NCBI GenBank assembly: GCA_964035545.1
Contig: OZ037768.1
Coordinates: 23,772,819-23,836,818, forward strand
Source of the DNA: Bugula neritina
Lineage: Eukaryota > Bryozoa > Gymnolaemata > Cheilostomatida > Bugulidae
DNA: 64,000 bases
Direction: 5' to 3'
The position numbers and the translations under genes were made by a program. Below, piece by piece: positions 1-64,000 of the stretch. A model generated the notes under the pieces. That model had not been told where the DNA came from, did no database searches, and was given only the letters and a program-made list of their open reading frames with translations. The first letter of the stretch is position 1; each line of letters begins with the position of its first letter.

Positions 1-1492
1 TTGGAAGATCATCTTGTTAAAAAGCCATGATTGCAACTAAACAAATAAAATAAACCAGATTTCTCTGACTACAGTGCTGTTGAAAATATTAATTATTTAA
101 GAGTACAAGGATTTCAAGAGGCTGGATCAAATATAGATCCAGTCAACGCCTAGAGCTATTCGAGGCTGACTTAGATTAGTTGTAACGACGATGGCTTAGC
201 TGCAAACTGTGCAACTAAACACAAACCAAAAGCTTAAAATGGCTTGCGGATATAGTCCGAAACACCTTATGAACTGATTCTTCCGTATAAGAAAACTATC
301 ATATTACTGGTTATCATTTATTTCACCTGTTTTATAAAACGCAGACTATAAATATTTGTAGCTACGTCACTATAGAAGACAACTCTACATATAAATAAAA
401 TAATTGGCAGAAACTGGGTTATTAAGAATTAGTATTGCTTCTTCACATTTTGGGATTATTTTTATGAACCTTACAATAACTATCTTATTTTACACTGCAG
501 CAGCAAAATATAATTTGCTATACAGATTGGTGTTGTTTAAAAATGTTGAAATTAAAGCATGTGAAGATAACTTCCGTAAGCAAATGCAACTCTAGGCCAC
601 AAAATGTGCACTGATAACAAATCACCGATTCATATAACAAAGCTATTTAATTAATTTCAATTAATTAATTGCATTTAAAGATTAAAATTTTGAATAAATT
701 TAATTTCAAGTGATACTGTAGTACTATGAAACTCGTAGACAATTCAGGCTGGCCGGTATAACAAGTCTGATTATTCTTTACTTGTGTCACTTATTGCCAT
801 ATATAAAGGTATTGTATATAATAACCACTATAGTTTTCCTTTTACAAAAAACCTGTATTTCTTCAGCAATCAAAATAGTACAAATAAACTGGAATGTGTC
901 CAAAGTCAGTTACATTTATTTTGTACTTGGTGCACAAAACAGTTCAATACAACACAATTATAACAAATCCTTTATATTTAAAAATAAATGTACAAGTATA
1001 ATATATAATTCTTAATGTTTGAGCGTATATTATATTGATAGATAAAATCCTACGTAGTATAAAATAATGATGTAGAAATTATTCTAAAATTAAATATATT
1101 ATATAATGCAGCTAAATGAACATACTGGCTGCATAACAATTATTATACAACGATTAAAATACTATAGCATGTAAAATAATTATTCTTTCAAAAGAGAATG
1201 ATAGCTGGTAGCCAAATAACACAACTTGATTTAGCCCAGTCTAGTTTCTTGCATTAGGCCAGCTAACATGTCAAGTAAAGTCACTCATCTAGTGTATAGT
1301 GTAATTCTCACAAAATATATAGTAGTACAATTTCGATATGGCACAATAAAAAGGGAAGATAATTCCAAATTATTAAAGACACGCATGGAAAATGAGGTGC
1401 ATTTTCTTTCTGCTCTTGTAAGTAAAACTATAGTATAAGTTAGAAGAGAAGATTTTTGTCTGTACTTATTGCAGAAGACAACTCTAACTCAA
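1..1492. other. No gene seen; 3' flank of the SEC14-like gene
   Basis: AT-rich sequence without a convincing exon or long open frame; the short open frames here have no recognisable domain or splice context. The part next to 1493 is the 3' untranslated region of the SEC14-like gene on the minus strand; a variant poly(A) signal AATAAG lies just past the stop in that orientation. A gene from the neighbouring sequence could end here, but I see no evidence for it. Confidence 0.5.
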
Positions 1493-4400
1493 CTACTCAA
1501 TTTTCTGGTTCATAATCTGTTCAACTTCCTCTAATAACTCCTCATCTTCAATCAGAGCCTCAATATTGTACTTCAGCTTCTTGCCTTTTGTCCAGCTGTA
1601 GGAGTTGTCAAACAGTATCACGTCTGTTGAACACAAAATAGTATATTTATAGCTATTCAAGTTTTATCAGTTGGTTGGTGTATTTTCAAACAAATGGAAA
1701 GTAGTGCAAACAGCTAAAAGCAAAATTATTCTGTAGAAAAATGTTGAATACCGTTTCATTATGTCTAATGCAACAAATCAAACTGAAAGCAACATATACC
1801 ACACTTTATATTTATATAATAGATAATGATGTATACCGTAGTATGCTAAAGCAGTACAGAGAAATTTTTGTAATATGCTGTAAAAATTGAAGTAGAAGAC
1901 GTCAGAAATAGCTTCTGTACCAGCTGCTAGTTGATACAGTTGTAGACTAAGAGACACTGTCAGCTGCCAAATGCCGACAGTATACGAAACCAGTCAGCAT
2001 ACAAATATACAGCACATAACACTCACATGTGCCGAGCTGTTCACAGGTCAAGGAGCCATACTCAGGTACCATGTGACACTGTACTCTGCTAGCCGGCACC
2101 ACAACCTGCTGCTTCTCGGAACCTTCCGGAATCAGACTCACTCCGAATGAGATATCCTTGCCTTCCGTCAGAAACTCCCACCTGGTGAAATAAAACCCCC
2201 ACCGATTATATCATACTGTAAACTAGTCACAGTGTAAACTAGTCACAGTGCAAACTAGTCACAGTGTAAACTAGTCACACTGTAAACTAGTCACACTGTA
2301 AACTAGTCACAGTGTAAATTAATCACACTGGAAACTAGTCATACTGTAAACTGGCGACACTGTAAACTAGTCACACTGTAAATTGATCACACTGGAAACT
2401 AGTCACATTGTAAACTGGTCATACTGTAAAGTAGTCACAGTGTAAACTAGTCACAGTGTGAACTAGTCATACTGTAAACTAGTCACATTGTAAACTAGTC
2501 ACACTGTAAACTGGTCACTCTGTAAACTAGTCACAGTGTGAACTAGTCATACTGTAAACTAGTCACATTGTAAACTAGTCACACTGTAAACTAGTCACAC
2601 TATAAACTAGTCACATCACACTGCTCCATGCTTCATGTATCACTATTTACTGTTACATAATACATTTATAAAATACTCTCATATATTCTGATGCACACTT
2701 TATGGAAATTAAGCAAATCCCAGGTTTCTCTTTCCAATGATATAAATCAGCCTAGCTAAAACCCTCTAAGGCTTGTAGTTTAGGAATATTCAAAATGTAT
2801 TAGTATATGGGAATGGAGAAGACAACTACCAACACTGTTGCGAGTTATTTAGAAATCGCTGACTTTACCTGATGACACAGTTGGGCTGTTCAATAGGCAC
2901 CTTCAGCACCAGTTTACACCCAGCTGATATGGTCGTAGATTCAAACTCCGTTGTGTCTATTATGTCTTTGAGGTAGTAGGATTCTGGTACCAGACCCCCA
3001 GCTTTGATCTAGTAAATAAGGTAACATAACTCCAATTACTTGATTATTAACTGAGGCGTGACCAGTGTTTCAGTCATTGAGTACACAACTCCAACTTCTT
3101 TATCATAATCACTGTTTAAAAAGGGGACAGATCCACACTAAATTATATCTCCTTACTCTACCAACTTCTATAAATAGCCTGTGTGTTTTGTACATTGATG
3201 TCTTCTGCTATAAACAATTAGGATGCTTACCCTGTGAGTGCAGTAGATGTCATTGTCCGGGCCAACTTGTTTTCCACCTAGAAAGGCAGGCAACTCTTCT
3301 TCATCAATAATTTTTAGTACTTCTGGCAGAAAGTTTGCTAGAGTAAAATATATAACAGAGTTTGATCTTTCATTTATTAGAATAAATAAATAAATAAATC
3401 GCATATTTAATACATTTATATTATTTGTTTATTGCAATCGGATAATTCTTTATAGTATTGGAAAGGGGACTTCTTTTAAAATAGATGATATTTAAAAAAC
3501 ACAATTTCAGGTAAATATTTCTATAATGAAATAACTGATGATATTTAATTATGAGAATAAAAACCAAATAAAATGAGTACACAATGCTTCATTGCAAGTA
3601 TAACAAACAAACATAATATTGCTCTACTTTATTATATTATACATATATTATATTATACTATATTATTATATTATACATATATTATATTATACTATATTAT
3701 TATATTATACATATATTATATTACACTATATTATTATATTATACATATATTATATTATACTATATTATTATATTATACATATAATATATTACAGTATATT
3801 ATTATAACATAATATCACTGTTAATATATAAACTCTTACTTCCATAGACTCTCATCTTTTTGTTCATATCATCACTTATCAATGGACGGCAGATTTTAAA
3901 AAAGATTGGAAAGATTTTCGGAGCTACAAGAAGTAATGTCTATACATTATATAAGAACAAATCACACTACAAGTCTGCAACATACAGCCATATGCAGGTG
4001 ACAAGAAATGAGTCATACTTTTACAATTCTAGCACCTGGTACTGAATGTCACACACATTGTCGTTCTGACACCTGCAGGAAATGCCATTTGATCATAACT
4101 GAAACACTGTTATAATATTTCCACAAAAGGATATCAAAATAACATAATATTTGCTTAGGGTTGTGATCTCTATAACAACTAGAGTTCTGCTTTGGAAATG
4201 GGGAAACAATTTTGTTTCTAGAAAACCGAGCTATTTTTAAAAATATCAAAGTTTTGAATCTTTTAAATTTAAAACACTTCCACATACTCCTCGCCCAACA
4301 CGTCCTAACATGCCCAACACGCCCTAACATGCCTCAATACTTAAAGAGAGCTTTAGAGATGGTAATTTTTTGAGAGGGCTGGAAACCATGCTGGCAGCAT

Positions 4401-5524
4401 AGCTTAAGAACTTTTGTTACTCTGGCACAAAAGTTGGTGAGGTGGATACCCTTCCCGACATCACAACAACCTCGCAGGAGTCTAGTCTACACAGCATATG
4501 TCTACCAGCCCAGCCCCTCTACTCACTGAAGCATGACTACTTCTTGTTTACATCAATATAGCTGTATATAAATAATTATATATTTTTTAGATGGTTTTTA
4601 AAACCCCTCACCATTTATAACTATCAGCCGTTTGACGAACTCAGGGTAGTTGTCTTCTAGCAGCTTGATGAGATGCAGGTAGAGGGCTAGACCTGGTCTC
4701 CAGAGCTGTTTGCTGCCGATTTGGTCTAAATCCAGTATCACAGTCAGCCTGTCTATCTTCTTACCCAACTGGAGAATAAAACTATACATTGCTGAAGGAC
4801 ATAATAGAGCAAACAAAGCAACTTATCATTTAACATATAATATTATATAAAATAATTTATTGCAAAAAATAATATACAAAATAACTTATTGTAAAATAGG
4901 CTACAAAATAGGCTAAAACATTATGAAATGATAGTGAATATATAATATTTAGGATTAGATAACATTATACTCTATAAGTCAATACCAGAATTATAACATA
5001 TCTTGCAATTCGTTACAAAAGCAGCATGATAAATATTGTTGCCAGTACAATAGTAGTTGTGGCTTTAAAAGAGAAAATAAATTTTAGAGTTTCACATATC
5101 TAAACTTATATACTATTATTTATATATGCTACAATCTATATTATTTTGAAACGTTCATGCCAATACAAGTATTTGCAGATAGAAAGAAAAGATGCGTACA
5201 TGATAACACGAGAGGACAATTACTAATCAGCTACACTCCAGCAAAAGTTTTCCATGAAGTATTCTATGCGCTGACTTGACATAGGGCATACTCTCTGCTG
5301 TAACTCACCTTTTCTGACTGCTGCCGCATGACCTTGAGAGCCACTTCCTGGTCATACAGTTTCTTCATCTCCAAATCCACTTTCTTACTCGAGTAGAACA
5401 TGCCCTTCACATCCAGGTATCCAAACCTCTCAAATCTGACAGGAAGTCCTTCTTTGTCGAAACAGCCAATTCCTCCGGTCATGTATTTCTCTATCACCTG
5501 CAAATAGGAGCATATCTAAGTTAA

Positions 5525-5616
<92 letters not shown>

Positions 5617-8600
5617 TGTGTGAGTGTGTGAGTGTGTGTGTGTGTGTGTTTGCGCTACACGCTGCTAACTTCCAAAGCAATCCAAGGTATTGTGGGAACA
5701 AAACTCCAACACCCTGAGTTATTCATACAGCGTTTGCTGGTATCACAAATGCATGTAATTACTTGTAACTTATTGAAGATGAGAAAGTTTAATTAAAAAG
5801 TTCAGAAGAAACTCAACCTTTTTCCCATTCGAACTGAAACTCACATGAAAATCAAGCAAAACCTCAGACTATTGAGACTTATCTCATAAGACGTATAAAA
5901 TAAAGAGATATGTGCGAGACCAAAATGTGTTATATTTGTAAAAATATCAATTGCTTGGTTTAATTCTGATTTGCTCCACGTTGAGTTGGGACCAGCATTC
6001 CATCGGCATACCTCATGTTTACTGAAGGTGAATCATACGTCAACTATTTCGTTTGTTAACATAACAAGAAATATGATCTGCAGATGCTCACTTCGCCATG
6101 GCATTGCTAGGCGTCTGAAATGCTATTAGAGACGAGTTTTTTGAAGTTTCAAACATAAACAAGCGCAGATAAGACCGGCACCATCTTTGTCAAACTAGAT
6201 GTCGGAGTAGATGGATGACCCGGTCACGGTGGAGAAACACAAAGGAAAGCATCTATTTCTTCATTGTTGAGCAAATAACCTTCAATTAGCATTGTTAAAA
6301 CAATAGCAGCAGCCAATTATCTCTCTGGATATAATTTGTATAGAATAGATATGCACACATCACTGATGGCACACATCAAAGAGGTACTACTAAAAGATGA
6401 ATATAATGTGAAATATAACCCCTAACATTATAACCGACTCTACTCTACCTACACTCAAACATGTTAAACGCCTTTTGTCACGTAAGATTTTTTTACATAT
6501 CATTAGAAAGTTTTTGCTGTTTTCTAAATCTGCACCAAAATAATAAAAACTTTGTGATATAAAGAAGGGCAAACTTGTCCTGTAAATGCAGCATGTAAAG
6601 TTAAATGCTACTTTATTAAGCTGACCTCCTTGCCTACTTTGTGTAACATAGCATTAAAGGACGTGATACAAAGAGAGCATTGAGGTGTAGACCTTAAAAC
6701 TATTACAATAGTCACTTATTTCTTATAACAAAATCTACTTTTGTTTTTACCAAAGCAATGATATAATGAGTATTGTGGAATGTGTTTATAATTAGCAAAT
6801 GTTATTCTTGTTAATTATTAATTCAGCCTTCCCCGAAAAAAAGTTAATGGAGTGTGAAATTGTCACCACTAAACTTAACTCAATTAAACGTGTGGTGCCA
6901 TATTGAAATTAAGAGCCCAAAGAAACTAATGATTAATGTTAATTAAGAAAGCAATGAGTAATGCCAACTAAGAAAGTAATTAGTAATTTCCATTAAGAAA
7001 ATAATTAGTAATTTCCATTAAGAAAATAATGAGTAATGTAATGCTAAGAAACTACCTCTGGTTCCTCATACTCTTCCAGAATGTGGTCTAATCTCCTTGT
7101 CTCTCGCAGCTTCATGGCTTGACGAAACATGCTCTCTGACTTCTTTAAATCCCATTTTCTAGCTGCATCAAACAGAAACAGTATTTTAGAGTTCACAGTT
7201 GAATCTTATATCAATTTTGTAGAGCTACTGGTGGATTGTATTGGCCATTTCATTAAATTTATTGTACATAAAAATTTCACAAATAATTTACTTTTGCAAA
7301 AATATGGGAACTAACTTTTTTGTTGATTTTAAACAAAACGTGAAAACTAATCAAAAACAGTGTGATAATTATTTATCGACTTATCGTTTACAGAGCATTT
7401 TTTAAAATTGTTTCAACTAGTATTTTAAACAATTTCCAAAATTTCAAGTTTTATTTTTCAAGTTATTATTTTCTGTTTTGTTGGAGAAAATATGAGGAAA
7501 ATATGTTGTGCAACAGAATAGTAATGCTATGATGTCATAGCATGCCGTTCTTAAAACAGTCCAGGCGTGAAACGAGTGCCTGTTTACAGTTTCTATTTTT
7601 GTTTACCAATTTAAACAACACTTTTCCTGTAAAATTAAACCTGTAACTTTATGACTATGAACTGATAAACTTAAGCATATCACTTCATCTAGAATGATAT
7701 AAGATATACCAGCTATAAAGATCGCTTATATCATTGACATAAAAACAAGAAAGAGAAATTTTTATGTAATACTCTATACAAATACTGATTTTCTATATTA
7801 TTTCTATAGTGTTCAAATTACTCAGTAGCCCCTGTGGTGCAATGGTTAGCTCACCAGCTTGTAAGCTGGAGGTCTAAGGTTCGAATCCCAGTGAGAGCAA
7901 AAGTCTTACAATTTCTGTATTAATGCCAAAGCTGGTTCAATTACCACCCAAATGCAAAGATTAAATCTCAACTTCAAGTATCAGGCACTAACAAATGTTC
8001 ATTAATATTGCTTAAACAGCTATTGTGGTGAAGATAAGATCTCTGGTACCATATGCCACCTAAACTGTTTACTAGTCTGTAACTATGACGTAATAGCAAT
8101 TTACCATTATATTTTATAATTATACTAAATACAATTATAAGAAATAACTTGTTCTCCTTTGAATTAACAATTTATTTCAGCTCTAGCACAATCGTAGGAC
8201 ATGGAGACTAATGCATTTGCAATAATTGAACTTGAATTAATAATTTGCCAAGTACTAATCTCTGTAAGTCCAGTATATATACTATGTTTCCATATGTACT
8301 ATGTTTCCATGTATACTATGTGTCCATGTGTACTATGTTTCCATGTGTACTATGTTTCCATGTGTACTATGTTTCCATGTGTACTATGTTTACATGTGTA
8401 CTATGTTTCCATGTATACTATGTTTCCATGTGTACTATGTGTCCATGTGTACTATGTTTCCATGTATACCTATGATATTTTCATTTTGCCAAATTTTTGT
8501 GGGAATAGAAAAGTCAGGTGGGGTGGGAGAAGGGGTTAACATCAAACGCCCTTCTATACTGTTCTACAGTCATAGCTATAAACCAAGAGTTTTTTTTGGG

Positions 8601-11600
8601 GGGGGGGGGGCACTTACTTTACAGAAATTCAAAGAATTTCTCAAGTTATATTCAATTATTATATGATGAAAACTCTCACCAAAACAGAATTTCACCAGCT
8701 CACTGTCTGCGTGTAGATAATACCCAGGCTTTAGGATATCCTCAATTGACTTTTTAAACTGAAACATAAACAAGACATTGACCCAGTAGTACCATGGCAA
8801 CGGCAAATCATTTAACAGAAAATACTAGATAATTCTAGAAAATAGCACTATGATGTTTTTCAAAGAAAGTAACTAATAGCCTAGTTATTAGAAAGTAAGG
8901 TGATTTCTTCTTTAAGTTACAGATTAGCTATAACATATACTTACATTATAGTAAGTATATTATAGTAAGTATGTTATAGTAAGTATATTATAGTAAGTAC
9001 ATTATAGTAAGTATATTATAGTAGACAAATAAATACTCATATAATAGAGTCTATAGAGTATACTGCTTTGATCATACTTACACGTGTGATTTAATTAATG
9101 TTACTTTTCAATATATTCAGTAATTGTATTATATTATGGCATAACAATGTCTATTGTGCCTTGAACTTTTGTAACTAAGTTATGCAATTGACTACCAGCT
9201 CAGTTTCAACTCTCAAGGGTTTAATGTCACTACATGTACATGTCACAGTTTCCTACAGTTGCCATGAACAGCTTTTCTCCCAACTTGAAGTAGAAAATGA
9301 TCTGGTCAGAGAGATTAGTACAGGGACGTAACACTTGAATGCGTAGTAGAGATGTTATCAGTCAAACTCTTGAATTTAAACAACACGAGTTGGAATTTAT
9401 TTACTACTGTTGATTACTACAGCTAGAGTGTAACACAAATCCTAATAAATTAGAGATTACATAGAAACTTATTTACTGTATACTCAGTAGGACAGAAAAT
9501 TCATACCTTTATTACATATTATTACCTGTTTCTATATTATATACCATTACCTGTTTTCTATACACAACTCTGTACTTACAAGCTAGCAATAAACAATGTA
9601 TAGCAAATGTAATATGCAGTAAAACCTTTAAATTACTGATAAAATCACCAAGTCTTATAGCCTATGATCCATAATGCTACTCCCCACCTCCAATTGTTCA
9701 GTCCGAGTGAAGCTATCGTTACCATCTAATAAATGTAGATAGTTAGCTAGATTTCACTGTTTGGTGTTTGAAGTTTAAGGGAGGAGAGACTACCTTCAAA
9801 CTTCAAGCAGTAAAACTGGTCAAACTGGTAGTTAGGCTAATCATTGTGTACAATACAACCAAACTCTCTCAGCTATATTTACAGTCAAACTAACATCTAA
9901 CTTTCTCTCTAAAATCAGGGACTTTCACCGAACATATAATAAACCAGTGTACTTTCCTAAACAATTTGCATAATTTAATTTTTTATAAAGTAGAAAAAAC
10001 AGTTGAGTTTTTTGCTTCTCATAGCCTAAGATCTCTAATTCTCGTGTTGGGGTGACCCACCTGCTCAAACAAGACTTGCTGTTTGCTGCTAAGACTCAGG
10101 TCTTCGTTGGCCTGCAACAAAAAACACAACATGGCATGTAATGACATCACCAGAGGCACGGCAGCCTTTCACCCAAGCCGATGACAGCTCACATGGCTAA
10201 TCATTTTAATTTGATTAATTTTCCAGCTCAGTCATTGGAGTTTTTTATTAATTACACAAATATTTTTATGGCAGTTGGACAAAACAAACAACTTGTCTAT
10301 TTTATAGCCTCTCTCTCTAGCTTCATACGTTATTATTGCATCAATTACATTTTTTATCTACTCAAAGTTGGTACAGCATTTTAAATCTGACCACAAAAAT
10401 TGCTCAAATTATTATAAACACATCAAAAAGGGGCACAGTACATTATAATTAACTTATACAGACTACAGTAGATTTATGTCCAATTTAGTAATACAGATCC
10501 TTTTAGTTAGTACAGACTTTACTAGTCTTTGATTTAGTAGTAATTTATTAATCACTGCCCAAATACAGCCACATATCAGCTAACTGGACATTGTATCACA
10601 TCTCCACTAATATAAACTTCTGCAGAATGAAAACTGGCAGCAAAAGAAAGGATGTCAGGATTACTAGAAAGTTGAAAACCATCTGAAAATTGTATTCCAA
10701 TTGAAAAATTGGGAATTGTTGATTATATGCGATGCTATCCCCATCTTTACAATATAGGGAAACAAAACTATCAAGCAAAAGTACTAATAAACTTTACATA
10801 ACATATATGAAGGCTTTTCCTTTCCTATATCACTAAATTTAGTTTAATAGAGTAGATTAAAGAAATAGCAATCCTTTTAACCGCATTAAAAGCTTTATTT
10901 CTGTTGTTTTAGGGATTATTATTTCAACAGCAGCTGATTCTGAAAGGCACAGCTGACTTAGAAGTTAACCCAGAGTTGCATGAATAAATCCCTTTCCCAG
11001 AATACATTGTAATGACAGCTTCTATTGAAGATCTGGGCAGATGCAAAGTTGTAGCTATATAGCTGTAAAATGAGATCTAAATAGCTGTCTACTTGTGAAG
11101 TAAAACAATGACGTCTCAAACCCAAACCCAAGTTAAGTGAAAATATAGAGAATTTCCTTCATAGACTTCTATTATCTAATAGACATCTGAGTATTCCCTA
11201 ATAGTATAGTAATCTATGAGTATTATATAAGAGCCGGAACTGTTCATAAATGATGTTAAAACATGCTTTACACTCCAATGAGCAGTTTGAATCTGCAAGT
11301 AGGTGGGTTGTATTGCACCTAGTGCTATGGGTGGAGTTACCTTTGAGTTGTGTTAGTTGAAAGATAAGATCACAACAAAACAATTAACATATAATTTGAT
11401 AGAATTTAATTGACTGCGGAAGACTAAGGAAATCCTGTTTTTAAAAAATTTAGAGCTGAAAAAATTGACTGGTTTATGTATAACTTCAACCCCAAAATAA
11501 ATTTTAATTGACTTTATGTGAGTATTTTATTATTTTATAAAAGCTGACAAGCTTACAGCTTTTAATTACCTCAAATTTATGCAAAATGCTTAAAAAATTC

Positions 11601-12596
11601 TTCAATGAATTCGGTGAAATTACAAAAGTATATGACCAGATCCGGCATGCATAGTAAATGGACTGCAGTTGCTGGGGAAACAAGCCAATTCATATTAAAA
11701 GTAAATTGATGACAAATACCAGGGCACCTTGCATACGTAATGAAAAGAGGATGTAGAAATGAGAGCACCTGTTAAAACAAGTCAAAGGAGGAAATGGCAT
11801 GACACCAAACATTCAATGCTAACATATCAACACAGCCACAGGGTATGTTATTATATAAGGTGTTGAGAGTGTGTGAGTAACATAAGATACATGCATGTTG
11901 AAATACATCTCCCCCTGCCCAATTATACCTGTATTCCTTTTACTTTACTAGGGTGTCCTTCATTCTATAAATATTACAAGTTTGAAAACCAAGTTTTCGA
12001 TTCTTTTACCTTGCGTCTAGCTGTTTTTAAAAACTACCCAACCGTCACCATTATTTTGATTATGAGAATATTGATAATAAGTGAAACCAATTAATAAACT
12101 ATCAAGAACAGTAGCGGAGAAATGTTAATAGCCTATGTTTTTTAATCGTCATTATGAATTTTGGTTCCTAAAGAATATAATTTTATCTAGAACACAGGCT
12201 TTACTAAATTTTCCCATCCCTGCATCTACCTCAAGAGATACACTGCAGCTACTCTGAAATGGGTGTTGAAATTGAATATATAGTTTTCAAAATGAAAATA
12301 CCATAAGCATATTTTATATACTAAACTGCTTTGAACCTATTTATTCTAACAATCGCCAATATACTACGAATGAAAGGCAAAAATCAAAGCACTATATAAA
12401 TGTTATGCAATCTTAAGAAATTGGCTTAAATGCCGAATATGTCTTCCTGTAACAAGTTTTATGCTCATCAGTCATGGGACACGTATTTTATGCTAGTATA
12501 TAAATCGCTTTAATGATAAAAGATTAAATGACAAATGATTTAATTGGTAAATGAAGCTGTTATTAAACTCACGTTCTGATCTGTGATGAGAGTCAT
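1493..12596 (-). CDS. SEC14L2-like: SEC14-like lipid-transfer protein (CRAL-TRIO plus GOLD domain)
   Basis: Eleven coding exons, minus strand: 12573-12596, 10061-10111, 8680-8758, 7056-7162, 5309-5497, 4612-4768, 3840-3923, 3231-3337, 2869-3008, 2027-2181, 1493-1623. All junctions are GT-AG and the phases close to 1224 nt (407 aa), close to vertebrate SEC14L2 (about 403 aa). The N-terminus (SKQQVLFEQ) and RKWDLKKSE form the CRAL-TRIO N helix bundle. The lipid-binding CRAL-TRIO core follows, with ILDLDQIGSKQLWRPG, EDNYPEFVKRLIVINAPKIF and GGKQVGP. The C-terminal GOLD domain (about residues 280-395) carries WEFLTEGKDISFGV and VILFDNSYSWTKGKKL. The family moves hydrophobic ligands (tocopherol, squalene, phosphoinositides) between membranes in the cytosol. 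The start MTLITDQN sits alone in the first exon, as in the family. Introns hold a tRNA-like sequence and several tandem repeats. The family call is firm; which SEC14L paralogue is not. Confidence 0.93.
2214..2622. repeat. 16-bp minisatellite in SEC14-like intron 9
   Basis: About 25 imperfect copies of a 16-bp unit (AAACTAGTCACASTGT) with no spacers. The array ends about 37 nt upstream of the 3' splice site of the exon 2027-2181 in the gene's orientation, and its unit contains the ACTAGT palindrome also used by the array at 16.5 kb. Confidence 0.9.
3620..3803. repeat. 34-bp AT-only tandem repeat, SEC14-like intron 7
   Basis: About five copies of a 34-bp unit made only of A, T and a few C (ATTATACATATATT core); the ACATAT core recurs at 3641, 3675 and 3709. 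It lies about 35 nt inside the intron from the donor of the exon 3840-3923. It keeps several plus-strand frames open, but these are not genes. Confidence 0.9.
5524..5650. repeat. (GT)n microsatellite beside a 3' splice site
   Basis: More than 50 GT dinucleotides with a few GTGTGAGT interruptions. In the SEC14-like gene's orientation this is a (CA)n tract ending about 27 nt upstream of the acceptor of exon 5309-5497, so it occupies the usual branch point/polypyrimidine neighbourhood. Confidence 0.95.
7828..7899 (+). tRNA. tRNA-like sequence, probable SINE head or tRNA pseudogene
   Basis: A 72-nt segment with a good internal A box (TGGTGCAATGGTTAGC) and a perfect B box (GGTTCGAATCC), the two RNA polymerase III promoter blocks of a tRNA gene. 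The anticodon arm CCAGC/GCTGG pairs perfectly but encloses only six bases (TTGTAA) instead of seven; the acceptor stem (GCCCCTG against the 3' end) and T stem pair poorly. An anticodon TGT (Thr) could be read. These defects argue for a tRNA-derived SINE or decayed tRNA rather than a working gene. It lies antisense within an intron of the SEC14-like gene. Confidence 0.5.
8283..8470. repeat. 17-bp minisatellite, SEC14-like intron 3
   Basis: About 11 copies of ACTATGTTTCCATGTGT with single-base variants. It keeps all three plus-strand frames open because 17 is not a multiple of three, which explains the overlapping open frames there; none is a gene. Confidence 0.9.
8590..8610. repeat. T8-G13 homopolymer pair
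   Basis: A run of 8 T followed by 13 G in the SEC14-like intron next to exon 8680-8758. The G run is long enough to form G-rich secondary structure and is also a likely place for assembly error. Confidence 0.9.
8938..9024. repeat. 14-bp tandem repeat (ATTATAGTAAGTAT)
   Basis: Six copies of a 14-bp unit in the second intron of the SEC14-like gene, about 180 nt upstream of the acceptor of exon 8680-8758. The plus-strand unit contains the donor-like word GTAAGTAT, but it is antisense to the host gene. Confidence 0.85.
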
Positions 12597-15500
12597 TGTA
12601 ATTGAGATTACGATCACTGGGACTGATGCTATCCTTTTTGGTTTTTCTCAGCTCTGCAGTCGAGTTTGGCAATTGAGTCTTCGAGTGATGAGAGTCTATT
12701 TATAGCAGTATTCTCTTGAGCAATCTCTTGTTCTACAGACAAGATCGTAAAGAAAACAAGTAAACAATCGGGGAGGTAAACAACAGTTTAAATATGTTTA
12801 TCTTCCCCAATTTCTTCACACTGACATGCGCGTATCGCTTACCTAAGTCACCAACAGCTGAATGCGATGTGAAACACGAAAGCGACGTCACACATGATTG
12901 AGCACGGAATGCCGTGCAAAGCAGGAGGTATGCTTCCCTTGGAACTAAATTACTATTAGTTATTATATGGTTGTGTGGCTATGGGCACGTCTAGTTCTTA
13001 GTGACCGTTGTATAGACACTCACTCTAAGTCTATATTCTCATTTAAACGTGCTGCAGTTCAATGATCGTAACAATTGATTAATTTGAAAACATTCACAAG
13101 TTATAATGAATTACATCAATCTTTTAAAACTTTTTTGTTGAAAACACTACTCGCATTCAATTGACAACAAGAGAAATTTGAGTATGCCAAGGGCTGCTGT
13201 AACAATGCTCATTTTTAGCCACTATAATATTGGTCATTGCTGGCTATCGGTTCCATTATTCACTGTTTTGAAATGCTATATCTGTCATCGGCATAATTAA
13301 TAATGCATTCCTAAAGACATAAACCACCAGAGATTTAAAGCCAGTCATTTTTGTGAACTATTCAGTAGTAGTAGAACTAGCATAAATTATACTTTCAATT
13401 TTAAAAAGTCAGTTCAAATAAACCAAATGTGGGAGGGGTTAGTATTTAGTTAAGGCCATAAGACATGAGTTACTACCCCTAATCCACCACTGCACCCATT
13501 GTAGTGGTTATGGAGCAACCCCCTCTCCTACCACAGCCAGACTGTTGCAAAATGCTCTATTAATAATCACAAACAGACGAAATGACTGCTTGTAAGTTGC
13601 ATACAATCAACAATAACAGCTTATGGATGAGAAATTTATGTTAATTGAAAGGTTTTATCATTAGCTTTCAATTCAAAGCTTAAAAAATTACAACTAATAT
13701 AATAGATGATGCAAAGCACTTTAAAATTGAAATAATTTTAGAAATAGAGTTACAAAGCACTGATAAGTGCAACGGTCACATCTAGTCGTTGTATTATTTA
13801 TAGTTAAATAAGAATTTGATTTCATATTTTCATTTAACAGTATGCAATAAATTGGGGAACAAACCTCAACTGAAGAAGTAGATGGTGGTTAGTCATTCAG
13901 TAGGAAAGTGTGTTCTATTTATATATACATTGTTATATTTATAGACAAGGAGACTATAATATGAATAAAAGCTAATTAGCTGTGAAATTACTGTGTCTAC
14001 TTCTAAACAGTGTTTTGTTATTGTCAGGGGCTGATAATTATTAGCCAATAATAAGTTAGCCTTTGTGACAGCATACTGGTACAGTGTAGGGCGGAATTAT
14101 GCAGTGAATGTCTGATATTTGAATGCTATTACTTGGCACACAGGCTAGGCGTTTGCTAATTGATTATCTATATATTATTATTGCCAGAAGTAAGACCCAA
14201 GAGAGCATTACTTGATGTGTATAGTCTCAGTTTCTTCAAATCTCAGCCTATGTAGCCCCAACTCTTAACTATGTCTAGCATTAGCTAGGCTCAGTTTGTA
14301 TATGCCTACATTAGCGGCAGGCTAAGTCTTGGCTGGCTTCCAATTTAGTGTAAAAATTAAGCAATCCATAGCAATAGCTGGAAGCTAAGGAATGTATGCT
14401 TCATAGGTTGGAAGTTGACCAATTTTGACAGCTAAGCAGGTTTTGCTACATGTACTAGGTTGATTGGCACGCACCTGTTAAAATGGCAATTTATAATATC
14501 TTCAAAGTTGATGTTTTAGATAAGTTGGAATTGTCCGTTATAAGAAGGCTTTCCCTCCATTTGACTGGTTGTAGGAAAGTTCCACAGAGTTGCATATACA
14601 CATGAGGTTTTGAAATAATTGTGTCGTAAGTCCAAGAGACTGAGAAAATGCAATATTTCAGTCAGAAATCTTCCACCTTCAATTTGCTTTACTTATTCAA
14701 ACTTCACTTTTGACCCTGGTGTCACACCAGCTTTAAAATACATTATTATAACCCGGCCCACAGCACTTTTTAAAATAGGAAATAATTGAAATTATAAACA
14801 TGCTATTATTACGGCTAATGCATTTATATAGAAAATTGAGACTATATTGTATGTAGAGCTCAGCTAAGTCTTCATCAAATAAACTACATGATCTAAGGCT
14901 AACTATACTGATGCCTAAGGCTATATATGAACTGGGTGTAACCTTTATTTGAACTTTTAGAGAATTCAACTGTTTATACTGAAAAGTGTATCTGTTTTAC
15001 TTGCTCCTCTACTATACACTTGACATGTTCATTGTTGTAAGTTCACAGCATAAACAAGGTCATTCTTCAAAAAATTTAGTCTCAATCAATTTAAATAAAT
15101 ATTGGCATAAGCCAGGCTAAAAAGTGGGGAGTTACCCAAGTAAGCATGTCAACATACTCTGGAATAAATCACCACACATGCCCCTTTAGAATAAACTGCT
15201 TAGCTACCCTGCAATCTCTTACCATATTCATGCTGCCATATTGTGAGTTATAGCTCTAGAATAAACTGATATTACTAAATAATAATATTATTGTGTACCT
15301 GATAACCTGGACATAAAACATGTCTAAAATGTATCTGGTAAATAAAACAAATAAAGTATGGTATATGACATGACTTTTGATTTTCAATATTTATTGTTTA
15401 TTCATACGCAATTATGTTAACTTGATAATGTTTTGGATGACAAATAATTGCCAATGTGATTGGTTAATACTGCAATAGTATTACATATGGGCTAATGTGA

Positions 15501-16499
15501 TTGGTTAATACTGCAACAGTATTACAGATGGGCTAATGTGATTGGTTAATACTGCAACAGTAACGCAGATGTAGAGTAGCTGATGTCAATATTTAATGTA
15601 TTTTTAGCTTATTGAACTCTCAAAATTTGTACAGTAATTGCATTTTACACAACTTTAAAGTTGTATTCATTTCTATATTAGACTATGCATACTACATGCA
15701 ACTCCAACATAGTCCTATAAAGGAGATAACTCTAAACTGGTTTCTGTGAATTAAGTTATGGTGTACTTTAGCGTGCTAATCTTTCTGCAAAACTAAAATA
15801 GTTCTTCCTGACCAAAAGGATCAGCAAATTTTGCTTTGTTTCACAGCAGAATGTAACCAATGAGCTTGAAGATAATATATAGTTGCTATATGATTATTTT
15901 TGTGTTTGTTGGCAGGCCTTAAAACACTGAAAGTAAACAACTTAAATTGATAGAAATTTTGTCCTTGGTGTACTAGGAACTTGGCAAACAAATTTTTAAG
16001 TCCCATTTGCTAGAGTAATGCCACGTGTTTGCATCTAAATTATTCATATTATGGTAAACTCTTCTGTTTATGTATATTCAACACTCATTAGAACACAACT
16101 CCAGTATAACGTTTTCTCTACTGTATGTGAATGTACATTATATCAGACTAGTTGCAAAATAAAGCATCACATTTTTATTGTTTAAATGAAAATAACTTGT
16201 ACACATGATTTGGCAAAAGGGAGAGATGAAGCATAATGAGGAAATCACTTAAATTTACCTGTTTAATAGTGTAATATAACTATGTAGATGTAATATAACT
16301 ATGTCCATATAATATGTAACATATACATTAGGTATTGACAATGCATAAAAAGCACTTGCAATACAACATCTCCACAACATTATACAATATTATTTCATTA
16401 TTAAATATTAATTTTATCCATAAGTTCACAAGAGACTAGATTGCAGATGTCCGATTCCAGAATGTTCTACATAGTTAGTTTCGATGGTGAGGGGTGAGT
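12597..16499. other. Intergenic: SEC14-like promoter side and EMC10 3' side
   Basis: No coding exon is supported. The segment just above 12596 is the 5' untranslated region and promoter of the SEC14-like gene; a CRE-like GACGTCA lies near 12,890. The rest is AT-rich. Three 41-bp direct repeats occur at 15451-15573. Unlike the three divergent promoter spacers elsewhere in the window, this region lacks the GTTAGT/GATAAT low-complexity blocks. Confidence 0.5.
15451..15573. repeat. Three 41-bp direct repeats with CCAAT-box-like core
   Basis: Copies start at 15451, 15492 and 15533 with only a few differences; each contains ATGTGATTGGTTAATACTG, whose reverse strand reads as a CCAAT motif. No gene starts nearby, so a promoter role is not supported. 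Confidence 0.85.
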
Positions 16500-16690
16500 C
16501 CCACTAGTAGTGAGTCACACTACTAGTGGGACTCACTACTAGTATGTCACACTACTAGTATGTCACACTACTAGTATGTCACACTACTAGTGTGTCACAC
16601 TAGTAGTATGTCACAGTGACTCATACTACTAGTAGTGTGACATATTACTAGTATGACATACTAGTACTGTGACATACTACTAGTGAATTA
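16500..16690. repeat. ACTAGT satellite with an orientation switch
   Basis: About a dozen 16-bp units (CACTACTAGTATGTCA) that run in one direction up to about 16,610 and in the reverse complement (TGACATACTACTAGT) afterwards, so the array as a whole is a large inverted repeat. It lies about 80 nt beyond the EMC10 stop codon. Confidence 0.88.
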
Positions 16691-16746
16691 CTAAACATTA
16701 ATAATCAATAAAAATTGAATGATGTTAAAAGTAGAGGATTTTATAA

Positions 16747-16752
16747 TTTATT
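16747..16752 (-). promoter_or_regulatory. EMC10 poly(A) signal AATAAA
   Basis: AATAAA on the minus strand about 20 nt after the EMC10 stop codon at 16773, implying a very short 3' untranslated region that ends just before the ACTAGT satellite. Confidence 0.65.
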
Positions 16753-16772
16753 GACTGATTGGCTGATCGTAT

Positions 16773-19489
16773 TCACTCTCCTCCCTGCTCACCCTGAGAG
16801 TTCAACATCACTAAGAGTAAGACGGGGACGATGTACATCCACTACAAACATACATCAACAGTTCAATGAACTTAGTCTAACACTAGCATGTGCTCCATCT
16901 AACAAGATTATATTAATAGAGAAGAAGTTTGTTGATATCTTACACAAAATCACTGAGTATATATACGTAATAAATGACTTATTCCTTTATACTTTCATTT
17001 ATAATTAACAGTCTTAAATTTCATTTTCACTGCTTTTACATTGTAAAACACCTACATTTATTATACTTTACTATACATTGTCAGACTTACGTACATACTT
17101 ACCATACCTACTGTACTTACTATACCTACTACATTTACTATACATACTATACTCACATATACTTACAATACTTATACTATAGTTACATATACTTACTATA
17201 CTTATACATATACTTACATATACTTACTACTTATACGATACTCGCATATACTTACTATACTTATACGATACTCACATATACTTACTATACTTATACGATA
17301 CTTACATATTTAGCAAAGAAGGATCTGTTATCTTCACCTTCGCCTTTTAGTTTCTTCTTCTTTTCTTCTTCAACTTTCTTGACATACAAAGATGTCTCGG
17401 GTCTAAAATATTCACCCAGGAATTATACAGAAGGAATAGTGAGTGTGACGAGACAACTCCAGAATATATAACAGTGTAGTTGAAAGAGGACGACTTTCAG
17501 AAAACTACTAATAATAATTCGATAAGCATTTATGTGTTGCAGTTTATCTGAAGCAAATTTTCTAGCAAGGAAGGACAATCAATAAAAAACCAAAACAAAA
17601 TTTTGAAATTTGAGTTTCAATTTTCTTAAAAATATCAACAGTCATGAAACTATTGCTGTATGTCCCCTACTGCTAGCATTCTATTCATAGTAGGTTTATA
17701 GTATAACAGATGATCTACGTGTATCTAGAGGTGACACTCACTCTGGGGGTGTCAAGGGGTCGACGATTTCAATTCTAGTCTTCACACTGACAGAGCGTTT
17801 AGAGAGGGATTTAGTCAGAGTTCCGTTGCAAGTGGGGACGGGGGTGAGCAGAGAGACCGACATTATCTCCTGATTGGGCAGAGTGTTGATCTCCAGCACT
17901 TCTTGGTAATTATTTTCCAAAAGCAAACACTACAGCAAACAGCACGAGGTGAAATAAAGTTGCTTACAACCTGACCTAAGAAATTAGTAACTTCCTGGTA
18001 GATAAAACAATTGATTAGCAAGAAAGCTGGTTTTAGTGCTTTATCAACAATAGAGGGTTTTCACATGTCCCTCAAGGAGAATTTGTATTTTGAAGTTGTC
18101 TCCTCCCACCGGGCCGTAAAAGAATTGTTAAATTTACTTTATTTATTTCAAATGATCTCTTCAACGTTGTTTACAGCATGATCTAAGAAATTACTAACTT
18201 CCTGGCAGGTAAATGAATTGATTATCAAGAATCTTTCACAAACAATTGAAACAAATAACCGGTAATTACAAAAGATCTAAAGATAAAGAACTTATGTCAC
18301 CAGACTATACAGTAAAATATATTCATTATACACTGTACACCATTTATCATTTCCTTTGTACCTACATAAGTTAGAGTAAAGACTCGCTATACACTATAAA
18401 TCATGTACAGGCATTTAGAGCTGTACAAAATATAAGATCTAAAGAATAACACTACATTAGAAATAAACTCTATTATATACATGGATGCATCACTTAACAT
18501 TTCATAATTTACCTAATGACACATGTTTAGAACATTTTTGTATATTTACAATGTACAAAATAACATGCTGCTGAGAATGATACAGAAAATATTTGAGTTA
18601 ATTCACTGCATTTTCTACATTAACACATGCTACTTTATGTCACGGTTTAGCCCATCAGAAATAAATAACACAAAGAAAGAGTATTCAAATGTATTTAAAC
18701 ACAAACCTGTTTAATGAATGTCTGAACACATTTCTTGTCTTCACTGCAGACTCTCAGATAGTAAAACCCTTCCCCCTGTACAACATATTGTAATAACCAA
18801 ATATATCAGTATATTATTTTATAGTAGATTAGTATAGCATATAGTATAGTATATGTAGGATAGTACAATACATCATATCATAGAATAGCTACTGTACCAC
18901 CACATTATAAGGTCTACCTACTAGTCAAATGATGGACTCCATATTCCCATAAAACCGATTCTCATATACTTATTTGCAGCCACAGCATGATTACACAGAA
19001 AGTAGGACGTACACATATCATTCAGATAAACTGACGGAGTTACTCACAGTGAGACTGTCAAAGCTTTTCATCAAGTTAGTGTCGTCATACATGGAACACT
19101 GAAGCTTGGTTGAGGGAAAGCATTTCAGCGTCCCCCTACTGGAGAACTGGGACTCTGGTGAGAACTTATGCTCTACAGTGTATTCTGTAGGACTGGCAGA
19201 CACAAGCTGAGTGAATAGAAACACTCCTTTATATATTTGATTTTATGTTTTATTCGAATTTTGCATACCATAAAAACACTAGTATTAACAGATCAAATTT
19301 TAGGCTAAAATATAGTGTAAAAAGTGATGAAATCACATTTGTGACGATTTAAATTTAACAACCAATGTGATGTCAATACAACTCATATCTGGTATTGTAA
19401 GTATGGTACTAGAACTAGAGCAGTAACAAAAGGCCTACCTGCATCAAATTGAACACTATCGCTAGTATTCCTACACTTGGTTTTTCCAT
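16773..19489 (-). CDS. EMC10: ER membrane protein complex subunit 10
   Basis: Six coding exons, minus strand: 19439-19489, 19048-19206, 18707-18775, 17742-17929, 17306-17402, 16773-16841, summing to 633 nt (210 aa), a little shorter than human EMC10 (about 250 aa). The first exon encodes a signal peptide (MEKPSVGILAIVFNLMQL). The lumenal beta-sandwich includes VEHKFSPESQFSSRGTLKC, GEGFYYLRVCSEDKKC and LPNQEIMSVSLLTP. The family hallmark PETSLYVKKVEEE ... SFFAKY is followed directly by the single C-terminal membrane helix WMYIVPVLLLVML. EMC10 is a subunit of the EMC insertase that places tail-anchored and multipass proteins in the ER membrane. Phases close at every junction. The donor of exon 17306-17402 is the first unit of a tandem repeat (see 17060-17305). 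Confidence 0.93.
17060..17305 (-). repeat. 30-bp tandem repeat starting exactly at the EMC10 intron 5 donor
   Basis: Read on the coding strand, the intron begins GTAAGTATCGTATAAGTATA and the next 30-bp unit begins GTGAGTATCGTATAAGTATA, followed by further degenerate units. Every unit opens with a donor-like GTRAGTAT, and about eight such sites line up behind the real one. The first repeat boundary and the exon-intron boundary coincide. Confidence 0.9.
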
Positions 19490-21552
19490 GACTGTCAAGT
19501 GAAAAGCAACTACAGCAACAAAATCCTAGTAAATGTGACTGCAAATCTTAAGCTGAAAAGGAGATACAACTGAGTATTATTTGTATGTTATATATTGATC
19601 ATGAAGTAAGTTGATATTTCAGGAGATTGAGATTTAGACTAAGTTTATTTTGTGTCCTTATGTATCATGTTATAATTATGATAATGAATGTAATAACCAG
19701 TTGTTGGCAAACAATCAAATTCAGATGAAACTGGCTATAAAGTCTAAAATACCTGAACCACTGAACCTATAACTATAAGTCACAATACATTTTGAAAAAT
19801 TAATTTGCTTTCTCCCTTATGTCTTATGGGCTTACAACAATTATTTAATTTTATGTAATGTACTCAGTCTCATCTCATTTAATGTTGTATGTAAAAATCG
19901 TACAAATACTTATAATTATACTACCAGTGGCAGTACCACTACAACTAACATTAGTAGTTCTACCAATACAACTAGTACTACCACAGTGGCAGCTTTTAGT
20001 TTTTGCTAAAAATTAAAATTGTGCAAGACCAGGACCCAAAAAGAAAAGTAGGTTGAAGAAATAAACTGTGTTTTGGATGAAAGAAGTTGGTGTTACGCTC
20101 TTACTCGTAGTCATTAGTCTTACTCTTAAACTTATACTTATAGTTATACTAATACTATTACTTATAGTATTAGTTAGACTACACTAATACTTGTACTTAA
20201 TTGTATAGTATTACTATTACTATTAGTATTAGTTAACTTATACTTATAGTTATACTTATACTTAATAACTTATACTTATAGTTAGTGTTACTGTTACTGT
20301 TAGTTTTTGATTCAACTTGATGATGGCCGCTTTCTAGTTATACTTATACTTTAGTCAAATATGTCTTACTTTTTGCACTGATATTTATATCTTTAAGCTT
20401 AAAAAATAAAATCACTGGTAGCCAAGAAGTTAGACTTACATTTTGATTTACAAGTTAGTGTTACAGGACTTGAAATAATTATAATGATAAAAACTACTTT
20501 ATTGAATCAAGAAAGTAATTAAATAGGTGCGACAACTTTAGCTTAAAAAGTTAAAAAACGTAGCTGGATGATATTGAAGGCTCTCCAAACTTTGTTATTG
20601 CCTGATATGTGTGAACAGTGGCAATATATTACTTTTTCTCTTTCAAATCGAACACATTTCGCTTTGTGTATAAACGTATGAGAAACTTTATCGTGTCGAT
20701 AAGTCGAATTCAAACAACAAGTGCGTCATTGGGTCATTGCATGACAAACCCTCGTGTTGGCGTTATAGGGAAATTAGTCAAATTATTTTAATAGTAATTG
20801 TAATCATTTTACCAATATTAAAAAGTATTGTAAATAAATATAGTATTAATATAATCACTTTACATACAATATGATTATGTTTCATTGCAGTATGAGTATG
20901 ATTAAGTATTTGTACTTTTACTCAAGTACTAGTACTAGTAGTTATCATTAAATCATAATCAATATCATAATGATAATCATATTGATATTCATAATCATAA
21001 TGTCAATCACAATGATATTATATTAAATTATTAATATTAGTATTATTGATAATGATGATTATAATCAAATTCAATTAATATTATCAATAAATATAATAAA
21101 ATTGAATATAATCATTATCATTATGATTATCAAATTTAACATTATGATAATGTTAAATTTGATAATCATAATGATAATGATTATCATAATACTTATAGTA
21201 AGGATAGTAGACTCACTATTGTTGTAGTAAAGGTCATTTGGTTTTACATTAGCCCATTATGATTATCATTATCATTATGATTAAGTTGTTTATGTCATTG
21301 ACTGTTAGTGTTAATTTGACATTGTTGATTGTTTCAGGAGCTTTTGTAATTCACTTTCAGTCAGTGTAGAAGTGAGTTATCACTATTCAAAATGAAAATA
21401 GTGTACACTGTACTGAAAACACAGTTTTATTTTTTATAAGTTGACCAAAATTATAACGGACTTTTTTTCATTATCACGAGTTTTCATACTAATACTGTCA
21501 ATCAGCTTTTGTTGACTGTCGTCTAATTTTTAGATTACGCTCACATTAAGTC
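19490..21552. promoter_or_regulatory. Divergent promoter spacer EMC10/ABCF2 with cryptically simple blocks
   Basis: The EMC10 start (minus) and ABCF2 start (plus) face away from each other across 2.06 kb. From about 19,920 to 21,290 the sequence is a patchwork of short words: ACTAGT/TACTAG, TTATACTTATAGTTA, then GATAATCATAATGAT. It ends with a 77-nt near-perfect palindrome at 21108-21184. No coding exon is visible. The same kind of blocks occurs in the other two divergent spacers of the window. Confidence 0.6.
21108..21184. repeat. 77-nt palindrome (38-bp arms, 1-nt spacer)
   Basis: Arms 21108-21145 and 21147-21184 are exact reverse complements around a single G at 21146. The sequence is AT-rich (ATTATGATTATCAAATTTAA inside the left arm). 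It could extrude as a cruciform or fold as RNA. It lies about 370 nt upstream of the ABCF2 start codon. Confidence 0.95.
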
Positions 21553-24500
21553 ATGCCTTCTGATGCCAAAGCAAGACGAGCTGCCAGTAAAAAGAAAGCT
21601 GCCCTCAATCGTAAGCAAGCTCTGAACGGAGGTGATGGTGGGGTGTCTTCGGAAGCTTCCAGTTTGAATGGAGATAGCGCACCAGTCACTCCGGCCATGT
21701 CAGCTAATAACTCTACAAGTGAGTCGTGGAGGGAGTAGGAGGAAGGGGATCCTTTAGTTGAATAGTTAACAGTCTACAAGTTTTATCCATCATTCTTGCC
21801 TTAGTAAATGGTCCTTATTTCTTGATATTGAAATAAAATTAATGGCGTAGATGGCTAACTAAACTATCAAAGTGTGATTCATTTCGATTGCAACCATTTA
21901 TTAGCTGAAATTAGAGGTTAAACCTCCTTATAATTAAGAGATATAAACATTATGGGCAATTAAGATGCCATCAAAATTTATGAAAATCCTTTTGACACAA
22001 ATTATTATTAGCATTTCTACAAATAGTTTATAGCATCTCAAGTTTTAAAAATAGTCATTAAATAGAATTATTTTATTTCATGAGTAAGTTAGTAGAATAC
22101 TCGAATTAATAGTTAGAAAAGCCATACTCTGTATCCTCTGCTGTTTCTACTAGACAATCTAGCAGCTATGGTTGGAGACTTAGATCTGCAAGCGGCTGCG
22201 CGCGCTGTGACGGGGGTGTTGGCCTCCCACCCTGATGCCAGAGACGTGCAGATATCCTCTCTCTCCATCTCATTTCACGGTGCCGAGCTACTTATGGACA
22301 CCAACTGTGAGCTGAACATGGGCAGGAGATACGGCCTTATCGGTGCCAACGGCTGCGGTACGTATCTCTGTGTGTCGCCTCCTGATTGGCTTATCAGACT
22401 AAATACTGTCGTATGCATCATGTGTAGTATTTTAGATAATAAGATAGAAGTTTTCAACTCTTGCTTTTCATAGTAATATGTTGGTTGTTGTGATTGCAAC
22501 TGCATACTGAGTAACTTCTAGTTCACTGTTTCTTGAAGGAAAGTCCAGTTTGCTGTCGGTTTTGGGCAACAGGGAAGTGCCGATCCCCGACCATGTGGAT
22601 ATTTTCCACCTAAAGCGTGAGATGCCCCCTAGTGACAAGACGGCACTCGAGTGTGTCATGGAGGTCGACCAGACGAGACTCTACCTGGAGAAGGAAGCTG
22701 AGGAGCTGGCTGTCAAAACCGACGATGACCGTACGTTAGTCTGAGTATATAGTCTGAGTATATAGTCTGAGTACATAGTCTGAGTGTATAGTCTGAGTAT
22801 ATAGTCTGAGTACATAGTCTGAGTACATAGTCTGAGTATGTAGTCTGAGTATATAGTCTGAGTACATAGTCTGAGTGTATAGTCTGAGTACATAGTCTGA
22901 GTACATAGTCTGAGTATATAGTCTGAGTGTATAGTCTGAGTGTATAGTCTGAGTACATAGTCTGAGTATATAGTCTGAGTACATAGTCTGAGTACATAGT
23001 CTGAGTATGTAGTCTGAGTATATAGTCTGAGTACATAGTCTGAGTACATAGTCTGAGTACATAGTCTGAGTGTGTAGTCTGAGTACATAGACTGAGTACA
23101 TAGTCTGAGTGTATAGTCTGAGTGTATAGTCTGAGTGTATAGTCTGAGTGCATAGTCTGAGTATATAGTCTGAGTATATAGTCTGAGTACATAGTCTGAG
23201 TGTATAGTCTGAGTATATAGTCTGAGTACATAGTCTGAGTACATAGTCTGAGTATGTAGTCTGAGTATATAGTCTGAGTACATAGTCTGAGTGTATAGTC
23301 TGAGTACATAGTCTGAGTACATAGTCTGAGTATATAGTCTGAGTGTATAGTCTGAGTGTATAGTCTGAGTACATAGTCTGAGTATATAGTCTGAGTACAT
23401 AGTCTGAGTACATAGTCTGAGTATGTAGTCTGAGTATATAGTCTGAGTACATAGTCTGAGTACATAGTCTGAGTACATAGTCTGAGTGTGTAGTCTGAGT
23501 ACATAGACTGAGTACATAGTCTGAGTGTATAGTCTGAGTGTATAGTCTGAGTGTATAGTCTGAGTATATAGTCTGAGTGTATAGTCTGAGTATATAGTCT
23601 GAGTATATAGTCTGAGTATATAGTCTGAGTATGTAGTCTGAGTATGTAGTCTGAGTATATAGTCTGAGTATGTAGTCTGAGTATACGATACGTTGCAGAA
23701 GCCCACGACAGACTGATGGAGATATACGAACGTCTAGACGAACTGGAGGCAGACAAAGCTCTTGTCAGAGCTGGCAAAATTCTCTTTGGTCTCGGCTTCT
23801 CCAAACAGATGCAACACACGGCAGTCAAAAATTTCTCTGGTGTGTAGTACTGTACTACTTGTATATAATGTACTATTATATACTCTGTAATATACTATAA
23901 TGTACTATAATATACTATAATATGATATATTGTAATATACTCTGTAGTATACTATAATAGCACTAGCTATCAGTACTCTCTATTAATAGCTAGTAGTATT
24001 TAGTGTTACCACTAGTGTCACAGTAATTTCTAATATTCAAGATGATCATTTATAAAGGTGAATGGATCCTAGCCCATATGCCATCTTTCTCGAGTGTTGG
24101 GACATTCTTGTATTACTAGTTGGTTGTGTTTGTATCAGTACTACCACAAGTGATTACTCAACATTTACATCAGCCAATCAGCTGGCTCCACATGTCATTC
24201 TTCTGTTAAACAGGAGGCTGGCGTATGAGGATCTCCTTAGCCCGAGCTCTGTTCATCAGCCCCGCCCTGCTCCTGCTGGACGAGCCGACCAACCACCTCG
24301 ACCTTGAAGCGTGCGTGTGGCTGGAGCAAGAGCTACGTAACTACAAGCGTATCCTCGTGTTGATCTCCCACTCACAGGACTTCCTCAATGGAGTCTGCAC
24401 TAACATCATCCACATGACCAAGAAGAAGCTGCAGTACTTTGGCGGCAACTATGACTCATTCGTGCAGACGAAGGCGGAGATGGACGAGAATCAGCAGAAG

Positions 24501-27135
24501 AGATACAAGAAGGAGCAAGACGAGATTGCTCATATGAAGGTGAGGCTTGTCTGTCCATGTATACCTACCTGTACTTAGTAAGGGTTGTCTGTCCATGTAT
24601 ACCTACCTATACGTAGTAAGTATAGTATATTACTACTGTGTTTATAGAACTATATTGCTACTGTGTTTATAGAACTATATTGCTACTGTGTTTATAGAAC
24701 TATATTACTACTGTGTTTATAGAACTATATTACTACTGTGTTTATAGAACTATATTACTACTGTGTTTGTAGAATTATATTGCAAGGTTCGGACACGGAA
24801 GTGCAAAGTTGGCGCGACAAGCACAGAGTAAGGAAAAGACATTAAAGAAGATGGTGGACGCTGGTTTAACTGAGAGAGTCACTTCTGATAAGGTATAAAC
24901 ATGTACTATCACCTTTCTAATGGAATCAGGATATCAAACCTACTAATCCTCTGTAGAGTGAAGATATGCACATTAGAAGAGCAACTATCATGTAATATTA
25001 AATAATGAATGCGGGGATGAAGCATGTTGGGTTAAGATCAGTAACTTGAAAGCTTCCCAATGGTATGGATGGTTTGATGGCCGTGATTCTACTTTTCCGA
25101 TGTTGGGGGGGGAGGGTTGTCGGGGTTTAAAGGCCAAATCTAAGTATTTTAATCTGCAACATAATATCCCCTTTTAAGTAGTTTTTGTTGAGCCTTTTGT
25201 AAAATATGCACTATTGTTTCATATCAGGAATATTATGTGTGTGTTGTGTATCTTCAGACACTGATGTTCTACTTCTACGAGTGTGGTAAAGTACCTCCCC
25301 CTGTCATCATGGTGCAGAATGTAGACTTCAGGTACTCCGAGGACAAGGTGTGTATGTCTCTGTCTCACTCCCTTACCTGCACTAGTTTACCTGCACTGCT
25401 TTGCCTGCACTAGTTCGTTTCACTACTCTGTTAGTATCACTACTCTGTTAGTATCACTACACTGTTAGTATCACTAGACTGTTAGTATCACTACTCTGTT
25501 AGTATCACTACTCTGTTAGTATCACTACTCTGTTAGTATCACTACTCTGTTAGTATCACTACACTGTTAGTATCACTACTCTGTTAGTATCACTGCACTG
25601 TTAGTATCACTACTCTGTTAGTATCACTACTCTGTTAGTATCACTACACTGTTAGTATCACTAGACTGTTAGTATCACTACTCTGTTAGTATCACTACAC
25701 TGTTAGTATCACTACTCTGTTAGTATCACTGCACTGTTAGTATCACTACACTGTTAGTATCACTACACTAATATCAGTACTCTAGTTGAAACACACGGGA
25801 ATGGTGAAGCTGGAGAATTTGTCTGGTGAAGGGGTCAGTTGGCTCTATAAGAAAAGCAGAGTTTGTAATTTTATTGGATGACAAAAATATTCCAGATGTT
25901 TTTCGTTTCTAGCCTTTTATTTATAAAGACTTGGACTTTGGATTTGACCTTGACACAAGGCTGGCATTGGTGGGGCCAAACGGGGCTGGAAAGTCTACTC
26001 TGCTTAAGCTGATAGCCGGAGAACTGCACCCTACCTCGGGCCTCATTAGGACCAACCCCCACGTAAAGATAGGCAGATACCACCAGGTTGGTCTCATAGT
26101 CTTAGAATTGGCACGTATCGTGTTATATTTCTGTAGGATATGACATCATAGCGTCTCGTCCAATCAGGTGCACCATGGATAGTGTATGTAATGAACTGCC
26201 TTGTGTTTGTAGCACTTAGCTGAGAATCTAGACATGGACCTGTCAGCTCTGGAGTTCATGATGAAGGAGTTCCCAGAGGTGAAGGAGAGAGACGAGATGA
26301 GGAAGATTATTGGTCGATACGGTCTCTCTGGGCAGCAGCAGGTAGGTTTGAGCTGGCAGCACTTTACATCAGCTGACCATCTGTTGGAGATTCTATCTTG
26401 GGATTGAACGCTAACTTTCTTTGGTTATTCTAATGACTTGTCATACAAGTGTAACAGGGCAGCTATTCTGTATATATGTTACAGACATGTCTCTCATACT
26501 ATTGTTTGTCTGTCTGTTTATGTATATGCACCACTTGGTGTGCTGTATGTTTGTAGATGTGTCCCATCAGAAACTTGTCAGATGGTCAGAGATGCAGAGT
26601 TGCCTTCTCTTGGCTGTCTTGGCAAACTCCACACATACTGCTGCTAGACGAACCCACCAATCACTTGGATATCGAGACTATCGATTCATTGGCTAATGCC
26701 ATCAACCTGTTTGACGGTGGAATGATCCTGGTTAGCCACGACTTCCGACTCATCTCACAGGTATATATTCTATTTATAGTACATAGTTTGGTCAAGTCGG
26801 TAGTGCTCTACATGGTGTTGAGATGTTCGAACCATCTAAGGGTGTCATATCAAGAGCACTGGGCTTGAAGAGAGAAGGAGTAGATTTTGAAGGCTATTTA
26901 GTTACAGATGGAACAACTTCACTTCTGTAAGCTCTTTAGATGTGAAGTTTGTACGCGTTCTAAAGTATATTACATCAGCTGATGCTCTGTATACATGAGG
27001 TGTTGGCGCTTTCAGGTGGCAAAAGAGATCTGGGTGTGTGAGCATCAGAAAGTAACCAAGTGGGAGGGAGACATTTTCTCTTACAAAGAAGCTCTGGTTA
27101 AGAGGGTCAACAAAGAATTGGCCAGCAAAGCATAA
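21553..27135 (+). CDS. ABCF2: ATP-binding cassette protein, subfamily F member 2
   Basis: Eleven coding exons: 21553-21718, 22154-22357, 22539-22730, 23699-23839, 24214-24539, 24773-24892, 25258-25347, 25913-26086, 26213-26341, 26557-26760, 27016-27135; 1866 nt, 621 aa (human ABCF2 623 aa). It carries a basic N-terminus [21 protein letters not shown] domain 1 has Walker A GANGCGKS (split by an intron), a signature-type [14 protein letters not shown] and Walker [16 protein letters not shown]. The linker reads [23 protein letters not shown] domain 2 has Walker [11 protein letters not shown], a signature [10 protein letters not shown] and [15 protein letters not shown]. There is no membrane segment, as expected for ABC-F proteins, which act on ribosomes and translation. 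Both ATPase sites look intact. Introns 3, 5 and 7 are largely tandem repeats touching the splice sites. It converges on p23 downstream. Confidence 0.97.
22739..23690 (+). repeat. 13-bp minisatellite filling ABCF2 intron 3
   Basis: About 73 copies of GTCTGAGTATATA (variants TACATA, TGTATA, TATGTA, TGTGTA, TGCATA). The intron is 22731-23698, so only about 8 nt at each end are not repeat. The unit carries TGAGTA, similar to the core of a 5' splice site. A rare variant ATAGACTGAG occurs at about 23,088 and again 416 nt later, exactly 32 units, with the same order of variants around both: a higher-order repeat. The reverse complement lacks stops in all frames, giving long false open frames on the minus strand. 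Confidence 0.97.
24634..24785 (+). repeat. 25-bp repeat duplicating the ABCF2 intron 5 acceptor
   Basis: Six units of ACTACTGTGTTTATAGAACT plus ATATT, with acceptor-like AGs ending at 24647, 24672, 24697, 24722, 24747 and 24772, exactly 25 nt apart. The last one (TTTGTAG, then AATTATATTGC) is the real 3' splice site of exon 24773-24892. Each upstream unit therefore copies the polypyrimidine stretch, the AG and about ten exon bases. Confidence 0.95.
25427..25770 (+). repeat. 17-bp minisatellite in ABCF2 intron 7
   Basis: About 20 copies of GTTAGTATCACTACTCT with ACACT/AGACT/GCACT variants, following shorter CACTAGTTTACCTG repeats closer to the donor at 25348. The unit contains the donor-like word GTTAGTAT. 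Confidence 0.93.
26787..26850 (+). repeat. tRNA-like SINE fragment
   Basis: An A-box-like stretch (TGGTCAAGTCGGTAGTGC) is followed at tRNA spacing by a B-box-like GATGTTCGAACCA. It lies in ABCF2 intron 10 and resembles the sequences at 29106-29155 and 7828-7899. No tRNA fold is evident, so a tRNA-derived SINE is likelier than a gene. Confidence 0.4.
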
Positions 27136-27430
27136 GCTGCTTCCATCTTTTAGGAAATTTTAATGGCGATTGCAGTAGATATTATATAATATATATTATA
27201 TAGTGTATATTATATAAAGTATATTTTTACTGCTAGAAAAGGGTGAATGTATCTGAAAGGAATCTCTCACTGTTGGTTGTTATTTGAATATGAAAAGTTC
27301 TATCATGACAGACACCTTTTTTGAACTTCTAAAATTAATCTTTTCAAAATGAAAATGAACCTATTTTGCTTTATTAAGAATTGTGATTGAGCTGTTTACA
27401 TCATAATATTGTTTGTTGAACAGGTGAACA

Positions 27431-27436
27431 TTTATT
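27431..27436 (-). promoter_or_regulatory. p23 poly(A) signal AATAAA
   Basis: First canonical AATAAA on the minus strand after the p23 stop at 27717. It lies inside the predicted 3' end of ABCF2 transcripts, so the two genes' tails should overlap by several tens of bases. Confidence 0.6.
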
Positions 27437-27463
27437 TTGTAACTTGACGTACTATTTATGTAC

Positions 27464-27469
27464 AATAAA
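27464..27469 (+). promoter_or_regulatory. ABCF2 poly(A) signal AATAAA
   Basis: The only canonical AATAAA in the roughly 330 nt after the ABCF2 stop codon (TAA at 27133-27135), in the context TACAATAAAACATATG. Confidence 0.65.
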
Positions 27470-27716
27470 ACATATGAAAAAGACATTAACATAACATGGT
27501 TGTTAAGTGCTACTACTACTGAAGGAATGGTCACAATAGCATATGCAATGCTGGCAGAGTGATTGTATTGCAGGAGTGACTATGGGTTACATGGTGACAC
27601 AATGTCCCTCCCTCTTGAAGGTTGTTCAGATACACCATATAATACAGATTAGTTTGTTCAGTAGTTTATATTACTTCTGGCAGTAAATATCAAAACCTTT
27701 CTTTGCCTTTGTTCTG

Positions 27717-30700
27717 TCACTGAAGGTCAGGAAGTTCTAAAATTAGAGAATGCCACATATTTAGATAGATTCTAATAGGGGGAGGGGGAGGGGTCGGTCA
27801 TGTCTGCACAGATAATCTTAGATGACTTTGAGTAATGGGTTACCTTCGTCATCGCTGTCCTCTTCCTCTTCCTCGCCGTCCATACCAGCTCCGCCGCCAG
27901 GATTAAAGTTACCCATATTGGCCATCATTGAGCTCAAGTCCATACCTCCACCTTGGAGACCCTCCATTAAACCGCCGCCACCACGGCCCTCCTCTTCTGC
28001 ATCAGACTCGTCCTCATCCTTCCACTTGTCAAAGTCTGTCTTCAACCAATGAGCCTGAAGTTACACAATCAACATATCACAGCTGCAGACACGCTACAGA
28101 TCTGTTGTGCTATATGTCATGTTGAAAAATGGCAAAACATAACTGTTATTTGCAATACTTTTATAGCCTGGTATTTTAATTTAATGCCTTCGGACACAAT
28201 AAAAATATACTTATTTATTAATATTATATTTGTGGAGAAAACCCCTACACTTTGAGAGTAGATCATAAAGAGTGAAAGTTTTATTGTAAAGAGCAATAAA
28301 CAAGCTGAACCCTGGGTTAGTGTTCACATACTTTGGTTTTCTCCTTCAACAAGCGAGGCCAGTATTCACCCTCCTCCTTCCTGAACAGCACCATTGGAAT
28401 GTTTCTTGAATTTACTACATATTTGGATTTCTCGATGTCAATCTCACCAAAGAATGTGATCTCAACGGCATGGGCTTCATTCTGGGGACCTCCTGTGCCC
28501 CTGTAACCAAGCAACCTCAAGTATAGCAACAAATTTAAATCATTCTCCGACTAAAATAATGTCAACTGTTATCGTTAACTTTTAGTAACAGTTTTCTATC
28601 TTAGACTTGGTGTGTTTTGAACTGTGTTTTTCTCTAGAGGTCTAACTCACATAACAAGCTTCACAGAGTGTATTGAGATGCTGCTATGTAGTGGTTATTG
28701 TCTTCTCATGCAAAAGTTCCTATCTTCCATTTGTCAAGTTTTTTTTTAATAGCATTTATGACTTATACCAGAGTTAACCGTGATATTATTCTGAGTAAGA
28801 ATTGTAGAGTAAACCATTAAAATGAAAATTCCAGGCACCTGAAACTCAATTATTGTGTGCATGAGATTAACACCTTATAAATAAAAAGCACTCATCCATG
28901 TGAACATTTCTTTTTCATATTAAAACATAGTTCAATTTTAATCCCTGTCACGTGAGCAGATTTTGTGGTTACGTAAGCATGCAGGCTTGCATATACTATA
29001 TATATGTAGGAATAACCTTAGCTGAAGCTGAACCTATCAGAGTATATAAATAATTTATATCGTGATAACAATATTCAATACTGAAATCTCCCTATTATAA
29101 TTATTTGTGGTGGTCAAAGGGTTAAAGCACTAACACTAGGTCATAGGTTTGAATACCAGGACAATTGATGAGGTCAGGAGAGATGGTACAGTGAAACTTA
29201 CAATTCTCAAACCATTTTACCAGAACGGTAAGAGCCCCTATCTCGTAATTTAGAAGGAAGTTGGTGGGGTAGAAACTATGTTGATTGAAAGAACTAATTT
29301 TATTCAGTAAATTTTTCCTAAACATATACGTCAAGACACCTAATTTAGTAGTACATGAAAAATTGTTGCAGAACAAATGTTTGTGTTAATGCAACCGTGT
29401 ATTTTTTGAAATAGACTACAAAAATAGAAAATCTATATTAAATAATACCATAGAGTTTAAAAAAACCTAGCTATAACTACAAGAAAGCTATGCATTGCCA
29501 CGTCTCAGCTTTATTTCTAAGCTACAACATCCTAAAAGGTTGCTAATTCAGCCTACACATTGCAATTATGACTATCGTAATGACAATGAGTAGGTTATCA
29601 ATATCATAATTCAGAACTGCTGTAATAAAATGGAAACACTTACTTGAAAGTCAGTGTGGTTTCCGTTAGTTTAATGTCTGGATTTTTGCAATCTTCTAAA
29701 TTAATGGTTAAAAATATTTTATCTTTTCTTTGAGCCCATACAACTGCAGGAGGAACACTGCCGCTACAGTAAAACATATAATATTGAATTGGTGAAACGG
29801 AGTTTGAAGCATGAAGTTATTATTACACTTATAAGGATTAAAGAAGAACTTAATTTTAAGCTAAATAGGGTAAGTACTAGTGTTTGTACTAATAATACTA
29901 GTACTAGTACTACTACTAGTAGTCGTCGGTAGTGAAGTGCAACAGTTGGTGTTAGTGTAAGTGTAACTTATAGTTATTGTTTTATGTTAAACTAAAACTG
30001 TTAAACATAAAGTTAATCAATAATTTACAATTACACCAACTCTGAGACTGATAGTTTAATTTAAACTTTGAAAATTCACTATAAGTGTAACTAATATTAT
30101 TAGCATTACTATTAATATATTATTATTCGTACTACTACTACTACTAGTACTACTATTACTAGCATTATCACCAGACTAACTCTAGCTCTAGGTCACTACT
30201 CATAGTCATTAGTCATTATCATTACGCTTTTATTTTAAGTTTTAGTTTAACTTATAATTTAAATTACTGATTACTTACTAACAGTAACTTAGTTAGACTT
30301 AGTAGTTGGTGTTACTGTTAAACTTACTGTTACTGTTAGTATTACATTCACTCCACGAGTAAATCAAATTCAACGCTTTTGAAAAAATCTCTTCCTAGGC
30401 TGTTTACTAGAAGTAATTGGATTCACTAGTTCAAGTTGGTACTGAATGGTAGTAGTAAGTAGTTAGACTTTGAGTTAGAGTAAGAGCCAGAGTAGGTAGT
30501 TAGATTCACTTGACTATCACTATGAGTATGACTATGAGTATGAGTATGATTCAGTAATTGAGTAATTCACAGTATCAGTATGAGTTACGCTTACGGCTTA
30601 GTCTTACAGAGCACAAATAGTAATACTAATTGAAATAGTAAATAGCAACACAATATAAAACACAAACATTATAGCCTCTGTATAGTGGGACGTTAGCAAG

Positions 30701-30776
30701 AGAAAATAATAGGATATAAAAAAAAGTTTATGCAGTTTCACATTAATTTTACTCACGTTTTGTCGCCAGCCGCCAT
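27717..30776 (-). CDS. PTGES3: Hsp90 co-chaperone p23 (prostaglandin E synthase 3)
   Basis: Five coding exons, minus strand: 30757-30776, 29644-29763, 28332-28500, 27844-28054, 27717-27736; 540 nt, 179 aa (human 160). The CS-domain beta-sandwich runs from PPAVVWAQRKDKIFLTINLE to WPRLLKEKTKAHWLKTDFDK, including the p23 signature around WPRL and KAHWL. The acidic tail ends DSDDEELPDLQ, as in other p23 proteins. The tail is expanded by a Gly/Met-rich stretch (GGGGLMEGLQGGGMD). p23 stabilises ATP-bound Hsp90 with client proteins in the cytosol. The last coding exon is only 20 nt; reading through its donor at 27843 would give a shorter alternative end (GNPLLKVI), which I consider wrong because the spliced end matches the family. 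Intron 1 carries the low-complexity blocks described for the divergent promoters. Confidence 0.94.
29106..29155 (+). repeat. tRNA-like SINE fragment
   Basis: A-box-like TGGTCAAAGGGTTAAAGC followed by B-box-like AGGTTTGAATACC at tRNA spacing, within p23 intron 2. The A block is close to that of the sequence at 26787 and to AGTGGTTAAAGTACTGGC near 61,009, suggesting a small SINE family. Confidence 0.4.
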
Positions 30777-31940
30777 TGCGTTGTTTGGTAAAAGGAAGAC
30801 TAACTGCAGGTAAAGTGAAAATGGTTAAGCTCGAATTGATTATACCGCGTGCCGCCAAATGGATAGCAATTCGTCCAGATAATTCTTTAGCCCAAAACCT
30901 CACTATCTTCAAGATAACCGAAGCTTTTGTTTGGGCCTCAGCTGAATTACAGAAGTGTGAAAAAAACAACTAAATTCATTAAAATAAAACCACTTTAAAA
31001 TGTTTCAATGACCTTTGGCTCTGCATGCCACTCAAAAACCTAAATACCTAAATAATATTATTAATATTAGTTATTGTTTAATCATCATGGTTATTTATAT
31101 TTATTTAAATGATTTTGCAAGTCAATACAAATATATTACGTCGTTGACGTTAAGCTTCTACTTCTAGCTCTAGTAGTAGTTCTATGCTTATCAAACTCAA
31201 AACTTATGATAATAAATAATAAAATATAATAATAATTATATTTATAATATTAATTGATCAATTTGACATTGATAGACATAATGATAATCATAATGATAAC
31301 AATAATGGTGCTCACAATCATGATAATGAGTATTGACCATTATGATTATGATATTGATTATGATGTAATTGTTATCGTATTGTTTAAGTTTTAACCATCT
31401 ATAAGTATATCAGTTTATCACTTTATCATTATCACTTAATCATTATGTATTGTAAGTCTAACTAAGAGTAAGTAGTCTAAGACTAACTCGAACACTCACA
31501 CTGACGTAGGTAACACTAACAGTAACAGTAAGTTAGTAAGTAAGTGTAACAGCAACTGTAAGTGTAACTAGAACTAGAAGTCGTTCATATTTAATTTAAC
31601 TGATTAATTAATCACAATAAATGAATAATCTGAATAAGATTTCAATAACTAAAGTATAAGTATTAGTATATACTTATACTTATACTATTAGTATCTGTAC
31701 CAGCATAGCTATAACTATTAGTAATCACTAGTACTATAATTATCACTCAATAACTGAGCATAACCTCACAGTCAGTGAGTCACTTTCAGTATTACTATGA
31801 TTATAACTATAAGACTTTGTAACTCAGTATGACTATGAGTATCACTTTGAGTATAAGTATGAATATCATTATCATTATGACTACCAGCTACTTATGGTTA
31901 CTGTTAAGTCATTAGTCAGTTTGGTATTACTATCCTTGTC
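29870..31940. promoter_or_regulatory. Low-complexity blocks on both sides of the p23 start (p23/BOLA1 divergent spacer)
   Basis: p23 (start 30776, minus) and BOLA1 (start 32832, plus) are divergent. Blocks of short-word sequence flank the p23 first exon: TACTAGTACTACTACTAGTA, GTTACTGTTAGTATT, ACTATGAGTATGACTATG on its left in intron 1, and GATAATCATAATGATAAC, AACACTAACAGTAACAGTAA, TATGAGTATCACTTTGAG on its right. No exon besides 30757-30776 is seen in the stretch. Confidence 0.55.
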
Positions 31941-32831
31941 ACCGACATCAGTCCCTTTTAGGCTGTTGATGTAAAACTGAAAGTGAGTATCAAGCCAAAA
32001 GCTAAAAATCACTCAGTAAATTAATTAAGTTTGGTATTAAAGTAAATAAAGCATTTTTAAAGTTATTGTTCTCTGCCACTCAGAAACATTTACTTACAGC
32101 ATAGTCAGCTTAAGTCTATATGAATCTTTATTGGGAGCGTAGTAAAATTCTACTGGTATATTTTATACTAAAGTTTTAAGAGTAAAGACTAAAGAATGCA
32201 CAGCTCTATTTATAGCTAGAAATATTTTATCCGTAAGGGAGGGGTGTGAGGCCTAGTAACTGCAAATAATCCCATTGTACTCTAAATAATTATTGTTATA
32301 AAAGCAGTATGCACTAAGTAGGCCGTTACCTAATAGAGGTCGTTATAAGGAAGTAAAATGTCACTGCAACATAAGTTAAACACCTAAAACTAAATGCACA
32401 AAAACATAAAGCTGGAAATCTGTAACACCTCTTTAGAACTTATAGAATTGACCATTACATTATTGCTGTTACTATCAGGCATATTATAACAACAACTCTT
32501 TCACAAATCTATTAAGTCTTAATAATTTCGAACTTATGATATCTGTTTCAGAGTTACAGTTGAGTAAATTTTAATGTCCTTATATGTTTCCATGTACTTT
32601 AGTATTTTACACCATCAGTACCTACGAGTACAGGCTTAGACCTGCTAAGAATACATCGGAACTTGTTTAGAAATAAATTATTTAAGCAGAACTATAAACC
32701 TCTTGTCTAATGTTTATGTGATGTTCAAGGAAATGAAAATATTCAAGTTTCATTCTATTAGACAAGTGACTGCTAATTTGCTTCAATTAAGGCCAAAAAT
32801 ACTAACTCTTGGTTTTAGAAGTCACTAATTG

Positions 32832-34970
32832 ATGCCCTCCTTACTGGTCTATGCAAGTAGAGCTCTGTTGACTGTCCCTGGTAGACTCAATCTTATCAGA
32901 CCAACAAAGTTCACAGGCTACAGCTTACAGCTCCTTTTTCCACAGCAGTTGTCCTCTCTAAGAATGAGTGATTCGGTCAGTACTGAATATACCACTACGC
33001 TGTGCTTTATACTGATATGGTTACCACCAAATTAGATAGTAATGACAATTTTTAGTTTACTTTTACCTATAAGTAAAACTATATATGCACCCACATATAA
33101 ATATATTATATTGATTTCTTTGTTGCAGGCACCTGGCCCTGTTCAATCAGCAGTTACAGTTAAACTCAAACAAGAACTCAAGGTATGGTTTGAGTGTTTC
33201 TTAATTTGTTCAAAAATGATGTATTAACATTTTGAAAGTTTTCATGTATCTGTTAAGCAAGTTTTAATAATGGGCAACTTATTAAGGTTCTATGGCTCAA
33301 GTGTGTAATATTGTCATCGGTTGTAGATTTAGTAATTATAAAATATTTCTGAATGTATAAAGCATAATATAGTATTTTAACTAGAGTTGCATGTATCACA
33401 GTAAAGTGCAATCTTTTTCTGTCATGGTTTGTTGAATGACTTATTTACAGTAATGTGTGTGACTTGTAATGTTGTATATATTACAGCCCCAGCACTTGGA
33501 TGTAATAAATGAGAGTTATATGCACAATGTACCCAAAGGTGAGCCTGCTGTTTGTACTGGTTGGAATCCCTTAGTATTGCTAGTATGGTAATCAACTAGT
33601 TAATGTTGAACTTGGAATGTCAATTAGTTAGCATTAAAGTGACAACTCTCAATAACTAGTGTTACAAAAAGGAGATAACTCCCAGTATGTAATTGCAAAG
33701 CCACTTACTGGTTTTTAACACAAAATTATAATCAACATCACATTATAAAATTATGTAAATAACTGTGGATTATCTCCCCTTATCTCCTGTTAGTTGGCGC
33801 TGCAATATGTACAATTCATGTATAGCCTTAATTTCTGTAGACTGCATAATGTATAGCACACCTCAGTTCATTGCCCTTCGTCTCATAAGGAAAGATTAAT
33901 TGGGGAACTGGGGCTAAAGCTATTAGCTCTCTGTATATGCAAACATGCATACATCAAAATAATGTTATATTGATCCATCACCAATATATTATTGTATTGG
34001 TCTATACCAATATAATATTACATTGATCTATCACCAATATAATATTCTTATATTGATCTATCACCAATAATTGCCGTTATCTTTTAGGGACAGAATCACA
34101 TTTCAAAGTAGTGGTAGTTGCCGACCAGTTCCAAGGCAAATCTTTAATACAGGTGAGTAGATGGCTGAAGTTTTTAATATTATTTGGAATCACCCACTCT
34201 TGTAAGACTTCATCTATTAGAAATTGTGTAGAAAATCCGCATTACTTCTAATACTATCTGCAGAAACTAAAATAATCCAATCACATGGTTTTTCAACATT
34301 CAACCAATCATATTTGCAGTATTTTAGCATTCAACCAATCACATTTAGTATTATGTTTACACTGCGAGATCATGGTAACCTTTGACCTCTTTGATACCTG
34401 GTTTCAGCAAATGGTGACAAAATGCGCTCCACCTGGGTTTGGCAATAAATTTCTAATATATACAATGCCATCCTCATTATTGTGTGCTATTATCTTCTGA
34501 GTAGTTGGAGTTTTCCCCTTTTTACATTGTTTCCTATACTGTGTTCCCTTAATCTGTACATTGTTTCATAAAGTGTGTTGTGTAAACTCGAACTATATAC
34601 ATTTTAGCGTCATAAAATGGTGCATTCAGTTTTACATGAAGAGCTGGAAAGTGGAGTGGTTCATGCATTGGGAATAGTGGTATGTGATTATCATATATTA
34701 AATAATATAGCAGTAACATAGTATATACTAGTAATATAGCATAATACTAGTAATATAGTATAGTGTAGTACTAGTAATATAGTATAGTGTAATTACATAA
34801 TACTAGTAATATAATATGGTATAATATAATATAGTGTAATACTCATACTAGCGTGGTATAACACTGTTTAAAGTTTAGCTCTGTTTTTGTAGGCCAAAAC
34901 CCCCGAACAGTGGGCTAAATCGCAAGATATTCCTGGGTCACCCAAATGTATGGGAGGAAGCAAGAATTGA
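32832..34970 (+). CDS. BOLA1: BolA-like protein 1
   Basis: Six coding exons: 32832-32975, 33129-33182, 33487-33538, 34088-34152, 34608-34679, 34893-34970; 465 nt, 154 aa. A basic, Ser/Arg/Leu-rich N-terminus of about 48 residues (MPSLLVYASRALLTVPGRLN) looks like a mitochondrial targeting sequence. The BolA fold follows: PVQSAVTVKLKQELKPQHL, NESYMHNVPKGTESHFKVVV, then the helix-turn motif with RHKMVHSVLHEEL and VHALGIVAKTPEQW. The invariant histidine of RHKMVH, an Fe-S ligand region in complexes with glutaredoxin 5, is present. The C-terminus CMGGSKN matches the CLGG end of vertebrate BOLA1. The family works with GLRX5 in mitochondrial iron-sulfur protein maturation and redox balance. An internal ATG (MSDS) could give a form without the presequence. 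Confidence 0.93.
33955..34075 (+). repeat. ~30-bp repeat with ATTGGT/ACCAAT palindromes, BOLA1 intron 3
   Basis: About four units built around TTGATCTATCACCAATATAA, alternating with TATTGGTCTATACCAATAT. The array ends about 15 nt before the acceptor of exon 34088-34152. Confidence 0.8.
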
Positions 34971-35246
34971 GCCGTCTTCCCTGTTGGTTTGTCTTGGTAC
35001 TGAGGCTAGCTTCTTGGATACAGAAATATGGAAATTAGTCTCTGTTTATGCAACTGATAAACCAACTCATGAAATCACAAGTTTTGATGGTTTAATATTC
35101 GTCGTTGAGTTGTACATTTAGGCATTACCCGTGTATGGATCAGCACATCATAGCGACAATTAATTCTAATACTCTTGTATTTTCTTTGAAAAATATGTTT
35201 TTTATATAAAAAATAATTTAAAGCTTTTTGCTTGACTTCTTAGTGT

Positions 35247-35252
35247 AATAAA
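35247..35252 (+). promoter_or_regulatory. BOLA1 poly(A) signal AATAAA
   Basis: Canonical AATAAA about 280 nt after the BOLA1 stop and about 125 nt from the stop of the convergent coiled-coil gene at 35376. Confidence 0.5.
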
Positions 35253-35375
35253 TGGTAACTAATGTAATGAACATTTTGCATGAAAAGTAATACATTGGTA
35301 TGAAGGTCATATTTTACTCAACTTCCTAATTATTGTTTAGAAATGTTATTAAGAAGTCATGGCTGATTTGCACTG

Positions 35376-36912
35376 TTATATATCCGAATTGATGACTTCT
35401 ACAATCATCTGCTTGAGCTCTTTGTACCGCCCCCACAGGTGTAACGCGTGACCCTTTGCGTTCTCGTAGTCTATGGAGAGTTTACACAGCAGGTTTTTCA
35501 TCTTCTGATTTCTACTTTTATACTGGAATATTTCTCGTTCCAACCTCGTGCACTCATTATACAGTTCCTTTGTTGCCTCATCTACAAACATGCAACAGCT
35601 GCCCTTATAATTGCTGCCCCTGCTGACTATTGCATTGCTCCGCATGAATATAATGGCAAGTGTTTTGGAAATTTTCTAGAAATAACTGGAATAATAGTGA
35701 GGAAATATAACTCAAGTGGGTAAATGTCAGTATGCCTCTATTACTAATAATATGGTGATAGGCAGTATAGGGGTATTTTCAGCAGAATCTAATTATCCTG
35801 TTACTAAATATTTCACCAATTGGCTTAATAATCAGATTGGAAAAAAGAAAATTGTTGATTTTTTTGTGAAATTTGAATATTTTATACATTATTGGCAAGC
35901 ATGGCAGAAAACTTTAGATATTTTACTGCAACTTTTGTTGATAAATACCTTTGTCTGCGCACAGTGTCAAAGTAAAATAGTTAAATAGTAAATAGTTACC
36001 TCTGTTTGCCCGCAGTCTCACATTTAAGTTCCTGCTATAAGATCCAGAACTTTCCTCTGGGATACCTGGTAAATAAGCCCCACTACGATTCAATGACCCA
36101 CTGGTAAGGGCCATTGCAAAACTGGTATTTGATTGTTTTCTGCTAGCCGCGAGTGAATTTCTTTTTTCTACAGAACGCCATTTACGAATAGCGTTTTTGA
36201 TGAGGCGTTTGAACTCGTGATATCTGTAGTATATGAAAAGACTCTTATTGTTGGTATAATCTTCCCTCACCGAGTCCACAATGTCATACAATCTGTCGTA
36301 CTCGTCGGTGATAGAGTCATAACTGTGATAGAGTTTAGCTATAGATGACTTCAACTCCTTCTCCATCGTGACTCCCGCCTGTATCTGCTCATCTGAGTCG
36401 GAATCCTTCAAACCAACAAGGAATTGTCGTATCAGTTGATATCAAACTATATTGCTGGTTATCCTTTAATTATATTATTATCCTTTTAATAATTAATAAT
36501 ACTTACATCAAAATTAAATTTACTTTCTGCATGAATTCAATTTATTGCAGTTTATAGTTTGAAATAACTTTAACACAATAGTAAGCTTAATTTTGATGCC
36601 TAAAAAATTTACCTACATTTTGCTTTAATACAGGGTGGCAGCCTTCACAACAGCTTCAAGTGTTCAACTCATAATTTCTATGACAGACAAAATTAAAACA
36701 CAAACTTATTTGCATGAAAATAAAATTCTCAACTTATTGGTTAGGCAACCTAAAGGCCATTCAAACTGTAAGCTTACCGTTTGGAAGGTGACGGACTGTT
36801 GCCGCTCATGCTGTTTACTTGGTTGCCGAAATTGGGAATTTTTCAGAGATGACGTGTCGCTGTGCGCCAAAGAAGACTTCCTCCTTTGATTAGGGACAGC
36901 GTACAAGTCCAT
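35376..36912 (-). CDS. Unrecognised coiled-coil protein
   Basis: Three coding exons, minus strand: 36778-36912, 36000-36405, 35376-35581; 747 nt, 248 aa, with GT-AG borders and consistent phases. I do not recognise the family. The first 45 residues are Ser/Gln/Arg-rich and probably disordered (NQRRKSSLAHSDTSSLKNSQ). An acidic patch (DSDSDEQ) starts the second exon, followed by a heptad-like helix (MEKELKSSIAKLYHSYDSIT) and a basic segment (YHEFKRLIKNAIRKWRSVEK). A Ser/Gly-rich linker leads to a second charged helix in the last exon (RLEREIFQYKSRNQKMKNLL) ending VEVINSDI. There is no signal peptide or membrane segment. The pattern suggests a cytoskeletal or centrosomal scaffold, but that is only inference. 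It converges on BOLA1. An in-frame start slightly upstream cannot be excluded. Confidence 0.75.
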
Positions 36913-38045
36913 GAGGCTCGGTGAAAGGCTTGCCGACGGCTAGCAGAATGTCTGACATGTGTACCTTTACACTACCGCTCCTGTAAACTTAACTAACACC
37001 TGCCAGAAACTATATACATTTTTCTAGCGTGTGTGAACTAAAAATAGCCAATTAGAATGATGGAGTGCAGGTGTTTGGTTTGTAAATCGTCTCTCAAACT
37101 AGGCATGGTTTGAAGAGGAAGCTTAGGCTAATAATCGTGTTAAGGGAGCTAAGCAAATGTCAGCTTACAAACATTAGAAGTAGATGTGCAGTTATGCGAT
37201 GGGTGTTAGCTGCGAGTGTAGTTGTGTAATGTTAGTGTTGCACTAGAGCTGACGTATTATGTAATACATTAGCCTCTTCAGTACCGTGACGTGTACAAGT
37301 CAAGTATTTAGCAGTAAGAAATAACTTCCACCTTGCTGAGAGCACACCTTGTCTTCTTGCAATTGTAACTTAGCTTTGTAAAAAGCACGACTTCAGAATT
37401 TACATGTGGTAGAAATTGGTGAAATGAAGGCCCTTTTTTGTTGTATGCAACTTATAATGTAATTTATTAAATATTAGTTAATTCAATCAATTATTCAATC
37501 ATATTGTACTTCATATGGCTAAGTGATGAATCCAGGTTAACCATTACATCTGGACTTATGCAGCTGCCAACATGCACCGTTTCTATTAACCCTAATATTA
37601 TAATGATGCTAGTTATTATGCTACTACCTAGTCGTACTAAAAGCTACAATTAGCATACTTTAACAATTAATTTAAGAGAATAATTAAAAGAACAAACTTG
37701 TCAGTAAATATGGTTGATTATAGAATTATTGTTAAATAAAGGATTAAAAATAAAAACAAAACAAAATATCAATGCTACATATTATAGCATAGAAAAATAT
37801 ACTACGAACCTTTATTGTATTGGTCACTTATAGGGTTTGGCATTATTTGAATTACAAAAACATCACTTCTTCAAATTTGGTATTAATATACGATGAAATA
37901 TATACAATATTCTCAATTGGTATAAAAATAATAAATAGAGGATTTTCATTGATTATAGATATTTCATTTCCCAATAAATTATAAAATTGACTAACTGCAT
38001 GCTGTAATTTGTTTTCATAGAATTATTCATTTGCTGACTTAACAG
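36913..38045. other. Intergenic, AT-rich, nothing recognised
   Basis: It separates the promoter side of the coiled-coil gene from the 3' end of RMC1, both minus strand. I see no exon, repeat array or mobile element. It lacks the low-complexity blocks of the divergent spacers. Confidence 0.5.
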
Positions 38046-38051
38046 TTTATT
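38046..38051 (-). promoter_or_regulatory. RMC1 poly(A) signal overlapping the stop codon
   Basis: The last codons read CAA TAA followed by A, so AATAAA spans the final sense codon and the stop. If used, the 3' untranslated region would be only 15-30 nt. Confidence 0.55.
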
Positions 38052-41000
38052 GACAGAAGAGTACACTGAAATGGTGCTGATACTCTTCACAATGATCTCC
38101 CGGGGCAAAGGAAGTGGTGTTTCTCTGCTTCACATTGATGTCTTCAAAGTACTTGTACGTAGTATAGAAGATGTCCGGGTCACCTGACTCTTTAGCGACA
38201 CTGAGAAACTTCCTCGGCTGCATTTGATTGGCCAGGCCTACCGACCTCAAGTACCTGATAGCTGTGAGCACCTGCAAGTATAGTCATGTGACCAGTCATG
38301 TGACCAGTCATGTGCTCATATAATTCTATGAATAATAAACCTGCATACCATCCATACACACCTGTTATACATACTATAAACACCTGTTATACATACTATA
38401 TACACTTGTTATACACATATAAAATACATATATTACATATATATAAACCTAAAAAACACAGATTAACTCTAGTAAACAGTCTAGACTGTAGATTCTATAC
38501 TAAGCAAGTGGTAACAGCCAGTTAAACTAAATTAGACAGCAAAATAAACAAAATAATCCACAAAAATATTTCAACTATTTTCTTAAAATTTTCCTTGCTG
38601 GAGGTTGATACAGACATTCAATCCCTCAAATAGTTGAGGATTTGTTAATTTCACTGCATCTAGTCATGAAATAAATACAGTGCAAACTCAAAGCTACATT
38701 ACCTAAACCCATGATTCTAGCATGAGATCCTACCATGACATAAGCACAGAGAAAGGGTAGCAGAACGGGAACTAACCTGATGCTTGGAGAGGAAGACCTC
38801 GACAATCTCGTCATGTGCAGTGCCCAGTCGTTTGAGCATATCCAAGGCTATCTGAAAGGCGGGTGGGTAGACATTCTGCAGAGAGAGGAGAAGACAGGCT
38901 AAGTGTTTAGAGTCGGCCATGACGTGGTACTGAAGGAACTGGTGGAGTCTGAACAGCTGGCCACAGTCCACCAGAGTGTTCACCAGCAACTCGTACAGGT
39001 AGAAGTGGACGGGCAGGTCAAACGTCTGCAAGGAGGCGATGTACTCCACCATGACGGATATCGGGAAAGAGGAGTTATTCTTCTCATCTCTCCTAGCACG
39101 CTGCTCGCCAAAGATGGGGTAGAATACATGTGTGTAGATGTCATCCTGTTGTATGACGCTGACGGCGTTGGCAGCGAGCCAGGATTTGGTGAGAGCCAGC
39201 ACCTCAAAGTCGCTCTTCATGTCTTCATTATAAGCATACACCTGGGGAATACAGCAGCAGCTGAGAAATATGACAGCAATTCAATTGAGGGGGTTGAGTG
39301 AAGGAGTGGATAAAGAGGGTAGTGTGAAGGAGTGGATAAGGAGGGTAGTGTGAGGGAGTGGATAAGGGGGGTAGTGTGAAGGAGTGGATAAAGAGGGTAG
39401 AGGGAAGGAGTGGATAAGGAGGGTAGTGTGCGGGAGTAGAAAGGGGGGGTAGTGTGAAGGAGTGGATAAGGGGGGTAGTGTGAGGGAGTGGATAAGGAGG
39501 GTAGTGTGAAGGAGTAGAAAAGGAGGGTAGTGTGAAGGAATACCTGGTTAAGTCTGTTGAATATCTCTCCGATGGTAGTGAGGCTAGACGCAGTTTCAGG
39601 AGTGACTAGACTGCGCACCACGTCTAAGATGAGAGACTTAGCACCAGCCCGATGTAGTAGCACCTCTATCAGCAGACACCTAGTATCAGAACACAGGCAG
39701 ATGATCTTGCAATTTGTATTTCTAAATATACAAAAAATAACTATAGTAAAAATACATTAGCCAGACAGAGCTTAGCAGATAACCTTAATATTTGGTGAAG
39801 CAAATCAAGCAATTCTGTTTCCAAACAAAACGTTTATAGAGAACGTCCACACCGCAATGAAGTCTACATACTTGTCGGATATCATGTCCACAAAGCCCGG
39901 GAGAGAGATCTCCGTCTTCCACATGCACCCCTGCACGGCGTCAATGATAACATCCGGCTGAAAGACTATCCAATTGCTGGAGTACATTTCATAGGCGGGT
40001 TGAGCTGCCGCCATTGCTGCCGGGCTGCTGGAAAAGGACGGGACAAAGGGGGGCATCTGAGTCACTGGTTTCATTGGTAGAGGTGCTATTAGGGGCTGCT
40101 GATGTATCGCTATCTATAATTATGTTATCTCGTTGTAAAGAATAAATAAATACATTTGTTACATCAACATATTGACAACAAATAAATTTATAAAAAGTGC
40201 AGTTGCTTAGTAAAATGAAATGCAAATCTCTTCAAAGCAGTAACATAAATTTATTCACAATGACTTTGTCTAGATAGTTGCAGATGTATAGAGCTCACCT
40301 GTTGGTCACAGACTGAGGAGAACTTGAGGTCATACAGAAGTGTTGTCTTGGACTGCAGATGATGAACCAGTATCAAACTGTCTACTATGTTCACTTGAAA
40401 GTGTCCTGTCGAATTGAACTTTAGAATGTGCGTCTTTGTAACAACTTTTTCTCGAGACAGTCTATACAACACGAGTTCCGCCGGCTGGGAGCTGTGCGTG
40501 TCCTGCTTCAAGGTCATGATGTACACCTGGTTGTAGATAGTCGCGAGAAACGCATCTCGTCGCAGCAATGTAAGCTTGGGCTCAATCGGGTAGAAGATTA
40601 GCTCCACTTCTAGTTTGTTGTACTTGTACAAGGTGCCGTTCTCGTACTGGAACGGATAGATTAGGTTACCATATGTACCGGAAGAGATGATAAGGTGCTT
40701 GCTCTCCTTATGCCATAGGGACCAGTTGACTAAACCAATACTCATGGTCTTTGTACACCTGACTGCCTTCTTCTCCGGTTCAACCTCATAAAACTCGACA
40801 CCAGTGTCTGTGACAAATATTATTTCTGTGTTAGAGGCCCAAAAGAAATCAGTAATGCGAGTTGTCTTTCCCTTACACGTCTGACAATAAGGTAAACTTT
40901 TAGCATCTTTTGGAGAGTTGATGAAGTCCAAGGCGTTGGGTGCTCGTTGTAGAGCTAAAATCTGTTGGTTTGGCGAGAATCTCACAGCCGCTATATCACC

Positions 41001-41225
41001 TTTGTCTTCAACTCGAAATGAAGTTGACTGCCCAGTGCAACCATCAAACATTATGATGCCACCAACTCCATTAGAGCGAACAGCAAATACTTGCTGACTA
41101 GCATCATCGAAAAATACGCTAACATTAGAAGTTACAGGGTCGAAATACACAGGAGAACTAGAGAGTTGTACACAGTATGGTTTCTGGTTTGAGGTGTTGT
41201 TATCATCCAAGTTGACTAAAGCCAT
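38047..41225 (-). CDS. RMC1: Regulator of MON1-CCZ1 complex
   Basis: Five coding exons, minus strand: 40299-41225, 39872-40113, 39544-39679, 38777-39241, 38047-38271; 1995 nt, 664 aa (human RMC1/C18orf8 657 aa). The N-terminal half is a beta-propeller: VSVFFDDASQQVFAVRSNGV, GDIAAVRFSPNQQILALQR, TDFFWASNTEIIFVTDTGVE. It is followed by YSSNWIVFQPDVIIDAVQGC and the C-terminal helical Mic1 domain with LHQFLQYHVMADSKHLACLL, LDMLKRLGTAHDEIVEVFLS and FAPGDHCEEYQHHF at the end. RMC1 binds MON1-CCZ1, the exchange factor for Rab7, in late endosome/lysosome and autophagosome maturation. Start at the ATG MALVNLDD, matching the family length. Intron 3 (302 nt) is almost wholly minisatellite. Divergent from TMEM234. 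Confidence 0.95.
38282..38420 (-). repeat. Short tandem repeats abutting the RMC1 intron 4 acceptor
   Basis: Three units of a 12-bp repeat (CACATGACTGGT on the coding strand) end about 10 nt upstream of the acceptor of exon 38047-38271, preceded by about three units of a 22-bp repeat (ACACCTGTTATACATACTAT core on the plus strand). Confidence 0.8.
39297..39541 (-). repeat. 26-bp minisatellite filling RMC1 intron 3
   Basis: About nine copies of a 26-bp unit (GGAGTGGATAAGGAGGGTAG core, plus strand) inside the 302-nt intron 39242-39543. On the coding strand the array is pyrimidine-rich and begins within the donor itself (GTATTCCTTCACACTACCC), leaving only about 55 nt of other sequence before the acceptor. 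Confidence 0.93.
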
Positions 41226-43090
41226 TGCCACTCTTTGTAGAGTCTGTTGACAGTTGATGAATAAGTATTAAAAGAACAGCATTCTCTACAAAAAAAAGAA
41301 AATCTTTTTAAGCAACTTATATACAGTCTTTAGAATTTAAAATAACATTTTTATGGCAATGGACTAGCATTAATAACATTTATACTACACTGCTATACTG
41401 TATTGTACTTGTAGGGATAAAACTAGTAGACTAAAATTATTTTTTATGGCACTCGCCATGAAATTATCATTAATGTAAATCTAAATGTTGTAAATGTAAA
41501 TCTAAATGTTGGAACTTAGAGTCTAACAAGTAACAAGTAAAACTAACTGTAAGTGTAACTAACTAACTGAGTTACATTTACAATTACTGTTAGTGTTACA
41601 CTTACATTTACTGTTAGTGTTACTGTTACTGTTAGTGTTACACTTAGTCTTACAGTTACTTTAGTGTTACTGTTAGTTTTAGAATAAGAACTAGAACTGG
41701 AAGGCGAACCAGCAAGCAAAAGTTAGCAGCAAACTTCAATGATTCAGATTAAAAAATACTGATACACAAATAATATTTGTAATAATTCTAGTTCTTGTAA
41801 GAACAATATTTACTATAAGTATAAGCAAAGGAAGTTAAAGCAAAGTCAAAGTGAAAGTGTAAGCTTGCTGAATTATATATTTCAGATTTCAGCGAATAAA
41901 TAGGTAGATTTAACCTGCCTCATACAATGACATGTATATACGAAATTGCGTGCGTTTTAGTAACGTTGCAAGACTAAGGTCAAGGTTAATGTTCATTATT
42001 CTGTTTTTCAGACTCGCCTATTAGTATTAGATATTAATGATGAAGCAGTAGTACAACTGCATCAACATGAGACTGAGTCATGATTAGGATTATCATATTA
42101 TGTGATTTAGTAATACTGTTGACTAAGTAAATATATAAATGTATAAATTGTATGTAATTAGTTATCATTCGGAAAAAAAAACATTAAATAATAGTTGTTG
42201 CCAAAGGATAACATTAACAATCACAATGACAATCACAATCACAATGACAATGACTATGACTACCATGACTATCACTATGACTATGAGTATGACATTGAGT
42301 TTGACTATCACTTATCAGTATCACTATGAAATAGAATATGAGATTGAGTGAATAACATTTGCCTTAACTTATAACTATAAGTATAAGTATAACATTAACT
42401 ATAGGTAGATTACTAATAATACTAATTGAGTAATAGTTATAGTAATAAGTATAACTTAAACTATAAGTAGAGAAGAATTAGAAAGCATGTTGATATTGAA
42501 TTTAATATTGATAATCATATTAGCGGTATCCCGATTATCATATTGATAATGAAATTTAGTATCACGCACTCACTCTCAGTTTGACTGTAGTGTAGTCTGT
42601 GTATAAGAATGAGTATCAGTATCACTATGACTATCACAGTTTCAGTATGAGTGTTAACTTTAGGTAACCAATATCAAAATGGTACTGATAATCATCATGA
42701 TAATGCCAATAGGCAATAGGTGCTGGTCATTTCAAGCACAAGTCGTTTCATACCCACTTTTCAGGTCGTTTTGTACACATCTGGATGGAAATTGGATTTT
42801 AATTAATTTGCACAAAATATTTATGTTGATTTATAATTTTTATATTTTTTCTATTCAATACTTGAATTTTACTTTGTATTTTAATATGGCCAGGGAGTTG
42901 CTTGCACTATTATGCAATTTATAGAGGAGAAAATGAAAGTGTCTGAATAATTGCTATGTGTTTATATCTTTTTGATTTCGATGTTTCACAGGGAAGGTGT
43001 ATTAGCAAGTAGCTAAATGGTTTAGTAATTGTATTTGATTTGATTTTATAATATATCTATTTGTTATAGAGCAACTGGTGTCACCAGTGA
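41226..43090. promoter_or_regulatory. Divergent promoter spacer RMC1/TMEM234 with cryptically simple blocks
   Basis: No exon seen. Blocks at about 41,520-41,700 (GTTACTGTTAGTGTTACAC), 42,220-42,350 (ACAATGACTATGACTACCAT), 42,360-42,480 (AACTATAAGTATAAGTATAA) and 42,500-42,700 (GATAATCATATTAGCGG, CAGTATCACTATGACTATCA) repeat the vocabulary of the EMC10/ABCF2 and p23/BOLA1 spacers. Confidence 0.55.
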
Positions 43091-43477
43091 ATGGTTATGC
43101 ATGAAACTGTTGGCTGTTTACTCGTTGCATTTCTTTGGGGAATAACAAATCCTTTGATGAAAAGAGGCGCTGCTGGCGTTGAAACTGTGTCAGATTCTGC
43201 TAACCAATCACAATTGAGAAGAGTATTTTCAGAACTCAAGTACCTTGTCATCAACTGGAAGTACACCCTCCCGTTTCTCGTCAACCAAGGAGGATCACTC
43301 TTGTATTACTGGACGCTGTCATCTAGTGCGCTGTCGGCAGCAGTGCCATTGACCAATGCGCTGACTCTGGTCATCACTGTGCTGTTTGGAAAGATTTTTG
43401 GAGAACAGTCAGGCGGAATATTACTCTATGTTGGCATCACTCTGGTGTTTGTGGGAACTGCAGTAGCCAACTCCTAA
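43091..43477 (+). CDS. TMEM234: Transmembrane protein 234
   Basis: A single uninterrupted open frame of 128 aa. It matches the small EamA/DMT-like TMEM234 family along its length: the first helix ends LWGITNPLMKRGAAGVE (family: ALWGGTQPLLKR), then WKYTLPFLVNQGGSLLYYW and AVPLTNALTLVITVLFGKIF, then a last helix LLYVGITLVFVGTAVANS. Four membrane helices are expected. Function is poorly known (reported in kidney filtration barrier work in vertebrates). The gene lacks introns, unlike its neighbours. Its stop (TAA 43475-43477) lies 11 nt before the TMEM199 start and in a different frame. A possible acceptor (TTTGTTATAG) ends at 43070, 21 nt upstream of the ATG, so an untranslated 5' exon or trans-splice site is possible. 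Confidence 0.9.
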   Translation: MVMHETVGCLLVAFLWGITNPLMKRGAAGVETVSDSANQSQLRRVFSELKYLVINWKYTLPFLVNQGGSLLYYWTLSSSALSAAVPLTNALTLVITVLFGKIFGEQSGGILLYVGITLVFVGTAVANS

Positions 43478-43488
43478 GTCCAGTAACC

Positions 43489-45343
43489 ATGGCTACAGAT
43501 ATAAACATTCCAAACAAAGCTCTAATAGGTCCTTATGATTATCACTTTCTTAGAGCGGATAAGAAGTTACTAGATTATTATAAGTCAGCTTTAAATATTA
43601 AACAAAATAAAAAAGATCGAACAAAGCTAAAAGAAAGCTATGAAGAGCTTACTGCTCAGAATAACCAAGATGGCTATCTGACCTTGACATTCGATGACGT
43701 GTCATTTCTATGTGAATGTCTCAACGGGAAGAGTCTACCAGGTGCCAGAGTTATTATATTGTTAAAGTAGAGAAGTTGTTGTTCCCTGAAATATTGTGTT
43801 TTTTTCACTGACATGGAAGTTATCATCTCTTGTAAAAGTATTTTATTCAAATATTCGTGTTTTAATCAAAACCAAATTTTTTTTAAATATTAAACTAAAT
43901 TGTCTGTCAAATCCAATTATATACAATGATTTTATATTGAAACATTATTTTCTAATGCTTGGCTTTAAGCCATCACTTGTCATAAATTAATTACTATGCA
44001 TAGAATTGGAGTTGCTTCACCTTTTTGCTGTATTGTACACTTAAGTTTTTGTTTGCATATTTCGAGTAGAATTTATAAATATATATTATATTATTAGAAA
44101 AGAAAGAGTTGCCCCGAATACACCTGTATGAGCTGATGAAGTATTGCGTCCTAGAACTTCCCTCTCCTCCTTCCCTAGAAACGGTAACTCTGTCTGTAAC
44201 AGTGAGACATTCTGATATAAACTGGCTTATTTCATCACATGTTAGCCTTAGTTCTTTGTGCTGTAGTCACCAGAGTACGAGGCCCGCATAGCTAGACTGA
44301 GGTTGTTGGCTGCTGAAGCCGAGTATCAGAAGATGACTCAAAATGTTAGCGGACATGTGAGTGTGTTTATATACATGTGTCACTACAGTGTGTGTATACA
44401 TGTGTCACTACAGCTTGTGTATTCAAATGTAGCATTACCCTCAGCTCATTACTGTAGTATACTATGTGCTTTATTTAACTTCAGGTTTCATTCTGTTTTA
44501 ATGTTTTACTTTAGGCTGTCAAACAAGAGAACATTGGGCAGGAATGTGAGTCCTTTACGAATATTTATACTATCACTGTTACTGATACTATCACTACTAC
44601 TACTACTATTACTACTGCTACTACTATTACTACTGCTACTACTATTACTACTGCTACTAATACTACTGCCACTGCTACTGCCGCTGCTACTGCTGCTACT
44701 ACTACTGCTATTACTACTAATGCTACTACTACTAATGCTACTACTACTAATGCTGCTACTACTACTACTGCTACTAATACTGCTACTAATACTACTGCTA
44801 CTAATACTAGTAACTGCTGCTAATAATATTAATACTAATGTCATTATTTTATTATTTTTAAGTTGCATTTATTTCCGACTGTGTTTCATCATACCTACTT
44901 ATTAATATATTTCAGTACGAAAAATGGACAGTCAAGTTACATTCATGTTCAACTTTGTGCTCACTGTGGTTGGTGCATTCGCCTTTGGTTACAAGGCTGT
45001 TGAATACAGCCTGGACACACCTAATCTTTCCCTGGTATGTACTTTCACTGCTACTTTGTTTTTACTACTTTATACCAACTGCTGATGTTGTTTACATTTA
45101 TTCTTGTTTAATATTTGAACAATTTTGATGGTCTTCAAAATCTATTATTCACAATTAAGTTTTTCAAAAAGGAGTTGTCCCACTTCTTTACCAAAGAGGA
45201 GGTGAATTCAAGATACACTTTGTAGCTAATGCATGTAGTTAATAACTTGCTATTCTAACTTGTAGCAACTGACAGTGGCAGTAACTTTGGCTACTCTAGT
45301 CTTCTTTGCTGACATTTATTTTATCATCAAAGATTATGTTTAG
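43489..45343 (+). CDS. TMEM199: V-ATPase assembly factor TMEM199 (Vma12 homologue)
   Basis: Six coding exons: 43489-43741, 44107-44183, 44267-44356, 44515-44545, 44916-45034, 45266-45343; 648 nt, 215 aa (human 208). The N-terminal cytosolic region contains SFLCECLNGKSLPG and LPRIHLYELMKYCVLELPSP, matching the SKLYLHELL...YLPE motif. EYEARIARLRLLAAEAEYQK follows, then the Vma12 membrane hairpin with FMFNFVLTVVGAFAFGYKAV and TLVFFADIYFIIKDYV. Family role: ER-resident factor (with CCDC115/Vma22) needed to assemble the V0 sector of the V-ATPase. The exon of 31 nt is small but phase-consistent. The start codon is only 11 nt after the TMEM234 stop. Intron 4 is mostly a trinucleotide repeat. Confidence 0.9.
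44561..44828 (+). repeat. (ACT)n-type trinucleotide repeat, TMEM199 intron 4
   Basis: Impure ACT/GCT/ATT trinucleotide array starting about 15 nt after the donor at 44546. It produces long poly-Leu (plus) and poly-Ser (minus) open frames that are not genes. Confidence 0.93.
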
Positions 45344-45433
45344 TCATACAACATATATACTGATAGTGAGTATGTCAAAGATTACTTTCGTTTTGTATTT
45401 AAAATACTAGACTGTTTTATCTGTACTTTTATC

Positions 45434-45575
45434 ACTTGCTTATCACTTACAATAAAACTGATTACAAACTAACTCACATGGATTTTCAATTTGCTTTTTA
45501 CAATCATAGTGTATAGTTGTATCTTTATGTTTTTTTTATTTGCCTCGCAAAGTCTAACAACAAGACTGGCCCCTC
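45434..45575 (+). repeat. Fragment of the duplicated unit at the TMEM199 3' end
   Basis: Sequence such as ACAATAAAACTGATTACAAA and TTGCTTTTTACAATCATAGT recurs, somewhat diverged, at about 50,346-50,490, 53,515-53,670 and 56,685-56,830, where it forms the upstream flank of the minus-strand PLA2-like fragments. Here it holds the only good poly(A) signal of TMEM199 (AATAAA at 45451-45456, about 110 nt after the stop). Confidence 0.8.
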
Positions 45576-46908
45576 ATTCACACTTTGCTGTACCATACGC
45601 CGTAGCAGCGAATATCAACCATTTTTGTTAGCATCTGGACTGAATCGTACCCTGGTATAAAACACTCCTATTGGGCAGAGTTGATATGCTACTAAGATTT
45701 AAAGAACATTTTCAGCTAGTTTATTTTAATAGCTTATTGTTGATTTAATTTATCAATTCCATGACTTCAAAAGATTAAAAAATCTTTATTTGGCTTGTTT
45801 AAAGTAAGCCTAGCGTAAAAATCAAGCTTTCACCAATTGTAAAGTTTTTCTTTCACTAGACTGGGCTTGGGACTGCACTTCATCTGGGCCACGGGTACTA
45901 ATTCAATGGCAAGGCTAGAATGACTCAGTTTGACTCAGCTATATAGCTGGCTGCTGTCAGCTATTAAGCTCTCACATTAGAGAATAGCGGTTATTTTAAG
46001 CTATTTACAGCAAGTAGATGACAAATACAATTGGTAATCAGTATTCTACGAGGCATAGACCCACAAGGTAGCTATTTTGTTTTACATTATTCTATATTCA
46101 AGTTTTGTTCTTTTGATGATTTATAGTGTTGTAGCTTCAATGTAAATAATGATATTTCTTGTATTTATGTTTTTGTATTACTGCCAGTTGATCATGTATC
46201 ATATAGTTAACATTGTTTAATATGATAAAACAATGTTATGTTATGTAAAATGTAGATAAAAACTAATAGATATAAGAGTATTTTAATACTGCATAAGTGA
46301 AGTGTGTCAGGGTACAATGTACATGATCAAGGATTGCTGGATTGGTTCCTTGATTTTCAAGTTTATTTGTTTGAAATGCTAGAAATATAGTGTACACTTT
46401 TTTCCCCTCACTTCAAGAGCCTAAACGCCAAATAAAGTTTGGGTTTTGAGGTATTGATATGGTGTCACACCATTGTGATCAGAACGCCGTTGGTATTTGA
46501 GATTTGTTTAGCCTTTATAATTTTATTGAGACTATTTTCCAATTCAAAATTGGGTGTTACATATTTGAAGTTTAGCGTTGCTAAACAGGTACACTCCACC
46601 ATTATTAATTAATGATACCAGGTCTGCTAATAGACCAGGTCTGCATTAGTATATGCAGTACTATCAGTCTTTGTTGTTCTACCTTTTAGAATTATATAAC
46701 TCACACTATAAGTAGAATATATTTATCCTCTTGGTTAATAACATTTCTAATTTCACCAGAGTTGTTTTAATGTGTTCTGGTGATTGGTTCATATTTATGA
46801 GCCTGATATCTTTTAATGCTATTGTCTTGCACATTCAATTGTGTAATATTAACAGTGTCCATTTATTATATAGCGAAATTTTTTTATACTTCATTTTAGT
46901 ATAAAATA
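45576..46908. other. No gene recognised between TMEM199 and the element cluster
   Basis: AT-rich sequence with no supported exon. It may hold a decayed edge of the Polinton-like cluster, but I found no terminal inverted repeat. Confidence 0.4.
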
Positions 46909-47241
46909 TTATAATCTAATTAATTTTCTTGCCATTTGTTCAATGGCTATAGCTTGTCCACGCCCCTCTAAAATGTTACTAGTGGAAACATTGGGATTAT
47001 TAGGTTGTGTAAGAGTTTTAATAATGTTTTGACTTTCAGCGTTGAACGTTATATTTTGACTCTTTTGTCTCTTATTAGCTAGTTTGTCTATTCCACTAAC
47101 AATTTTTTCACCGGCTAAATCACCAGCCCTTTCAGCTGTAGATGCTATAATTTTCTTCCCAGCTTCAGTGACTGCTTTTCTCACCATTTCATTTCCAGCA
47201 ATGCGACTTACCTCTTGAGTGATTGTTAAATATTCCACCAC
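46909..47241 (-). pseudogene. Polinton/Maverick-associated small protein fragment
   Basis: An open frame of about 110 aa, alanine/lysine-rich (VTEAGKKIIASTAERAGDLA, EKIVSGIDKLANKRQKSQ). Alternating A/G/K helical repeats of this kind occur in proteins next to the PLA2-like gene of Maverick/adintovirus-like elements. Attribution rests on that resemblance and on the integrase and PLA2 remnants nearby on the same strand. Coding state is uncertain; no complete element surrounds it. Confidence 0.45.
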
Positions 47242-47332
47242 CGGGATAGTGCCAGCCAGCTAGTTCGACTCCGTCTATTGTATATAATCATTTGTTATAA
47301 GCATGACATCATTATTTTATACTGTTTTTGAT

Positions 47333-47640
47333 TAAACATTTCATTCTCAATAGCTCGTTTAATATTGCCACAATCTCGTTTTGAACAATGCCATTGTTAC
47401 CAGCTTGAACACTGGCCCGTAAGATTTTTGATCGATGGTAGACACCTGTTTTGACACCTTTTTTAAAGTCTGCAACCCTTGCTCTTTCGGGATACAGGTT
47501 TGCCCAGATTGGTCTAACTATATTTCTCCACCTGCTACTATTTTTATCCAGGATTCTGTTACTGCTTAATAAATTGCATTACTGTTGAGTAGGTCACTGT
47601 AGTTATTTGTATTATCATTAGTATGCTCTTGAGGATTTTT
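47333..47640 (-). pseudogene. Partial second copy of a Polinton-type protein (C-terminal part)
   Basis: The minus strand encodes SSRWRNIVRPIWANLYPERA and a tail ending GNNGIVQNEIVAILNELLRM, a pattern I associate with an uncharacterised protein of Maverick/Polinton elements. The DNA at about 47,455-47,645 is duplicated at about 48,418-48,625 with more than 90 percent identity by eye. Broken by stops and frame changes; described as debris only. Confidence 0.55.
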
Positions 47641-47645
47641 GCAAG

Positions 47646-48199
47646 TTAGAAAATATAGCAGTCCTTTCGTTGCGGGTAGTCTTTTTTAGTTACTTCAATT
47701 TTTGTTTTTGCTAATTCTTCCAGTCTCATGAAGGCTGCAGTCTTTTTACTTTCATTTACTCCATATGTGAATTTGGAAACATAGAACATCTCAAACATGA
47801 GGAATCCTAAAGACCACATATCAAACTTGTCTGTAACATCGGGTTCTGGTGCTGAGTTATATGGGGGTGTGCCCGCTCTCTCTAAGCTTTGCCCATCTGT
47901 TACTCTCCCACACAGGCCAAAATCTCCTAAAGCAACTTCTGGTTCATCCGGTACACTTGTATGGCTTCTCGACAGCATGATGTGTCCCGAGGTGTATCTG
48001 TAGAGGTGTATCTGTACGTTACTGCTGTGTACGCTTTTATACTCACACGGAGTACACTTGTATTTCTTCTCACTTCCTTTGTGGTGATGTTTTGAATGTT
48101 TCTTTAGTTCGTCAGGATAGCTGCATCTAAAGTCGCACTTTCCACATTTTATAGTTCTGGGAGCTTCTAGTTCAACTGGGAAAAAACTATTTTCTTCAG
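47646..48199 (-). CDS. Chimeric exon: C2H2 zinc finger + kinase activation half + Polinton tail
   Basis: On the minus strand an acceptor (TTGTTGCAG) at 48200 opens a frame of 183 codons that stays open to a stop at 47646-47648. It starts with zinc-finger sequence (KCGKCDFRCSYPDELKKHSK, then YKCTPCEYKSV). At GTACCGGATGAACC it passes into the kinase seen in the tandem array, entering just before the DFG motif (VALGDFGLCGRV). It continues through APEP and MWSLGFLMFEMF to LEELAKT, then switches to KIEVTKKD, the Polinton-type protein also present at 48,640. The typical linker EKPYKC is present but out of frame near the first junction. It lacks the catalytic HRD loop, so it cannot be a kinase. Whether it is transcribed is unknown; it may be a neutral rearrangement product. 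Confidence 0.6.
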
Positions 48200-48414
48200 C
48201 TGCAACAAGTTATTATGAGGATTCATGTAATAATGAGTATTACTCTACTGAAAAGGCTGAACACAAAGTAATAACCAAGATAAAATGTTTGTTCCAAAAA
48301 TACACATTCACATATCACTTGGAAGATATATTATCATTTTAACAAACTCTAAATAATTAGTCAAGTTGTATTAACTAGATTTTTAACCAATGGTAGAAAT
48401 ATAACGCCTTAACC

Positions 48415-48965
48415 TGTTCTGACACCTTTTTCTTAAAGTTTGCAACCCTTGCTCTTTCTGGATACAGGTTTGCCCAGATTGGTCTAACTATATTTCTCCA
48501 CCTGCTACTATTTTTATCCAGGATTCTTTTACTGCTTAATAAATTGCATTACTGTTGTTGAGTAGGTCACTGTAGTTATTTAAATCATCATTGGTATACT
48601 CTTGAGGGTTTCTGCAAGTTAGAAGATATTGCAGCGGTATTCTTTTTTAGTTACTTCAATTTTATTGTTACCAATTTTAACATTCTTGTCACCAATGATG
48701 TACTTGCTACCATCCCACTTCACCTTCAAACCATGGTAAAGCTTCTAAGAACTCATTTTGTGTATTTGTTATGCTTAATAAAGTGGGTTGTTGGTTCTCA
48801 TCCAACTGTTCTAAGGCACTTGTTGTTTTTGTTTGAGATTCTATTACTGGTGCAAAAAACTCTTGTACTATCGCAGCATTTAGCCTTTGGGCACTCTCGA
48901 CTCTAAAATGTTCAAGTCGATTTTTTCTAGCTATATGGTTTTGAACAATTATATCCTTTTCTTTA
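48415..48965 (-). pseudogene. Polinton-type uncharacterised protein, frameshifted
   Basis: Minus-strand frames spell VQNHIARKNRLEHFRVESAQ, then WDGSKYIIGDKNVKIGNNKI, then NPQEYTNDDLNNYSDL and RWRNIVRPIW, in order but in different frames with stops between. The YTNDDLNNY...RPIW arrangement is one I associate with a conserved unknown protein of Maverick/Polinton elements. No restored reading is given. Part of it is duplicated at 47,333-47,640. Confidence 0.55.
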
Positions 48966-49099
48966 GGATCTTTTATATTTATTTTTGGCGTTTATTATAT
49001 GAACATAAATTGTGTCCAGAGGTGGACACAAATATGTCCAGAGGTAGACACAAATGTGTCTATGCAGAGGTTCTTATACATTTTTTAAAGTATCTAAAC

Positions 49100-49900
49100 T
49101 AGCCCATGAATTTTGTGACTCTGGATACCCCATCCGCTTTACAAATGCCTTTTTACCTTTCTTTTTAATGACACACTCTATTTCTATATATTTTTTGATT
49201 TGCCTTTTGTAATTCCTGGCCGTGAAAAGAACCTTGAATGTCTCCACCTGATGAATCTATAGTTTTGCATGTGGTTGGATTAGTGTACAGTACTTTACTT
49301 ATTGTAAAGACTTATTTCGTCCATTTAGGAGTGTACTCTTTTTCAAATATAGTCTTTTTACATGGTATGCGCACACTATCACCAACGGCAAACTTTTGTT
49401 CATTAGGCTCTGGTAGATTAGGATATAACTTCACACACACTTTACTCACATTGGAGAGGAGGCTAGCTTCTGTGAGTGTCATTCTTATGGACGGGTGTCT
49501 GGTTTCGTTATAAGATTTAGTTGAATCATTCATCACATTTATATATTTATAAGTATTGTTCACTGAAAAACATTTAAACATTTGCTCTTTCATAGTTCTA
49601 TTCCACCTCTCTACTACACTGGACTTTTCTTCATTCTCCGTAGAATATAAGTCTACCAACTGTTCAATATCCTTATAAAATTCCTTACCCTTATCCCAAA
49701 TTAATTGTGCGCTTTAAAAATCTTTTCATGAGCTGTTGCAACAGCTCTACTAGTTTCATTTTTAATGGAACCATCCAGCCGTACTTGGAATTAACACATC
49801 TATTACGGTTACAAATACTTATAGTCATTTTCTTCAGTGAATCCTGTCATGTCAACAAATCAGCAGCCTAAATGTCATCGACATGCACACTTCTTTTTCT
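49100..49900 (-). pseudogene. Maverick/Polinton-type integrase with chromodomain tail, degenerate
   Basis: A retroviral-type (DDE) integrase remnant. The best preserved frame (49312-49659) contains the hallmark YSTENEEKSSVVERWNRT, covering the third catalytic acidic residue, and YNETRHPSIRMTL. Upstream DNA retains a WDKGKEF stretch but is broken by stops. Downstream, past a stop at 49,312, frames resembling a chromodomain (KRMGYPESQNSW) are still legible. Several frameshifts and stops show it is inactive. Function in a live element: integration of the element DNA. Confidence 0.75.
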
Positions 49901-49929
49901 GCAATATTTTTCTTTCCCTGGCTTATGCA

Positions 49930-50346
49930 GTTTGTTGGTTAGTTCATTAGTCTATTTTAGTTTGTTTTAATTTCTCATCCAAGGCGTTTTTAGCTCCTAT
50001 GATTGCTTTGGCGATAATAATGTGTCTTTTTTCAGAGGCTAAAGGATTTCCAACATTATTTAATTCTTCAAGCATTTTAGCATCACAAACCATGTTTCTA
50101 GTTTTTCTATTCCTATATGACGTGCATAACACATGTCATGTCTGTAGGCAATTTCATCATCCCGATCTACGGGTCTACTCCAGTTTCTTGGTGTCAAGTC
50201 CACGTTTAATCGTTTATTTGTGTTTGGCCCTAAAAATTTGTGTCCGAGATAATGCAACTCAATTCTACCTTCCCCCTGCAGGGTTTTTTCTCCTTATCAA
50301 AAGTAAACTTTTTTCCTCCACATTTTCTACATTTGCCATATCCCAT
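49930..50346 (-). pseudogene. Phospholipase A2-like protein of adintovirus/Polinton type, copy 1
   Basis: Minus-strand sequence starts MGYGKCRKCGGKK (a CxxC pair). After a frameshift in a homopolymer stretch near 50,285 it continues HYLGHKFLGPNT, a calcium-loop-like GP element, and PVDRDDEIAYRHDMCY with the HD catalytic pair seen in parvovirus-type PLA2 domains. A C-terminal portion ends AIIGAKNALDEKLKQ. The frame shifts near 50,100 and 50,285, so it is not intact. Such domains occur in Maverick/adintovirus-like elements. Annotated as an old element copy; no repaired sequence is given. Confidence 0.65.
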
Positions 50347-53265
50347 TGTATCACTTACAATAAAACTGATTACAAACCAATCCTCATGGGTTTAGATTTT
50401 GCTTTTTACAATCATAGTGTAAAGTTATATCTTTATATTATTTGTATTTGGTTTACTAAATTTAACAATAAGACTGAAAGTACTGGGTAAATGCTTTATT
50501 TTTTATTGTAAAATTTCACTAATTATGTATTTTCATGAAGAAAACTTTTTGAAATGAGTTTTGCTATTCTCACATTCTTTATTATTTTCTTATGGCTGTT
50601 TGACAAACACAGATACTCTTATCCCTTTAATTGCTAAATGTCACTTAACACGTTCAGTTTCTTAACGAGTCAGCTCTTCTAGTATCTCTTCTGAAGAAAT
50701 ACGCTGTTTAGGGTCTATTTCCAGACACTTTATTACCATATTTTTGATTTTCCGCTGCTTTACGTTGGTTCCAACAAACTGTTTGAAATCTTCAACACGG
50801 CTTGTTTTTGCTAATTCTTCCAGTCTCATGAAGGCTGCAGTCTTTTTACTTTCATTTACTCCATATGTGAATTTGGAAACATAGAACATCTCAAACATGA
50901 GGAATCCTAAAGACCACATATCAAACTTGTCTGTAACATTGGGTTCTGGTGCAGAGTTATATGGGGGTGTGCCCCCTCTCTCTAAGCTTTTCCCATCTGT
51001 TACTCTCCCACACAGGCCAAAATCTCCTAAAGCAACTCCTGGTTCATCCGGATTATTAGGATTCCCGTTTATCAGAATATTTCCAGGTTTCAAGTCACGG
51101 TGGACGTAGCCTTTAGAGTGTATAAATGCGAGAGCTCTGCATATGCCAGTGAGAATAGAGGAAATCTCATTGCGTGATGGAGGGTCGTCTGATCTGTCAT
51201 AGCATCTATCTTCTAGACTCTTATCATATAAACTCATTACTATGTAGAATCTCAAACCTAAACACACACAAATATATTAGAACTGTTAAGAGGAATGATT
51301 CTGTAGTAGGAATGTCAGTATGATAGTGAGGATACTCATTATACAATCAAAGTCTGTTGACTGCTTTTATGAAAAGTTACATCAAAAAGTAAACATAAAC
51401 TATAAATTATCTGTATAAATCTGGCAACTTGGTAACTATAACTTTGGAAATCCTGTTTTTGTAAACATATGTTGATAGTAATTTGTATAGCCAAAAGCTG
51501 TTCTAAATATATGTAACAGCACTGACTGCAACGGCAGCTCCTGTTGTTTTAACTTAGAATTTGTTATCTTATGCATATCTAAACTTTCGACATAATCTAA
51601 TAATACAATCTTTTCTGGCTGACTTAAGCTGATATTATAAAAAATATCACTAAAAACTAGCTGCAGCTATTTATTGGTGATAAGAGACAGGAAATGACAT
51701 ACCCTTGGCAGTTGTCAGGCAGCGCTTCATTTGTGACGTTATTTGTTTATCATCTTCAATGAAATCGATAAGACTTTCTGGGTCCATGTGAGTTTCCCAA
51801 TCAGGATCATCGTAGGGGGGTCTCACCCAACTCTCATAGCATCTCACAATGTTGGGGTGGTGCATCTCCTCTGAAGACTGTAACACTGCCTCTTGGCATG
51901 CCATGAGAAAGTCGAAAACCGCCTCGGTGTCATGCTTTACTGACTGTGTACGTCTGTTAATCACAGCTCTAGTGTCTGCGTAGTCAGTTTTCAAGTTCAA
52001 CTCTATCTCTTTAACTGCCACTACTTGGAGATCTTCCATTCTCATCATTTTAAGCACTTTACCATAAGCTCCTCGTTTTGGTTTTGCATCTGGAATTTCT
52101 ACATAATTCTTATCCAAATGAGATGTTCTAGTTCCTTCATCATCCACCTCATCCGGATGTATGTTGTCCTTTATCAGCTTTTTAACTGCTTCCCTTATAT
52201 CCTCTGAGAAATTCATATTTGTCTATGAATTGGAAACCTGCAGCTCAGAAATACTTGTTTTTGCTAGTCACTCTAACATGTAACTGAGTTGCCTATGCTT
52301 ACAGCGCACTACAAGAGTGTCCCTGTTATTGATTAAAAGTCTAATATTGTATGAAGGGAAATCCCCATAATGAATAACTAAATCCTGAATAGAGTAGTTA
52401 CACAATCGCTCCACACGTTGGCTATGATCATTGAAGGACAACGTGAGAGTCGCATTCCATGCATGAAATAACTAATGTTGAATCAGCATCTTCAAGCATT
52501 TAGCTCAGGCTTTCTAAGTTAGTAAAATATAAATGTTTTGAACATTGGTTGCTCTGCCAATACAACATATGAGTACTAAAATAACATGATGCTGTTATTG
52601 TTGTATTTATACTACGCTAATGTAATGTGCATGACATTGCGGCATGCAGTTATGTAACCTGTTTTGTAAATATTATAATGGTTGTGCTATTTTCCTTTAT
52701 GTCCTAAATCTTTGTGGTTTGTATATATTGTCAGATGTGTTTGCAGTGATCAGTTGTGCTTTCTAAAAAAAGATATTTTATTGAGCTTTAAATATAATAA
52801 TACTATTACAAGCTATTTCGGCATTAATCAGTGGTAGAAATATGGCAGTCAGGGTGTCGGATTTAGTGAAAAATTATGAGGACAGTTCGGTTAGTGGAGA
52901 ATTTACTGAGTGGTGAAAGAAGCTGGAGCTAGTAGCAAAGTTGCAGAAAGTAGAAGATCTTGCCTCGTTCCTGCCATTTATACTTGGCAGGTCCAGCATT
53001 TGCTGCATGTGTATAAATAGTAAATCAGACTTCTCTAAGTTAAAGGCTGAGCTGATGCCGTCATTCTGTGAGAGCAGTTACAGTGCTTGCGATCAACTTA
53101 GAACAAGAAGTCTAAAAGAAGGTGAAGCTGTAGATGTCTATGTAGCTGAGTTGAGAAGGCTAGTAACACTGTTGGGTCAGAAAACTCCAGAGCCTTTACT
53201 GAAATGTGCATTTATTGCTGGTTTGCCAGTGGATGTTGCTATACAAATAAAATCTGTCGCTGCTG
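50095..53265. repeat. Tandem duplication unit A (3.17 kb)
   Basis: Contains part of the PLA2-like gene, a complete two-exon kinase gene (minus), and the truncated gag (plus). The unit begins at TTTCTAGTTTTTCTAT inside the PLA2 sequence; the same 16 bases form the junction where gag sequence meets PLA2 sequence at 53266 and 56429. Near-identical to unit B by eye. Confidence 0.9.
50662..52216 (-). CDS. Protein kinase, eIF2-alpha-kinase-like (array copy A)
   Basis: Two coding exons, minus strand: 51703-52216 and 50662-51257, with GT-AG intron; 1110 nt, 369 aa. N-lobe: RGAYGKVLKM (glycine loop with its first Gly replaced), catalytic lysine in VVAVKEIEL, and HHPNIVRCYESWVRPPYDD, resembling the HPNIVRYYNAW stretch of PERK/HRI/GCN2. 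An acidic insert (MDPESLIDFIEDDKQ) precedes the hinge FYIVMSLY. C-lobe: HSKGYVHRDLKPGNILI, LGDFGLCGRV, SAPEPNVTDKFDMWSLGF, then a C-terminal helix ending SSEEILEELTR. All catalytic residues are present. The intron argues for a host-type gene rather than a processed viral gene. It sits between Polinton and gag fragments. Subfamily assignment to the eIF2-alpha kinases is tentative. Confidence 0.85.
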
Positions 53266-53280
53266 TTTCTAGTTTTTCTA
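52842..53280 (+). pseudogene. Retrotransposon gag fragment, copy A
   Basis: A gag-like frame starting ATGGCAGTCAGGGTG, with an in-frame TGA at 52914-52916. It then reads SKSDFSKLKAELMPSFC and EAVDVYVAELRRLVTLLGQK, typical of the matrix/capsid region of Ty3-like LTR elements. It stops at the duplication junction (about 53,266), running into PLA2-like DNA. The same internal stop is present in copy B, so the damage predates the duplication. Confidence 0.7.
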
Positions 53281-56200
53281 TCCCTATATGACATCATAAC
53301 ACAAGTCATGTCTATAGGAAATTTCATCATCACGATCCACGGGTCTACTCCAGTCTTTTGGTGTCAAGTCCACGTTTAATCGTTTATTTGTATTTGGCCC
53401 TAAAAATTTGTGTCCGAGATAATGCAACTCAATTCTACCTTCCCCCTGCAGGGTTTTTTTTCTCAACAAAAGTACACTTTTTCCTCCACATTTTCTACAC
53501 CTGCCATATCCCATTGAATCACTTGCATATCACTTATAATAAAATTGATTACAAACCAATCCTGATGGGTTTAGATTTTGCTTTTTACAATCACAGTGTA
53601 AAGTTATATCTTTATATTATTTGTATTTGGTTTACTAAATTTAACAATAAGACTGAGAGTACTGAGTAAATGCTTTATTTTTTATTGTAAAATTTCACTA
53701 ATTATGTATTTTCATGAAGAAAACTTTTTAAAATGAGTTTTGCTATTCTCACATTCTTCATTATTTTCCTATGGCTGTTTGACAAACACAGATACTCTTA
53801 TCCCTTTAATTGCCAAATGTCACTTAACACCTTCAGTTTCTTAACGAGTCAGCTCTTCTAGTATCTCTTCTGAAGAAATACGCTGTTTGGGATCCATTTC
53901 CAGACACTTTATTACCATATTTTTGATTTTCCGCTGCTTTACGTTGGTTCCAACAAACTGTTTAAAATCTTCAACACGGCTTGTTTTTGCTAATTCTTCC
54001 AGTCTCATGAAGGCTGCAGTTTTTTTACTTTCATTTACTCCATATGTGAATTTGGAAACAAAGAACATCTCAAACATGAGGAATCCTAAAGACCACATAT
54101 CAAACTTGTCTGTAACATTAGGTTCTGGTGCTGAGTTATATGGGGGTGTGCCCGCTCTCTCTAAGCTTTGCCCATCGGCTACTCTCCCACACAGGCCAAA
54201 ATCCCCTAAAGCAACTTCTGGTTCATCTGGATTATTAGGATTCCCGTTTATCAGAATATTTCCAGGTTTCAAGTCACGGTGGACATAGCCTTTAGAGTGT
54301 ATAAATGCGAGAGCTCTGCATATGCCAGTGAGAATTGAGGAAATCTCAAGACGTGATGGAGGGTCGTCTGATCTGTCATAGCATCTATCTTCTAGACTCT
54401 TATCATACAAACTCATAACTATGTAGAATCTCAAACCTAAACACACACAAATATATTAGAAATGTTAGGAGGAATGATTCTGTAGTAGGAATGTCAGTAT
54501 GATAGTGAGAATACTTGTTATACACTCAAAGTCTGTTAACTGCTATTATGAAAACTTACCTCAAAAAGTAAACATAAACTATAGAATATCTGTATAAATC
54601 TGGCAACTTGGTAACTATAACTTTGGAAATCCTGTTTTTGTAAACATATGTTGATAGTAATTTGTATTAGCCAAAAGCTGTTCTGAATATATAACTGCAA
54701 CGGCAGCTCCTGTTGTTTTAACTTAGAATTTGTTATCTTATGCATATCTAAACTTTCGACATAATCTAATAATACAATCTTTTCCGGCTGACTTAAGCTA
54801 ATATTATAAAAAATATCACTAAAAACTAGCTGCAGCTATTTATTGGTGATAAGAGACAAGAAATGACATACCCTTGGCAGTTGTCAGGCAGCGTTTCATT
54901 TGTGATGTTATTTGTTTATCATCTTCAATGAAATCGATAAGACTTTCTGGGTCCATGTGAGTTTCCCACTCAGGATCATCGTAGGGGGGTCTCACCCAAC
55001 TCTCATAGCATCTCACAATGTTGGGGTGGTGCATCTCCTCTGAAGACTGTAACACTGCCTCTTGGCATGCCATGAGAAAGTCGAAAACCGCCTCGGTGTC
55101 ATGCTTTACTGACTGTGTACGTCTGTTAATCACAGCTCTAGTGTCTGCGTAGTCAGTTTTCAAGTTCAACTCTATCTCTTTAACTGCCACTACTTGGAGA
55201 TCTTCCATTCTCATCATTTTAAGCACTTTACCATAAGCTCCTCGTTTTGGTTCTGCATCTGGAATTTCTACATAATTCTTATCCAAATGAGATGTTCTAG
55301 TTCCTTCATCATCCACCTCATCCGGATGTATGTTGTCCTTCATCAGCTTTTTAACTGCTTCCCTTATATCCTCTGAGAAATTCATATTTGTTTATGAATT
55401 GGAAACCTGCAGCTCAGAAATACTTGTTTTGCTACTCACTCAAACATGTAAGTGCCTATGCTTACTACTCACTACGATAGTGTCTCTGTTATTGATTAAA
55501 AGCCTGATATTGTATGAAGGGAAATCCCCATAATGAATAAGTAAATCCCGAATAGAGTAGTTGCGCAATTGCTCCACACGTTGGCTATGATCATTGAAGC
55601 GCAACGTGAGAGTCGCATTCCATGCATGAAATAACTAATGTTGAATCAGCATCTTCAAGCATTTAGCTCAGGCTTTCTAAGTTAGTAAAATATAAATGTT
55701 TTGAACATTGGTTGCTCTGCCAATACAACATATGAGTACTAAAATAACATGATGCTGTTATTGTTGTATTTATACTACGCTAATGTAATGTGCATGACAT
55801 TGCGGCATGCAGTTATGTAACCTGTTTTGTAAATATTATAATGGTTGTGCTATTTTCCTTTATGTCCTAAATCTTTGTGGTTTGTATATATTGTCAGATG
55901 TGTTTGCAGTGATCAGTTGTGCTTTCTAAAAAAAGATATTTTATTGAGCTTTAAATATAATAATACTATTACAAGCTATTTCGGCATTAATCAGTGGTAG
56001 AAATATGGCAGTCAGGGTGTCGGATTTAGTGAAAAATTATGAGGACAGTTCGGTTAGTGGAGAATTTACTGAGTGGTGAAAGAAGCTGGAGCTAGTAGCA
56101 AAGTTGCAGAAAGTAGAAGATCTTGCCTCGTTCCTGCCATTTATACTTGGCAGGTCCAGCATTTGCTGCATGTGTATAAATAGTAAATCAGACTTCTCTA

Positions 56201-56428
56201 AGTTAAAGGCTGAGCTGATGCCGTCATTCTGTGAGAGCAGTTACAGTGCTTGCGATCAACTTAGAACAAGAAGTCTAAAAGAAGGTGAAGCTGTAGATGT
56301 CTATGTAGCTGAGTTGAGAAGGCTAGTAACACTGTTGGGTCAGAAAACTCCAGAGCCTTTACTGAAATGTGCATTTATTGCTGGTTTGCCAATGGATGTT
56401 GCTACACAAATAAAATCTGTCGCTGCTG
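53266..56428. repeat. Tandem duplication unit B (3.16 kb)
   Basis: Head-to-tail copy of unit A. It begins with a truncated PLA2-like fragment (53284-53514, minus) cut at the junction, followed by the kinase gene (53841-55385) and gag fragment (56004-56440). Few differences from unit A, so the duplication is recent or the copies are homogenised by gene conversion. Confidence 0.9.
53841..55385 (-). CDS. Protein kinase, eIF2-alpha-kinase-like (array copy B)
   Basis: Two coding exons, minus strand: 54872-55385 and 53841-54436; 369 aa, same architecture as copy A with scattered replacements (for example SRLEISS for SRNEISS, and KMDPKQR-type changes near the end). Lysine (VAVKEIEL), HRDLKPGN, GDFG and APEP are all intact, so both copies are potentially active kinases. 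The intron between the lobes differs from copy A by small indels (a short deletion near 54,690), consistent with slightly older divergence in the non-coding part. The gene lies between the truncated PLA2-like fragment and the gag fragment. Confidence 0.85.
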
Positions 56429-56440
56429 TTTCTAGTTTTT
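56005..56440 (+). pseudogene. Retrotransposon gag fragment, copy B
   Basis: Same as copy A, with the shared in-frame TGA and truncation at the next junction; small differences (LPMDVATQ versus LPVDVAIQ). No reverse transcriptase or LTR is visible nearby, so only the gag portion was caught in the duplicated unit. Confidence 0.7.
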
Positions 56441-58310
56441 CTATCCTTATATGACATCATAACACAAGTCATGTCTATAGGAAATTTCATCATCACGATC
56501 TACGGGTCTACTCCAATCTTTTGGTGTCAAGTCCACGTTTAATAGTCTATTAAGATTTGTATTTGGACCTAAAAAGTTGTGTCCGGGATAGTGAAACTCA
56601 ATTCCACCTTCCCCCTGCAGGTTTTTTTCTCCTTAACAAAAGTTCACTTTTTTCCTCCACATTTTCTACATTTGCCATATCCCATTGTATCACTTACAAT
56701 AAAACTGATTACAAACCAACCCTCATGGGTTTAGATTTTGCTTTTTACAGTCATAGTGTAAAGTTATATCTTTATATTATTTGTATTTGCATCTACTAAA
56801 TTTAACAATAAGACTGAAAGTACTGGGTAAATGTTTTACTTTTTATTGTAACATTTCACTAATAGTGTATTTTCATGAAGAAAACTTTTTGAAATAAGTT
56901 TTGCTATTCTCACATTCTTTGTTTTCCTATGGCTGTTTGACAAACACAGATACCCTTATCCCTTTAATTGTTCAACGGGACAGCTCTTCTAGTATCTCAT
57001 CTGAAGAAATACGCTTTTGAGGATTCATTTCTAGACACTTTATTACCGATTTTTTTCATTTTTTTCATTATGTTGGTTCCAACAAACTTTTTAAAATCTT
57101 CAACCCAGTTTGTGCTTTCCAGTTCTTCCAGTCTTATGAAGGCTGCAGTTTTTTTACTTTCGTTTACTCCATATGTAAATTTTGAAACGAAAAACATCTC
57201 AAACATGACAAATCCTAACGACCACATATCAAACTTCTCCGTAATATCGGGTTCTGGTGCGGAGTTATATGGGGGTGTGCCCGCTTTAATGGCTTAACTT
57301 TTCCCATCTGTTACTCTCCCACACAGGCCAAAATCTCCTAAAGCAACTTCTGGTTCATCTGGATTATTAGGATTCCCGTTTATCAGAATATTTCCAGGTT
57401 TCAAGTCACGGTGGACATAGCCTTTAGAGTGTATAAATGCGAGAGCTCTGCATATGCCAGTGAGAATTGATAAAATCTCATGGCGTGATGGCGGTCTTTT
57501 AGACTGTCAAAGTCTGTTGTAATACTATATTATAAAAAAGTAAAATGTCTAAAGTATAAATATGCATGTCACAAATTCTATTTTATAAACTATTATAATA
57601 TATTATATATCATACTCGTTTGTTATTTAGCCTACACTTATAATTAGTATGACACACAAGTCTATTGCAACCTATTATTGAGCAATGTGTGTTTACATAC
57701 TCAGTCACTCTTTGTTGTGCTAATGAATAATGCTTGTTCTACACATTCATGCATGCATAGTGTGGAATGTGATAGTATTTTCTAGACTTGTCAATTTAAT
57801 ATAAAAGCAGATGCTTTACTTGTAAATCCAGGTTCAACAATAAAGTTCTTATAAACCACATAGCTCAACAAAGGTACCTTTATATTACAACAGGACATCT
57901 TATCTCTAGTTCTGATATAGAAAGACATCTTGATATTAACTAGCCAGCTATTTATGGGTAATAAAAGACATGAAATGACATGCCCTTGGCAGTAGTCAGG
58001 CAGGGGTTCATTTGTGATGTAATTTCTTTATTATATTCGATATTGTATGAAGGGGAATTCCCATAATGAGTGAGAAAATCCCAAATAGAGTAATTGCACA
58101 ATCGCTCCACTCATTCATTGGCTATGATCATTGAAGCGCAACGTGATAGTCGCATTCCATGCATGAAATAATAAATGTAAGCACTAGTCGAATCAGTGTC
58201 TCTATGCATTTAGCTCAGGCTCTCTAAGTTTGTAAAATATAAATCTTGTTTTGGTTGCTCTGCCAATACAACATATGAGTACTAAAATAATATGATGCTT
58301 CTGATATTAT
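56429..58310. repeat. Older, deleted duplication unit C
   Basis: More diverged copy: a PLA2-like fragment with frame breaks (56,440-56,690, minus), a decayed kinase C-lobe, then a jump at about 58,040 that deletes nearly the whole N-lobe exon. Homology to units A and B resumes (GCATTCCATGCATGAAATAA) and ends near 58,310, before the position where gag begins in the other units. Confidence 0.8.
56980..57510 (-). pseudogene. Kinase pseudogene (array copy C)
   Basis: The minus strand keeps HRDLKPGN-region and DFG-region sequence around 57,300-57,430 and MWSLGFVMFEMFFVSKFTYG at 57,170-57,227. An insertion near 57,290 (AGTTAAGCCATTAAAG) breaks the frame and introduces stops, and the C-terminal helix is degraded. 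The N-lobe exon is missing. Not functional. Confidence 0.85.
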
Positions 58311-58458
58311 TGTATTCACAGAAATTTTAAAAATGCAGTAATAACTTTCATTAAATATTTATGATACTGTATGTATGACATAACGTGGTTCATTGTTTAC
58401 AATATTTATTTGCCAGTGTTTTGATTGTCTTTAAACATAAAACTACAACTTTCACGAA

Positions 58459-61400
58459 ATGCTAGTTAAAACTAAGTTTGCTGTGAGTACTAAGAAAGTT
58501 AAGCAGTGTTCACAGGAAGTTCTTGTTAAAGTCTCAAATTTACAGAACAGATACGCAGGCTGGCCGTTTTATGCAGAGCTGAAAGAGCTTATTGTTGATA
58601 AGAAATGTGAAGACTTAGAGTTATCTTCTCGGTTCACGAAATTGTGTAAAAGTCTTCACCAATATGTCCTTGAGTGCAGAAGAAACAGTTTAAGTGAAGA
58701 AGAGAATGACGATGGTATTACAGCATCTTCTACTGAGTCAATGGTGATTGATTTTGTTATATAATATATTGTTTTATCTGTTTTATAACTTTATTTCATG
58801 ATGAATGATAATCTTACTATATATAGCATATTATAGCATATTATAATTTAGCATAGGAGAATATGATGTTATATAGGTGACAACTTTTAATTTAGTGTAA
58901 CAAAGATTCTGATAGGATATCCAAGATCGTTGCTACCATGATGCAGCGGTTTAGTAATCGAGCTAGTAAACAGGAAGTTGGTAAACTGGAATTTGGTAAA
59001 CTGGAAGTTAGTAAACAGGAAGTTGGTAAACAGGAAGTTGGTAAACAGGAAGTTGGTAAACAGGAAGTTGATAAACAGGAAGTTAATAAACAGGAAGTTG
59101 GTGAGCAGGAAGTTAATAAACAGAAAGGCGATTCAGACTGCAAGGTTAGCAGTTTTACAACATTCTAGGTGTAAATGCTTAAAGGATTGCTCTATCTTAG
59201 TTTATTACAATCACATTATAATTATGAACTATAATCTAATGTGTATGCAAACAATTGTGACTTTGCAAAGGGATAGATGCCTAGAAAACAGCTTTTCAAA
59301 ATTCCAATTTTGAGGGAGGTAAAATTTTCAGCCATGAAAAAGAATAGCCTAATACGTGACGTGTGAACGCCAGTAACTATGCTGCACGTGCTAACTATAA
59401 CGCTAGTATTCAAGGTTGCTGAGCGCAACATCAACCAATAACGCTCAAGCAGTTACAGTGCGCTATATAGGTCAGCTTTGGTGCGCCAGTAATATTGCAC
59501 AATCTGACCTAGTTTAGATCGATCGCAGGCATTCATCCTAAAGAATGCATGTTTTTGCAATGCTTTTTTCTATGCTTACAAGCAAAATATGGCCTAATGT
59601 TATCACATACATGTTATTTAACATGTCAAAAAACTATAGATTGAGATAATTCACATTTGCACTTCTATAAATATACAAATTACGAGCTGAAAGATCACAT
59701 CTCACAGTCATATTTCTATAGTTATTCATTTGTATAGTCACGTGACCAGCAGGAATGCTGGCGCTGTTACGTCACAGTTCCCAGCTCATTTCAAAATCAG
59801 CGTTTTGGCTGTTACCAATCTACACCCTCAACTTCAACTAACTTTTTCTACCTTTGGTCAAATGCTTTTTGTCAATGCATGCTTAGAAAAACACAATATT
59901 ATGTGTGTTTGACCTAAATGGCCATTTATTAGACAAGATAGAGCAATCCTTTAAACTTTTAAAATGCTGAAATATAAGTTATGAAAAAAATTGTATTCCC
60001 ATTTGAGCTAAACTGTAAATCTGTTACTGTCGGCCTATTTATTGCTGTCATTTCCTTTCTAAAATATATTATATAAGTTCAGTATTATTGAAAAATTTGT
60101 AAAGTTTTGCTTCTTGCTGTTCAGATTTTAACCCCCTAGTAGGAAACACAACTCCAATATTCTGTAATATACATATACTACGTAGTCAGCTTCAATCTAA
60201 AGAATTACTTTACTATAGGAATATAATATGATTGCAGTGTAAAGTATATATATGATCAGTATAACTTATTAAATATTGTGGCAGTTCACAGTTCTATCTA
60301 TATACTCCTCCCCCTTTGAGGTCAGAAGGCGGGGTCAACGGTTACATTTTATGCAAAAATAGCAAATGTTAGCAGTTAAAACAGTTTATAAGCAAAAAAG
60401 TGCTTTACAAATGTTTGCCATTATAATATTTACTAAAGTTAGATTTACTGTAATTTTAAAGACTGTCACTAGATTGATGAGGAGTTGTTGACCCGCCTAC
60501 TGAACTTTGACCTCACAAAAAAAGTGCCAACTGTCTCTTCTCAAAATCTGCAGAAAGATGATGTCACACTGATGTCTGTCAGCCAAACTCAAAGCTCTTA
60601 TAATCAGATGTGAGTAGCAATTTCTGTGATACTTAACTTGCATGGCTTCCTGTTCACAGTGTTTATCTTCATGTAGTTTTCAAAATAACAGGCTTGATTT
60701 AACAATTATAACCTCAGTTAATAAAATAGGAATATTTTAAAATTATATATCAACTATAAGATAACATTGCTATGAATACCATTCTATTATAAGAATAGTC
60801 TTAATACATACTTTGTATAGAAAAGTAGGTTTTCTTTTAGGTCATCAAATGAAAACTTTACCAAAAAAGTGATGTTTTATGCACTTGAAATAATATATAG
60901 ATTGTACAATTCAATACAAAAGTATGAATTCACAGTAGATGTATATTAGTGTAGGCACATGGCTAAATGTTTAGTTAATGGCATATGAATGCTTATAAAC
61001 CAGAGAGTGGTTAAAGTACTGGCATAGAGTTATGGAGCAGAGGCTTTGATGATGTCATAAGTATCATCCAATCAGAGATGCTCCTGTACCACTGAGCACG
61101 TGCAACCCCCTTGACAACCCTTACTACCAGATGTGAATGGCAACTTTGAACAACCAGGAGTAATAACTCTAATATACCGCAACAGGATTGCTTCTAGATC
61201 TTTTAATTTTATTTACAGCAGGGCAGCTGACCAATGTACCTCTGAAAATGGCAGTGACATGCACGTAGCCACTCTCACACCTCTACCTAGTGTTGCAATA
61301 GAAAACATCACTCATGACATCACAGTACGCCAAAGTAACATGAGATACTCCAACCGGTCTCGAATGTCACAGATATCACACCTGCCCGGCGTGTCACATT

Positions 61401-62769
61401 TGTCCAGCGTGTCACATCTGCCAAGTGTGTCACAACGTCCAAGTTATTCACTGGTGTCAGGTTCATCATATTCACCACATCAATACCTGTCAAAGGTGTC
61501 ACAAAACCTTCGAGATTCCCACTTGTCACACCTGTCACATAACACATCAGTTTCTTCAGATTTTCAACTAATGAGTATTGGACCCGCTGTATCACACAAC
61601 TTAATGGAAAGAGACAAAGTTTGGCCAATGCAAGTGTTTTTCAAAGCTTTTACTCATTTGCTGAAATTAGGTTTTCATTGTGGCTATAAAAAATTAACGT
61701 GCTTTTATTCTTTATAATTTGTATTGGCTAAGTTAGCATTTTGTGTGAGATTAATATTCCATCATCCAATAGCTCTTTGTAACACTGTCTGCAACATAAA
61801 ATGAATTTGTATTATAGCTGTGAAACTTGCATATCCAAAAGAAGAAAGATGTTAGGGATAAGGCAAGTGCCCTCATCAGCTGTCCGTTTGAGTTGGAGAA
61901 CTTGTGCTAAGCGAAGCTCCGTCACTGCTGAAGACTTGTTGGAGACGTTAAGAGCTAAGTCGTTTGAGGTAAGTACCATTATGAAGCTTTTAGTTTCTTT
62001 ATTAGTTTGTTCTTTGACTGTAAGTGTTTCAGGTATGTGTAGGTGTTCCCATGTGTGTGGAGATGCATGTTTCAAAGTGCTCCCAGGTGTGGGTAGGTGT
62101 TCTCATCTGTTTTCAGGTGTGAAAAGACAATATTTTTAAATTCTTTTATAAGGCAGGACATAAAACCTAAAAGTTGTGCTATATTTAGTCTAACAACAAG
62201 GTGTGTTGATAGTGTGATTCTCTCAGTTGTTTATTAAAAGTATGAATAATAAGCACTAATACAATATAACTTGTGTTTATTATTTATATTCTTTTTAATA
62301 TTATTAGTAGACGAATAATAAATATACAATTACTGTCTAACAGAAAGTTATGAACCCTCTATGTGGTAAACAATTCTATAACTTTTCTAATTGCAATGTA
62401 ATGGCTGGATTTTCTTTATAATGTAGTTTATAATTGTCACGAAGATAGTAGTGTCAGTGTATAGCATGAACATCTTATTCCTGAGAATATTCTGCAATGT
62501 GAGAACTGACAACTCCAAGATAGATTTGCTGTCTGTAGGTAAATGAAGTGCGAATTTTATCTGAATCACAGGCTATTGGGATTTTCTCAGACTACAGCTC
62601 AGCCAGCCGATTGGTTAATGCAAAGATTTTGAAAACAAGAGACGGAAAGAAAATAACTCCCACATTTTACCACAATACCTACGACAGGAATGTTAAAATA
62701 ATAAAATGTGGGTGTTTGACATCAAATACTAAATTAGGCAGGTTTGGCTTTACCATGGCACAAATATAA
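58459..62769 (+). CDS. Unrecognised multi-exon gene with Lys/Gln and Ser-rich repeats
   Basis: Likely exons: 58459-58743 (could also end as a 101-aa frame at 58764), about 58,929-59144, 60473-60609, 61219-61618, 61818-61968 and 62539-62769 (stop TAA). Phases agree between the second and fourth exons and between the last two; the joins of exons 1-2 and 4-5 are uncertain. I do not recognise the family. The N-terminal helical part reads [20 protein letters not shown]. Exon 2 contains about eight in-frame KQEVG pentads. Exon 4 has degenerate SHLxxVSHL repeats. The C-terminus is the most conserved-looking part: [19 protein letters not shown], then [20 protein letters not shown] and [20 protein letters not shown]. 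The last segment may be a small folded domain. No signal peptide or membrane helix. Confidence 0.6.
58968..59125 (+). repeat. Coding 15-bp repeat (KQEVG)
   Basis: About ten units of AAACAGGAAGTTGGT, a multiple of three, so the repeat can expand or shrink without breaking the frame. It lies in the presumed second exon of the unrecognised gene, unlike the other arrays of the window, whose unit lengths are mostly not multiples of three and which lie in introns. Confidence 0.85.
59183..59950. mobile_element. 768-bp MITE with TTAA target duplication
   Basis: The ends AGGATTGCTCTATCTT (59183-59198) and its exact reverse complement (59935-59950) are flanked on both sides by TTAA (59179-59182 and 59951-59954), the target site of piggyBac-type transposases. 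Imperfect inverted similarity continues inside, including GTGACGT...GCCAG and a CACGTG hexamer near each end (59385, 59739). There is no transposase frame, so it is non-autonomous. It sits in an intron of the unrecognised gene. Confidence 0.85.
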
Positions 62770-64000
62770 ATACATAGGATTGCTTGTATCATGCCACACA
62801 TATCTATCGGCTCTTTTATAACAATATAAACATATGTTTATTGCCATAAGATTTATAACATTGTATTATGATACAGGAATTATATTGAAATCAAGGAAAA
62901 ATATCAACAATAAAAAAGAAATAAAAAATCATAAATCTACTGCCCAATCATTGAACATAAAAATTACATATAAAATCACATAGAATGGAGTGAGAACATA
63001 CAAAGTAGATAGAAATAGTATATTCAGCACAGTCATTTCTATATTAAAAACACAGCAGCTACACTGAGATACTGTAAAATATCAGCTAGTGATACTTTGT
63101 AAAAGATGATATAGTGGAAGCATTTGAATTATGACTAATTTCTGCATATTTTAACACCAAAAGACTGGTTCATACACTACAACCATATATTGCAGCTGTG
63201 GCACACTGCATAGTATGTTGTATTATTGATCATAAGGCAGTAGGGTGGAGTATTTTAAAAGGATAAAGAAAAAAAATGATTGTATTATTGTGATTAGGTT
63301 TAACTGTAAAATGAAACAAGGACTTGCATAATAACTGGAGAAGTGAACCCGAGTTGTGTCCGCCAATATATTTGAAACATAACATGATTTGACTTATTTC
63401 AACTGACTTGATCTAATTGGCTCAAAGATAGTGTTACTCAATAGGTTTTCGACTGGACTGAAAAGTTTTCTAGTTTCAAAACAGAAAAGTGATTAATTTC
63501 AAAGTATAAAAACAAAATTACTCATGAGCAAAGAACATAATTATAAGTAGTAATGTGACTGCATGCTTTTACCTGAAGCATGCTTTTACCTGAAGCATGC
63601 TTTTACCTGAAGCATGCTTTTACCTGAAGCATGCTTTTACCTGAAGCATGCTTTTACCTGAAGCATGCTTGTTGAGAAACGACAGGGTATGACATAATAG
63701 TCAATGCTCTAATAATGCTATTCCACAAACATAACCCGTGTTAAATTCCTACACAAAATAGACCTACAAACCGCAGACCACCCAAAATAGAAATTTTAAA
63801 TTAATTAAACATTAAAGGCCTAAACTTAGAATTTGAAGAAGAAACAATTACAATTTCAGCAGAAAAGATAAAATACTCATTATATAATTAATAATAGAGT
63901 TGTCTTCTCGGAGAATATTCTAAATCAATGACATCTGCTGACAAGAGCATGTTATAGAAAGGTGACAAAGATTAGAGTTCATCACCAGGTCGCTGACTGT
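62770..64000. other. 3' flank of the unrecognised gene; no further gene
   Basis: AATAAA occurs near 62,911, about 140 nt after the stop. The rest is AT-rich without supported exons, except for the 17-bp array at 63561-63670. Confidence 0.5.
63561..63670. repeat. 17-bp tandem repeat (GCATGCTTTTACCTGAA)
   Basis: Six full units and a partial one, nearly identical to each other. The GCATGC palindrome recurs every 17 bp. On the minus strand each unit reads TTCAGGTAAAAGCATGC, which carries an acceptor-like TTCAG directly followed by a donor-like GTAAAA. Confidence 0.95.

Follow-up and report, generated by a model that had tools for sequence, protein, structure and literature searches.

Tandem duplication of a host protein kinase gene together with transposon fragments in the bryozoan Bugula neritina

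On chromosome 4 of Bugula neritina, intact protein kinase genes lie in tandem among fragments of mobile elements, which raises the question of whether the kinase belongs to the host or to an element, and whether it is an eIF2-alpha kinase (eIF2AK) whose amplification could be antiviral. According to our analysis of the window (the whole 64,000-nucleotide stretch of DNA that was studied), a host kinase has very probably been duplicated locally, in tandem and with transposon fragments as passengers; its family is small and divergent and is apparently bryozoan. The interpretation offered in an earlier note on this DNA is partly supported.

The array consists of two head-to-tail units at window positions 50093-56426, each with an intact two-exon kinase gene. 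In a self-comparison, 50093-54362 aligned with 53264-57494 at 93.7% identity over 4295 columns, which sets unit A at 50093-53263 (3171 bp) and unit B at 53264-56426 (3163 bp), in agreement with the 3.17 kb noted earlier. The longest repeat blocks, of 300 nt, are in register and 95-98% identical, far beyond chance. The features are as follows:

45441..45568, minus strand: relic of the kinase 3' flank and PLA2 start (84%)
47702..47951, minus strand: fourth kinase piece, 250 bp of exon 2, 98% to copy A and 97% to copy B, within a chimeric ORF (47646-48209)
49074..50135, minus strand: left flank, remainder of the Polinton integrase relic, from DNA similarity to dispersed copies
50093..50420, minus strand: unit A, Polinton PLA2-integrase relic, 5' part of the gene; upper limit approximate
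50665..52216, minus strand: kinase copy A, intact, 369 aa; exon 1 52216-51703, intron 445 bp, exon 2 51257-50665
52620..52812, plus strand: unit A, LTR belonging to a dispersed LTR retrotransposon; ends set by repeat matches
52813..53263, plus strand: unit A, gag piece; ORF 52917-53291
53284..53529, minus strand: unit B, same PLA2-integrase relic; PLA2-like ORF of 81 aa
53844..55385, minus strand: kinase copy B, intact, 369 aa; exon 1 55385-54872, intron 435 bp, exon 2 54436-53844
55783..55975, plus strand: LTR of unit B, position derived from unit A with the 3163-bp offset
56080..56454, plus strand: unit B, gag ORF
56427..~58316, minus strand: decayed copy C, exon 1 mostly gone, stops in exon 2, without the LTR-gag piece

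Copies A and B (369 codons each) are 97% identical, have GT..AG intron ends and retain the catalytic motifs VAVK, alpha-C Glu, HRDLKPGN and DFG, in line with the full set of catalytic residues in the earlier note; the decayed third copy that it described is also present, where some 55 bp of exon 1 can still be aligned and exon 2 has at least three stops. The exon-2 ORFs of A and B matched the Pfam Pkinase profile with E = 8.1e-30 and 5.4e-30 (104.5 and 105.1 bits; cut-off 31.7 bits), and this, together with the VAIK Lys, alpha-C Glu, HRD Asp and DFG Asp, places them among the eukaryotic protein kinases; the first glycine of the P-loop is replaced by Lys. In the Pfam search no domain besides the kinase reached its cut-off and no sensor domain was found. 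An in-frame stop immediately precedes the Met of the 369-aa frame, and a PKR/PKZ-type N-terminal dsRNA- or Z-DNA-binding domain was not found by Pfam. We would guess that the protein is a cytosolic Ser/Thr kinase lacking a sensor domain of its own, and both copies are predicted to be expressed and catalytically active.

The kinase is a host gene. Genome-wide, with 150 of 168 candidates scored, close matches to exon 2 were confined to four places in the array, followed by paralogs on chromosomes 2 (C2; 39%, 94 bits) and 3 (C3; 28%, 55 bits) and by generic kinases at 46 bits or less. With exon 2 of C2 as the query, the array copies came first (95.7 and 93.6 bits), with 47.3 bits at most elsewhere, while exon 1 of C2 shares 26% identity with the array, which it finds at no better than E = 0.007-0.009. 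The exon-1 search of the genome added one relic, on C4. Copies A and B and both paralogs share a phase-1 intron at the same residue (G|..), and four relatives from other samples (P0001, P0002, P0072 and P0073) break at this point, which bears out the earlier view that the intron favours a host gene. The family forms one clade (support 99/96). Contamination by ciliates was considered and rejected, since the array and the paralogs lie on chromosome-sized scaffolds and their exons are without stops. Many small contigs of the assembly carry kinases in which TAA and TAG are read through.

The protein search for relatives covered the best 120 of 336 matches, and its counts, like those of the genome searches, are lower bounds. 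Among these matches, the Watersipora subatra protein annotated as "mitogen-activated protein kinase 1-like" (P0069) belongs to the same family, aligning with 45% of copy B at 46% identity; it is joined at the residue where copy B has its intron, and differs in being a partial model of 161 aa. Our results do not support the MAP-kinase annotation. The family is most likely small, divergent and apparently bryozoan, its restriction to Bryozoa being inferred from the species name on one of the 10 family proteins found (Watersipora). No account of it appeared among the titles and abstract openings of the matching literature listed.

Both intact copies are under purifying selection. Between A and B, dN was 0.0126 and dS 0.0737 (11 and 16 changes), giving a dN/dS of 0.17 (Fisher p 1e-5) rather than the neutral ratio that the earlier note had feared. 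When the changes in exon 2 were polarised by copy C, 5 of 11 on the A branch and 3 of 8 on the B branch were nonsynonymous, with 79% expected (p 0.016 and 0.014); exon 1 alone gives a weak signal (3 nonsynonymous and 2 synonymous changes). The divergence between A and B is uneven, 0-0.4% in the LTR and gag and 1-6% elsewhere, so gene conversion may bias the dN/dS. That both copies are recent pseudogenes, still unbroken, is unlikely: one unit has already decayed, another is down to 250 bp, and a near relative from another sample (P0071) is without 26 residues of exon 1, yet nonsynonymous changes are in deficit on both branches.

The proposal that the kinase resembles the eIF2-alpha kinases held for part of its layout and failed in the profiles and trees. 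The insert of eIF2-alpha kinases between beta4 and beta5 is called "highly acidic" in PMC2291453. The Bugula family has an insert whose place and length (34-52 aa in 3/3 members) fit this layout, and its beta4 strand is similar (HPNIVRCYESW). Its acidity is lower, however: D+E make up 10/43, 7/52 and 7/34 residues, and D+E+S+T 27-37%, compared with 39-58% in eIF2AKs. The beta5 motif IQM, a criterion of our own taken from four human sequences, occurs in 4/4 eIF2AKs and 0/4 family members. Unlike the eIF2-alpha kinases, the Bugula kinase has an extra insert between beta3 and alpha-C and, by Pfam, no sensor domain. The alignment is uncertain at the alpha-G residues that dock eIF2-alpha (PKR T487 region). 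A rough model of the C-lobe (pLDDT 65.6) ranked PKR and PERK first, weakly, with IRAK4 tied with them in Z and leading in Foldseek; the absence of eIF2AKs among the 50 Foldseek rows listed says nothing by itself.

A profile of the four eIF2AKs (PKR, PERK, HRI and GCN2) gave copy B 73.1 bits, below 19 of the 22 non-eIF2AK kinases among the references. As a positive control, leave-one-out profiles ranked the missing eIF2AK first in 4/4 cases (207-285 bits; next best 143-161). A PKR+HRI query, which scored GCN2 and PERK chains at 170-201 bits, was discarded as a yardstick because it sums two kinase domains, and the rank in a genome search with HRI was left unused because ciliate kinases score above the host's own exons. 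When the family profile was run against 26 references, PAK1 came first (90.9), above PKR (85.3), PERK (85.1) and CDK2 (82.1), while for copy B alone MAP2K6, MK2 and PAK1 led. PDB sequence matches were rejected as a means of naming the kinase group: MK2 led for exon 2, MAP2K6 and MK2 for full-length copy B (with PKR entering at 44 bits and GCN2 at 43), and PAK1 for the family profile (GCN2 91.3, PKR 82 bits). The generic Ser/Thr kinases (PAK1, MST4, MAP2K6, MK2, ULK1) have the same catalytic motifs but no beta4-beta5 insert, and the family forms a clade apart from them.

Both trees put the family outside the eIF2AK clade, contrary to the earlier expectation, and a grouping of eIF2AKs with WEE1/PKMYT1 excludes it in both (support 97/97 and 96/92). 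Joining the family to any one eIF2AK gave p-AU 0.033-0.048 (uncorrected), whereas unions with IRE1 (0.337), WNK1 (0.269) and PAK1/MST4/MAP2K6 (0.259) were not rejected; nor was a sister position (0.356 and 0.078). Besides the family, the genome contains GCN2 and HRI-like genes, and the beta5 intron of its GCN2 sits elsewhere than the single intron of the family. The eIF2-alpha kinase reading is therefore weak, and we regard it as very unlikely that the family branched off as a divergent sister of these kinases and that the array amplifies a kinase which stops translation and is possibly antiviral. With similarly little probability, the family might be a fast-evolving one, peculiar to bryozoans and copied locally, that has come to share the layout of eIF2-alpha kinases through kinship or convergence, with an insert ahead of beta5 and without its own sensor; it might then play the part of PKR/PKZ in an invertebrate, downstream of a separate sensor.

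The debris around the kinases, Polinton and gag as had been noted, was correctly named although its matches lie below the family cut-offs. The PLA2-like gene in which the units begin (PF08398, E = 0.023 for the relic and 1.4e-8 for a relative whose frame is full) corresponds to the front part of the integrase gene of a Polinton; for the left flank, Pfam gives only a weak chromodomain (E = 0.0023). The gag in which the units end (PF03732, E = 0.005) is a piece of a dispersed LTR retrotransposon. Both elements are dispersed in the genome without the kinase. Genome searches found at least 37 other PLA2-integrase loci, of which 0/37 had a family kinase within 3.6 Mb (13 share a chromosome with one, the nearest at 3.69 Mb); in the two elements read (3.2 kb each), PLA2-integrase has as its neighbour a divergent gene of ATPase type, which Pfam reads as A32-like in L061. 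The kinase is no part of the Polinton/Maverick element, and its being cargo of a Polinton or other mobile element, as might be thought because in each unit it abuts the integrase relic and points the same way, is largely refuted by these loci and by the intron shared with C2 and C3, and is highly improbable.

For the local duplication of a host gene that we favour, the starting point was a protein kinase gene on chromosome 4 with one phase-1 intron just before strand beta5. The duplicated segment had a dead Polinton integrase fragment at one end and a dead LTR-gag fragment at the other, and both were therefore carried along when it was copied. Three units may then have arisen by unequal crossing-over and gene conversion; in two of them the kinase has stayed intact and under purifying selection, while the third has decayed.

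In conclusion, our analysis points to a kinase family in which a bryozoan is the single named member among the 10 family proteins found. With a host gene under selection at hand, the loose antiviral idea becomes a biochemical question, namely whether this kinase phosphorylates eIF2-alpha. The array also shows that transposon scraps can be swept along when a gene is duplicated in tandem, and can then be taken for the carrier of the gene.

According to our analysis, the best reading of the array is that a little-known host kinase underwent ordinary tandem duplication, with transposon scraps as passengers; the antiviral role raised in the earlier note would be speculative. The window lies on chromosome 4 (23772819–23836818), and the tandem kinase units described in the earlier note were recovered in the comparison of its repeats, as two intact units (A and B), a decayed copy (C) and a smaller piece:

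47702–47951: kinase exon-2 piece, 250 bp, with 5 differences from A and 8 from B
50093–53263: unit A, kinase on the minus strand
52620–53263: gag piece and 190-bp LTR of unit A
53264–56426: unit B, kinase on the minus strand, head-to-tail with A
56427 to approximately 58316: copy C, decayed

In both A and B, the kinase gene is on the minus strand and consists of two exons (369 codons) separated by a phase-1 GT..AG intron of 445 bp in A and 435 bp in B. The proteins differ by ten residues and keep the catalytic motifs, with lysine replacing the first glycine of the P-loop (KRGAYGKV). An in-frame stop directly precedes the start methionine, so no extra coding sequence is fused directly upstream. 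In copy C, most of exon 1 is missing and exon 2 contains at least three stops. Neutral evolution of A and B, which the earlier note had named as counting against its proposal, was not found (dN 0.0126, dS 0.0737, ratio 0.17; Fisher p 1e-5). With C as the outgroup, which left 3 of 22 sites not polarisable, nonsynonymous changes in exon 2 amounted to 5/11 on the A branch (p 0.016) and 3/8 on the B branch (p 0.014), against 79% expected without constraint; exon 1 by itself is uninformative on selection, and dS is unequal between the exons (0.02 and 0.12).

A ciliate origin of the array was rejected, as ciliate-type DNA, with kinases reading through TAA and TAG, is present in small contigs of the assembly (e.g., C188, C173, and C64) and the array is on none of them. 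The ordinary host genes RMC1 (RMC1_N and RMC1_C; 38717–41267, minus strand) and TMEM234 (43091–43477) are located about 10 kb or less from the array. A 15-bp tandem repeat (58966–59127, 10.8 copies) has an open frame for a repeated GKQEV-type peptide, and a perfect 17-bp repeat (6.5 copies) occupies 63561–63670.

The 250-bp kinase piece sits in frame with a C2H2 zinc-finger piece inside a chimeric ORF (47646–48209), which is bracketed by two copies (88%) of another 250-bp stretch (47444–47702 and 48412–48663). The zinc-finger piece matches a tandem array on chromosome 3 at 1.409–1.433 Mb (long matches 80–86%). This region looks like a patchwork repair insertion.

The gene previously called PLA2-like does resemble that domain, weakly in the relic itself, and proved to be the front part of a Polinton-type integrase. 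At least 42 matches to it were found in the genome, five in the array and at least 37 elsewhere; since a 454-aa open frame is retained at 20 of these 37 loci, the family looks recently active. At the one locus scanned for domains (L061:1429–2793, near 6946382 of chromosome 3; counterpart in the window at 49074–50420), this single frame comprises a DUF5679 zinc ribbon, PLA2-like and rve integrase domains, and a chromodomain scoring just below the cut-off. No such single-ORF fusion was seen in the available parts of the literature matches listed. The L061 frame adjoins a divergent A32-like packaging ATPase gene, and this arrangement recurs at a second Polinton-type locus, L059, where the frame is shortened to 379 aa. 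In both, the ATPase-like gene begins beside the PLA2-integrase, the place occupied in the array by the kinase end. The LTR-gag element has at least 14 dispersed long copies (13 at 86–89%, one at 77%), ten of which have a second LTR match 3.6–4.1 kb away. Among the matches of the exon-2 genome search, no dispersed Polinton-type or LTR-gag copy was found at a kinase match outside the array.

A and B show no difference over the 193 positions of the LTR and differ at 2 of 451 in gag; elsewhere, their divergence ranges from 1.0% in exon 1 through 3.4% (3' flank), 3.7% (exon 2), 3.9% (intron) and 4.8% (spacer) to 6.4% in the PLA2 relic. Because the divergence is so patchy, these sequences suggest that LTR insertion would have come first, followed by unequal crossing-over and gene conversion. 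Copy C is without LTR-gag and differs by 5–15% where alignable (the 47% divergence in its intron reflects an untrustworthy alignment).

The exon-2 search returned the four array copies, then paralogs on chromosome 2 (39%, 94 bits) and chromosome 3 (28%, 55 bits), and from 46 bits down generic kinases, mostly with ciliate-type stops; exon 1 revealed an extra relic (67–72%) near 12.208 Mb of chromosome 4. In the reverse search, the array copies ranked first with chromosome 2 exon 2 and appeared only at E = 0.007–0.009 with exon 1. Each paralog has a single intron, which matches that of A and B in both residue and phase, in agreement with the earlier view that the intron favours a host gene. The chromosome 3 member (L030:3206–4950; 30.307 Mb), a relative of library protein P0074, has no normal glycine loop and HND in place of HRD, and from its sequence may be a pseudokinase.

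The final family profile retrieved at least ten members (99–285 bits; next match 84 bits) from 5.8 billion proteins in a word-based search, by which distant members can be missed. P0069, from the bryozoan Watersipora subatra, is the sole species-named one among the ten found; it is joined across the family intron point, at which P0001, P0002, P0072, and P0073 break. The near relative P0071 (jgi contig of 3814 bp, another sample) shows an in-frame loss of 26 exon-1 residues, including the alpha-C Glu, which suggests copy or allele variation. The A-derived Gly266 is also present in P0070, from another sample, and this sharing hints that the A/B duplication predates the split of the B. neritina and P0070 samples. 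The interesting part of the locus is the kinase family itself.
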